From Patiria pectinifera (lineage: Eukaryota > Echinodermata > Asteroidea > Valvatida > Asterinidae): 64,000 nt of DNA. This document shows positions 1 through 64,000 of this stretch, one piece after another. Position 1 is the stretch's first letter, and the number at the start of each line of letters is the position of its first letter. The stretch spans positions 24,096,905 to 24,160,904 of the forward strand of contig CM057134.1 in NCBI GenBank assembly GCA_029964075.1, written 5' to 3'. The position numbers and the translations under genes were made by a program. The notes below the pieces were generated by a model. That model made no database searches, was not told where the DNA came from, and saw nothing but the letters and a program-made list of their open reading frames with translations.

Positions 1-327
1 CAAAACAAGAAAGGACAACTTGATTATTACATATATTATTTCATTTATCGAACGTACCAACTAAAGAAATTAGAACCCAGCCCTGTGTGGGTGATTAGGG
101 TGTTAGTTTTTCCAGAAGTTGATCACAGATTGCATAAATCCATCACCACTCGCGAAAATCCATCACCGATTGTGACAGTCAATCACCGATTGCAAAACTC
201 CACTGCCTATCGATAAAGTGCATCACCGATTTGAAGATCACATTAAATGCCTCTTTGGCGTTCCATAGGACCCAAAGAGTATCGCTATTCGTCGTGTCTG
301 ACGTTCGCCGATGCAAAACAGTAAGTC
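1..327. other. Non-coding start of window with degenerate short repeats
   Basis: I see no gene here. From about 120 to 232 the word ATCACCGATTG recurs imperfectly at roughly 20-25 base spacing, suggesting a decayed short tandem repeat. The stretch leads into the palindromic array that follows. Confidence 0.4.
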
Positions 328-467
328 GCCACGGCGAGTTACTATCTCGCCGCGGCGAGTTACTATCTCGCCGCGGCGAGTTACTATCTCGCCGCGGCGA
401 TATCGTAACTCGCCGCGGCGAGATAGTAACTCGCCGCGGCGAGATAGTAATTCGCCGCGGCGAGATA
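328..467. repeat. 21-bp tandem array of CTCGCCGCGGCGAG palindromes that inverts at its centre
   Basis: Six to seven copies of a 21-bp unit: the perfect 14-bp palindrome CTCGCCGCGGCGAG plus a 7-bp AT-rich spacer. The spacer reads TTACTAT in the left half and ATAGTAA in the right half, so the array turns over around GATATC near 399-404. It is open in several frames on both strands only because the unit is a multiple of three and lacks stops; I do not call a protein. It abuts the target duplication of the element starting at 474. Confidence 0.85.
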
Positions 468-473
468 GGAACT

Positions 474-1851
474 TACGAAAGCCCTGTAGTGCCATAGAGA
501 TTTTTTTTCTCGAAGTTCGTTTTGAGGAGATTTTTTTTCTCGAAGTTTTATGAAGTTACGGAGCCCCTAAAGGGACATCCAAAATTATTTTTTTATCTCG
601 TGCGCACGACATAATATCTCGTGCGCACGAGATAATTATCACGTGCGCATGACATATATCTCGTGCGCACGACATATCTCGTGCGCACGACATACATCTC
701 ATGGAATGTCGGACGCTTCGCCCCTTTTCCACGTCGCCCCATGTCACTTCGCCCCTAACCACATCGCCCCATCCCCACTTCGCCCCATCCCCACTTCGCC
801 CCATCCCCACATCGCCCCATCCCCACTTCGCCCCATTCTCACTTCGCCCCATTCTCACTTCGCCACATCCCCACTTCGCCCCAGCTTTTACATGTAAAAA
901 AAAATCTCATCTAAATGTATTTTATTGGCTTAAAAACAATTCCAACAGATTCACTAATTGCTAACCAACGGAAAGAATTAGCCCACCAATATTGACCAAA
1001 TGAACAATTCATAACAAACCTCTCAAGCTATCACTCTCCGCTACCGAGAAAAAAAGCTTGAAGTAAAAGATCCAACTTTGTTCCCAACCCGGCTATACCA
1101 ACCCGTCTCCCACTTATCTGAGAACGACAATACCAATCTACATGGGGCGAAGTGGGGATGGGGCTAAGTGGGGATGGGGCGAGCGAGGATGGGGCGAAGT
1201 GGGGATGGGGCGAAGCGGGGATGGGGCGAAGTGGAATGGGGCGAAGTGGGGATGGGCGAAGTGGTTAGGGGCGAAGTGACATGGGGCGACGTGGAAATGG
1301 GGCGAAGCGTCCGACACCCATCTCATGCGCACGAGATATATGTCGTGCGCACGATATATTATGTCGTGCGCACGAGATATTATGTCGTGCGCACGAGATA
1401 TTATGTCGTGCGCACGAGATATTATGTCGTGCGCACGAGATATTATGTCGTGCGCACGAGATAAAAAAATAATTTTGGATGTCCCTTTAGGGGCTCCGTA
1501 ACTTCATAAAACTTCATAAAAATCTCCTAAAAACGAACTTCGAGAAAAAAAATCTCCTAAAAACGAACTTCGAGAAAAAAAATCTCCTAAAAACGAACTT
1601 CGAGAAAAAAAATCTCCTCAAAACGAACTTCGAGAAAAAAAATCTCCTCAAAACGAACTTCGAGAAAAAAAATCTCCTCAAAACGAACTTCGAGAAAAAA
1701 AATCTCCTCAAAACGAACTTCGAGAAAAAAAAATCTCCTCAAAACGAACTTCGAGAAAAAAAATCTCCTCAAAACGAACTTCGAGAAAAAAAAATCTCCT
1801 CAAAACGAACTTCGAGAAAAAAAATCTCTATGGCACTACAGGGCTTTCGTA
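474..1851. mobile_element. Non-autonomous TIR element built of three concentric inverted tandem arrays (copy 1)
   Basis: The ends are inverted copies of TACGAAAGCCCTGTAGTGCC, flanked by a direct duplication GGAACT (468-473 and 1852-1857). Moving inward, each side has the same layers in mirror order: a 30-bp unit containing CTTCGAGAAAAAAAATCTC (about 2 copies on the left, about 11 on the right, 1520-1830); a single-copy spacer with CCCTAAAGGGACATCC; a 21-bp unit with palindrome TCGTGCGCACGA (598-695 and 1322-1462); and a 16-bp unit CTTCGCCCCATCCCCA (717-882 and 1144-1310). The core from about 885 to 1140 is unique and non-coding. A second copy lies at 56365-57738 in the opposite orientation. 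No transposase is present, so the superfamily is undetermined; a 6-bp (or 7-bp) duplication is seen. Confidence 0.85.
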
Positions 1852-1857
1852 GGAACT

Positions 1858-2498
1858 AAATTTTTCTTAATTTCTTTTGGCCCTTCTACGCTTCCGTAGA
1901 TTGGGACCTTCATGCACCAGCTTTCCAACAATAACCTGCAATGTTGTATAAAAATCAGCATAATTTCACTAGGCGTTGTCATGACATTCATCAGACCTGC
2001 ATGTGTTCGTACCACTTTAGTTTTAAAAAAACCTGTTAAACATGAAGGGCCCAGCTGTAGAATTCTCTTAATCCTTCTCTTTAAAATTTATCAAATGTAT
2101 CATTATTCAAACGCAAATGTAAAACCTAATTTATTATAATTCTTTGCAGGTAGAATAATCTCCTTTTGTGACACCATTTAGTTATAATTTTAATTGGTAT
2201 ATGTACTAACTCTGTACCAACTTTTATTTTGTTATTTAACTTCTGTCGTTGTCCTTGTAATTCGTCGCAAAGCTGACATACCGACGAATAAGCGAAACTG
2301 ACCCTGTTTCGAGTAATTCGCGTTTGAAGTTGGACATTTTTCTAGGCGTCGTATTTTACCCTTAATGTTTCGATAATAACCCTTTTACTTTAGTGTATAT
2401 TCGAAATAAATAGGAAACGTAGTATCCATCAGGTCACTTATTTAATCAGAAAAGTCTTGCGATATGATTTTACACATGTATTTGATCGTAAACGTATT
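1858..2498. other. No gene recognised
   Basis: AT-rich DNA with short, unrelated open frames only. I see no repeat structure, RNA gene or recognisable protein in this stretch. Confidence 0.5.
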
Positions 2499-2810
2499 CG
2501 TCAGTTTGTCAATTTACAAAAATCTAGTATAAATAGCCGGTTGATCGTCACACTGTTTGTTTGCTATTCGTCAGTTTGTGGGATCGCGCGCGCACGCGCG
2601 CGCAATCCGACAAACTGACGAATAACATTCGTTGGTACTTTGAACGCACACCTTACATAAGCTGGTTACCAGCGAAATGTTTGTTTACTATTCGTCAGTT
2701 TGTGGGATCGCGCGCGCACGGCGCGTCGATCGACAAACTGACGAATAACATTTGTTGGTACTTTGAATGCACACTTTACATAAGCTGGTTACCAGCGAAA
2801 TTCCGTATTC
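2499..2810. repeat. Two tandem GC-core foldbacks, period 124 bp
   Basis: Two copies (2565-2624 and 2689-2747) of an about 60-bp inverted repeat. The arms begin TATTCGTCAGTTTGT and end ACAAACTGACGAATA, enclosing an alternating CGCGCGCG core. The 64-bp connector, with its own GCTGGTTACCAGC palindrome, is duplicated too. Half-arm remnants occur at 2499 and 2808. The alternating purine-pyrimidine core is the kind of sequence that can adopt Z-DNA or cruciform structure; that is inference. Confidence 0.75.
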
Positions 2811-3133
2811 GTCACTATGTCAAATTATGGATTTGTTTTTTTGTGTGACTGATTCGCCACATGGGGGGGCTCCGAATCCCAAAACCCAGGCAAGAATTAA
2901 GAATTTTGGCGTAAGGAGCAACCTTTATAGCCTAAACCCTAAAAAAACCCCAAAATCTCGAAATCGCCAAAATGGTCGATTATGTCAGCTCTGCGATTGT
3001 TCACTTGCAGTGGGGCCTCCACTCGACAAGCCCATGAGACCTCCATCCATACACAATTCCAAATGTAATAGATAATTGTATTTGAACATGACTGTGTTGG
3101 TAAAAATTACAGATTTTGATTTGATTTGAGATA
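2811..3133. other. No gene recognised
   Basis: Non-coding DNA between the foldback pair and the next TIR element. Short open frames show no family resemblance. Confidence 0.45.
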
Positions 3134-4193
3134 CGTTTGGTTTTCCCGGCTATTTTAAAACATTTTCATTCGAATTCACCAACTTTAACCTTCAATTTCG
3201 TCCGAGAAAAAACATTACACGCTTTTACCAAAACCACTTCTATTTGGTCATTTACCATTCAAGTTCAAAGTTTGATCGCCCTCTTTTTTTTTAACACAAG
3301 GCATATCTGGGCCTTAAAAGCTTTAGAAACATTATTGATTAATAGAGACTGCTGATGGCTTGTCGCCCAGATAGCGATTCGCCTCCCTACTGAAGCTAGC
3401 TGGCTAGATTCCTGATAGTGGGTAGGCCTACGTGGGCAGCAAGAGAGTTCCATATTTGAGCCGTAGATGGTCTTTAGTCCTCTGGGCTAAAATAGTTATC
3501 ATTACAGATCAATGTCGAATAAGCTGTTGCGCAATGGGAGCATCAAATTTGTCAATCAATTTAAAACTTGTAAAGTAAATTAGTCTGAAGCGTTTTCCTT
3601 ATGTCCCCAAGCACAATTTGGCATATTCGCTCGCATGAGTTTTCGGTCCAAAGCAGACTACTAAACTCAAAGAATAGTTACCAAAAAAGTACATATTACT
3701 AAGATCAACAAAACAACGCTATTTAAAATAAACATAAGAAAAAAAAGTCTCACAATGAAAAAAACGGAAATATAAAAAGCCACGAATCGATAACCCATAA
3801 ATCCGCGTGAAATATCCATTAAATATTGAGTCTAACATAATTTCTAGAAGATAGAATCAAAAGAAATGAAACATTTATGAATAAATAAGGAAAGAAAGGA
3901 GTTAAGACTTATTCTTATTATTATAAAGAGGCATATATGGCTTTGAAGATATCACTATGAAGTATGACGATGTTGAGCAAAATTCTGTTTAAACTGTGTG
4001 GCATTAGACAAATTTGATTTCTGCGCAAGACGATTCGGCGCAGACGAAACGTGTGCTCATTGTTTGAATTTGTTTGGACTGAATTTGAAATCAACATCGG
4101 ATGTGCACTAAATCGATGTTGCTGGACGAATTTGAATATAAGAATCCGTGAATTCGAACGAAAACTGTTTTAAAATAGCTGGGAAAACTTATA
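3134..4193. mobile_element. TIR element of the GGTTTTCCCGGC family, about 1.06 kb
   Basis: Inverted ends of about 42 bp: the left arm at about 3137-3178 runs GGTTTTCCCGGCTATTTTAAA, and the right arm at 4148-4190 is its near-perfect reverse complement, both reaching a CGAATTC word. The interior has no open frame of note, so this is a non-autonomous element. Relatives with the same terminal word sit at 16100-17738 and 18013. I could not define a target duplication with certainty. Confidence 0.75.
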
Positions 4194-4346
4194 GTATCCT
4201 ACCCCCCCCCGGAATGTACAGCTACGTTTCGGCCATGCACAATAACACATTGTCTACGTCGCGCGAGACCTTCTCAGGCTCTGAATTGTAAAAGCAGTAA
4301 ATGTCTTTGTGTTTTTACTTCTTCTTTTAAGAAAGCCAGATGTGTA

Positions 4347-4508
4347 TAGACCTGAGACGTAATGACGTAATGGCGTAATGGCTTTGTTTACATATGCGCT
4401 TTCCTATGGGAGCGAAGTCGGGACGCCAGATAAAGTGGGGTCCGTCTACTACATAGGAAAGCGCACATGATTGTATACAAAGTGTGACGTCATTACGTCT
4501 TAGGTCTA
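4347..4508. mobile_element. Short MITE with TAGACCT ends
   Basis: About 162 bp with inverted arms of about 60 bp. The left arm starts TAGACCTGAGACGTAATGAC and the right arm is the reverse complement of TAGACCTAAGACGTAATGAC; both arms reach a GCGCTTTCCTATG word. It is flanked by TA on the left and T on the right, so a TA target is possible. No coding capacity. Confidence 0.7.
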
Positions 4509-5180
4509 TTGCTCCGGTAGCGCAATACACGCGTGGAATAGGTGTTTTACTATGAATTAAGCAAGGAGGAAGACCATTTGTAGCGCGATGTGGGACAGAG
4601 GGACCCCCCCCCTCTTTTGTGTTGGTCATTGTTGTACCGGAATCTCAGCGTTTCCTGCCGAGACCCAACCCGAGTTTCGTCGCCACATGTTTCTCCGTGT
4701 TTTGGGTGCAGTGTTTTTGGCTTAGGTTGATATTAATATCACCTTGCTCTTTCATTAGTCCCGGTTCAATGTTGGGTATATATTCTTACCGGTGAGTTTT
4801 GGGTCTAATGCTTTTGTTGATTATTTGTTAATTTGTTGTTTGGCAAACAGCCTGGGACGTCGGACGAATACGTTACTCGTCAATGCGGCAAACGCCATCT
4901 TGGATTTGAATATGAAATCAATGATCTACTCATTAAGTTTATCCCTTCGACCACTTGGAAGGATTTCACAGTCTTGATTGTTCTCATAATAGTGAATGGT
5001 GTATGAAGGATAGGAAATCTAATATCACCGCCGCATATTGAGCAAAATTGTCTGAAAGCCAATCAAAACAATCAAACTGCATTGTAATGGGAATCAGACA
5101 ATCGGGAAAGAGTTCCATACCTGGACATCACTTGACACTCTTGTGCACAAACCCTTTGAGACTGGCCTGAAAATTTTGAA
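4509..5180. other. No gene recognised
   Basis: Mixed-composition non-coding DNA with a short C run near 4603. The open frames here do not resemble any family I know. Confidence 0.45.
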
Positions 5181-5312
5181 TGACTGACGTTCATTGAGAT
5201 ACTATTTTATGATGAAAAAGTGGCGTCAGGATGCAACATCCTTCCTTTTGGAAAGAATGTTGCAACCTGACGCTGATTTTTCTTCACATATCATCTCAAT
5301 AAAGGTCAGTCA
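5181..5312. repeat. Imperfect 132-bp palindrome (foldback)
   Basis: Two arms of about 61 bp, starting TGACTGAC and reaching CGTCAGG-TGCAACAT, meet around the short loop near 5244-5251. I estimate the arms match at about four positions in five. A related element in rearranged order lies at 44713-44926, with TIR words ATGTTGCATCCTGACAC and GTGTCACGGTGCAACAT. This looks like two MITE copies fused head to head. Confidence 0.7.
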
Positions 5313-7879
5313 CTGCAAAAATGACGAACTAAGACATGAACCTGGGACTGAAAAAACAATTCCAATTTTTGTTAGGAAACACTTTGAAAATTGTCTGGAC
5401 TCTCCATAGACGATGTGCATAACCACTGAAGTAACGTCAGGTGCTTTCCGAGCATTCTCATAACGAATTTTCAATTTGTATTGTTTTTAGTTTTTGGCCG
5501 TCTGTAACTGTGGAAAAAAAGAATTTCCATTTAATTTGTGCACAACCCGCCCTGCCAGAGCCGAATTATTGGCTGGCAGCTAGTAATTAGAATTTTGTGG
5601 AAAAAAAATTCAAATTCAATATCTAAATTTCGGTGGATTTTTTTCGCCCGATGTCTCTGCTTCTTGGCATTCCACTCTACCACAGTTCGTGGGGAAAAAT
5701 GAGAACTTGTGGGTGTCCAGGCGTGCATGCATAGTTGGTGTTGGTATGGCGTTGGTGTTGGTATATTAACCACTGGAAACAACATTGAATGGAAAGAATA
5801 TAGTATGCAGACGGACGGACAACGGACGACTTGGACGTCGGACATCTTGACTTTCCCAGCTGAACGCCCAACGGTCGAGTTGGTAAACCGGCGGTCGAGT
5901 TGATACAACGGTCGAGCTGGTACAACTTTGTAGGCCTTAACATTACATAAAAAACCCGTAAAATCATTCCAGGAACATCCACAGATATAGGTGTATAATG
6001 AAAGAAAGATACTCGTGCATGTATAGATGTATGGTATGGGATTAAAACATGAACATACACAACACAACAAAAAATATTCATATTTAAGGCATGCTGTTTA
6101 AAAAATCACATTTTACAAGGGATCATATTTTAATGCATGATTTCTTTGCTACCCTCTTAAAATGTCCATATATTGTTTTAATCGAATTACTTGACAAGAT
6201 TTTAGTCCTAATTTCTATGTCAAAACCATTTGCCCTTAATTCCATGGAACAATGGAGTCAATAATATTATAGTCCTGCTATTGTGTAAAAAACTCACTGT
6301 TTGGGAAAATGACGAATTTTGCGTGGTACAGTAACTGATCATGTGCTTAGGCCTACACCTTCCAAACACTATACAACAAGGTCACACCGTACCAGCGAAC
6401 TCCCGACTCAGCTCAGGGGCGAGTCAGCTAAGGGGCGAGTCAGCTAAGGGGTGAGTCAGCTAGAGCCAGGGGCGAGTCGGCTGGGGGGTTGCGAGTCAGA
6501 CAGCGGGGCGAGTCGGGGAAGGGGTGAGTCGGCTGTGTGTTCCCTAACGTGGCGCACCCTGCAACGTGCCATGGCGCACTTTCCCTCGACTTTCCTCACA
6601 CTGTGTAGAAACCTCTTTGTTGTCAAACTTCAAACTCATTCCATTAAATACTGCATGGTACTATCACCTTTATAATTCTTGCCGTTGAAACTTTATGAAC
6701 TATATCATCCACAGAGTCATGAAATTGAGTCCGGAAATAAACTGCGGCGTCCGGATATTGGGCCAAAATTTCCAAACGCGACGCATATGATTACATTTCG
6801 GAAAAATCCGAAGTTAACATTACCAGGCATGCAACTTTTCTTCGGATCAGCTGATTTCCTCTTTTTGTACTTCCCATGTGTGCCATTAAAAAATGGAAAA
6901 AGCACTGCACAAAGTACCTGCATTAAGACTTTCTTTAAAATTGTTCAATTGATAAATTCTGATAAATCGTTATTATCTCTACTCACATATAGCACTTTCG
7001 CTCTTCGTGAAAACGGTCAAGTCGATCTAGGGCAGTGTTTTCCCCTACATTCGCGCATTAACCGTGTACACAACTATGGGAAGATGAGCAAACGCGCGTT
7101 ATTTTGCCACTTACAAGATTTTGGTTTCCGCAATTATGGTCTCTTTTTTTGACAAATCGCAGATTTAAACTGTTCTCATTTATTTGTTTTGTTTCCACAC
7201 ATTTATGATCAAGTTACTTCAAGAGGACCCTTCAGTTTACTGATAGACTTTTCATTTTGTCTGATACAATGAACGCAAAATATTATCAAAATGAAGTTTT
7301 TATTACAAAAAAAGTGACCGCACTGGATTGCCATTTGCCATTTTCATTTTACTGTGTTTTTTCATTTTTTTTTTTTTATTGGCTTTTGTGAAACAAAGGA
7401 TAATAAGTTCTGCATGTAGCACTTTCAAACTCTAGGATATAAAAGCCCAATTCATCAGCTTTCTTTTAGTGCAAGAATAATAATAAAGACATTCATGTAA
7501 TGTTCACGTTATGGAATTGTAAACACAACCACCGTTTTAAAGTTCAGTCCAGAAACCTTGATAAATAATGATATAGGCCTATTTGGCTTTAATTCAAGCC
7601 AGTTCTAAATTAAATGGTTGTTGTATCCACTAATAATGTCGATATAGCCATGAACTGTTTTATTTCAATGAGAGGAAGGGAAGGGATGCTTAAAGGGTTC
7701 ATTTTTTTACGGAATTGTCCATACGAAAGGAACACCTCTCGTCATGAGCAGGCAATTGGCAAAGGAGAAGAAATGTACAAATGTATTTAATCCATGTCTT
7801 AAGAGCACTTCTCTCTTTCCGTATTAAAATATTACAAGATTGAGGAGACGTGAAATGTGGCACCAAGGTGCGGCAGAGC
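5313..7879. other. No gene recognised; short direct repeats
   Basis: Non-coding. Near 5870-5925 the word CGGTCGAGTTGGTA recurs three times. Between about 6412 and 6500 the word GGGGCGAGTCAGCTAA recurs with a period near 19 bp. A minus-strand open frame at 5531-6070 and a plus one at 6679-7152 show no family features and no coding-like composition, so I do not call them genes. Confidence 0.5.
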
Positions 7880-8440
7880 TAGAAAGGACTTGCCCCCCCC
7901 CCCCCCGCCAACAAAAGTGCCCCTCTCCGGGTCGTAAATGTGCCCATTCGAGATGAAAACAAAACTGCCCCTACGAAGTTATGAAAGCATAATCATGATT
8001 GCGCTTAAATATTGTCTCCTCTCATGTAATGAAAAATTGCCCCTCAAAAACACAATAACCCTTGCGTGAACCTTCTCCAGATTTGTGAAACTTCTCGATA
8101 TGGAAAACTATCCCTCGAAAGCACAAATACCCCTCTCGCAATAATAAAATTGGGCCCCTCTCGAGATTTGAAATTGGCTATCAAAAAAAAAAAGTGCTCC
8201 TCTCCCAAAAACATATCGAGATGGAAAACTGCCCCTCGAAAGCATAACAAGTAGTACCCTGCTCGCAACTTTATTATAATGTGCCCCTCTCAAGATGGAA
8301 AACTGGCCTGTAAAAAAACATGTAATAGTGCTCCTCACGCGAAAAAAAAGCAACATCGCCCCTCTCACTATAAAAAATGGTCCCTTTGCATAGGCTTAGC
8401 TAGTCAAATTTAAGGGCGGACCCAGAGAGGTTACTGCCGG
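7880..8440. repeat. Degenerate TGCCCCTCTCGAGAT-type repeat region
   Basis: The words GCCCCTC, CTCGAGAT and GGAAAACTGCCCCTCGAAAG recur irregularly from the C run at about 7891 to about 8370. The edge at about 8413 carries AGGGCGGACCCAG, a terminus also seen near 25455, so this may be the eroded interior of a MITE. No gene. Confidence 0.45.
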
Positions 8441-11400
8441 GGTGTGCTTGAGGCCGAATGTCTCTCTCAAGTGAAAAAATAAGTCAGGAAAAGTCTAGCA
8501 TACTGTAAATTATTTGAGTAAGGAAATTAAGATGTAAAAAAAGTTTAACGCAAACATTTTAAAAAGTGTATTTCGGTATTAGTAATTTTGTTGCGGGTAA
8601 CTTATTTTGCAATGTGAACGAAAACAGTTTCACAGTTTTCTCTTCTTTCACACCGACGGGAGGTGCCTTTTATTCTGAGGAAGTGCCGCCTTTAATTGAT
8701 GCCCCTCCCCCCCCCCGTTTGAAAAGCATTCCGCAAATAGAAGCTATTATTATTAATAACAAATGATTAAAGCACTTGTGCAAGCGGCTTCCCAAATGTC
8801 CTCTTGGCAATTGAAATTTTCACATAAGCATGCTGCTTTTGGACGAATTTTTATTTTCTGAGTACTTCTCTTGATCGTTTTCTGTATACATTGTTACAAG
8901 AAGTTTAATGATGAACAGAAACACTTTGAAATAATTTACATGTTTTCATTCAGAGTGCACTTATGAGACATAAACAATGATCAAAATAGCATGTTTTAAC
9001 GGTGTAGCAGGTCAACTCATTACTCAAAACATCGTGTGATAAAACATGAATATGAAGGGGAAAAAAACAACCCTAATTTTGATTTCCTCTTATTATTTTT
9101 CTTGGATGACGATGCTGTAATACAGTATAACTGCTGTGCAGCTCACAATATTATGAAGGAAGTTCTGTATTTGAGCCACATTATGGGGATGGTCTATGTT
9201 GAGTGTAAACTTAATATGAGGCTATAAGCCTATGGGGCGAATTACAATTGCAAACACGCAGTGTCAACATTTTTGTAATCTTGGAAAATTCAGTGAAGTG
9301 GATTTTTTTTTAAATCGTGATTTAACCATTCGTTTTACAGAACATAATAGGGTCCTCTGTAGACGCTTGATGTAATTGCATGTACGTTCAGCAGAACACC
9401 AAGATTGAACGTGGCGAGGGTACGAAGACGAGATTGCTAACTATTCATGAGGTAATTTTGTATTGCAAAATATATTATTCAAATCTTCAATTTCATTGAA
9501 TGATGATTTTTGGCTGAGATTCTATCTTGCATAAGAACCTTTCAACTTCCACTGTAAATTTACTCTGGCAGTAAAACATTATTGAATGAAAAAGTACAAC
9601 ATTCTAGGTGAATACAATTTTAAAATATAATTTTAAATACAAAGTCTCCGTAAATACCTACATGACTGCAAAAGTATTTGTACGAAACTGTGAAAAGCTT
9701 GCCTATTTTCTTCAGATTTTATTTTTAATATTTGATCCATGATCAAGCTCAAGCTGTAACTTTACAGTCTTTGTGCACATTATCTCTGATAACAAAGGTT
9801 AATATTGACGTGAGTCCCAAAAAGGCCGACAATTGTGCAATTTACTTTTGAACCCAATTTTGTAATCAGTTTTCATATTTTTCCCGGAGTAAACTTTATT
9901 AATGACTTGTCATTTTAGGGTCTCCATTATTTTTTTTACTGTGAGCATGGTTTCAGTTTTCGCATGGCTCACTCAGAAATCTTGTTGATGTCCGCAGAAT
10001 GCTGCTGAACCAGACAGAGTATCTGCATCAAAACTACAGTTTACATTACATGTGGAGACACCATCAAGAAAGTCTCAAACTACAACACGTACAATGATGC
10101 GCTTCTTCTCCAGCTTCGGGGTACTATGCTTTTGATTTGGGTTATCCAAAGTATTTTCACGTGCTTTGAGTTAAAAAAACAAATAATCAGAGAAAAGTTT
10201 TCCTGGCAGATTCCAGCAAATTCATGGTGTTCACTACAAGGTATTTGTGTATAAATTAATTGGATACATTGTTGAAATCTCAGCTAAAGATCAATACTTA
10301 TTTTACCACTTCAAACTATAACGCAAACCTTCATAGGTTTTAAAAAACAAGTATAATTCATTTGCAGTTTACTTCTAACTCTCATTGAATTGGAAACTAA
10401 TTGTTTTTAGCCCTTTTTACATTATATTCACCCTTTTGTGTCAATGTTTGTGTTTCTTTGTTTTGATACTTGTAAAAGTTGTAATTGGCCTTAAAATGTT
10501 GGGGTCTTAAAAATAGGATTGTTGGAAACATACTGATAGGCATGGTAGTATATTCACATGAATGTCACATTATTTTTGCTGTCGTGATGTAAAATATTCT
10601 CTAGAGGTGACCATAAAATACATTTGTATTTGATTGTGTCCATTTTATTGTGTCCATTTTCATGATTCGATAGAACTCAATAGGCCTTTCACCACAATCC
10701 TATAGGTGAAAATGAAGACAGCTTCTGAAGTGCCCTAAATGCGTTTAGGGCACTGTTGTTGTTAATATTGTAACTGAAGTTTTACTTGCAATTTTGAATA
10801 CTATTCGAAAACTAAACACACACTGTGAATATAAACACTTGAAAATAATAACAAATGGCGTCACATGTTTAAAATCTGTCACAGGCAATAAACGCGTCAC
10901 ATGTTTAAAATTACAACAGATTGACGTGTTTTCTTTTTGCTGTGTCTTTATTTTTTAAACGTCAGTAGTATTTAAATGTTAAACACATTTGATGTATATA
11001 TTTTAAACACTGTTCCGTTTAAAGATTTAACACCGTCAGTGTGCTGATTTTAAACACCAAGTATGTTTTCAAATTAAACATGTTCATTGGATAAACTGCG
11101 TCACATGTTTAAAAACTGTCACAGATTAGTGTTTATTTAGGTGTTCTAAACCTAAACACATGGTTTACATATATATACTGAACGAAAGTTTTTTTCGTAT
11201 ATTCTCGTTGCGTTTTGTGGCCATTTTTTTTTACTTGGCTGATACAGAACATAAAACCAATTATGTGTAATGGGCAATTAAGGTTACACACATTGCTAAA
11301 ATGGGCTTATTTTAGAACAAACCAACATAGAACTAGCACACTAAATTGTCCAGCTATTGTCTAGTTGTCTAAGGTCTAATGTTGAGTTATGACTTTTATA

Positions 11401-11921
11401 TTTAACAATTTCCCTGGCTGATGGGGCGGGGTGGGGTCACGGCAGCAATAGCAATCGTTGAAATAACTAAATCAGAAGTGGGGAGAAGACGACTGTTTTT
11501 AAATTTATGCTACTCATCCCTTCCCTCGATTGATTCATGAAATCTAAAGAGAGAAGGGGGTGCCGGGGGTCAAATGAGGTTCAGCCCCCCCCCCCCATCC
11601 ACACACATCACACCCACACAATCAACCCCCAAACAAATAGTGTACTGTACACTTGTATCTTGTCTACAAGTCAGGATTGTTTGCAAAAAAACCCCAAGTT
11701 TTAGCAGGAAATATGTGGTTAGACCTGGCGTTATGACCGCTTTGACAGGGACTTTGAGGAAGTACACAATGCATGGGAATGAATCCACCAGGACAAAACA
11801 ACATGAACTTCGGTGAACTATGCGCATCCTATCCTGTCCCTGCATATCCAGGGCACTCCAATGGTGACTGTACGCATACAATCAGATCAGTTTCGTACGG
11901 AAGCTTGAATTGCCTACCGCG
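8441..11921. other. Long AT-rich stretch without a recognised gene
   Basis: I see no coding sequence, tRNA or rRNA. From about 10853 to 11125 the word GCGTCACATGTTTAAAA occurs three times, together with many GTTTAAA/TTTAAAC words, probably an eroded repeat element. A C run sits at about 11585-11596. Open frames around 11570-11881 come from this low-complexity sequence. Confidence 0.5.
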
Positions 11922-12208
11922 TTAATAATAATAATAATAATAATAACATTTATAAAGCGCCTTTTCCTAGGGTTACAAAGCGCTCAGAAAATGACCCAAA
12001 AATACAACAATGACAAGGATAAAATAATGGAAAACCAAATGGAACTGAAACCACTGCCAGGCCCAGGCCACGGTGCTCAGACAAGAGAGCCCAGCGATAG
12101 ATTCGCAGGGAAACAATCAAAGGGAGACCGAGGAGTGCAGGGGCTCTCTGAGACGAGCACACGCGGGCCAGGCCTGACAAGGTAGTTACAGATTAAACAA
12201 GTGTGTCT

Positions 12209-13651
12209 TTAATGACCCTTTAAACTTTTCCAAGGAGCTAGAATTTTTGATGGAGTGTGGAATGGAATTCCACATCCTAGGGCCAGCGATTGAAAATGCT
12301 CTGTCACCTTTTCTGGTGGTTCGGGGATGTACAAGTTACCCTGGGAACGTAAGTTGCTCTTCGTTGGCCTGGTGTCTAATGAATTGGAAATGTACATGGG
12401 GAAAATACTGGAAATGCATTTATACATGTTCAAAGCCGTTTTATACATTATACGTTTCTCTATTGCAAGCCAGTGCAGCTGTTTAAACAGTGGAGAAGTG
12501 GGAACATGTTTTGGATAGGAGAAGATTACACGAGATGCTCTATTTTGGATTTTTTGTAACTTGACTAAGTCAGATTGTTTGAGACCATTTAACAGTGAAT
12601 TACAGTAGTCCAATCTTGACAGTACAAGTGCCCGGACGGCAGCGTGACATGCTTCATCGTCAATGTACTTTCGTATTCTCCTAATGTTTCGGAGGTGATA
12701 GTTGGCTGATTTGCAGATAGACGTGACGTGATCACTCATCGACATGGTGTTGTCGAAAACAACACCGAGATTCCGGATAGAAGTTGATGGGTGGAGTGTG
12801 CTGTTGTTTATGGTGAGAGTCAGGTGGGCTAGACGTTTGTAGTTGTAATTAGACGAGGCAATGAAGAATTCAGTTTTCTTCTCATTTAGTTGGAGCTTAT
12901 TGCGTAACATCCAGCGTTGAACGTCAATGATGCACTTAGAGAGCTTGAACAGCCCCAGTTCTGCATCGTTAGGGGTTTGTGGGTCAAATTCAACGTAGAT
13001 TTGGATGTCGTCAGCATACAGGTGAAATTTGACGTCGTGCTGACGAAGAACGTCGCCGATGGGGGCCAGGTACATTGTAAAGGCTTGTGGGCCTACAGAT
13101 CCTTGAGGTACTCCGAAACGAAGAGCGGCTTCATCAGAAGTGGCACCATCAGGTAAGATAACCCGACTCCTGCGGTTATCGAAGTATGACTTGAACCAGT
13201 CGAGTGCTGTGCCAGTTATACCAAATCTGTCATGGAACCGTTGTAGTAGTGTGTCGTGGTCTAGGGTATCGAAGGCGGCTGAAAGGTCCAGCATGACCAT
13301 GAAAACGGCGTTGTTTTTGTCTATTGCTCTGAGGATGTCGTTTTGCACGCAAAGCAGAGCAGTTTCGGTTCTGTGGTTTGGTCTGTCATGTCTGTAGGCG
13401 GATTGTAGGGGTTCTGCAAGCTGGTGCTCATCGATGTATTCGGATAGTTGTTTACAGGCGACTTTTTCTGTTAGCTTGGCTAGGTACTGGAGATTAGAAA
13501 CAGGGCGGTAATTCTTGAGGTCTTCTTTATTGAGAGACGGCTTTTTTAGGATTGGAGTAATGACAGCCATCTTGAATGAGTCTGGGAAAACCCCGGATGT
13601 CAGTGAGGTATTGACGATCTCAGTCAGCTTCGGTAGAAATGTGGCCATGTG
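12209..13651 (-). pseudogene. LINE reverse transcriptase, main and C-terminal part
   Basis: This part contains the core palm motifs of non-LTR reverse transcriptase: [12 protein letters not shown] (motif A, about 13245-13300), the GVPQGS turn, and LYADDIQIY (catalytic Tyr-Ala-Asp-Asp, about 12990-13027). The C-terminal region then runs to the natural stop, with NLGVVFD, a [11 protein letters not shown] segment and an HWLAIEKRI segment typical of CR1/L2 elements. The enzyme would copy LINE RNA at a nicked chromosomal site. The upstream edge is cut by the hAT MITE, which puts about 60 foreign codons in front of [11 protein letters not shown]. Within this piece the frame is open throughout, so the insertion is the main lesion here and the element is fairly young. 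Confidence 0.9.
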
Positions 13652-14007
13652 CAGTGGCGTCACCAGAATTTTCAGTCTGGGGGCACAGGGGGGGGGCACC
13701 AGCATTTGATGGGGGCACTTAGGTGGATACGGGTCGCCGTCCGGGGGGAGGGGTCTAAAGGGAAGGGGGCGCCCCCTCCCCTTTGGAAAATTTTCGCATA
13801 CGGAGGATGGGCTAGATGCAAAATGGTGCCACATTTGATGCTAAATTCGATCTGAAGATATCTCCAGAAATTGCTATTTTTGAGGTAATGATTTTAACAA
13901 CGCGCAGAATTTTGCAGAGGATAGGGGGGGCACCAGCATTTGATGGGGGGCACTCGGGGGCACTAGGTTTTCGGGGGCACGTGCCCCCTGCCCTGGCGAC
14001 GCCACTG
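13652..14007. mobile_element. hAT-type MITE inside the LINE reverse transcriptase
   Basis: A 356-bp element beginning CAGTGGCGTC and ending GACGCCACTG, with G-rich subterminal runs. It is flanked by GCCATGTG (13644-13651) and ACCATGTG (14008-14015), an 8-bp target duplication matching at 7 of 8 positions. CAGTGGCG ends and 8-bp duplications are typical of hAT non-autonomous elements. It splits the LINE frame at the HM codons; the LINE sequence on both sides joins directly if it is ignored. Confidence 0.9.
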
Positions 14008-15449
14008 ACCATGTGCTGTTTGATTGTCAAAGCTGGAATTATGTCAAGATGACACGATTTGGCCGTTGAACCATTGATGATTTTATGGAGGTATTCGTCA
14101 GGGATCGGCTGGAAATGAGCGAAGTGAATGTTAGGGGGACGTGCTTGTGTGTCAGCAGGTGAAGTTAAATCAACTTGTAGGTCATCCAAGTGAGCTCGGA
14201 TAGTCGTAATTTTGTCGGTGAAAACTTTGCAGAAATTGTTAGCAAGAACTACCGGTGAGTCCTGAATCGACAGCATTGACCGGGGTTTGCCAGTGAGGTC
14301 ATTGACAATGCGGAAGACTTCCTTGGGGGTGGAGCCCATCAGCGAATCTCTATAAAAATCTGATTTGGCTTTAATGAGGACTTCAGCAAGTTTGCATTTG
14401 CATTGTTCGTAGGTTGTACGGTCAGTGGTGAGTCTAGATTTTCGCCACTTACGTTCTGCACGACGGCGTCTGCGTCGCGCGTCATCCACGTCGTTGTTGT
14501 ACCACTTTGGTTTGATGCGTTTGGGCTTAGGTTTTGAAGTTGAAACAGGTGCATGGAGGTCGAGCGCATGGTTAACTGCAGAGTTAAATGCTTCAACGAT
14601 CGTGTCAACATCACCCTCACAGGTGACATCACGGAGACAGTACGACAAGTCACGAGCAAAAGCATCATGATCAATGTTGCGAAAGTTACGGAATTTCGCT
14701 GCCAGGATAATAGGCTGAGGTTTAACAAAGTGAAGTTTACAATTGATAACGGCGTGGTCCGAGACGCCATTCATGTCAATTATGCAATCACTAATCAGTT
14801 CATCGTCGTCAGATCTTATGATAATGCCATCTAAGATGTGTCCAAGCTTGCGGGTGGGACCTGAAACGAGTTGTTTGAGTCCATGAGCAGCTAGCGTAGA
14901 GTGGACATGAGACGTATCCGATTTGTGGGGACAGTCAAAGTCAATGTTAATACATGTAAACCCTGGTGGGGTTATTTCATTGATGACTACTTGATCATCA
15001 AAGTCAAGCCAGGTTTCTGTTAGGAACATTATGTCAATGTTCTGAGATATGATGTAGTCACAAATGATCAGGGATTTATTGCAGGCAGATTGGACATTCC
15101 AATGAGATACGTTTAGAGTGCTGGAATAGTCTTCTGAGGGACTGCGTTGTGTCGCAGATGGTTGCAGACAGTTTTGGACGTTTGAAGTGTTCTTGGTCTT
15201 ACGGTGGCGGATGTGAGAGCCGGCACGCCGACTTCGTAGATGCAACACTCCCAGCTTCTTAAGATTATGGAACATTTGGGTTGGCAATGTACACAAGTTG
15301 TTGCCATGTTTTATTGCAAGAAGTTCGGATCTAGTGTTAATGTGAGTAGCTGTCATTGAATTTGTTCGATCAAGCTGTTCGCTTCCATTCAAAGTGACGT
15401 AATAAGCAGAGTCTAGCATTGTTGTATCGTTACCGTGATAAGTTATCAC
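14008..15449 (-). pseudogene. LINE endonuclease and N-terminal reverse transcriptase part, with internal deletion
   Basis: Reading from 15449 down: an N-terminal tail, then an endonuclease start (HWNVQSACNKS and FLTETWLD, about 15110-14990). An abrupt join follows near 14945, where GFTCIN is fused directly to IDFDCPHKSDTS. In intact relatives the Gly-rich strand and the GDFN-type catalytic loop lie between these, so I infer an in-frame loss of roughly 70-80 residues. The endonuclease resumes to its SDHAVI motif (about 14760-14745). A basic linker and the first RT block (EVFRIVNDLTG, then PIPDEYLHKIINGS) follow. The frame then runs into the MITE. The first codons from 15449 read through repeat-array sequence; a Met at about 15419 is an equally good start. 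Confidence 0.85.
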
Positions 15450-15870
15450 AGAAATCCGGAACTCAAAAATACATATTCCTTGATACCGCGTTACCGTGAT
15501 AATTTTATCACAGAAATCTGGAATTCAAAGATAGCTATTCTTCGATACCGCGTTACCGTGTTAATTAATCATAGAAATCCGGAATACAACGATAATTTCT
15601 TCCTCGATACCGCGTTACCGTGATAATTTATCACAGAAATCTGGAATTCAAAGATAACCCCTTCCTCGATACCGCGTTACTGTGTTAATTAAACACAGGA
15701 ATCCGGAATACAACGATAATTTCTTCCTCGATACCGCGTTACCGTGATAATTTATCACAGAAATCTGGAATTCAAAGATAACCCCTTCCTCGATACCGCG
15801 TTACTGTGATAATTTATCATAGAAATCCGGAATTCAAAGATATCGATTCTTTGATACTGCGTTACAAGTG
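15425..15870 (+). repeat. 62-bp tandem array with alternating unit types
   Basis: Units start with TCGATACCGCGTTA at about 15480, 15542, 15604, 15666, 15728 and 15790, with partial copies at each end; the period is 62 bp. Two variants alternate. One carries ATCTGGAATTCAAAGATAACC, the other ATCCGGAATACAACGATAAT, giving a 124-bp dimer. Each unit centres on a small palindrome (CGTGATAATTTATCACAG or CTGTGTTAATTAAACACAG). The reverse-oriented array at 17805-18010 is the same family. Confidence 0.85.
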
Positions 15871-16099
15871 CATCTTCACTTGTCTAGACGTAAAGCAAGA
15901 TTTTGACACTGCGCTGTGGTTTGGTGCTAATTACCATCGCCAGGGTGGTAAATTCCTCTTTCTTCGACAATGAGATGAGCACTGGCACAATGATTCCAAA
16001 GTATATGAATACTCAATCCTATTATAAAGTTAATCACGTCCAGTTTAGGCCGTTTCATATTTTGAGTTTCAAATCGTGCATTTTAATTTAAGTCTTCAA

Positions 16100-17738
16100 T
16101 ATAGGTTTTCCCGGCCAATTTCACCAAGTTTTCATTCAATTGAACGCCTGGCTCATTCGATTTAGATTGAAATTGAAAGATCACGCAGATCGGCATTCGC
16201 CAATCAAAAAGAATCATTCAATTTTAATATCCGAGCAATCTATCGCCTTTTAGCTTCACTCGTCCCTGTAAAAGATGCATTCATATTAAAAGTGTCGCGT
16301 TGTTCATTCAATTTCGTCTAAACCAGCAGTAAGGGGTTGATCGGGCATTCGTTTTCATTAATGGGCAAACATATTTCACATTTTGTCAAACATCTTTTAA
16401 GACTTCATACGTGTACGTATTCGTTAGCGTAAATCATGAATTTTTCTCAGGAATTCTTTTTGTGCAACTCTTTACTACTGTGAAATGTACGAAAGCTACA
16501 CATTTGACAACATTTTTGGGTTAATCTTATTACAAAAGTGCACTTTTTAACCCTAAAGGGACCGAGGGCGGAATCTGCCCCCCGGCTGAGAGATTGTCAA
16601 AACAACCCGGCCCTTTTAGGGTTAAACATTTAAAAGTTTCCATGCTTTTCCGGACTACGTAATGAGCGCGCTGTTATACTGTCATGTCATTTCAGAAAGA
16701 CACTGTTCAGTTTTGGGGGTTTTCTTTCAAATTATTCATCCAAAATTTGCTAATTGAAAACATTTGTGGGAAAGGGTTGCTCAGCGGTTTACTGCATGCA
16801 TATGGACACATCAAAGAATCACCAAATGAAAGAAATTTATAACAGCAAAATATCCAAAATTCTGGAAACTTTTTGTGCTTAAATAGCCATGTGACATTAA
16901 TCATGTCCGGAATGCCATCACAGGTATTCTAATGAATACGAAACTTTGCATTAGCATAAAAACGGAGAAGGCACCAAAACATCCTTCAAAAATGGAAAAA
17001 TAAAACTTGCAAATAAGGTTAAATGTGACTCAAAGATTGTATGTTTCAAGATTTGTATTGAAAACTAACTTTGCATGGGCCCTTTAAATACGGGAAGTGT
17101 TCGGTCAGACATACGCAAGAAAACATTTACTCAATAACACAAGAGAAGTGTTCCTGATGATACAACCATTGCCAAACGTACCGATGTCTTGCACTTAGAA
17201 AAGATCAACAGTGAAAAAGAAATTATCTTAGTCCCTTCCAATTAATTATTTTGTTACATCTTGCTTCCCTCGTATCATTTAATATGAAACATTGTAAATT
17301 TTACATTCATCAAGATTGTTTGGGGGAAATGAACCTCGGAGGAAACTAGGAAAATATATCGATTAAAAAAACCTTACTAATTAAAATGACCAAACGATGA
17401 AAGCGATTGCCCATAAACGAAAAAGAGACAAAAAGTATGGTTGTACGTTATAAGCGCACATATGTTCGCTAATTTGAATGCGTCAACCGTCAAAAGCTTG
17501 CAAAGAGTTAATTTAAGATTGCTACAAATTAATTCTTGAATGCAGCAAAACGAAATAGGATGCTCGAAAATGAAAATGAACATTCAGAGCAAAATCTTGG
17601 CTGCCTAAAAATGAAATTGAACGAACCAAAAATGAAAAAGAAACCCCAATTTGACCACATGTGCCAAACTCACGCGAAATTGAACGGCTGATAATGAAAC
17701 TGATTAGAAAAATTCCGAAATTCGCCGGGAAAACCTAT
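16100..17738. mobile_element. TIR element of the TATAGGTTTTCCCGGC family, about 1.64 kb
   Basis: The left end at 16100 reads TATAGGTTTTCCCGGCCAAT; the right end at 17716-17738 is the reverse complement of ATAGGTTTTCCCGGCGAAT. The interior has no transposase and contains a 71-bp TTAA-flanked mini-element at 16551-16621. It is the same family as 3134-4193. The 62-bp array flanks it on both sides in opposite orientations, so array and element may form one larger composite. Confidence 0.65.
16551..16621. mobile_element. 71-bp piggyBac-like mini-MITE
   Basis: TTAA (16547-16550 and 16622-16625) flanks a 71-bp segment that starts CCCTAAAGGGACCG and ends CGGCCCTTTTAGGG. A TTAA duplication and ends beginning CCC are the hallmarks of piggyBac-superfamily elements. 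It is unusually short, with almost nothing between the ends. Confidence 0.65.
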
Positions 17739-18376
17739 ATTATCCAAAATGGACTAGAATTTAAGCAGCCAACCACCTATCCAAAAATGTGACCTTGGAA
17801 AACAAAATCTGCGAATTCCGGATTTCTACATTTTCACAGTAACGCGGTATCGAGGAAGGGATTATCTTTGAATTCCGGATTTCTGTGATAAATTATCACG
17901 GTAACGCGGTATCGAAGAAGAAATTATCGTTGAATTCCGGATTTCTGTGACAAATTATCACGGTAACGCGGTATCGAGGAAGGAATTATCTTTGAATTCC
18001 GGATTTCGGTGATATATAGGTTTTTCCGGCCAATTTCCGAATTTTTCGAATCATTTTCATTATCAGCCATTCAATTTCGCTTGAGTTTTGCACATGCGAT
18101 CAAATTGGGATTTCTTTTTCATTTTGGGGCATCCAATTTCATTTTTAGGTAGCCAAGATTTTGCACTGAATGTTCATTTTCGTTGTGCGGCATTCTATTT
18201 CGTTTTGGTGCATTCAAGACTTACATTGTAGCATTCTTAAATTAAGTCATTGCTACCTTTTGTCGGTTTACTCATTCAAATTAGCGAACGTTGGTGCGCT
18301 TATCGCGTATTACCATGCTTTTCGTTTCTTATTCGTTTTGGGGCAATCGCTTTCAATGTTTGGTCATTCCAATTGA
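17377..18376. repeat. 1-kb inverted repeat with a 62-bp-array loop
   Basis: Two arms of about 360 bp (17377-17738 and 18013-18376) are inverted copies of each other, recognisable by CCAAGATTTTGCNCTGAATG and GGGCAATCGCTTTCA words in opposite strands. Both outer-to-inner ends terminate in the TATAGG word. The spacer (17739-18012) carries about three reverse-oriented 62-bp units at 17805-18010. Small open frames in the arms (68 codons each) are mirror images and show no family features. Confidence 0.75.
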
Positions 18377-18984
18377 TAAGATGTTTTAATGATACATATT
18401 CCCTTTTTGCTAACTTTTAACATCAACTGTAAAACGTTTAAAAACTTAACTAAACTTTAAAACTTTGAACTTCAAAACTCTTTTAACTTTTATAAATACT
18501 TGACAACATTTGTTTAACTTTATACATGAGCTTGATTCTCTTATCTCTCTAGAAATAAAAGTCCTGCTTGGCTTCCTTCTGGTTGAACAGGACCCCTCGG
18601 CGGAAAAATATTGTGATGGTGGTTACTTCAATATGATCTGCCATTTCCCCAGCTGGGTCTTCACTTTCCGTGGAGGAGCTCACTTGGGGCACCATCTCGG
18701 TGTGAAGCTGCCTAAGCAGCTTCAATGACTTTCCCCCAGTCTTGGGGTGGCCAGTAGCAGTGGAGGTTGAGGTGGAACGTGCGGTGGCCGTGGTGGCTAA
18801 AGTGGAACTAGCGGTGGCTGTGGTGGCCGGCAGTTAAAAGTTGCCGCAACGATGACCATTTTAGCTGATTTTTCTGCTAAATCCCTTTCTTTGTTGTATG
18901 GGCTAAACTTCGTAATCCTGTAGCCTAGCGGGACGTCGTCGCTGGCGTTTTGGGTACCGCCCGACGAAGAGTTGGGTATTTGAT
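18377..18984. other. No firm gene; short GGTGG-rich repeats
   Basis: AT-rich to 18500. Then, at about 18740-18835, a short degenerate repeat of GTGGTGGCTAAAGTGGAACTA type. A minus-strand frame across 18903-19088 ends in RYPKRQRRRPARLQDYEV. This basic, Pro-Arg tail is the type seen at the C-terminus of LTR retrotransposon polyproteins, but no integrase or RT accompanies it here. Confidence 0.4.
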
Positions 18985-20265
18985 GCTGTTTCTTGCTCCT
19001 CGTCTGGGCCCAGCTCATTTTGACAACTCCTCCGGGTGTTGAAGTCGTAGGCATGATTTGCACTCATCTGGGGGGTCAAATGTTGCAATAAAATTCAGGC
19101 TTATGCATTACATTGTTCTACAAGTTGTCATTGTGTTTTCTTGCCCTTCTATTTCATGCGCTTGACGATGCTGGCCCCCACCGGGTACAGCTCCATGCAC
19201 ATACAGTGATCGGTGAGTGTTGTTTCATGGACTTGCTGTAATAATTGAATTAAATGCTCTGGGCCCATCTCATTTTGACAACTCTTCCGGGTATTGAAGT
19301 CGTAGGCATGATTTGCACTCATCTGGGGGGTCAAATGTTGCAATAAAATTTAGGCTATAATGCATTACATTGTTCTAAATGTTGTCATTGTGTTTTCTCG
19401 CCCTTCTATTTCATGCGCTTGTCGATGCTGGCCCCACCGGGTACAGCTCCATGCATATACAGTGATCGGTGAGTGTTGTTTCATGGACTTGCTGTAATAA
19501 TCAAATTAAATGCTCTGGGCCCAGCTAATTTTGACAAACCCTTCCCGGTGTTGAAGTCGTTGGCATAATTTGCACTCGTATGGGGGGTCTAATGTTGCAA
19601 CAAAATTCAGGCTAATGCATTACATTGTTCTAAAAGTTGTCATTGTGTTTTCTTGCCCTTCTATTTCATGAGCTCGATGATGCTGGCCCCCACCGGATAC
19701 ATCTCCATGCACATACAGTGATCGGTGAGTGTTGTTTCATGGACTTGCTGTAATAATTGAATTAAATGCTCTGGGCCCATCTCATTTTGACAACTCTTCC
19801 GGGTGTTGAAGTCGTAGGCATGATTTGCACTCATCTGGGGGGTCAAATGTTGCGATCAAATTCAGGCTAATGCATTACATTGTTCTAAAAGTTGTCATTG
19901 TGTTTTCTTGCCCTTCTATTTCATGCCCTCGACAATGCTGGCCCCCACCGGATACAGCTCCATGCACATACAGTGATCGGTGAGTGTTGTTTCATGGACT
20001 TGCTGTAATAATTTAATTAAATGCTCTGGGCCCATCTCATTTTGACAACTCTTCCGGGTGTTGAAGTCGTAGGCATGATTTGCACTCATCTGGGGGGTCA
20101 AATGTTGCAATAAAATTCAGGCTAACAGTGCATTTCATTGTTCTAAAAGTTGTCATTGTGTTTTCTTGCCCTTCTATTTCATGCGCTCGACGATGCTGGC
20201 CCCAACCGGATACAGCTCCATGCACATTCAGTAATCGGTGAGTGTTGTTTTATGTACTTGCTAGT
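18985..20265. repeat. 255-bp tandem repeat, about five units
   Basis: The anchor word GATTTGCACTCATCTGGGG recurs at 19055, 19310, 19567, 19822 and 20077, giving spacings of 255, 257, 255 and 255 bp. The first unit is fused to the unrelated stretch on the left, and the last decays after about 20230. On the minus strand each unit keeps an open frame of about 61-64 codons (SANHAYDFNTRKSCQNEMGP onward), always ended by the same stop. The copies are close to identical. I recognise no protein family; it may be a tandemly amplified fragment of a retroelement. Confidence 0.85.
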
Positions 20266-20835
20266 TTTCATTTTTAATGAAGTGCTCTAATTTAGAATTG
20301 TTCTGAACAATCTTCTTTGTTTGGTTCTTTTTTTTTCTGGACAATAATTCTTTGCGGGTTTTCTCCAAAACGGTTTATGGTTTGAACTTGTAACCTTCAA
20401 CATATATCTACCCTCATCCCGAGTGGTGCATATTACTCTGACATCACAATGACATTATTGGGTATCAAATTACAAGCGATTATTGTTCAAAATATGACAA
20501 TTATTTTCCGTCATGTATAACTCATGGAACAAATAAATCATCACGTTCATAAGTTGTGATCTGATGGACCATACCTTGATAAACATTTTTGATTTTGAAG
20601 TAAAAGTAGCTTAACCTTTACTTCCAGGGCTACCGGAAGGTCAATTTTAGGTGAATTTAAAATGAAGACATTAGCCTCAGTGAAATCAAAACAAAGCAAA
20701 TTTTTTTTCTGAACAGTTGACTGGATGGTCATTAAACCTAGTTTGAACTTGTACCATGTTACGAAGATGTTGTAAATTTGGTAATGTCATCATGACGTCA
20801 TCAGGTATCAAATTAAAGGCAATTAAAAATTTCTA
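20266..20835. other. No gene recognised
   Basis: AT-rich non-coding sequence with scattered TGACGTCA-like words near 20790, which suggest the edge of the old repeat copy that follows. Confidence 0.4.
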
Positions 20836-21310
20836 GACTTAATCTTTGAAAATCAATATAAAATCAACCGTGAGAGACCTGAACTTGGCTTTTGAAAGAA
20901 TTGATAGAATATTCCAGGATCTTCATTTCATATCATGTGTGTCTAATCACGTGACCCTTCCTGCCAGTCGAAACCGAAAGTGCCTTATATTTGAAGTGGA
21001 AAAAGATGTAAACTTGCTTTCAATGATGTAAGTCTGGCTAGGGTGAACTTTAGAAAAAAAATTATCGATGACGTCATAAAATGTTAGAGCGCCCTCTAGC
21101 GGCAGGTTTAAAAATGTTTAAAATGAATCAGTTGAAATGTGTGGCTAAGTTCGCGGTAATCACTTCAAAATTAGTACATATGATGACCTTTATGCAGACA
21201 ACAGCTGTGCGCGAAAAAAATTTGATGACATCATCAGACCAGAAGTTATAATTACAAGACCTATGTTTCTTTGAAAATTCCTGAAAAATCAATCCTTACA
21301 TATTTGCTTT
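20836..21310 (-). repeat. Old inverted copy of the 27-44 kb array unit
   Basis: Diverged but recognisable in reverse orientation: GATGACGTCATAAAATG...GCGCCCTCTAGCG near 21067-21105 mirrors the CGCTAGAGGGCGC...TGACGTCAT block of the array. AGGCCAGAAGTTATAAT-like sequence near 21235-21290 mirrors its ACTTCCGGTCTGATGACGTCAT block. Part of the same repeat recurs at 21893-22075. Confidence 0.6.
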
Positions 21311-21892
21311 AAATGTCAATGTGAAAGTAGGTCTCAAACTTCCCCGTGTCTCTTGGCAAAAATTGAGCGAAATTGGACATGCCCTGCGGCACCCTTGAAA
21401 TACAAGGCTCAACAACCCTCCCCTTTAAAACGTTCATTGCAAGGCATGTACGTAGATTGCATTGTGCGTGTATAATGGCAGGGAAATTCCCCCGACTCAT
21501 AGTTTATGCTCGCCAAAACTGAGAGAGCGGTACAGAACTTTAACGGGTGTGCAATGTATTCTTAAGTGTTTACTAGTGTTTTGTACACGTAATTGTATGA
21601 CAACTTATTATAAGATGGAAGTTTGCATGACAGCTTGTTAACTTTTGCAGTGAGTTTAGACGACGTCATATGAGACACAGTTGGTCTGGCAAAAAAATTG
21701 GGCGCTTTTTTTCTATAAAGAAACATGCACATTGGGGTGAAGAGGGTATGGTGAGCAATACTTTGTTGCGCCAATGGTGTGCGACCTTTACTTTTAGAAA
21801 TATGAGCTATTAAATGGGTTTTGTTACCATTGTACTTGATGAGTTTACAGTACAGTAGCATAGGTGTGCATACATGTTGCGAGACCACGGAT
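21311..21892. other. No gene recognised
   Basis: Sequence separating two pieces of the old repeat; possibly a later insertion. Small open frames only. Confidence 0.4.
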
Positions 21893-22075
21893 TAATCTTT
21901 GAAAATCAATATAAAGTCAACTGTGAGAGATCTGATTTCGCTTTTTACAGGAATTGATACAATATTCCAGGGTCTTCATTTTTTAATTTACGTGAAAAAT
22001 CACGTGACCCATCCTTCCAAACCAAACCGAGATTGCCTTGTAATTTGAAATTGGAAAAAGATGTGAGGGTGTAGC
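21893..22075. repeat. Second partial copy of the 20.8-kb repeat
   Basis: It repeats the block AATCTTTGAAAATCAATATAAA...GTGAGAG...CAATATTCCAGG first seen at about 20836-20935, with the same following CACGTGACC word. Confidence 0.65.
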
Positions 22076-23215
22076 TTCTACTTACACATGTGAATTTATT
22101 GCATTTCTTAGGATATTTATTGTTAGGCTATTTATTATTTTGTAAAATATCATGGTATGTTTGTATGTAATCTCACGGGGCACTTTACTCACACATGCAA
22201 AATGCCGGGTGGAGAGTTTCAAAATGAAAGCAGGATTGCAGACAACCAAAACAACACAAAACATAATACCAATTAAACTTCAGTGCAAGAAAAACAATTT
22301 AATAAAGTCAACGCAAGTTCAACAGATGAGTCATGAATTTGACAAAAGGACAATTACAGCAGCATTGAACATGAAACTGTTTAAGCTACAAACGTTTGAT
22401 CATGTTCTTGCAATATTTTCAAATTAAGAACATCTGCAATTCAAAGTGTTATTTTCAAATTAAGAACATCTACGATTCAAAGTGTTTATAATTTGGAAAA
22501 AAATGTAGTTGCCCCTAGTTTTAGAAGGGCTAAAACAAGCTGCTGATTGGCCTCTTGAACAGAGCATATCATGTGTTTAAAATTGAATAAGCTTAAAATA
22601 CTTAACCGATGGCTGACTTAATCACGGTTCACACGATATTGTTTTAATCATAATGGTTGGCATTTTAATTAGAAATTGAATATAAAAGTTGATCGATTCC
22701 TAAAAACTGGCACAAACAGATTAAAATAATGACTAGAAATAATTCTGAACTCAGCATACATGTCCCAGGGGTATGTGCAAGTAATCGTAATGGCATTGCT
22801 AATACTATAATGATCAGTTTGTCAATGTGTCGCCTGGTCTTACACCATTGGACATTTCAAAACTGCCTGCACCCAAGCCATCCCCTCACCTGTACCCATG
22901 GGAACTGTAGCCTATGCCGAGTTAAAATGGTTAATTCATCTTAATTAAGCTACAGGTCCTGATGTGATACTGCCTAGACTCATCAACGAATTTGCCTACG
23001 AGTACGAGCTTAGTGTTCCACTGAGTTTTCCACTCACAGTCATCCAAACCCTAGGCGGGCCAATTTTTGGCAGTATAATATCAGACGCCTGCTGGGAATC
23101 AATCCATGACACCATGTAATTTGGCCCTCAAATTCCCCCGATGCACCCCAGATTAACCCCTGGTATCCCTCAGGCCCTAAACAATCAATAAAACCAGACA
23201 CTAACTCATCGGATG
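22076..23215. other. No gene; one 37-bp direct duplication
   Basis: Non-coding. At about 22413-22487 a segment containing TTCAAATTAAGAACATCT is present twice in tandem. No other structure seen. Confidence 0.45.
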
Positions 23216-23586
23216 ACACTAAGTACTAACCTGTGCAGCGGTTCATGAACTTTTTTTCAGTAGCTGGGTACTATTATGTTTATTCATGAGGAAAGATCAG
23301 CGACGTCTAGCATTGCATTGTTATATTATCCCATGTACTCTATTAAAGGATTTTAAAGAACGGCTGTCGTCAAGCTGCCACAATTAGCCTAGTGGATGGT
23401 GAGAAAGACTATAGATCGAAAGATACCTTGTTCGAATCCACCAATTGTAATTTTCCATTCCCTATTTTTCTTCTCCGAATTTATCTTTGGGAATATTTTA
23501 ATAGAAGGGAAAAAATTAGGTTCAAGAGCCTAAGTGTCTTGAAAAAAAAAAATTGCGAACCGCTACAGAGGTTAGTATATAGTGCC
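23216..23586. mobile_element. Foldback element with a tRNA-like promoter inside
   Basis: An inverted pair of about 28 bp: CACTAAGTACTAACCTGTGC at 23216 and, at 23557-23585, the reverse complement with a few changes. The interior (about 310 bp) includes the Pol III-like boxes annotated separately. It is non-coding. Confidence 0.45.
23380..23447 (+). other. tRNA-like A and B boxes (tRNA-derived SINE or tRNA pseudogene)
   Basis: TTAGCCTAGTGG (23384-23395) fits the A box, and GTTCGAATCC (23430-23439) fits the B box, at the spacing of a tRNA without intron. The T stem and acceptor stem pair poorly, so this is not a functional tRNA; a tRNA-derived SINE head or relic is more likely. Confidence 0.4.
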
Positions 23587-24032
23587 TTCCTAACTCCTGA
23601 ATGCCATTGGACAGGTCAATTTTGGGCACAGGGGTGATCGAGGGAATCCCTATGTGAACAATACATTTTGTACACAAGCCTATGTAAATGCGCACAAACA
23701 CACTAGGTTTTCCCGCCAACTTGCAACCCCTCCAGTAGGATCACAAGACCAACACCTCCTCTGGTGGATGTACCATGGTCCATACTAGGATCTAGTGATA
23801 GATGACCTGGGCATGGCTACCACGTGGCTGGGACAATAAAAAACAAAGGAATGTGGAAGTGATTTTATTCACACTGACTCCCGCTAAGGTTTTAACAGCT
23901 CTTATACTGAGGGAATTGTTCCAATTCAGTGAGAAAAGGCGATTGTTGTTCCTATTTCCGTAAAGTATCTGGCAAATATTGAGAAGTTGAGGCCAGTGTC
24001 CCAGACGGATGGGTTTGCTAAAGTAGCGAAGG

Positions 24033-25746
24033 GTGTTACAATTGATAATGTAGTAACCAACGATAACGTATCACCAACGGATAAAGTATCACAAATTGAC
24101 CGATAGTGTAGTAAAATTTGTATCCGATAATGTATCACTTGTCGACGGATCATGTAACTACAAAATAACTGTATCCGATAATGTATCACCTCGGAACGGA
24201 TACCGTATCAACCGATAAGTATCAAAAATCAACCGATAATGTATCAGTATATTTGGAAAAGGTGGAATTATTGCAAATTAATTAAAAAGGCTAATAGGTG
24301 CCTTTACTATGATGAGTCCCCACTCGGGAAAGTTTATCATTAAGAATTTTTTTTGTAATTTGGGAGGGAGTTGCTCCGGTTTGGAGACGTTCTACTTCCA
24401 AGTGGGCCTAGGCTAGTGCTGTACCCAGCTTTTGATGTCGGGTGGGGAGGGAGGGGGGGGGGGGGTAACCGCACTCGCACATCCGCGCCGAAATTAATGT
24501 GGACAAGTTCTTTTCTCCGGACACTTGGCCTCCGTATGGGCTCCGTGCTCTAACCAAGAGGGCGCGTTTTACCACTTTTGAGAGCACCATGGACGTGTTT
24601 TATTTCTCCATGATGGACGGGACATAGCATGTGCGTACTGTAATGTACGGGTTCGCGCTCAAAGTTCACCACTTCCAGAATGTGCCAACCGGGCTATGAG
24701 CCGCAGCGTCTTCGCATGATCGTCAGGCAACGTCGACGCGCATACGTTCAATTTAACTTGCGATGGTATCCCAGACTATTCCCTTCCCCAATAACTTTGC
24801 ATCATTCAAAATACGCAGTGGATGGACTGGGAACCAGTCTCCTCCCCCAACTCTCCGTTTCTGGCCGTTGAAGGGGCACTTGTGCACGGAGCCCATAGCC
24901 TCCATGGTAAAATCAAAAGCTGAGGCGGGGCTCGTGCCATATTTTCAACGGGGAGCGCTGATAAAATCCTACAATCAGGTACACTTTATTACTGTACCAT
25001 ACAAATGCACCGGCTTTTGTTTAAGGGGGGGGGGGGGCACCGTTCGCTTGTGACGTCATGTGTTATTTGTCCACCCACTGACTTCAGTTTGTTGAACCTC
25101 TACAGTTTGCAGTCCAAACGGAGCCTGCCGCACCCTTGAGGCCAACACAGGCGCGGATCCGGGGGAGGGGGGTTTAGGGGTCAACCCCTCCCAGCTGTGA
25201 CACCCTCCCCCCAAAACATACCGGTAAAATGTCCGCCTGTTCGAATTACGGACGGAGGCAGCTTAGATAGGGGGTATTTGTATACCATTCTGTAATCCAG
25301 TGTTATAATAATCGTCGAATTTGAACAGCGCCGCCTACTGAAATATGGTACCCTCCAGTTTTGGATTTTACGGAGGCCAAGTGTCCGGAGAAAAAAAACC
25401 TGTGTACATTTTCAGATTTTTTTGCTGATGAAACCCCCTCCCCCTGCGAAAACTCATGGGTCCGCCCTTGCAACAGTGGCGTTAATCTGTGCCGGGGACT
25501 GGAGGATGGGGGATAGCTAAAAAAAAATTAAAAAAAATCCCGGCCGTGAAATTCAAAAAGAAGGGGGGGGGGCCTTGCTGGAGACCACATGACACTGGGG
25601 GCGCTGTTTATGATACAGATGTATCAGCGGATTGCAAGCTTTGTGTACTTTTTCTCCCTTTCTCAGTACTATATAATACATTTCGGCGGTTGGAGTGTTT
25701 GGAAAATACCTCAAAATCTGCCTTTTTTTTCTCTAAATACGAAATA

Positions 25747-25787
<41 letters not shown>

Positions 25788-26163
25788 GGGGGGGGGGTGA
25801 TCCAATAGCCCAGACCCCCTCCCCGGTCAAAAAGTGGGGCGGGATAATCGGACATAAAACAAACATTTGTGTACACCTCTTCCCCATACTGATACTTAAT
25901 CGGTTGATTTTTGATACATTGTCGGTTGATACAATATCCGTTCCGAGGTGATACATCATCGGATACAGTTATTTTGTAGTTACATTATCCGTCGACACGT
26001 GATACATTATCGGATACAAATTTTACTACACTATCAGTCAATTTTTGCTACATTATCGGTTATAGTGATACAATATCGGTCAATTGTAATATCGGTCAAT
26101 TTGTGATACATTATCGGTTGGTGATACGTTATCCGTTTGTTACTACATTATCAGTTGTAACAC
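24033..26163. mobile_element. 2.1-kb element whose TIRs are arrays of GATAATGTATCAC words
   Basis: Both ends (24033-24250 and 25898-26163) consist of inverted, imperfect repeats of GATAATGTATCACNNAACC. The outermost word is GTGTTACAA on the left and TTGTAACAC on the right. The two arms match along their length with matching variants (for example CGGATACCGTATC against GATACAATATCCG), so they are true TIRs. The interior is non-coding and holds a second inverted pair (CTCCGGACACTTGGCCTCCG near 24527 and 25373), a possible MITE near 25148-25470 with GCGGATCC/GGGTCCGC ends, and a GT microsatellite. I found no clear target duplication. Confidence 0.7.
25748..25797 (+). repeat. (TG)n microsatellite followed by a 13-G run
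   Basis: About 18 TG dinucleotides, then thirteen G. It gives rise to meaningless open frames on both strands. Confidence 0.95.
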
Positions 26164-26463
26164 AGCCTACATAAAGCAGGATTGACTGGCTGTGACTCTA
26201 AGTAACTTGATACAGCTACATGTATGCTTTGACTGTAGGTGATTGAAAAGCCAACTGTGCCTACCGGTACTTCTTGCCTGCTTTTGTCTGTTAGCTGCAT
26301 TTGACTATCACTGTGCTTGCTTGAAATATTGGTCAATAGCCTGTGTAAAAGGCATGTCAGGTGAAGAGGATTGACTTTTTGACTGTCTTTGACTGTACAG
26401 ATAGTGGGAGGGTTAATTGTCATAATATAATTGCAGATTTATGTGACAGTGTAGATTACTGTT

Positions 26464-26977
26464 TAGTCTAGGGGCTAGACGTTGTTCTTGTTTGCTACGC
26501 CGACAACCGAACCGGCCACCGCTATAACCGGCCACCGCGAGAGGGCGCTATCACGACCAACCAATATTATCCACGAACCTGGGCTAAGTTCGGGCAAGGA
26601 CCATTAGTCGACTAGTGGTTGATTTGTGACGTACCTTACGCCTGCGCACTGATAGCAACGTGTGAACGTCCCTAGTCGAACGCTGTATCGCAAAACTTGC
26701 TCTCTGCTAGCGATTATGAATGCGCGCGGCTATTGGTTACCAGCGAAGCAACCAACCCCAGTAGGCTGGTTCGAAATAGTTGACTAGCGTAGTCAACCAC
26801 CGTCGACTAGACAGAGTTCGGGCAAACGTTAGTTAACCATTGGTCAACTATAGTCCTTGCACGAACTTGGCCCTGTCTGACAGGTTCGTGGGTGATATTG
26901 GTTGGTCGTGATAGCGCCCTCTCGCGGTGGCCGGTTATCGGCGTAGGAAACAAGAACAACGTCTAGCCCCTAGACTA
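26464..26977. mobile_element. Mutator-like MITE with 9-bp target duplication
   Basis: The 514-bp element starts TAGTCTAGGGGCTAGACG and ends with its reverse complement. It is flanked by perfect 9-bp duplications ATTACTGTT (26455-26463 and 26978-26986). The TIRs extend about 100 bp, including a GGCCACCGCGAGAGGGCGC block on both sides; a second inner inverted block carries GTTCGGGCAA. Long TIRs with 9-bp duplications are the signature of Mutator-like elements. Non-coding. Confidence 0.85.
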
Positions 26978-27054
26978 ATTACTGTTTAGTTCTACCCCCT
27001 ACCACCTTCCCCCTCCCATCCAAAAATGTGGGTTCAAAAGAAAACAAAAAACAA

Positions 27055-28654
27055 CTAGAAATGTGTTTGTGGACAAACACTGAGCTGTTTCGACCGTTTT
27101 ATTAATGACTGCCATAAAAGGAGTTTCATCCAGGTTGAATGAACATGTACATGCGTATTCTATACAAAAAGTGTCCATGCTATGTAAAAAAACCCACAAT
27201 TTTTCATGACGTCATGATGACGCCACACATTTTTTGAAATTGTCTGTATCTATCTACGACCTAACAAACCTTTTGCAAAAATGAATTTCGAATTAACCAC
27301 GTTCCATTGATGAGATATGAGTAAAAGATCCAAAAATTGAATAATTCATATAAAATGACATGATGACGTTATCGTGACGTCACTGCAATGTTTGTCTATA
27401 AAACTTCCTGGAATATCTGCATACCGACATTGAACCCAATCGGACATCAGGTTCTCTGAGGTCGATCGGACCATATTTTATATAATTTTTGAAAAATGTG
27501 AAGAAAATATTAAAATTTGAAAAATTCATAAAAAATTAGACGATGAATGCTTTTATCTATACCTACCTACCCACCAAGTTTCATAACGATCGGACATACC
27601 CTTATATGTGAATCACAACATCACGTTTTTGATGATGTCATGATGACGTCACACATTTTATGAAATTTTGTGCATCTATCTTTCACCTGACAAACATGTT
27701 ACAAAAAGAATTTTGAATTTACCATGTTCCATTGATGAGATTTGAGTAAAAGAACCAAAAATTGCATAATTTATATAAAATCACATAATGACAAGTCCCG
27801 GAAACTTCCATACCAAGTTTTAACCCAATCGGACCTCCGGTTCTGTAGATATAGTGCCTTAAAGTATACACTTTTAGGATGACGTCATGTGACACGTGAT
27901 GACGTCATGATGACGTCATGATGACGTCATGATTCGGCATACATCTTCAGATGGATGTATAAGTTTGTGCCAGGTTTGAAGTCGATCGGACCGTATTTTA
28001 TATAATTATGCAAAATTTGAAGAAAATATTATAATTTGAAAAAATCATAAAAAATCAGATGATGACGTCATGATGACGTCACTTCAGATTTTGAATGCTG
28101 TTATCCATACCTACCTACCCACCAAGTTTTATGACGATCGGACATACCCTTATATGTGAATCAAAAAATCACGTTTTTGATGACGTCATGATGACGTCAC
28201 ACATTTAACGAAATTCTGTACATCTATCTATGACCTAACAAACCTGTTACAAAAAGAATTTCGAATTTACCACATTCTGTTTATGAGATATGAGTCACAG
28301 GTCCAAAAATTGAATAATTCATATAAAATCACACGATGACGTCATCATGACGTCACTGCAATTTTCGTCTATAACACGTCCCGGAATACTTGCATACCAA
28401 GTTTGAACCAAATCGGACTTCCGGTTCTGTAGATATAGGGCCTTGAAGTATGCTCTTTTAGAATGACGTAACGTGACACGTGATGACGTCATGATGACGA
28501 AAAGTTTCGGCATACATCTTCAGATGGTGGTCTAAGTGTGTGCCAGGTTTGAAGACGATCGGATTTGAAAAAAGTCCAAAAGTGCCTTGTAGAACGAAAA
28601 CACGTGTTATCCTATGGGAAAAAAAGTGGAAGAAAAAAAAAAAAAAGAGAAAAA
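27055..28654 (-). repeat. Array unit 0: divergent member with variant hairpin
   Basis: This 1600-bp unit is clearly older than its neighbours and is full of TGATGACGTCATGATGACGTCA words and CCAAGTTTGAAnnnAATCGGAC blocks, which repeat about every 340-400 bp inside it. Its terminal hairpin is GTGTTTGTGGACAAACAC (27063-27080), against GTGGTTGTGAACAACCAC in the other units. The T-A to G-C pair change in the stem is compensated. It joins unit 1 without intervening host sequence. Confidence 0.65.
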
Positions 28655-30384
28655 CTAGAAATTGTGGTTGTGAACAACCACAGAGCTGTTCCCAATATTG
28701 ATTATCTGTTGGACCCATAGACATATAAGTAGAGATCTATGTCTGTTTGCAACAGAAGATAGGGCTTTCCGCATAAGGCCAAAAAAAAAAAGTCTCCGGT
28801 TTCTGGTATGCGCGCGCGTCGCCGCAGCCATGCGCGTCGGCAAAATGAAAAAGTTTTTTTTTCAATACAAGATCATGTTTCAAAACCGCCAAACTCACTG
28901 GTTTGACTGGAATTCTGCTGCTGCACAATTTTAACGTGTTTTTAGATGGGGTTATGATCGAGAATAAGATTTATGTGGCCTCTCTGGACTCCCATATATT
29001 TGCCCTAAGTTTAGTCGGGCACCATTTGCAGTCATCAGCCGACATTTGAAGCCAAAAAAAAAAAAAAACAGGTAAAAAAAAAAAAAAGCCGCGTCGCCGC
29101 ACCACTTTTGGGGCAAGCTCCATACCAGAAACCGGAGACTTATTTTTTTTGGCCTAATGATTTGTTTTTAACAACGTCCCTGACTATCAGTATGCATGAA
29201 CATAAAATCTGTCAAAGTTAGCCGGAAATCGGCTAAAACGGTCACTGTGGACAGGATTTGAACTCAGCAACACGTGCGCTGCGCGCGGGCTGACTGACAT
29301 ACAATATGTACAACGTACAATGTACGTGCATGTACATGTACATTGTGGACGTCCTGTGCATTTTTTAAAGCAGAGGTATTGTCAACCTGAAGTTTCAAGC
29401 GTGCGCGGGGCATGTCCGAGTTTGCTTATTGCCTCGAAGCTTTGAAATGTTTTAGACCTACCCTTAAATAGACAATTAAAGTAAAAACTAATATAAAAAC
29501 TGCCATGGTTGATTTTTCAGGAATTTTCTAAGGAAAAAGGGTCTTTTCATTATAACTTCCGGTCTGATGACGTCATACACCTTAAACTTCGCACACGGCT
29601 TAAGTGGGTCAAGGTCATTATATACACCAATATTTAGGCGATTCCGACAAACTTCGCCACAGACATCTATTCAAAATACATTTTTGAACATTTTCAACCT
29701 GTCGCTAGAGGGCGCTCGAAGATTGCATGACGTCATCGGTAGATGATTTGAAGAATACTATCAGCCAAGAGACTAACACCGTTGAAAGCAAGTTCATATC
29801 TATTACCACTTTTAAATAATAAGCAACTTCCGGTTTTGGCCTTTTTCGACCGGAAGCAAGGGTCACGTGATTTCACGCACACTGAATGAAATAAAGACCT
29901 CAACCTACTCTACCACTTGCCGGCAACCGAATGCTGCGGACGCGTACGGTTGATTTCTTATGCATTTTTAAATATTAAAAGTGTCACAATTTAATTGCCT
30001 ATAAATAAACACCGGATGACGTCATCATGACGTCATCATTACACAATGCTGTTTGAGTAAGGGTCTTTGCTTGGACAAGGATTGGTGTAAATGAATTACT
30101 GGCAAAGAGTCGAAAATGCCCTTTGAAAATTGACATTTTTTTTTAAATTTCTGTGTACAAAGTCTATGGGAAAAATTAAATATTCAAAATTCTATAATAA
30201 ATCACGTGATGACGTCAGCATGACGAAAAGTTTCGGCATACATCCTCAGATGATGGTTAATAACTATGCTGAGTTTAAAGTTGATCGGATTTAAAATAAT
30301 TGCCAAAGTGGCTTGTAGAATAAAAACGTGTACAAAACCTATGGGGAAAAGTGGAAAAAGAAAAAAAAAGAAAAAAAAAAAAAA
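28655..30384 (-). repeat. Array unit 1, carrying a Harbinger-type insertion
   Basis: This unit is 1730 bp; removing the 378-bp insertion and one 3-bp target copy leaves 1349 bp, exactly the length of unit 2. It is the apparent source of the A-half of the later 2.9-kb units: the stretch from about 29258 (TTTGAACTCAGCAACACG) to 30384 is almost identical to 34973-36094 and its counterparts. Confidence 0.8.
28777..29154. mobile_element. PIF/Harbinger-type MITE inside array unit 1
   Basis: The 378-bp insertion starts GGCC then an A run and AGTCTCCGGTTTCTGGTATG; it ends with the inverse, closing in GGCC. It is flanked by TAA on both sides (28774-28776 and 29155-29157). The other units keep the uninterrupted site GCATAATGATT, giving an empty-site comparison. 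A 3-bp TAA duplication and G-rich ends fit PIF/Harbinger. Confidence 0.8.
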
Positions 30385-33190
30385 CTAGAAATTGTGGTTG
30401 TGAACAACCACAGAGCTGTTCCCAATATTGATTATCTGTTGGACCCATAGACATATAAGTAGAGATCTATGTCTGTTTGCAACAGAAGATAGGGCTTTCC
30501 TCATAATGATTTGTTTTTAACAACGTCCCTGACTATCACTACGCATGAACATAAAATCTGTCAAAGTTAGCCGGAAATCGGCTAAAACGGTCACTGTGGA
30601 CAGGATTTGACCTCAGCAACACGTGCGCTGCGCGCGGGCGGACTGACATACGATATGTACAACGTACAATGTACGTGCATGTACATGTACATTATGGACG
30701 TCCTGTGCATTTTTTAAAGCAGAGGTATTGTCAACCTGAAGTTTCAAGCGTGCGCGGGGCATGTCCGAGTTTGCTTATTGCCTCGAAGCTTTGAAATGTT
30801 TTAGACCTACCCTTAAATAGACAATTAAAGTAAAAACTAATATAAAATCTGCTATGGTTGATTTTTTAGGAATTTTCTAAGGAAAAAGGGTCTTTTTATT
30901 ATAACTTCTGGTCTGATGACGTCATACACCTTAAACTTCGGACACGTCTTAAGTGGGTCAAGGTCATCATATACACCAATATCTAGACGATTCCGACAAA
31001 CTTCGCCACAGACATCTATTCAAAATACATTTTTGAAAATGTTCAACCTGTCGCTAGAGGGCGCTTGAAGATTGCATAACGTCATCGGTAAATGATTTGA
31101 ATAATACTATCAGCCAAGAGACTAACACCGTTAAAAGCAAGTTCATATCTATTACCACTTTCAAATAATAAGCCACTTCCGGTTTTGGCCTTTTTCGACC
31201 GGAAGCAAGGGTCACATGATTTCACGCACACTGAATGAAATAAAGACCTTAACCTACTCTACCACCTGCTGGCAACAGAATGCTGCGGACGCGTAAGGTT
31301 GATTTCTTATGCATTTTTAAATATTAAAAGTGTCACAATTTAATTGCCTATAAATAAACACCGGATGACGTCATCATGACGTCATCATTACACAATGTTG
31401 TTTGAATAAGGGTCTTTGCTTGGACAAAGATTGGTGTAAATGAATTACTGGCAAAGAGTCGAAAATGCCCTCTGAAAATTGACATTTTTTTTTAAATGTC
31501 TGTGTACAAAGTCTATGGGAAAAATTAAATATTCAAAATTCTATAATAAATCACGTGATGACGTCAGCATGACGAAAAGTTTCGGCATACATCCTCAGAT
31601 GATGGTTAATAACTATGCTGAGTTTAAAGTTGATCGGATTTAAAATAATTGCCAAAGTGGCTTGTAGAATAAAAACGTGTACAAAACCTATGGGAAAAGT
31701 GGAAAAAGAAAAAAAAAGAAAAAAAAGGAAAAACTAGAAATTGTGGTTGTGAACAACCACAGAGCTGTTCCCAATATTGATTATCTGTTGGACCCATAGA
31801 CATATAAGTAGAGATCTATGTCTGTTTGCAACAGAAGATAGGGCTTTCCGCATAATGATTTGTTTTTAACAACGTCCCTGACTATCACTATGCATGAACA
31901 TAAAATCTGTCAAAGTTAGCCGGAAACCGGCTAAAACGGTCACTGTGGACAGGATTTGACCTCAGCAACACGTGCGCTGCGCGCGGGCTGACTGACATAC
32001 GATATGTACAACGTACAATGTACGTGCATGTACATGTACATTGTGGACGTCCTGTGCATTTTTTAAAGCAGAGGTATTGTCAACCTGAAGTTTTAAGCGT
32101 GTGCGGGGCATGTCCGAGTTTGCTTATTGCCTCGAAGCTTTGAAATGTTTTAGACCTACCCTTAAATAGACAATTAAAGTAAAAACTAATATAAAAACTG
32201 CCATGGTTGATTTTTTAGGAATTTTCTAAGGAAAAAGGGTCTTTTCATTATAACTTCCGGTCTGATGACGTCATACACCTTAAATTTCGCACACGTCTTA
32301 AGTGGGTCAAGGTCATTATATACACCAATATTTAGGCGATTCCGACAAACTTCATCACAGACATCTATTCAAAATACATTTTTGAAAATTTTCAACCTGT
32401 CGCTAGAGGGCGCTGGAAGATTGCATGACGTCATCGGTAGATGATTTGAAGAATACTATCAGCCAAGAGACTAACACCGTTGAAAACAAGTTCATATCTA
32501 TTACCACTTTTAAATAATAAGCCACTTCCGGTTTTGGCCTTTTTCGACCGGAAGCAAGGGTCACGTGATTTCACGCACACTGAATGAAATAAAGACCTCA
32601 ACCTACTCTACCACTTGCTGGCAACAGAATGCTGCGGACGCGTACGGTTGATTTCTTATGCATTTTTAAATATTAAAATCGTCACAATTTAATTGCCTAT
32701 AAATAAACACCGGATGACGTCATCATGACGTCATCATTACACAATGTTGTTTGAATAAGGGTCTTTGCTTGGACAAAGATTGGTGTAAATGAATTACTGG
32801 CAAAGAGTCGAAAATGCCCTCTGAAAATTGACATTTTTTTTTAAATGTCTGTGTACAAAGTCTATGGGAAAAATTAAATATTCAAAATTCTATAATAAAT
32901 CACGTGATGACGTCAGCATGACGAAAAGTTTCGGCATACATCCTCAGATGATGGTTAATAACTATGCTGAGTTTAAAGTTGATCGGATTTAAAATAATTG
33001 CCAAAGTGGCTTGTAGAATAAAAACGTGTACAAAACCTATGGGAAAAGTGGAAAAAGAAAAAAAAAGAAAAAAAAGGAAAAAAAAAAACTTTAACGAAAA
33101 CAAGAGCTGTTCCCAATTGAAATTGGGAACAGCTAAAAAAAACTTTAACGAAAACAAGAGCTGTTCCCAATTGAAATTGGGAACAGCTAA
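30385..33190 (-). repeat. Array units 2 and 3
   Basis: Unit 2 (30385-31733) is 1349 bp. Unit 3 (31734-33190) is 1457 bp because of a 108-bp insertion at its A-rich end. Both show the same internal landmarks as unit 1: GCGCTGCGCGCGGG, the GTACATGTACATTGTGG inverted word, CGCTAGAGGGCGCT, and paired TGACGTCATCATGACGTCATC. Confidence 0.85.
33083..33190. repeat. Two tandem 54-bp terminal-hairpin modules
   Basis: Each 54-bp module contains TTTAACGAAAACAAG and the perfect 30-bp inverted repeat AGCTGTTCCCAATT-GA-AATTGGGAACAGCT (33105-33134 and 33159-33188). AGCTGTTCCCAAT is also the sequence just inside the unit hairpin, so these look like stacked ends of a related element at the unit junction. Confidence 0.8.
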
Positions 33191-36100
33191 CTAGAAATTG
33201 TGGTTGTGAACAACCACAGAGCTGTTCCCAATATTGATTATCTGTTGGACGCATAGACATATAAGTAGAGATCTATGTCTGTTTGCAACAAAAAATAGGG
33301 CTTTCCGCATTATGATTTGCTTTTATCAATGTCCCTGACTATCACTATGTATGAACATAAAATCTGTCAAAGTTAGCCGGAAATCGGCTAAAACGGTCAC
33401 TGTGGGCAGGATTTGACCTCAGCAACACGTGCGCTGCGCGCGGGCTGACTGACATGCAATATGTACAACGTACAATGTACGTGCATGTACATGTACATTG
33501 TGGACGTCCTGTGCATGTTTTAAAGCAAAGGTATTGTCAACCTGAAGTTTTAAGCGTGCGCGGGGCATGTCCGAGATTGCTTATTGTCTTGAAGCTTTGA
33601 AATGTTTTAGACCTACCCTTAAATAGACAATTAAAGTAAAAACTAATATAAAAACTGCCATGGTTGATTTTTCAGGAATTTTCTAAGGGAAAAGGGTCTT
33701 TTCATTATAACTTCCGGTCTGATGACGTCATACACCTGAAATTTCGCACACGTCTTAAGTGGGTCGAGGTCATCATACACACCAATATTTAGGCGATTCC
33801 GACAAACTTCGCCACAGACATCACTTCAAAATACATTTTTGAAAATTTTCAACGTGTCGCTAGAGGGCGCTCGAAGATTGCATGACGTCATCGGTAGATG
33901 ATTTGAAGAATACTATCAGCCAAGAGACTAACACCGTTAAAAGCAAGTTCATATCTATTACCACTTTCAAATAATAAGCCACTTCCGGTTTTGGCCTTTT
34001 TCGACTGGAAGCAAGGGTCACGTGATTTCACGCACACTAAATGAAATAAAGATCTCAACCTACTCTACCACTTGCCGGCAACAGAATGCTGCTGACGCTT
34101 ACGGTTGATTTCTTATGCATTTTTAAATATTAAAAGTGTCACTTTTCAATTGCCTATAAATAAACACCGGATGACGTCATCATGACGTCATCATTACACA
34201 AAGGTGTTTGAATTAAGGTCTTTGCTTGGACAAAGAGTGGTGTAAATGAATTACTGGCAAAGAGTCGCAAAAGCCCTTTGAAAATCGACAATTTATTTTT
34301 AATTTCCGTGTACAAAGTCTATGGGAAAAATTAAATATTCAAAATTCTATAATAAATCACGTGATGACGTCATGATGACGAAAAATGGCGGCATACATCT
34401 TCAGATGATGGTTAATAACTATGCTAAGTTTAAAGTTGATCGGATGTAAAATAATTGCCAAAGTGGCTTGTAGAATAAATACGTGTACAAAACCTATGGG
34501 GAAAAGTGGAAAAATAAAAATAAAATTTACATTGTAAACTGATATAATTGCACTTCTGGTAAAACCGGAAGTAAGGGTCACATGACGTTGACATAGACAT
34601 TTTCATTTACAACACTTCCGTGTTCATATATTTACCAAGTTTGAGATCAATCGGTCAAATAGTTTTAAAGTTAAAGGACTATTAAGATAATTGCCTCATT
34701 AAATATTCATGACGTCATTATGTGAAATATGACATATATCATTAATGATAATGCAACATATTGATTCTTTATTGTTGCTTAATGCTATTATAAGATGTCA
34801 ACGGCTCAACGCAATGAAATTTATAGTTCATTAGATATGCTATTTAGGGTCTAAAATTAACACTTCCGGTAACACCGGAAGTAAGTCACATGACCTTGTC
34901 ATACCAATTTTCATCTGTAACTTTTTTCTCTCTATATAGCTGCCTGATTTGAGAGCAATCGGTCAATTTGAACTCAGCAACACGTGCGCTGCGCGCGGGC
35001 TGACTGACATACAATATGTACAACGTACAATGTACGTGCATGTACATGTACATTGTGGACGTCCTGTGCATTTTTTAAAGCAGAGGTATTGTCAACCTGA
35101 AGTTTCAAGCGTGCGCGGGGCATGTCCGAGTTTGCTTATTGCCTCGAAGCTTTGAAATGTTTTAGACCTACCCTTAAATAGACAATTAAAGTAAAAACTA
35201 ATATAAAAACTGCCATGGTTGATTTTTCAGGAATTTTCTAAGGAAAAAGGGTCTTTTCATTATAACTTCCGGTCTGATGACGTCATACACCTTAAACTTC
35301 GCACACGGCTTAAGTGGGTCAAGGTCATTATATACACCAATATTTAGGCGATTCCGACAAACTTCGCCACAGACATCTATTCAAAATACATTTTTGAACA
35401 TTTTCAACCTGTCGCTAGAGGGCGCTCGAAGATTGCATGACGTCATCGGTAGATGATTTGAAGAATACTATCAGCCAAGAGACTAACACCGTTGAAAGCA
35501 AGTTCATATCTATTACCACTTTTAAATAATAAGCAACTTCCGGTTTTGGCCTTTTTCGACCGGAAGCAAGGGTCACGTGATTTCACGCACACTGAATGAA
35601 ATAAAGACCTCAACCTACTCTACCACTTGCCGGCAACCGAATGCTGCGGACGCGTACGGTTGATTTCTTATGCATTTTTAAATATTAAAAGTGTCACAAT
35701 TTAATTGCCTATAAATAAACACCGGATGACGTCATCATGACGTCATCATTACACAATGCTGTTTGAGTAAGGGTCTTTGCTTGGACAAGGATTGGTGTAA
35801 ATGAATTACTGGCAAAGAGTCGAAAATGCCCTTTGAAAATTGACATTTTTTTTTAAATTTCTGTGTACAAAGTCTATGGGAAAAATTAAATATTCAAAAT
35901 TCTATAATAAATCACGTGATGACGTCAGCATGACGAAAAGTTTCGGCATACATCCTCAGATGATGGTTAATAACTATGCTGAGTTTAAAGTTGATCGGAT
36001 TTAAAATAATTGCCAAAGTGGCTTGTAGAATAAAAACGTGTACAAAACCTATGGGGAAAAGTGGAAAAAGAAAAAAAAAGAAAAAAAAAAAAAACTAGAA

Positions 36101-39100
36101 ATTGTGGTTGTGAACAACCACAGAGCTGTTCCCAATATTGATTATCTGTTGGACGCATAGACATATAAGTAGAGATCTATGTCTGTTTGCAACAAAAAAT
36201 AGGGCTTTCCGCATTATGATTTGCTTTTATCAATGTCCCTGACTATCACTATGTATGAACATAAAATCTGTCAAAGTTAGCCGGAAATCGGCTAAAACGG
36301 TCACTGTGGGCAGGATTTGACCTCAGCAACACGTGCGCTGCGCGCGGGCTGACTGACATGCAATATGTACAACGTACAATGTACGTGCATGTACATGTAC
36401 ATTGTGGACGTCCTGTGCATGTTTTAAAGCAAAGGTATTGTCAACCTGAAGTTTTAAGCGTGCGCGGGGCATGTCCGAGATTGCTTATTGTCTTGAAGCT
36501 TTGAAATGTTTTAGACCTACCCTTAAATAGACAATTAAAGTAAAAACTAATATAAAAACTGCCATGGTTGATTTTTCAGGAATTTTCTAAGGGAAAAGGG
36601 TCTTTTCATTATAACTTCCGGTCTGATGACGTCATACACCTGAAATTTCGCACACGTCTTAAGTGGGTCGAGGTCATCATACACACCAATATTTAGGCGA
36701 TTCCGACAAACTTCGCCACAGACATCTATTCAAAATACATTTTTTGAAAATTTTCAACGTGTCGCTAGAGGGCGCTCGAAGATTGCATGACGTCATCGGT
36801 AGATGATTTGAAGAATACTATCAGCCAAGAGACTAACACCGTTAAAAGCAAGTTCATATCTATTACCACTTTCAAATAATAAGCCACTTCCGGTTTTGGC
36901 CTTTTTCGACTGGAAGCAAGGGTCACGTGATTTCACGCACACTAAATGAAATAAAGATCTCAACCTACTCTACCACTTGCCGGCAACAGAATGCTGCTGA
37001 CGCTTACGGTTGATTTCTTATGCATTTTTAAATATTAAAAGTGTCACTTTTCAATTGCCTATAAATAAACACCGGATGACGTCATCATGACGTCATCATT
37101 ACACAAAGGTGTTTGAATTAAGGTCTTTGCTTGGACAAAGAGTGGTGTAAATGAATTACTGGCAAAGAGTCGCAAAAGCCCTTTGAAAATCGACAATTTA
37201 TTTTTAATTTCCGTGTACAAAGTCTATGGGAAAAATTAAATATTCAAAATTCTATAATAAATCACGTGATGACGTCATGATGACGAAAAATGGCGGCATA
37301 CATCTTCAGATGATGGTTAATAACTATGCTAAGTTTAAAGTTGATCGGATGTAAAATAATTGCCAAAGTGGCTTGTAGAATAAATACGTGTACAAAACCT
37401 ATGGGGAAAAGTGGAAAAATAAAAAATAAAATTTACATTGTAAACTGATATAATTGCACTTCTGGTAAAACCGGAAGTAAGGGTCACATGACGTTGACAT
37501 AGACATTTTCATTTACAACACTTCCGTGTTCATATATTTACCAAGTTTGAGATCAATCGGTCAAATAGTTTTAAAGTTAAAGGACTATTAAGATAATTGC
37601 CTCATTAAATATTCATGACGTCATTATGTGAAATATGACATATATCATTAATGATAATGCAACATATTGATTCTTTATTGTTGCTTAATGCTATTATAAG
37701 ATGTCAACGGCTCAACGCAATGAAATTTATAGTTCATTAGATATGCTATTTAGGGTCTAAAATTAACACTTCCGGTAACACCGGAAGTAGGGGTCACATG
37801 ACCTTGTCATACCAATTTTCATCTGTAACTTTTTTCTCTCTATATAGCTGCCTGATTTGAGAGCAATCGGTCAATTTGAACTCAGCAACACGTGCGCTGC
37901 GCGCGGGCTGACTGACATACAATATGTACAACGTACAATGTACGTGCATGTACATGTACATTGTGGACGTCCTGTGCATTTTTTAAAGCAGAGGTATTGT
38001 CAACCTGAAGTTTCAAGCGTGCGCGGGGCATGTCCGAGTTTGCTTATTGCCTCGAAGCTTTGAAATGTTTTAGACCTACCCTTAAATAGACAATTAAAGT
38101 AAAAACTAATATAAAAACTGCCATGGTTGATTTTTCAGGAATTTTCTAAGGAAAAAGGGTCTTTTCATTATAACTTCCGGTCTGATGACGTCATACACCT
38201 TAAACTTCGCACACGGCTTAAGTGGGTCAAGGTCATTATATACACCAATATTTAGGCGATTCCGACAAACTTCGCCACAGACATCTATTCAAAATACATT
38301 TTTGAACATTTTCAACCTGTCGCTAGAGGGCGCTCGAAGATTGCATGACGTCATCGGTAGATGATTTGAAGAATACTATCAGCCAAGAGACTAACACCGT
38401 TGAAAGCAAGTTCATATCTATTACCACTTTTAAATAATAAGCAACTTCCGGTTTTGGCCTTTTCGACCGGAAGCAAGGGTCACGTGATTTCACGCACACT
38501 GAATGAAATAAAGACCTCAACCTACTCTACCACTTGCCGGCAACCGAATGCTGCGGACGCGTACGGTTGATTTCTTATGCATTTTTAAATATTAAAAGTG
38601 TCACAATTTAATTGCCTATAAATAAACACCGGATGACGTCATCATGACGTCATCATTACACAATGCTGTTTGAGTAAGGGTCTTTGCTTGGACAAGGATT
38701 GGTGTAAATGAATTACTGGCAAAGAGTCGAAAATGCCCTTTGAAAATTGACATTTTTTTTTAAATTTCTGTGTACAAAGTCTATGGGAAAAATTAAATAT
38801 TCAAAATTCTATAATAAATCACGTGATGACGTCAGCATGACGAAAAGTTTCGGCATACATCCTCAGATGATGGTTAATAACTATGCTGAGTTTAAAGTTG
38901 ATCGGATTTAAAATAATTGCCAAAGTGGCTTGTAGAATAAAAACGTGTACAAAACCTATGGGGAAAAGTGGAAAAAGAAAAAAAAAAAAAACTAGAAATT
39001 GTGGTTGTGAACAACCACAGAGCTGTTCCCAATATTGATTATCTGTTGGACGCATAGACATATAAGTAGAGATCTATGTCTGTTTGCAACAAAAAATAGG

Positions 39101-41891
39101 GCTTTCCGCATTATGATTTGCTTTTATCAATGTCCCTGACTATCACTATGTATGAACATAAAATCTGTCAAAGTTAGCCGGAAATCGGCTAAAACGGTCA
39201 CTGTGGGCAGGATTTGACCTCAGCAACACGTGCGCTGCGCGCGGGCTGACTGACATGCAATATGTACAACGTACAATGTACGTGCATGTACATGTACATT
39301 GTGGACGTCCTGTGCATGTTTTAAAGCAAAGGTATTGTCAACCTGAAGTTTTAAGCGTGCGCGGGGCATGTCCGAGATTGCTTATTGTCTTGAAGCTTTG
39401 AAATGTTTTAGACCTACCCTTAAATAGACAATTAAAGTAAAAACTAATATAAAAACTGCCATGGTTGATTTTTCAGGAATTTTCTAAGGGAAAAGGGTCT
39501 TTTCATTATAACTTCCGGTCTGATGACGTCATACACCTGAAATTTCGCACACGTCTTAAGTGGGTCGAGGTCATCATACACACCAATATTTAGGCGATTC
39601 CGACAAACTTCGCCACAGACATCTATTCAAAATACATTTTTTGAAAATTTTCAACGTGTCGCTAGAGGGCGCTCGAAGATTGCATGACGTCATCGGTAGA
39701 TGATTTGAAGAATACTATCAGCCAAGAGACTAACACCGTTAAAAGCAAGTTCATATCTATTACCACTTTCAAATAATAAGCCACTTCCGGTTTTGGCCTT
39801 TTTCGACTGGAAGCAAGGGTCACGTGATTTCACGCACACTAAATGAAATAAAGATCTCAACCTACTCTACCACTTGCCGGCAACAGAATGCTGCTGACGC
39901 TTACGGTTGATTTCTTATGCATTTTTAAATATTAAAAGTGTCACTTTTCAATTGCCTATAAATAAACACCGGATGACGTCATCATGACGTCATCATTACA
40001 CAAAGGTGTTTGAATTAAGGTCTTTGCTTGGACAAAGAGTGGTGTAAATGAATTACTGGCAAAGAGTCGCAAAAGCCCTTTGAAAATCGACAATTTATTT
40101 TTAATTTCCGTGTACAAAGTCTATGGGAAAAATTAAATATTCAAAATTCTATAATAAATCACGTGATGACGTCATGATGACGAAAAATGGCGGCATACAT
40201 CTTCAGATGATGGTTAATAACTATGCTAAGTTTAAAGTTGATCGGATGTAAAATAATTGCCAAAGTGGCTTGTAGAATAAATACGTGTACAAAACCTATG
40301 GGGAAAAGTGGAAAAATAAAAAATAAAATTTACATTGTAAACTGATATAATTGCACTTCTGGTAAAACCGGAAGTAAGGGTCACATGACGTTGACATAGA
40401 CATTTTCATTTACAACACTTCCGTGTTCATATATTTACCAAGTTTGAGATCAATCGGTCAAATAGTTTTAAAGTTAAAGGACTATTAAGATAATTGCCTC
40501 ATTAAATATTCATGACGTCATTATGTGAAATATGACATATATCATTAATGATAATGCAACATATTGATTCTTTATTGTTGCTTAATGCTATTATAAGATG
40601 TCAACGGCTCAACGCAATGAAATTTATAGTTCATTAGATATGCTATTTAGGGTCTAAAATTAACACTTCCGGTAACACCGGAAGTAGGGGTCACATGACC
40701 TTGTCATACCAATTTTCATCTGTAACTTTTTTCTCTCTATATAGCTGCCTGATTTGAGAGCAATCGGTCAATTTGAACTCAGCAACACGTGCGCTGCGCG
40801 CGGGCTGACTGACATACAATATGTACAACGTACAATGTACGTGCATGTACATGTACATTGTGGACGTCCTGTGCATTTTTTAAAGCACAGGTATTTTCAA
40901 CCGGCCGTTTCAAGCGTTCGCGGGTCATGTCCGAGTTTGCTTATGGCGTCTAGGCTTTGAAATGTTTTGGACCTACGCTTAAATAGACAATTAAAGTAAA
41001 AACTAATATAAAAACTGCCATGGTTGATTTTGAGGAATTTTCTAAGGAAAAAGGGTCTTTTCATTATAACTTCCGGTCTGATGACGTCATACACCTTAAA
41101 CTTCGCACACGGCTTAAGTGGGTCAAGGTCATTATATACACCAATATTTAGGCGATTCCGACAAACTTCGCCACAGACATCTATTCAAAATACATTTTTG
41201 AACATTTTCAACCTGTCGCTAGAGGGCGCTCGAAGATTGCATGACGTCATCGGTAGATGATTTGAAGAATACTATCAGCCAAGAGACTAACACCGTTGAA
41301 AGCAAGTTCATATCTATTACCACTTTTAAATAATAAGCAACTTCCGGTTTTGGCCTTTTTCGACCGGAAGCAAGGGTCACGTGATTTCACGCACACTGAA
41401 TGAAATAAAGACCTCAACCTACTCTACCACTTGCCGGCAACCGAATGCTGCGGACGCGTACGGTTGATTTCTTATGCATTTTTAAATATTAAAAGTGTCA
41501 CAATTTAATTGCCTATAAATAAACACCGGATGACGTCATCATGACGTCATCATTACACAATGCTGTTTGAGTAAGGGTCTTTGCTTGGACAAGGATTGGT
41601 GTAAATGAATTACTGGCAAAGAGTCGAAAATGCCCTTTGAAAATTGACATTTTTTTTTAAATTTCTGTGTACAAAGTCTATGGGAAAAATTAAATATTCA
41701 AAATTCTATAATAAATCACGTGATGACGTCAGCATGACGAAAAGTTTCGGCATACATCCTCAGATGATGGCTAATAACTATGCTGAGTTTAAAGTTGATC
41801 GGATTTAAAATAATTGCCAAAGGGGCTTGTAGAATAAAAACGTGTACAAAACCTATGGGGAAAAGTGGAAAAAGAAAAAGAAGAAAAAAAA
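33191..41891 (-). repeat. Three 2.9-kb higher-order units (4, 5, 6)
   Basis: Units at 33191 (2904 bp), 36095 (2897 bp) and 38992 (2900 bp) are nearly identical. Each is made of a B half of about 1330 bp, about 450 bp of a 305-bp monomer pair starting CACTTCTGGTAAAACCGGAAG, then an A half joined at GCAATCGGTCAA/TTTGAACTCAGC. The same junction in all three shows a single fusion event followed by amplification, by unequal exchange or rolling-circle copying. Confidence 0.85.
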
Positions 41892-44005
41892 CTAGAAATT
41901 GTGGTTGTGAACAACCACAGAGCTGTTCCCAATATTGATTATCTGTTGGACCCATAGACATATAAGTAGAGATCTATGTCTGTTTGCATCAGAAGATAGG
42001 GCTTTCCGCATTATGATTTGCTTTTATCAATGTCCCTGACTATCACTATGTATGAACATAAAATCTGTCAAAGTTAGCCGGAAATCGGCTAAAACGGTCA
42101 CTGTGGGCAGGATTTGACCTCAGCAACACGTGCGCTGCGCGCGGGCTGACTGACATGCAATATGTACAACGTACAATGTACGTGCATGTACATGTACATT
42201 GTGGACGTCCTGTGCATGTTTTAAAGCAAAGGTATTGTCAACCTGAAGTTTTAAGCGTGCGCGGGGCATGTCCGAGATTGCTTATTGTCTTGAAGCTTTG
42301 AAATGTTTTAGACCTACCCTTAAATAGACAATTAAAGTAAAAACTAATATAAAAACTGCCATGGTTGATTTTTCAGGAATTTTCTAAGGGAAAAGGGTCT
42401 TTTCATTATAACTTCCGGTCTGATGACGTCATACACCTGAAATTTCGCACACGTCTTAAGTGGGTCGAGGTCATCATACACACCAATATTTAGGCGATTC
42501 CGACAAACTTCGCCACAGACATCTATTCAAAATACATTTTTGAAAATTTTCAACCTGTCGCTAGAGGGCGCTCGAAGATTGCATGACGTCATCGGTAGAT
42601 GATTTGAAGAATACTATCAGCCAAGAGACTAACACCGTTAAAAGCAAGTTCATATCTATTACCACTTTCAAATAATAAGCCACTTCCGGTTTTGGCCTTT
42701 TTCGACTGGAAGCAAGGGTCACGTGATTTCACGCACACTAAATGAAATAAAGATCTCAACCTACTCTACCACTTGCCGGCAACAGAATGCTGCTGACGCT
42801 TACGGTTGATTTCTTATGCATTTTTAAATATTAAAAGTGTCACTTTTCAATTGCCTATAAATAAACACCGGATGACGTCATCATGACGTCATCATTACAC
42901 AAAGGTGTTTGAATTAAGGTCTTTGCTTGGACAAAGAGTGGTGTAAATGAATTACTGGCAAAGAGTCGCAAAAGCCCTTTGAAAATCGACAATTTATTTT
43001 TAATTTCCGTGTACAAAGTCTATGGGAAAAATTAAATATTCAAAATTCTATAATAAATCACGTGATGACGTCATGATGACGAAAAATGGCGGCATACATC
43101 TTCAGATGATGGTTAATAACTATGCTAAGTTTAAAGTTGATCGGATGTAAAATAATTGCCAAAGTGGCTTGTAGAATAAATACGTGTACAAAACCTATGG
43201 GGAAAAGTGGAAAAATAAAAATAAAATTTACATTGTAAACTGATATAATTGCACTTCTGGTAAAACCGGAAGTAAGGGTCACATGACGTTGACATAGACA
43301 TTTTCATTTACAACACTTCCGTGTTCATATATTTACCAAGTTTGAGATCAATCGGTCAAATAGTTTTAAAGTTAAAGGACTATTAAGATAATTGCCTCAT
43401 TAAATATTCATGACGTCATTATGTGAAATATGACATATATCATTAATGATAATGCAACATATTGATTCTTTATTGTTGCTTAATGCTATTATAAGATGTC
43501 AACGGCTCAACGCAATGAAATTTATAGTTCATTAGATATGCTATTTAGGGTCTAAAATTAACACTTCCGGTAACACCGGAAGTAGAGTCTATGACCTTGT
43601 CATACCAATTTTCATCTGTAACTTTTTCTCTCTATATAGCTGCCTGATTTGAGAGCAATCGGTCAAATACTTCTATAGTTACAAGATTGTAAAGATTGCC
43701 TCATTAGATATTTATGACATCATAACATGACAATAATTAAGTGCACAGTAATGATAAAGCAATATAATTATCTGTCAATATATAGCTTTGTATTAAATTG
43801 TGAAGTTTCAATCCAATCAGATAAATATTTCATGAGATATGATATAAATTTATAGGGGTCCAAAATTAGCACTTTTGTTACAACTGGAAGTGAAGGTCAC
43901 GTGACCTTTACATATTAATTTCCATCTGTAACACTTCCCAGACTATATGCATTCCAATTTTTAGACCAATATCGGACCAATAGTTCAACATTTATAAGAC
44001 TGTTA
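41892..44005 (-). repeat. Array unit 7 and 305-bp monomers
   Basis: A B half (41892-about 43225) is followed by monomers with CACTTCYGG...CCGGAAGT starts at about 43253, 43562 and 43868. Here the sequence after GAGAGCAATCGGTCAA continues as monomer (ATACTTCTATAG) instead of jumping into the A half, so this is the unfused ancestral arrangement. The third monomer is diverged and fades at about 44005. Confidence 0.75.
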
Positions 44006-45109
44006 AAAATGAACATTCAAATCGTAATCATAATCATCGAAAATGAAATCGACGGTGTGTTTATACAGTGCGCCCTCTATTTCAACAAGTGCATCGACCT
44101 CTCCAAGCAGTTGCCAAATAGTATGGTTCCAATAGTGCGATGGAATGTGATCCGTTTTACAATGTGAAGGTTTGGGAACAAGATGCATGTGCACGCATTG
44201 TTTCTATTTGCAGGTACGCGTACGGAGTGCGTGTTTCTTTGTGTAAAATTATGATTGAACAGGGTTTGCTTTCGTGGGATTTTGTTATTATTTTGTAGTA
44301 TAAATGAAGCAGTAAACTATTACATATTGCTAGTATGTCGATAAAGAAGACTCTGAGGTTTTGTTTGAGACGTATAAAAGTTTGTTGTCACTTGTCAGCT
44401 ACAGTGTACTCACTTTGGTCATGCACTGACATGACTGATGTAGGCCTAGGTCATGTTGGTTGGTTGTTAGGTCATGTAGGCGTATGTGTAATGGTGTGAT
44501 GTTCGTATGGAATCGTTCGTATTTGTGTTTATTCGTTTAGTCAGTCATGTCAGTGTACATTTCATTTTGTGCATAATACTTGTTTAGGGCTACAGTGTTT
44601 TAATGATGGAGTTTATTCAATAGCTCCATGGCCTGATGTACTCCTAGAACTATGAGGCTCTCCAGTGATGTATATCTGTATATGAAGTCACAAATATATG
44701 GATTTTGATGCATGTGGGAAAGAATGTTGCATCCTGACACTTCAGCATGTCAGTGGTTGTGTAGAGAGTTTATGGAGAGTTAAGAAAATGTAGTTTTGAT
44801 TTCCTAACAAAAGTGGAAATGTTTCTGACTCAGTGCCAGATTCATGTCTTATCATTTTTGCAATGAGTGACGTTCATTGAGATTATTACGTGAAAGAAAA
44901 ACTGGTGTCACGGTGCAACATCGTTATGTCATGTATGTGTTAAGTAATGATTAAAATTACTAAGTACACGTAGAATGTGGCAGATTTGGCATGTTTGGAC
45001 ATTTGTTAGCGTGGTTAGAAATAACTGATATACATTTTGTTTACACGTGTGGAAAATCACATTAAAAGTGACAGATTGAAATCTGGTCAGGAACATTAAA
45101 GGGAATATA
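44006..45109. other. No gene; one MITE relic at 44713-44926
   Basis: Non-coding. The segment 44713-44926 has inverted ends (ATGTTGCATCCTGACAC and GTGTCACGGTGCAACAT) and shares its interior, in the opposite strand, with 5313-5445. It is thus a second copy of the foldback family found at 5181. A CAAGATGGCTGCCAT word occurs just past the edge at about 45258. Confidence 0.5.
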
Positions 45110-45700
45110 CAAGTACAACATTTGTAAACATCGAAAACATAACTACCATTTTTTTACGAAATACCTTAGTCCGAATAAAAAAAACCATGTTTCTCGTCTG
45201 GATTTTTGAAAAAAAAGGAGAAAGAGGGGCTTTTTATTTGTATTTGTAGTTTTTTTCAAGATGGCTGCCATTTGAAAATTTCCTGCAACTGTTGGTGTTT
45301 CCACTGTTCATAGACACTTTTAAAATGAAGGACAAGTTGGAAAAGAGAACTGAACATATTTACAGTGTACAAAGTGACCGACAGAGTCTAAACTAAAAAC
45401 TTTGCCTCACATATGTCGCAATTTTTTAATTTTCCGATGAATTTGTGGACTTTTTCGGTGTTTTTTATTGCACTTTTGAAAAATAAAAAATTTAAAAAAA
45501 ATCCAGGCAGCTTCTAAAAAGGAAGCGAGTGGGGACGAGAAATGTTTTTTTACTTCGCCTTTCAAGGATGTTGGTAATTGACAGTCTTAAGCATTCTGTA
45601 AATATTTGTATAATTTTCCAACAACTGCTCAAGATTTACCATTGAAGTACCGTGCAAATTCTGTTTGCTCGTGGTTACATGTTCATGAATGGGTGCAGGT
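45110..45700. repeat. Left member of an inverted repeat pair around the Helitron
   Basis: The segment about 45565-45695 (AAGGATGTTGGTAATTGACAG through ATGTTCATGAATGG) is the reverse complement, with changes, of 54653-54870. TACGAAATACCTTAG at 45165 mirrors TAAGGTATTTCGTA near 54858. It may be a pair of independent MITE copies or the ends of one large element enclosing the Helitron gene. Confidence 0.5.
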
Positions 45701-45930
45701 CAGCTAGACTGGTTTTACCGTACAGTTTTCCTGCACCTATAAATTGATCCATTTCATCTATAGTGGAGTCGGGGAACCAGAGTACTTGAACATTTGTGTT
45801 TTTCTTGGTTTTCTTGCATATGCCAATGATGTACATTCCGTTTAAGCTTACTACATATATAAACAGGCATGCAACCAGGAATTTAGAAAAACAAAATTAG
45901 CCAACTCCAAACCACATATTTTGTAAATGT

Positions 45931-48900
45931 TTGTTATTTATGATTGTTTCAATTTTTTTTTCTACAGAAAACTACCAAAGAGCCATCATGAAAGTGAAGA
46001 AGGAGTTGAAGTGTGTGCGAGGCCTGAAGAAGGGGAGGAGTTCTCCGTTTCCCTTGTCTGTCCGTGGTGTGTCTCATTTCATTTCCCAATCATCCATCCA
46101 ATCATTTCATTCCATCCCGTCCGTGTGTTTTGTTAATTCATCATCACCCACTTCATTATCCTCTGTATGCGGGGCTCACCAGGCCGCTAATCCTGGCAGA
46201 ATTACGGAATGCGGGGCTCACCAGGCCGCTAATCCTGGCAGAATGAATGAATGCGGGGCTCACCAGGCCGCTAATCCTGGCAGAATGAATGTATGCGGGG
46301 CTCACCAGGCCGCTAATCCTGGCAGAATTACGGAATGCGGGGCTCACCAGGCCGCTAATCCTGGCAGAATGAATGAATGCGGGGCTCACCAGGCCGCTAA
46401 TCCTGGCAGAATGAATGAATGCGGGGCTCACCAGGCCGCTAATCCTGGCAGAATGAATGAATGCGGGGCTCACCAGGCCGCTAATCCTGGCAGAATGAAT
46501 GAATGCGGGGCTCACCAGGCCGCTATTTATCCTGGCAGAATGAATGAACATTATGATAACAATTATAAGACATATAGTAAATGTATGATGAATGAATGCG
46601 GGGCTCACCAGGCCGCTAATCCTGGCAGAATGAATGAATGCGGGGCTCACCAGGCCGCTAATCCTGGCAGAATGAAGGAATATGATAAAAAGTATGTTCA
46701 CGTATATAGTCAATCTATGGTGAATGAATGCAGAAAGCAGAAAAAGGTTGAGAAAAATGGCTTGAGACTGAAAGTACATGAAATGAGAAGGAAAAGAGTG
46801 CTGAAGTTGACGAAGAAAAGACTTGATGATCAGAGAGCTATGAGGGTGTTGTATGGTTACTTGAAAGCAAAACACATTGTGAGAAGCAACAAGAGAACTT
46901 GTACAGAACATCAGCGTGAGAATAGGTCAAGAAAGAAGCATGTGAAAGTTAGTAGAAAGAGGACAAGAAGAGAAATTTGCAAGGAATCATATAATAGAAG
47001 AAGGCATGGAAAAAGAATTGAACTATGGCTGAGTAAGGAAGAAAAAACAGTTCATCAAAAAGTACAAAAGAATGTATTCTGTAAGACTAAACGAAGTCTG
47101 TCATTTGTTTTGAAGAAGATGCAAGATGTCAGTACAGAAACGAAAAACAAGAAAAGGCATAGGAATAATGAACGTTGTGTGAATAATGTGAAGGAACATG
47201 TCAAGCATAGTTCTGAAATGCAAACGGCTGAAAGGAGCCAGACAGTGATGGATATGAATGTAGTGAAATCAAAAATACAACGGAGAAACAGTCAGATGTG
47301 TGATGGAAACAGACATGATCAAACTGTCAAAGCAAATCAATGCAATGAAGAGTGTTGGTTTTGTGATCAGAGTATTGACTTGTTTGAAAGGAAAGTGCAA
47401 TGTGATGGTTGTAACATTTGGTACCATGTCAAATGTATGAATTTCTTGAAGATGGAGGAATTGTTGGCAAACAGAGCAGTGGTATGGATGTGTCGTAAAT
47501 GTGGTAAGAGTACTTACTCTCAATCTCTTTTGTATGATCTTGGTATTCCAACAGATGATAATGTATTTGAGATGACTGTTGAGGAGACATGCACTATAGA
47601 TGATGTAGTTCAGCAGACGTGTATTGGAACATGTGGACAAGATAGCAACTGGGATGATGAGACAAATCATGTAAGTAGAGAGGGAAGAAAGACAAGTTCA
47701 GTAGGCATTGAAAAGAGTACATGTACTGTAGGATTGATGACTAAAGGAAAACAACCGATATGTCAGCAGACAGGTGGTTATTCATTAAGAAAGAAGAAAG
47801 GCCAGTCTTCAAATTCACAGAATGTAGATGGAAGTAAAACTAAATTGGAAAAAACAGTTGAAAAGGAAAGTGGAAATTGTATTGCACGCAAACATGTCAG
47901 TGATGGTGTTAAATATGATAATATAGAAAAGTCTGAAGCCGCAGATATGCAAGGTGATGACAAAGAGTCGTTACAAACAAAACGAAGTAGAAGATATGAA
48001 ACGAGAAATAGAAAACGACAAATGTCACCTACTACTACAAGCTGTGAAGTGAAATGTAAAGAAAAGAAAATGATGGATGTAGTTGAAGATAAAAAACATG
48101 AAATTAAAAATAGTTTGAATAAATGCACAGTTCAGAATAGTAGGAAATTGGACAAAATGATTGTGCAGGGAACCTTTCATCAAGGAGATCATAGATTTGC
48201 TGGAAACTCTGGTAAACAATGTGTTTCAAATTCTCTGTGCGCTGTTTTGATAAGTAAAATAAAACAACTGAAAGACTGGTCTTGTCAAGATATGGATACT
48301 ACACTGAATACTGGAAATGAATTGTATAGCCACCTGTCTCGAAGTTCTACAGTTACTCATGATTATTTGCTGGTAAATGAATTGCCAAATGAGTTAGACC
48401 TGCTGTATCATCATTTCAATATGGAGTTTCATGATCCTGTATGTGGTGCATTTGGAGATGAGTGCAATTTGCCTGAATTTAATATGATGCCATTGAATCG
48501 TGCACTAGAACAGACACTTCAGCAATATTATGCATGTTTCATATGTTTCCACGAAAATACATTTGTTGTGATTTCTCAAGATGGGATGTATTATGTTTTT
48601 GATTCTCACTCTAGAAATCAGCAAGGATGTATGGCTAGTGAAGGACGAAGTTTGCTGAAATGTGTTTCTGATTGGCAAGATGTGCACAGGTATTGTACTG
48701 ATTTGGCAAGATCTATGCGTTTGTCTAATAATGAGCAGTTTGAAATTACAGGTGTATCTGTGTGGTTAGATGATGAGCCAAAGGTGGATGATGAACCGGA
48801 CAATGAGCATGTCGATAAGGCAGGTCAGAGTACAGCAAAAGAGGTTGGAGGAATTGGTTCTGAAGCAAAGCTTGATCCTTGTGGCTTGTCAACTAGTTGT

Positions 48901-50208
48901 TCAAGCAATGTCACTGATAGTTTTCACATGATAAATGACACTAGTGAATGTGATGAGACTAGTGATGTTGAAATCAAAGAAGTGATTCAATTGCACAATT
49001 TTCATTTTGCCCCACTGACACATGCAAAGAAGAAGGAACTATGTAAGATACATGGCTTGATCAATGTACTCCGCAAAGGCAATGGAGATTCAGATGATTG
49101 TGAGGTGATGGGACCACCTAATTGCGTAAAGAAAATCAAAGGTGATGGCAACTGTTTTTTCAGGGCAGTTTCATTTTGTGTATCAGGAACTGAAGATAAT
49201 CATTTGAAGTTACGGATGGCTACTGTGAATCACATGTTGCAAAATGGAGATAAATTTAATGGTGTTCTGCATGAAGGGTTTAGGAATGTGGAAGAATATG
49301 TCACCAGGCAGAGAATGTTTGTTTCTGGAATTTGGGCTACAGAAGTTGAGATCATTGCAATGGCACATATGCTATGTACAGATATATATACATATGATGA
49401 TTTGAATAAATGGTATGTATTTTCTCGGAGTATCCTAGAAAGAGAGACTTTGAAATCAGAGCAAGGAATTTACTTGTATCATCAGCAAAGAGTTCATTAT
49501 GATGTTGTTTTGTCAGTTTGTCAATCTACAAGAAAGTCTGTTTCTGATGTGAATGGTCAACCAAAGGGAAATGTACAAGAAATCTCCAATAAAGTATCAA
49601 ATGATGATGAAAGAGCCAAAACAAATTTAACGTCTGACAAGATTGACAAGAGTGACCGACAGGATAAAGATACAAAGCGTAAAAGGGTGAAACGTGTTAA
49701 TGTGCAATTGAAGCAAAAAATTGCAAGACAAAAGGCTAGGGAGAGATACAAACAGAAAACAAATGATAAAAAGGAGGATGACAAAGGAATGAAGATTGAC
49801 AAATGTAGTTCTCATGATGGGACAAAATTGAGATCAGGAAATGCAGGAAATCCTAAGGACAAATTAAAAGATGGAAAGAAGTTTAGTAAGGATGAGTCTA
49901 AGCACAGAAAAAGAATCTATGATCAAATGAGATACAAAGAAAAAGCTGACAAGAAAAAGAAAGCACTGAACATGAAGTATCGTGATGACACTGAGTATAA
50001 AACACAGCGACTGAAGGCTGAAAAGAGAAAGTACGAGACAAATGCTTCACATAAAGAGACCAAAATAAACGATGGTAAACTTAAGTACCATAATGACTCT
50101 CAATATAGGCAGACTTTAATAAACAGTCAGAAATCAAAGTATCAATGTAATGCTGCATATAGAGAAAAGGTAATTAATTGTGCAAAGATAAACGGCAAAA
50201 AAGTATGA
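45931..50208 (+). CDS. Helitron polyprotein N-terminal part: PHD finger, C76-like and OTU cysteine proteases
   Basis: Frame of 1425 codons. Residues about 79-250 hold eleven GAHQAANPGR repeats, followed by a Lys-Arg-rich region. Residues 471-526 form a PHD-like zinc finger (CWFCDQS, CDGCNIWYHVKC, CRKCG), a fold that commonly reads histone tails. Residues about 745-935 look like a C76-type deubiquitinase: Q751, C764 and the D891-x-H893 pair are in the order and spacing of that family's catalytic residues. Residues 1065-1195 are an OTU domain with GDGNCFF (D1072, C1075) and HYDVV (H1189), the complete Cys-His signature. From about 1345 on, 18-residue KYxxxxxYRxxLI repeats begin. OTU domains are known in some animal Helitrons; the PHD plus two proteases is the unusual part. 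The stop at 50206 is a frameshift artefact or lesion, not a natural end. The first 12 codons are probably intron. Confidence 0.85.
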   Translation: MLFMIVSIFFSTENYQRAIMKVKKELKCVRGLKKGRSSPFPLSVRGVSHFISQSSIQSFHSIPSVCFVNSSSPTSLSSVCGAHQAANPGRITECGAHQAANPGRMNECGAHQAANPGRMNVCGAHQAANPGRITECGAHQAANPGRMNECGAHQAANPGRMNECGAHQAANPGRMNECGAHQAANPGRMNECGAHQAAIYPGRMNEHYDNNYKTYSKCMMNECGAHQAANPGRMNECGAHQAANPGRMKEYDKKYVHVYSQSMVNECRKQKKVEKNGLRLKVHEMRRKRVLKLTKKRLDDQRAMRVLYGYLKAKHIVRSNKRTCTEHQRENRSRKKHVKVSRKRTRREICKESYNRRRHGKRIELWLSKEEKTVHQKVQKNVFCKTKRSLSFVLKKMQDVSTETKNKKRHRNNERCVNNVKEHVKHSSEMQTAERSQTVMDMNVVKSKIQRRNSQMCDGNRHDQTVKANQCNEECWFCDQSIDLFERKVQCDGCNIWYHVKCMNFLKMEELLANRAVVWMCRKCGKSTYSQSLLYDLGIPTDDNVFEMTVEETCTIDDVVQQTCIGTCGQDSNWDDETNHVSREGRKTSSVGIEKSTCTVGLMTKGKQPICQQTGGYSLRKKKGQSSNSQNVDGSKTKLEKTVEKESGNCIARKHVSDGVKYDNIEKSEAADMQGDDKESLQTKRSRRYETRNRKRQMSPTTTSCEVKCKEKKMMDVVEDKKHEIKNSLNKCTVQNSRKLDKMIVQGTFHQGDHRFAGNSGKQCVSNSLCAVLISKIKQLKDWSCQDMDTTLNTGNELYSHLSRSSTVTHDYLLVNELPNELDLLYHHFNMEFHDPVCGAFGDECNLPEFNMMPLNRALEQTLQQYYACFICFHENTFVVISQDGMYYVFDSHSRNQQGCMASEGRSLLKCVSDWQDVHRYCTDLARSMRLSNNEQFEITGVSVWLDDEPKVDDEPDNEHVDKAGQSTAKEVGGIGSEAKLDPCGLSTSCSSNVTDSFHMINDTSECDETSDVEIKEVIQLHNFHFAPLTHAKKKELCKIHGLINVLRKGNGDSDDCEVMGPPNCVKKIKGDGNCFFRAVSFCVSGTEDNHLKLRMATVNHMLQNGDKFNGVLHEGFRNVEEYVTRQRMFVSGIWATEVEIIAMAHMLCTDIYTYDDLNKWYVFSRSILERETLKSEQGIYLYHQQRVHYDVVLSVCQSTRKSVSDVNGQPKGNVQEISNKVSNDDERAKTNLTSDKIDKSDRQDKDTKRKRVKRVNVQLKQKIARQKARERYKQKTNDKKEDDKGMKIDKCSSHDGTKLRSGNAGNPKDKLKDGKKFSKDESKHRKRIYDQMRYKEKADKKKKALNMKYRDDTEYKTQRLKAEKRKYETNASHKETKINDGKLKYHNDSQYRQTLINSQKSKYQCNAAYREKVINCAKINGKKV
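45948..45967 (+). promoter_or_regulatory. Likely 3' splice site before the Helitron coding exon
   Basis: A pyrimidine tract ends in CTACAG at 45967, immediately before coding-like sequence. The twelve codons upstream (from 45931) are hydrophobic and unlike the basic protein after them. I therefore infer that the true coding exon starts at 45968 with an upstream exon not identified; Met at 45988 is the alternative start. Confidence 0.5.
46168..46675 (+). repeat. Eleven 42-bp in-frame coding repeats
   Basis: Units start with TGCGGGGCTCACCAGGCCGC at 46168, then every 42 bp to 46504, and again at 46597 and 46639. A 51-bp non-repeat insert follows unit nine. Forty-two bases are fourteen codons, so the frame is preserved. 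A long minus-strand open frame here is only the mirror of the repeat. Confidence 0.95.
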
Positions 50209-50560
50209 AGATGATTGTTCACACAGAAGAAGGCGAATTAATTCTGCAAAGACAAAGTATCGTGATAATTGTGCATACAGAGAAGGGCTAATTAATAGTG
50301 GTAAAGCAAAATATCGTCAAAACTTTCAATATCGAAGTAACCTAATTGAAACTGGAAATAGAAAGTATAAAAATGATGATGTGTACAGGCAAAAGAAAAT
50401 TAACAGAATGAAATGTACATACCATGATAGTGCTTCATATAGAAAGAAGCTCATTGCAAGTATGAAAAAGAAATACCGCTGTGTTGTTTCATACAGAATG
50501 AATTTGATTAAGTATGGGAAAGAAAATACAAGACTAATCATCGATACCGTAGAAACATGA
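50201..50560 (+). pseudogene. Frame-shifted middle piece of the Helitron polyprotein
   Basis: The 18-residue KY repeat continues here in the second frame: successive units begin KYEDD, KYRDN, KYRQN, KYKND, TYHDS and KYRCV. The shift in occurs at the A6 run 50197-50202 (one A too many for the frame). The shift back occurs at the A run 50523-50526 (one A too few), after which the repeat resumes in the first frame as [12 protein letters not shown]. Two compensating homopolymer indels suggest base-calling error, or very recent decay. Confidence 0.85.
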
Positions 50561-51646
50561 TAATCAACAATCACAGACGTGCCCTTATGGAAAAAGAAAA
50601 GAGACGTAAAATGTGTATTGTGACAGTAAAATTTAGAGAAGACATATCTAAAGGACCAGAATATGTCTGTGCGTGCTGTCATAAACTTCTTTTTCGAAAA
50701 CAAGTTTTGAAATGCAATAAATATAAATATGAAGACCAGTTGTATATTAGTGATGAATATCTGCACGTGTGTAGTGAAAATTGTGAGTTAAAATGTATTG
50801 TTGGAGAATCAAGTAGATCGCATTTGTGGATATGTTACACATGTCATAGAAAACTACTTGTGAACAAAGTACCTGCAGAAGCAAGTCTAAACAATTTAAA
50901 CCTGATTGATATCCCTGATGAATTGGCTCGTTTGAATACACTAGAACAACATCTAATCGCAATAAATGTACCGTTCATGAAAATGATTGCATTACCGAAA
51001 GGCGGCCAGCATGGTGTTAAAGGTCCAGTTGTATGTGTACCATCAAATGTAACAGACACAGTCAATGTATTACCCAGGCCCGAAAATGACAATCAGTTGA
51101 TCCGAGTCAAATTGAAGAGAAAATTGACTTATAAAGGATATTATCAGTATCAATTTATAAACAAGGAGTATGTTGAGAGTGCCTTGAAGTACCTCCAGCA
51201 CAATAATAAATGGTACAGTTACATTGAAATAAATACTGAATGGGAGAATCCATTGTGTGAAGATGTTGATGAAATGGAGCAGCATGTGGATGATGCAAAA
51301 GAAGAGGTTAATAATGAAGGTGACAGTAAAGATGAAGAAAATGATGACGAGGAAACAGATGATGATCGGTTGCGGGGTGTTGCATTAGACACTTGTCTAC
51401 AGCCGAGTAATATAGGCCAGGAAATACTTGATCAGTACTTTGATGAAGTCATATGTGTTGCACCTTGTGAAGGCAATAGTCCAATCAGAATATTAATGGA
51501 AAAGGGCAATGAAGCAAAATGCTTTCCAGCATTATTTCCGATAGGTCAGCCTACATTTGATGATGATCGTAATGTGAAGTTAACTCTGTGTAGATACTTG
51601 CACAATCGACTGATGAATGTAGATAATAGATTTGCAAAGACTACGC
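50557..51646 (+). CDS. Helitron replicase-helicase N-terminal region (partial, runs into gap)
   Basis: The same frame as the first part, so this is a continuation rather than a separate gene; the Met at 50557 lies inside the last KY repeat. It contains a Cys-rich module ([19 protein letters not shown]). The block typical of proteins upstream of Helitron replication domains (DUF6570 type) follows: [41 protein letters not shown], then [11 protein letters not shown]. An acidic stretch at about 51260-51365 is followed by [13 protein letters not shown] at about 51520, the opening of the Helitron-like N-terminal domain. The gap then cuts the gene before the HUH nuclease. The role is rolling-circle transposition; the gene is incomplete here. 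Confidence 0.9.
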
Positions 51647-52146
51647 NNNNNNNNNNNNNNNNNNNNNNNNNNNNNNNNNNNNNNNNNNNNNNNNNNNNNN
51701 NNNNNNNNNNNNNNNNNNNNNNNNNNNNNNNNNNNNNNNNNNNNNNNNNNNNNNNNNNNNNNNNNNNNNNNNNNNNNNNNNNNNNNNNNNNNNNNNNNNN
51801 NNNNNNNNNNNNNNNNNNNNNNNNNNNNNNNNNNNNNNNNNNNNNNNNNNNNNNNNNNNNNNNNNNNNNNNNNNNNNNNNNNNNNNNNNNNNNNNNNNNN
51901 NNNNNNNNNNNNNNNNNNNNNNNNNNNNNNNNNNNNNNNNNNNNNNNNNNNNNNNNNNNNNNNNNNNNNNNNNNNNNNNNNNNNNNNNNNNNNNNNNNNN
52001 NNNNNNNNNNNNNNNNNNNNNNNNNNNNNNNNNNNNNNNNNNNNNNNNNNNNNNNNNNNNNNNNNNNNNNNNNNNNNNNNNNNNNNNNNNNNNNNNNNNN
52101 NNNNNNNNNNNNNNNNNNNNNNNNNNNNNNNNNNNNNNNNNNNNNN
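51647..52146. other. Assembly gap of 500 N
   Basis: Exactly 500 unknown bases, which looks like a scaffold placeholder. Translations across it are meaningless. It interrupts the Helitron gene. Confidence 0.98.
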
Positions 52147-52626
52147 AGTATATCTTCCTGCTAACCTACAGAGTGGGGTTTTTGTTTAACTGATTTACTT
52201 TTTAGTCTTCTGCAGTTCAGTTTCATTCTTGTGCATCATGTTCTGATATTTTTCTTTCCCATTTCTCTCATGGTTGAGTGCTGTACATTTACTTATGCAT
52301 AATACAAGTTTGAGCACCAGATGATCCTTAGAAAAAAATGTAGGAATTAACCAAGAATTACTTGGTCCAGCTATTTTATCCCCGTCTTCCATGCTATGTG
52401 TACAATTCTTGGGCACAGAAGCCTCATGTGCATGTGTTATCAATGGGTTTCAATGAATACATGTTTGTATTGCAATAGTTTGTATAACAGTACAAGTAAT
52501 GTAAGCCCAAAATGGCTCATTGTCATGACAAGTCATGTTTTCCAATTGAATTTTATGAACAATAAATTAGTGAATACACTTGTATTTAGTATGAGCTCCA
52601 TATGCAAGGTGACTGAGTATTGTATA
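52147..52626. other. No gene recognised after the gap
   Basis: Non-coding, AT-rich. No Rep or helicase motif on either strand. A minus-strand frame at 52195-52443 shows no family resemblance. Confidence 0.5.
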
Positions 52627-52630
52627 TTAA

Positions 52631-53113
52631 CTGTTTCAGTGCCAAACTCGTACATATATGAGGTATATTTGTTAGTACAAAAGCGCCAACCTCGTACATG
52701 TACGAGGTAATGTTCGTACTTAAAATTGCCAAACCTCGTACATGTACGAGGTAGAGTAAATATGTTATCAAAAGGGGGCGCTCTCGCTCTTTCTAATGGT
52801 ACCATTTTCATGCATGTACGACCTGTATTTATTTTTTCATTCGAGTTCTTGCGAGAGGGCGCAGCACTAAATCTCGTATTTTCTGCAAAAAGTGCGGAAT
52901 TCCCCTGTGTTCAGGCCAGTGTTTCAGGGTGTATCACTTTGTTTGCGACTACTTTTGACTTTCCAATATATCAAGGACATACCAGAGAGCAACAGCAACA
53001 AATTTAGTGAGTAAAACTTTTTTTTTTACAGAATTTAGAACAATTAACAAAAACGCTCGAAGTTGGGCACTTAATAGGGTTAAACTTTTGAAATTTCGCG
53101 GGCACTGAAAGAG
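52631..53113. mobile_element. TTAA-flanked MITE containing tandem palindromes
   Basis: TTAA (52627-52630 and 53114-53117) flanks 483 bp with ends CTGTTTCAGTGCC and GGCACTGAAAGAG, a piggyBac-like arrangement. Just inside the left end the palindrome ACCTCGTACATGTACGAGGT occurs perfectly at 52689-52708 and 52733-52752, and as a mutated copy at 52647, about 43 bp apart. The right side holds a related TTAAT/GGGTTAAAC word but no palindromes. Confidence 0.75.
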
Positions 53114-53139
53114 TTAATTGGGCAGTGTGTAGCCTACTA

Positions 53140-53493
53140 CAGTGGAACCTTGATATACCAAACATTCAGCTATACTGAACATAGTCTTTGGCTTCTGATT
53201 TTGGTGTACAAAACGTATTGAAAATTGTCAAAATTTCCCCAAGGAATAGAAGGGGAAAGCCACCCGTTGCTGTAGGTAGTAAGCTAAAAAAAACCTGTGT
53301 AATTACATGATTTAATAGTCGGCTTGTGTTTAAAGTCGTCTTTCAGCAACTACAAGGGCGTGCAGTGTGAAGTTCAGAAGGGGCTATTTATTGAAAAGTG
53401 AGCACCAGCAGCTTAAAGTCGCTATACCGAACGATCGCTATTACGAACAATTTCTGTGGATTCGGCGATGTTCGTTATAGCGGTGTTCCACTG
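53140..53493. mobile_element. Tc1/mariner-pogo type MITE
   Basis: A 354-bp element beginning CAGTGGAACCTTGATATACC and ending GTTATAGCGGTGTTCCACTG, flanked by TA on each side, as in Tc1/mariner-superfamily pogo-like elements. A second copy of the right end (GTTATAGCGGCATTCCACTG) follows at 53518-53537, indicating a duplicated terminus. Confidence 0.8.
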
Positions 53494-53539
53494 TATGTAA
53501 TGAGACTGCGATGTTTGTTATAGCGGCATTCCACTGTAA

Positions 53540-54589
53540 TGGGAGCAATCAAAGTGAAATGACTCACCTTGATAGTCGTTTTGCTTTCATATTGTTACCT
53601 GTAGACAAATACTAATTGCTGCATAACCGACAAGTACCATCTATCGATTTTTAAGCAGGGCATATTGCCGTATGTGTCTAGTTGTGCAGGGTCAATAATA
53701 CGGGCCACTCCAACATTTCATTGCCATCCCTCATTCATTGTAGCCTTCTCCACCTTCCATTAACAGATTATCCTTGCAATTACAAATGTTACCGTGAGTG
53801 TAGGATTTCATGTTGGTGTATTTGTAAAGCAGGCCAATGACTATATGGCTTCTCCATAAGGAAGGACACTAATCTTGGTTTTGGTGTGTGTGTGTTTGTT
53901 TAATCAAATGAAAATTAAACATGTACATACGGCCAAGTTTGTGTTACGAAGTACTTTTGTCTACATGTACTTGTTACGCAACATATGTAAAAATTCAACA
54001 GAGAATTGGGGAATTAAATAGGATAAATTAGTTCAGTAGTAGCCTGTAATATGACAGCTATTCAGCGTTCTGGTTTGTGGGTTTTTTTTCTCACAGAGCT
54101 ACATTATGTATAATAAATTACAAAAGCGCTAACTCCTCATTCTTACGCACAGAGATACTTTGAATCCTTCCGTGTGCATGTTTGTAGAACATACCAAATT
54201 TAGATGGAGTGAAATGTGAAAGTGTACTCTAAATGCAACGCGCAAGCACAACATACGCAAACAACTTAAGTGTGACGCACGTCACAATGGTTAAAAACGT
54301 CGCAGCAAAGATATCATCTGCAGCGGTTACACGAATTTGTGTTTTCGCTGTTCTGAAGAGCAAAATAAAATACTCATTTACTTATTGTGCATTTCGGTGT
54401 AATTGCTTTCGACAACGCACCGCATAGAATACAAAACAGATATGCAAATAGCCGTACAAAATTTCAAGTTTTCCATAGGTTTGTGCTCAAAGAAGGATCA
54501 AGCAGGCATCACTTTGTACATTGACTCAGCACTCCAGTAATTTAATAAAGCTCTATGGTTTGAACACTTTTATTATGAAAACGCCTGTA
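53540..54589. other. No gene recognised
   Basis: Non-coding DNA with no repeat that I can define; a short TG run lies at 53885. Confidence 0.45.
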
Positions 54590-54880
54590 TTGATGTTAAA
54601 GGGAATGTACATCATTCGCTTTTGCTGTCATTTTCAGAAATGAATTATTTGAAGTTCATGAATATGTAACCAACAGCAAACAAAATTTGGACTAATGGTA
54701 GATTTGGAGCAGTAGTTGAAAACTAGTTAGGTTTTTCCAACGATGATCGGCCGACCACCGTTGGAAATTTATACAAAATACCACTTTTCTTGAAAATGAC
54801 TTCACACCAGGTGCCATAATTTTACAGGATGCTTTAGACTTTTATTTACCAACATCTTAGTAAGGTATTTCGTAAGCATT
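54590..54880. repeat. Right member of the inverted repeat pair around the Helitron
   Basis: TTCATGAATATGTAACC, AGATTTGGAGCAGTAGTTG, ATTTATACAAA and TACCAACATCTTAG occur in the order expected from the reverse complement of 45565-45700. An extra segment sits near 54730-54765. GTTAAAGGGAATGTACA at the outer edge also appears, in direct orientation, as ATTAAAGGGAATATACA at 45095. Confidence 0.5.
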
Positions 54881-55918
54881 CATTATCATTTGCAGGCATG
54901 ATTTAAGTTTCTCATAAAATGTCAGGTGTCATTTAAAATTTCGAAGGTGTTTTTTGTATCGTTTAGCCCACTAATGCAGCATATCATTAAATCATGTATC
55001 CGGACTGAAATACTATTAACCAATAATTTTTCAACAGTACTTTGCATTCCAATTTAACTTTTGTTGTAGAATTCGAACAAAATCGTGTAATTGTTTTGTA
55101 AATTTGTCACTGATAATTTATGAATTATTAAAGGTTTTATTTTTGAAGATTTTGTGTTGAGTGTGTCTCTGTGTGCATGGTATCTGTGTCTGTTCATGAA
55201 CTCATCAATGGCATATTTGAGGGTTGGCTATGATGTCCTGGGGAATAATTATATCTTATAAAATTTCATTTTATCTATTTGATAGCTAGACGCTAGCGCA
55301 GCGCAGACATACACAAACCTTCAAAGTACATCTCTGAGTGTTGCTGTGTAGTGCATGCGATTTAAAGGTATAGTCCATCATTTGTAATTTGTGCATTTTG
55401 TTCGTCAGAAGCAACAAAAGTGCTCAAAATCTAAAGAAGGGTTGCTGAACAACTGTCGCCCCCCCCCCCTGAGATTTTGAGTTGCTAAAAATATTATCAT
55501 TGATCTACCTGACCATGAAATGTTCCATTGAAAAGTCTCGTTTAAATTATAAGTGGGTGACGAAAAGCATTCAACTGATTGAATATTTGCGAACCATTAT
55601 TGATCGTGTAACCTGTTGACTGAATGCGAATCATGTGTACATGGGATGGATACACTGCAACTCACTGGTAAAAAAAAATTCCGAAGAACAATAAGAAATG
55701 GTGCAGTCTAGCGTGCCTCGCTAGGACGGTTGCGCACCTTCCATCAGATACGATCCGATACGCATTGGTGTGGTTAAGAGGGCGTGGCAATGTGACGACG
55801 GTCGGGTTCGGACCATTCTCTCTCTCAAAAAAATTAAATAAACCACGAATTTATAAACCGAACACAGATTGACAAATCAGCAGATTGTTGACTTAAAGCT
55901 TGAGATATCTTGCACTCT
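54881..55918. other. No gene recognised
   Basis: AT-rich, non-coding; a C run at 55461-55470. TTTAAAGGTATAGTCCATC near 55365 resembles a MITE terminus, but I found no partner. Confidence 0.45.
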
Positions 55919-57907
55919 CAGAGTTGCTGACTCGAGTCATGTGACTTGGACTCGAGTCGCTATTTTTGTGACTTGTGACTTGACTTGTAAATACCAGCTT
56001 TGACTTGTGACTTGACTTGGACTTGCAAACAATGACTTGTGACTTGACTTGGGATTGCAAAAAATGACTTGTTACCAACCCAAGTCAGACGCTACTCGAG
56101 CGACCCAATACACTTTAATTAAGCTATTATACTTTTAATTAGCTTTTTCTTTCCAGAAAATAGACCTCAGTGACTGAATCCAGTAAAATGAATAGTTCCC
56201 ACTAGTGTAAAAAGTGTTCAATAAGACTGTCACAACAAACTACAGTTTTCAATGACCAATTGTTTCTTGCTTAATGTATTGGTTGAACAAACTTTGAAAG
56301 GAACCTTTCATGAAAAGAAAGCGGGCCTTTGTCAATTGCATGTAAAATACCGGATAGCCTAACCTACGAAAGCCCTGTAGTGCCATCAAGTATATATTTT
56401 GTCCAAGTTCGTTTTTACGAGATTTTTTTTCTCGAAGTTCGTTTTTACGAGATTTTTTTTCTCGAAGTTCGTTTTTACGAGATTTTTTTTCTCGAAGTTC
56501 GTTTTTATGAGATACATTTTCTCGAAGTTCGTTTTTATGAGATATATTTTAAGGAGTTAAAGTTACGGAGCCCCTAAAAGGACATCCAAAATTATTTTCT
56601 TATCTCGTGCGCACGACATAATATCTCGTGCGCACGACATAATATCTCGTGCGCACGACATCCCCACTTCGCCCCATCCCCGCTTCGCCCCATCCCCACT
56701 TAGCCCCATCCCCACTTAGCCCCATCCCCACTTAGCCCCATCCCCACTTCGCCCCATGTAGATTGGTATTGTCGTTCTCAGATAAGTGGGAGACGGGTTG
56801 GTATAGCCGGGTTGGGAACAAAGTTGGATCTTTTACTTCAAGCTTTTTTTCTCGGTAGCGGAGAGTGATAGCTTGAGAGGTTTGTTATGAATTGTTCATT
56901 TGGTCAATATTGGTGGGCTAATTCTTTCCGTTGGTTAGCAATTAGTGAATCTGTTGGAATTGTTTTTAAGCCAATAAAATACATTTAGATGAGATTTTTT
57001 TTTACATGTAAAAGCTGGGGCGAAGTGGGGATGGGGCGAATTGGGGATGTGGCGAAGTGAGAATGGGGCGAAGTGAGAATGGGGCGAAGTGGGGATGGGG
57101 CGATGTGGGGATGGGGCGAAGTGGGGATGGGGCGATGTCGTTAGGGGCGAAGTGACATGGGGCGACGTGGAAATGGGGCGAAGCATCCGACATTCCATGA
57201 GATGTATGTCGTGCGCACGAGATATTATGTCGTGCGCACGAGATATATGTCGTGCGCACGTGATAATTATCTCGTGCGCACGAGATATTATGTCGTGCGC
57301 ACGAGATAAAAAAATAATTTTGGATGTCCCTTTAGGGGCTCCGTAACTTCATAAAACTCCGTAACTTCGAGAAAATGTATCTCATAAAAACGAACTTCGA
57401 GAAAAAAAATCTCGTAAAAACGAACTTCGAGAAAAAAAATCTCGTAAAAACGAACTTCGAGAAAAAAAATTTCGTAAAAACGAACTTCGAGAAAAAATAT
57501 CTCGTAAAAACGAACTTCGAGAAAAAAAATCTCGTAAAAACGAACTTCGAGAAAAAAAATCTCGTAAAAACGAACTTCGAGAAAAAAAATCTCGTAAAAA
57601 CGAACTTCGAGAAAAAAAATCTCGTAAAAACGAACTTCGAGAAAAAAAAATCTCGTAAAAACGAACTGCGAGAAAAAAAATCTCGTAAAAACGAACTTGG
57701 ACAAAATATATACTTGATGGCACTACAGGGCTTTCGTACTTGACTTGTTTTTAGACCAAATGACTTGTGACTTGACTTGTGACTGGACCTAATGACTTGT
57801 AACTTGACTTGTGACTGGACCTAATGACTTGTGACTTGACTTGGACTTGCAAACAATGACTTGTGACTTGACTTGGACTTGCAAAAAATGACTTGCTGCC
57901 ACCTCTG
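55919..57907. mobile_element. hAT-type element rich in GACTTGTGACTTGACTTGG, with a nested insertion
   Basis: The left end is CAGAGTTGCTGAC and the right end GCTGCCACCTCTG. The flanks are TGCACTCT (55911-55918) and TGCAATCT (57908-57915), an 8-bp duplication matching at 7 of 8. Subterminal regions on both sides (55925-56085 and 57739-57895) are tandem GACTTG-type repeats in opposite phase. The middle is occupied by the second copy of the concentric-array element. Confidence 0.75.
56365..57738. mobile_element. Concentric-array TIR element, copy 2 (reverse orientation)
   Basis: The TACGAAAGCCCTGTAGTGCC ends and all three array layers of the 474-1851 copy are present. The unique core is reversed (GGTTAGCAATTAGTG near 56933 against CTAATTGCTAACC near 955). 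Left layers: about five 30-bp units, three 21-bp palindromes and about six 16-bp units. Right layers: about eight 16-bp, five 21-bp and about twelve 30-bp units. The 30-bp unit here ends TCTCGTAAAAA against TCTCCTCAAAA in copy 1, uniformly within each copy. I found no target duplication for this copy. Confidence 0.85.
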
Positions 57908-58084
57908 TGCAATCTCCATGTATTATAAGACAGATATCAAAGGGTAATACATGTACCAACTTAATGAATAAGACAGAGTCCAAGTCTTGCAACGCCTTTT
58001 GAAGACTGACACGAGGTGGAAATTTGAAAGCAATCAAAAGCACGTGGTCTTATCTTACCAGCGTACGTTATGTAAAACCATGGA
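57908..58084. other. Spacer between elements
   Basis: Short unique sequence; the open frame that starts here runs into the next element and is not a gene. Confidence 0.4.
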
Positions 58085-59320
58085 GCTAGGAACACAGCTC
58101 CATGGTAAAACCATAGAGCAAGGACCCAAGGAGTTCGTACTCCAAGACTTCAAAAGTAAAATGATCGTCGCCGCGCTCGAAAGCTACAATAGAAAGCACC
58201 TGGCGCCAGCTTGCTCAGTTGCTCACTACGCTAATCTCGACACAATAGAGATCCGCGCTCACTAATGCCAAAAAAGGAGTTTGCACGGCTTCGTAGACAG
58301 TACCATGGTAAATACGCATGCGCAGTTGTCATACATCGCTAAAAATGAATGATTTTGAAGTGTTTGTTCGGAGTTGGCTAATACTGGCTAACAATGTGGT
58401 CAACTTCACTGAAACAATCATTTCATGAAGAACAAAATGCTCTGTACCTTTAGTGTGAAAACTTGTGAAATTTTCCAAAAAAACACACATTTCATCAATG
58501 ATATATTGCCAATTAAAATGTCTGAAAATACATGAAAACTTATCTGAAAGAAATCCAATTTATCTCCAAATTACAGGGACAGATAACGCGTTTAGACACC
58601 AACAACTGCACATTGCTAACTTGAGTTCATAACTCACATCTAACAACTGCGCAGTTGTAAAAACCTATCTTGTCGTAAAATATATTTTTCAAAAAAGAGC
58701 AGCGACGTGACATGACTTATTATGCAGCAGGGGCCGTATCATAAGTCCGACGCCTCATAGGTCCGACGCCTCATTAGTCCGAAATTTCGGACTTATGAGG
58801 CGTCGGACTTATGAGGCATACAATTTATTAATTCCGCTTCATAGGTCCGACGCCTCATAAGTCCGACGCCTCATAAGTCCGACAAATTAAACGCCTCGTT
58901 TTTACGTTGTCGGACTAATGAGGCGTCGGACTTATGAGGCGTCGGACCTATGAGGCGTCGGACTTATGAGGCGTCGGACCTTTGAGGCGTCGGACTAATG
59001 GGCCTTTATTTGGTTAGGGGATGCGATTTTGTCGGACTTATGAGGCGTCGGACCTATGAGGCGTCGGACTTATGAGCGGACCCCATGCAGCATATAGGGA
59101 GGTTGTTGGTTACATGTACCAACTAAAAAGGCGGCGACGATCATCGTGTTCAAAGGCCACTGGCATTCACGCTTTGAATGGTCGAGGCTTGCGGTCACAG
59201 TGCTGTAGCTATAGACATTCCCGAGGGATTGGTATGTTAATGGTCAAAATGTAAATCGCACAAGAGTTCTAACTCCTTGGGTCCTTTTTCTATGGTTTTA
59301 CCATGAGCTGTGTTCCTAGC
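58085..59320. mobile_element. TIR element with GCTAGGAACACAGCTC ends, hosting a nested MITE
   Basis: The left end GCTAGGAACACAGCTCCATG and the right end at about 59300-59320 are inverted. Inverse matches continue through ATGGTAAAACCATAGA and AGGACCCAAGGAGTT (about 50 bp of TIR). The left end also forms a local palindrome ACCATGGAGCT/AGCTCCATGGT. No transposase. The element at 58730 is inserted inside. Confidence 0.65.
58730..59084. mobile_element. MITE built almost entirely of 16-bp GTCCGACGCCTCATAA repeats
   Basis: The 355-bp element lies between perfect 8-bp duplications ATGCAGCA (58722-58729 and 59085-59092). Ends are GGGGCCGTATCATAAG and CTTATGAGCGGACCCC. The body is about fifteen 16-bp units that change orientation at least three times (for example around TCCGAAATTTCGGA, 58778-58791). 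An 8-bp duplication fits hAT, P or Merlin; the ends do not let me choose. Confidence 0.85.
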
Positions 59321-60269
59321 ATTGATGACTGCATTTTCAGAATAAACAATCTTGCGCTGCGCGGGTTGGGGTGAATATGGCACGGTTTCTAAATTCCATT
59401 CTTCAAAACAACATCGTCAAGATTTAAACGCGTGTAGTGAGCATACCATATACACGCAGGCAGTTGGTTCCGATTCCGATTAATCCCAGATATGTGGAAT
59501 GTCACTTCACAATCCACGAAGATGTAGGCCACGGGAAATGTCACAAGTATTGTATATAACTCGGTCATTTAAAGGAAGGTATCTTTTATGTAATGTCTCT
59601 TCATTTTTCACGGTACCAATAGCAATTAAATCGTCACAATGATTTGTTTAACTTTTTTCTCGCTCTTTTTTTTGTTGTAAAGGTTATTCTTTGCACTTCA
59701 CTGATCTTTATGTCCCTGACGGAGAATTTTTTTAAGGAACTAGCCTATAAAGACTGTGTTTTTATTACCAGACAGAGACTTAGAAACGATCGACAAATGT
59801 AAAAAAAAAAAATCAAAATCACAGCTACTGGTATACGTACCATAATCACGCCTACGTAATGTGTAGCATAGTAGTAGTATGCATCTTTCCAGTTGTACAC
59901 TCACAGTGCCCCGTCCGCCTCCCATTTGTTGTCCCACACTGTTGCCATGGCGATCGTACTCCTAGCTGCAAGATTCATTACATCAGCCGAACAATACATC
60001 TATCTGATTATAATCGTCACACAGTTTTCATTACACAGTGACAGACGAATGCGAGCGGTCTTGCTTTTTGTCAAATGAGGGCACGTGGGCAAAAAGATAA
60101 CAAAATTGATTGTATCTACCGCCGTGGTTTGACCGACCAACCAACCTATTTCATCCATTTGGTCACGGTAAATTGAATTTGCAAACACTTAACTAAACGG
60201 AACATACGCCTTCATGGATGGACTTCATTTCAACTCGCCAACTGCTGTTGATTAGTCGATAGTACCACG
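59321..60269. promoter_or_regulatory. Upstream region of the receptor gene
   Basis: Non-coding sequence before the receptor start. I see no convincing TATA box, and the transcription start cannot be placed. The 5' untranslated region may include upstream exons. Confidence 0.3.
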
Positions 60270-62342
60270 ATGGGGCGTAGCGGTTTGGTTCTTCTTGCTG
60301 TCTGCATTCAATTTACCTTTGGCGCTCACTTACCCCCCGAAGTCTGCTCCATTTATACCCAAACGGGAGATGTGTATATCGGTGGCGTATTCTCACTCCA
60401 TGCAGATGATGAACCTGAGGGAAAGGAGAGAGGTTTACCTCAAGGATGTAAGACACGTCTACCTATCAGTTCTCTGCAGATTGTTGAGGCCATGGTCTAT
60501 GCGGTGAAGACAATCAACGACAATGACACTATCCTTCCTAATGTCACCCTGGGGTTCATGATCCATGATGATTGTTCTAGGGATGAGTATGCTATGTGGG
60601 GATCACTGTCCCTCCTGATGGGTGCTCGGGCGGTCATTGAGGGAGCAAGCTGTAAGATCCCCGGAATGACGTCTGGGAACAAAGACCAATGTGTTGTGGG
60701 TCTGGTGGGCACGGGGAGAACATCCTCTAGTGAGACAGTTTCAAGCACAGCAGGGCTGTTTGAGAGGCCGCTAGTCTCTTATGGCGCCACGGGCCAAGAG
60801 CTCTTGAATGGGGAGGCGTTCCCGTACTACTTCAGCACCATTGCCTTTGACAAGTATAAGAATAAAGTCATCCTGGACATACTAGATTACTTCGAGTGGC
60901 AATATGTAGCCTTGGTATATGCAGCAGGCTATGATACGCTTGACATGATGGAGGACCTTAAGAACGCAGCCGTTGTTCAGCATGTGTGTATGCACATAAA
61001 TATAATGGTCAGTGAGGTTCCTACGGGGAAGGAATTAAACACAATGGTCAACCTGTTGCAAAGTAATAAATATGCGAAAGTCGTTGTGCTGTTGGCCTCG
61101 TCTGCGGTAACTGTTAATGCTGTGTTTTCAGCTGCTCTGGAGGCAGACCCGCCTATGAACCTTACATGGATTGTGAGTACTGCGTCGGAAAATGTTCAGA
61201 TCTTGCAGAGTCGCCTTGCGCAAGGCAGTCTATTCATCGAGTATGACACCCCAGAACTAAACGGGTTCGAGCGGTACTTCCGTTCCCTGACAAATGGAAA
61301 CACCGAAAACCCATGGTTCAAAGAGTTCTGTGTGGATTTAGACAAATGCATGTCATCAAGCCCAGAAGGATTCAGTAAAACAATACCGACCCTAGCTCCG
61401 ACTATGGACGCAGTTTATGCGTTGGCTTATGCTCTGGATGAGACAATACGCCGTATGAACTGCAGTGGCATGATATCGAATTGTCTCACAAGTCATGGCG
61501 CCGAAACCGTTTTTGCAGGAATGCTGCGGGTTGTTTCTTTTCCAGGAACGAGGGGTGAATTTAGATTCAGTGAAGACATTAGATCCGTTTCAGGTCATTT
61601 TATCATCAAAAACATGCACGAGATTGACGGTACGTTCAGGATGGTAGAGGTTGGTTCGTGGAGCTCTGGTTCGTCCACACGTACGCGAAGGCCCATGAGC
61701 GTTACGCCACTGACCATTGATGAATCTTTGATTCAGTGGAACAGAGATTTGGGAGATAAGACTCCCAGGTCTACCTGTAAGGAGGAATGTGGCCCGGGGT
61801 ATGTGGAAGAGGCGCTGGCGAAGAGATGCTGCTGGGGTTGTCGAGCATGTTACTCCGACGAAATCGTCAACGGGACCGATTGCATAAAGTGCCAGCAAGT
61901 ACAGTGGCCCAATGATAACCAAACTGCATGTGTAGATCTTGTCCCGGTAACGGTCACCTGGTTAAATCCATCGTCCATTATGCTGGTCTCTCTGGTGTGT
62001 CTTGGCCTGCTTCTTTGCTCACTATCTGCAATAGGTATGATCAGATACCGACACCATCCATTGATCAAAGCCAGCAGCAGAGAGTTGAGTTGCGTCAACA
62101 TCTTAGGTCTCGTCTTGGGTTACCTGGCCGTGTTACCTCTCCTCCATCCCCCAGGACCCCTAGTCTGCGGCACAGCTCAGGTCTTGTACGCCCTAGCCTT
62201 CACCATGATGTATGCCCCACTTCTGCTCAAAGTAAACCGTATCTACAGGATCTTTGACAGCAGCGCTAAGTCTGCCAAATCTCCTAAATACACTGGACCT
62301 CGAGCCCAGCTGTTGATCGTTGCCCTGCTGGTTGCAGTTCAG
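60270..62342 (+). CDS. Metabotropic glutamate receptor-like class C GPCR, first large exon (partial gene)
   Basis: It encodes 691 residues up to a splice donor. A hydrophobic signal peptide (about 1-19) precedes a Venus-flytrap ligand domain (about 25-480) starting SIYTQTGDVYIGGVF, with the SSS cluster at 152-154 and GAT at 172-174 where mGluRs hold the amino-acid ligand backbone. A nine-cysteine domain follows (C503 to C554, all nine visible). TM1 (about 566-588), TM2 and TM3 come next, with IL2 sequence (LLLKVNRIYRIF) and the start of TM4 (AQLLIVALLVAVQ). The remainder of the seven-helix domain and tail must lie beyond the window. The aspartate expected in the mGluR VASD-type loop is not evident (here VSTASEN), so the ligand may not be glutamate. 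The start codon has A at -3 and G at +4. The protein acts in the plasma membrane as a G-protein-coupled receptor, probably a dimer by family knowledge. Confidence 0.9.
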
Positions 62343-62350
62343 GTAAGAGT
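62343..62350 (+). promoter_or_regulatory. 5' splice site after receptor exon
   Basis: CAG|GTAAGAG at 62342/62343 matches the donor consensus and falls between codons (phase 0). It is immediately after the Gln that, in the family, lies in TM4. Open reading beyond it (16 codons) is intron. Confidence 0.85.
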
Positions 62351-64000
62351 ATTTTCAAAATGCGATATATATAGGGCAAATTCATTTGAGTGAAAAAAAG
62401 GTTGCACTTGTGAAAACTTATAAGAACATACACAGAAAATGACTGCATGTTTTTTTACTACAGTATCCGATTTTAATTGTGTTTTATCCTATTTAGCTTT
62501 CGAAACTGACTTAGGAAACTTAGGGAAATCAGGAGAGGGTGGGATTAAAAAAAAGGTACCAAAAATGGCGATATTCTAATCAAATATTTTTTGGTAAAAC
62601 ATGCAGGAGCCTATTCAGTGATTATTGTGCAGGTATTACATGTTCACTTTTAACTGTTGTCGTTTTCATGAATCAGTTGAATTAAAAACAAAATCTAAAT
62701 GATATAAAAGGGCATAGCCTGTGCCCTATTTCAACTAATTGCTCTTTTGTAAGAAGCTTTTGTACACTAAGAGGACAACAGAATAGAAAAAGCGATAACC
62801 CCTTTTATTTCATTAAAATATCAAAATGCACCATCAAAGTTCTGTAACGTTTCTCTAAGATTTGATCGGTTTTATCGATATTTAAGTCCCATCTAGTACA
62901 AATAGGTTTTGGGTGGGTTTTTGTTCGGGGGGGGGGGACGTTGCCTCGCAGAGGGCCAGCCAAGTGTCCATTTTGCGCTTGCCTGACCGCCTGACTGACT
63001 CGCTGACTCGATCACTCACTGACTGTCACTTGTGACCACGGGGTACTTATCTCAACTGACTTCTCACCGTCCATGTCTCGGAGCAGCTTTATATGACGCT
63101 TGCCTATTCATGTGATGTAGCACTACTCCATACACATGTGCAAATTGTGTGGTCAATATTTCAAGTTTCCGTGCGATCGACGGAGGTTCAGTTTTTATTT
63201 TCATCGCGTCGCTACTTATACAGCCTATACTTTTATTTATTTTCTTGCATTCTGAATCAATGTTCCGGACAGCTGTGTAGGCTTGCTTCTATCATATTGA
63301 AGTTCCCTAAAACGGCGAAAAGAAATCCAATTTTTTTAAAACAACGTTTGATGCAACACACGGCAGATGTATAAAAAAAATATTTCATCACATGATAATA
63401 TTCTTTCAATATGCAGTATATGATACAACATAATAGGACATTTATGTTTCTCGTGGTCATGTATATATATATATATATATTTTTATATGGGTATAAATTA
63501 TATATATTAACAGCTTTTAGACAAATTGACAACGTGCGTAGGTCGTTTCAAAAGCTGCCCGTTGTCAGTAAAATGCTTGTTGTCGATGTCACTTCAAGAT
63601 AACCTGACCATCAATTCTGCCATAGCCTTGGGCGGCATAACAACGAGTATCAAGTCGATAAAACCAAATCACGTATGCAAAAGCTCATTAGTGGACCCAT
63701 TAATATCTCTTACGGCTCATTACTAGCTTTCAAAGTGCATGGTTCTTCCAAGCTCGTTATGTTTTTCCATTGATGGGGGAGGTATAATCAAGATTTAATC
63801 ATTTTCCAATGACATATTTCAAGGGCAAAAGGAAAGTCGTCCTGATGAACAATAATTCACTGGATACACATTCTTTTGATTACTCAGCAACAGCGGCATA
63901 TCTTTGAAAAATTAGTACGGCACTTTTTGTCATCTTGGACGTATTTTTTTATCACGACAATATGCAAAAGTATCCAGTGGTATTTATCTTAATTAAAAGC
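62343..64000 (+). other. Intron of the receptor gene (no exon recognised to window end)
   Basis: No sequence resembling TM4-TM7 appears, so the next exon is outside the window. It contains a G run near 62929-62938, tandem CTGACTGACTCG-type words near 62985-63030, and a TA microsatellite at 63461-63481. Confidence 0.6.

Follow-up and report, generated by a model that had tools for sequence, protein, structure and literature searches.

A PHD finger beside paired VTD and OTU protease domains in a multicopy, probably Helitron-type element of the sea star Patiria pectinifera

One open frame in the genome of the sea star Patiria pectinifera (613.5 Mb) encodes a PHD finger and two cysteine protease domains of different families, and this raises the question of whether the three belong together in the protein of a mobile element and what they would do there. 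The frame, P0001, lies in the window, by which is meant the whole stretch of 64,000 nucleotides that was analysed (contig C6, 24096905-24160904). From the stop frequency of the window, the chance of a frame as long as this one is approximately 10^-35 per place, and a Pfam scan of the window identified PHD, Herpes_teg_N and OTU matches within it, each above its curated cut-off. The features of the locus are the following.

45901..50208, plus strand: open frame P0001, 1,435 codons from stop to stop, first ATG at 45988
46167..46681, plus strand: in-frame 42-bp tandem repeat of 11 units, encoding a CGAHQAANPGRMNE-like peptide
47353..47502, plus strand: PHD finger, Cys4-His-Cys3 (P0001 485-534, Pfam E 4.2e-6)
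48169..48759, plus strand: VTD/Herpes_teg_N-like cysteine protease domain (P0001 757-953; Q761, C774, D901, H903)
49138..49503, plus strand: OTU cysteine protease domain (P0001 1080-1200 plus D1201; D1082, C1085, H1199)
49975..50557, plus strand: basic KYxxxxxYR-like repeats, each approximately 18 residues long, spanning the first frame change
50512..51646, plus strand: next open stretch, in another frame and ended by the assembly gap (P0002, 50512-51630)
50863..51243, plus strand: DUF6570 (P0002 118-244, Pfam E 1.3e-21)
51647..52146, no strand: assembly gap of 500 N, where the Rep/helicase part would be expected

The catalytic residues listed in a previous sequence-only reading of this DNA are all present in P0001, the numbering of which is that of the reading plus 10. 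The two frame changes that it described are also real: P0001 stops at 50208, the basic repeat carries on beyond this point in a second frame (P0006, 50210-50560), and P0002 follows in yet another; they may stem from sequencing errors or from decay. A string resembling a splice acceptor occurs before 45968, the start named in that reading, and the 42-bp minisatellite within the polyprotein keeps the reading frame throughout 46167-46681.

The claim that the protein runs on into the N-terminus of a Helitron replicase fared less well. What follows is DUF6570, a neighbour of Helitron replicases, and then the 500-N gap, and a Rep nuclease/helicase was not confirmed. In the window copy, whose frame meets this gap, no Rep, helicase, endonuclease or element termini were seen, and two short frames beyond the gap gave no Pfam match. 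Likewise, Pfam analysis in one frame of six related loci detected no Rep, helicase or endonuclease, which the short reach of these loci (approximately 3.45 kb) allows. The Helitron identity is therefore drawn here from published relatives and from copy number.

Genome-wide, 73 VTD matches were identified on 16 contigs, all above the Pfam cut-off, with 62 free of stops and 11 having stops within the match. The number of elements is smaller than 73, as two pairs of matches represent double VTDs within one frame. No VTD match was found in 14 control genomes, and no relatives were found among viral contigs, plasmids and phages. The sole bacterial match (L021) was rejected, its YYIFDSHSR string being shared by chance with a frame that is presumably a TRAP-transporter-type binding protein.

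The 20 best-scoring of the 73 matches were read as loci of about 3.45 kb each, several of them near-identical. Using tblastn with the domains of the window, a PHD was located upstream of the VTD in all 20 and an OTU downstream in 17, and Pfam analysis of six of these loci gave Herpes_teg_N in six, PHD in six (four above the cut-off) and OTU in five. As the order PHD-VTD-OTU recurs in other copies, a chance fusion of the three is ruled out, and the domains are not those of a host gene that happens to lie next to the element, an outcome for which the sequence-only reading had left room. Two loci that are 99.6% identical to each other (L004, L016) have the arrangement PHD-VTD-PHD-VTD, with the second VTD about 1.9 kb on and no OTU detected by tblastn within 1.5 kb of the first VTD; none was detected within 1.5 kb in L020 either. 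Broken copies were also present, with the OTU match split over frames in L001, L002, L008, L009, L011 and L015, and with the VTD match of L019 interrupted by a stop. Four copies on contigs C7 and C16 are 97.5-99.3% identical across approximately 3.45 kb, which speaks for mobility and, together with the spread over 16 contigs, marks a dispersed, recently copied repeat. Given that many of the 20 loci are near-identical, independent lineages are fewer, about seven when grouped by their identities.

Analysis of dN/dS (NG86; pairs with dS of 0.1-1.2 kept, these pairs not being independent) indicates that the PHD, VTD and OTU are under purifying selection across the copies. Median values were 0.31 for the PHD (78 pairs, 21 sequences), 0.18 for the VTD (71 pairs, 19 sequences) and 0.29 for the OTU (16 pairs, 10 sequences), placing the PHD near the OTU and above the VTD, and the highest value among these pairs was 0.50. 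Sequences covering less than 85% of a domain were dropped (PHD 0/20, VTD 2/20, OTU 8/17), and L004 and L016 entered the PHD comparison with their second PHD. Many comparisons involving the window exceeded a dS of 1.2; against its nearest copy (L018), it gave 0.18 for the PHD, 0.26 for the VTD and 0.19 for the OTU.

The first of the two protease domains had previously been called C76-like from the order and spacing of its residues. Herpes_teg_N was matched at P0001 760-908 (Pfam E 3.7e-8), and the best solved relative of residues 757-953 was 8ADD, at 3.1e-8 with the single sequence (phmmer) and 4.4e-12 with a profile built from 11 VTDs out of the window and the 20 loci. Pfam, phmmer and this family profile all agree on the tegument-type deubiquitinases, so that the call is upheld and the domain is identified as a viral tegument-like deubiquitinase (VTD). 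On the same matches, the idea that residues 757-953 are not a protease was rejected. The profile also matched herpesvirus large tegument proteins (6ppb, 0.0014; 6w2d, 0.0021; 7et3, 0.042), which share the domain family of the window VTD but differ in being structural proteins of a virus, and in which we know of no PHD. The match to a bacterial (Waddlia) VTD is not considered real, as its value of 0.5 with the profile sits next to that of an unrelated chance chain (0.77). The entry 8ADD is a zebrafish Helitron VTD, deposited under the title 'ATP-dependent DNA helicase' (PMC9741609).

The Gln, Cys and Asp-x-His catalytic residues are invariant in the 19 VTDs aligned (L015 and L019 dropped for their split matches). 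Among these are the counterparts of the Cys, Asp and His of DrT1-VTD2, mutants of which are described as dead (PMC9741609). Glu377, described in the same article as mattering for cutting in the zebrafish VTD, corresponds by alignment reading to the E of an ELP motif, which is E in 17 of the 19 and W in L008 and L009, and the Asp376-equivalent position is N, S or T among the 11 sequences of the profile. A single-sequence AlphaFold2 model of the window's VTD had a mean pLDDT of 31.

The OTU signature noted previously is likewise present (D1082, C1085, H1199), with a Pfam E of 6.4e-9, above the curated cut-off, and an OTU profile matched OTUD5 at 9e-11. The D and C of its DGxC motif are invariant in 10/10 copies and the H/D pair in 9/9, the tenth row of the alignment ending before H/D; eight of the 17 OTU loci were left out as partial.

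The pairing of VTD with OTU, which the sequence-only reading had described, has already been published for Helitrons in 121 cases (PMC9741609). That reading is supported in part: its C76-like call stands, the replicase was not seen, and the deubiquitinase activity and chromatin targeting that it suggested are predictions. The VTDs of zebrafish Helitrons have been demonstrated in vitro to cleave ubiquitin chains (PMC9741609); for transposon OTUs, this activity is a prediction. The zebrafish elements DrT1 and DrT2 (Erven et al., 2022) are alike in having a VTD with Cys and Asp-x-His. DrT2 combines it with an OTU as here, and DrT1 possesses two VTDs without an OTU, resembling L004 and L016. Both differ from the present element in that the main text of the article makes no mention of a PHD. 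Helentrons with an OTU-type protease (Thomas et al., 2014; PMC4067079) are similar as rolling-circle elements, but the terms PHD, tegument and C76 do not occur in the main text of that article. Ginger1-9_HM (Ginger1, PMC2836005) has a PHD finger and a ubiquitin-like-protein protease in one transposon protein, yet differs in its integrase-type DDE transposase and in having Ulp1 instead of VTD and OTU. CR1-like retrotransposons are on record with a PHD, judging by a reference title in PMC4021074. For a PHD in a Helitron, no report was found in the titles and beginnings of abstracts of the papers listed, a weak negative because this scope excludes Repbase and subscription papers. It is thus the PHD finger beside the known two-enzyme pair that looks new.

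Taking these results together, the frame is probably the N-terminal part of the polyprotein of a Helitron-type rolling-circle element (probably a Helentron) that is present in many copies, this one being interrupted by the assembly gap, with the VTD and OTU as deubiquitinases and the PHD as a histone tether. The two enzymes would act during transposition and might thereby spare the Rep/helicase of the element, or host factors where it is located, from ubiquitin-marked degradation or silencing, and the PHD would tether this activity to histone tails or chromatin. Protection of transposition proteins from degradation has been proposed for VTDs (PMC9741609). If the PHD is fixed in these elements, one transposon protein would unite two distinct deubiquitinase folds and one for histone reading, and would offer a concrete system for asking how rolling-circle transposons exploit host ubiquitin signalling and chromatin. 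The herpesvirus tegument deubiquitinases are proposed to derive from a Helitron-type element (PMC9741609), so that such PHD-VTD-OTU elements would also bear on the origin of these viral proteins; in Alloherpesviridae, an OTU is described in place of the VTD (PMC9741609).

The role of the PHD is the part of this proposal most open to another reading. The PHD-like zinc finger seen previously matched Pfam PHD at 4.2e-6, above the curated cut-off, with all eight zinc ligands present in the window. Its constraint across copies speaks for a functional module; yet a zinc ligand is changed in four of the 21 aligned PHDs (L001, L014 and the second PHD of L004 and of L016, in both of which the zinc-binding His is replaced by Tyr), with all eight ligands intact in 16 and one (L019) ambiguous. 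In many PHDs, the residue before Y-H forms part of the H3K4me3 cage, and here the position varies among W, F, V, R and Y, which argues against a single shared methyl-lysine (histone) mark. It is therefore possible, if somewhat doubtful, that this zinc finger binds nucleic acid or protein without reading histones, a view with which weak additional matches in L006 to C1 and RING-like zinc families, below their Pfam cut-offs, are consistent, as is the statement that animal Helitrons have a zinc finger, its type unstated (PMC4067079). Against this, the window's finger exceeds the Pfam PHD cut-off and the PHD profile matched PHD chains of Pygopus (1.1e-5), Bye1 (0.00036), MLL (0.00058) and, further down, BPTF (0.0042).

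A histone tether aside, the VTD and OTU could be processing proteases that, like those of viruses, release the PHD, the protease portion and the Rep/helicase from the long translation product. Such cleavage would be reasonable given the open frames of more than 3,000 codons in which six distinct VTD matches lie, and cleavage of Helentron subunits by the OTU is a published idea (PMC4067079). We nevertheless consider this unlikely, as two unrelated protease folds exceed what processing needs and the nearest relatives of the VTD are shown to be deubiquitinases (PMC9741609).

It is improbable that the locus is a domesticated gene of transposon origin that serves the host and merely resembles a piece of a Helitron, since there are 73 matches genome-wide, with near-identical copies on different contigs, and since the two frame changes and the coding minisatellite of this copy fit an unconstrained copy better, notwithstanding the purifying selection on the domains, the Rep part unseen in the window and the domesticated VTDs of insects and nematodes (PMC9741609).

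The VTD matches are unevenly distributed in the genome. At least 38 of the 73 VTD matches are on contig C7 (44.85 Mb), where 5.3 would be expected, and at least 37 fall in its first 22 Mb, where 2.6 would be expected, both expectations being based on length alone. This excess may reflect copies arising by local duplication, and this part of C7 may be rich in repeats, non-recombining or sex-linked. That the PHD is a conserved targeting module, coupling the two deubiquitinases to a chromatin state and thereby concentrating the element in a single chromosomal compartment, appears highly improbable.

Rfam and tRNA scans of the 64-kb window returned nothing. Elsewhere in the window, a reverse transcriptase (2.4e-27) on the minus strand at 12209-15524, with an endonuclease in a second frame (0.011, below the cut-off), is probably the remnant of a non-LTR retrotransposon. 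A tandem repeat with a unit of 255 bp is present in 4.9 copies at 19003-20262, and a family 3 GPCR-like receptor at 60252-62393 (ANF_receptor, 1.1e-44; 7tm_3, 1.4e-27). Nested arrays of 30-, 21- and 16-bp repeats at 56392-57738, inverted about their centre and with similar units at 320-1828, look like a repeat-built palindromic element.
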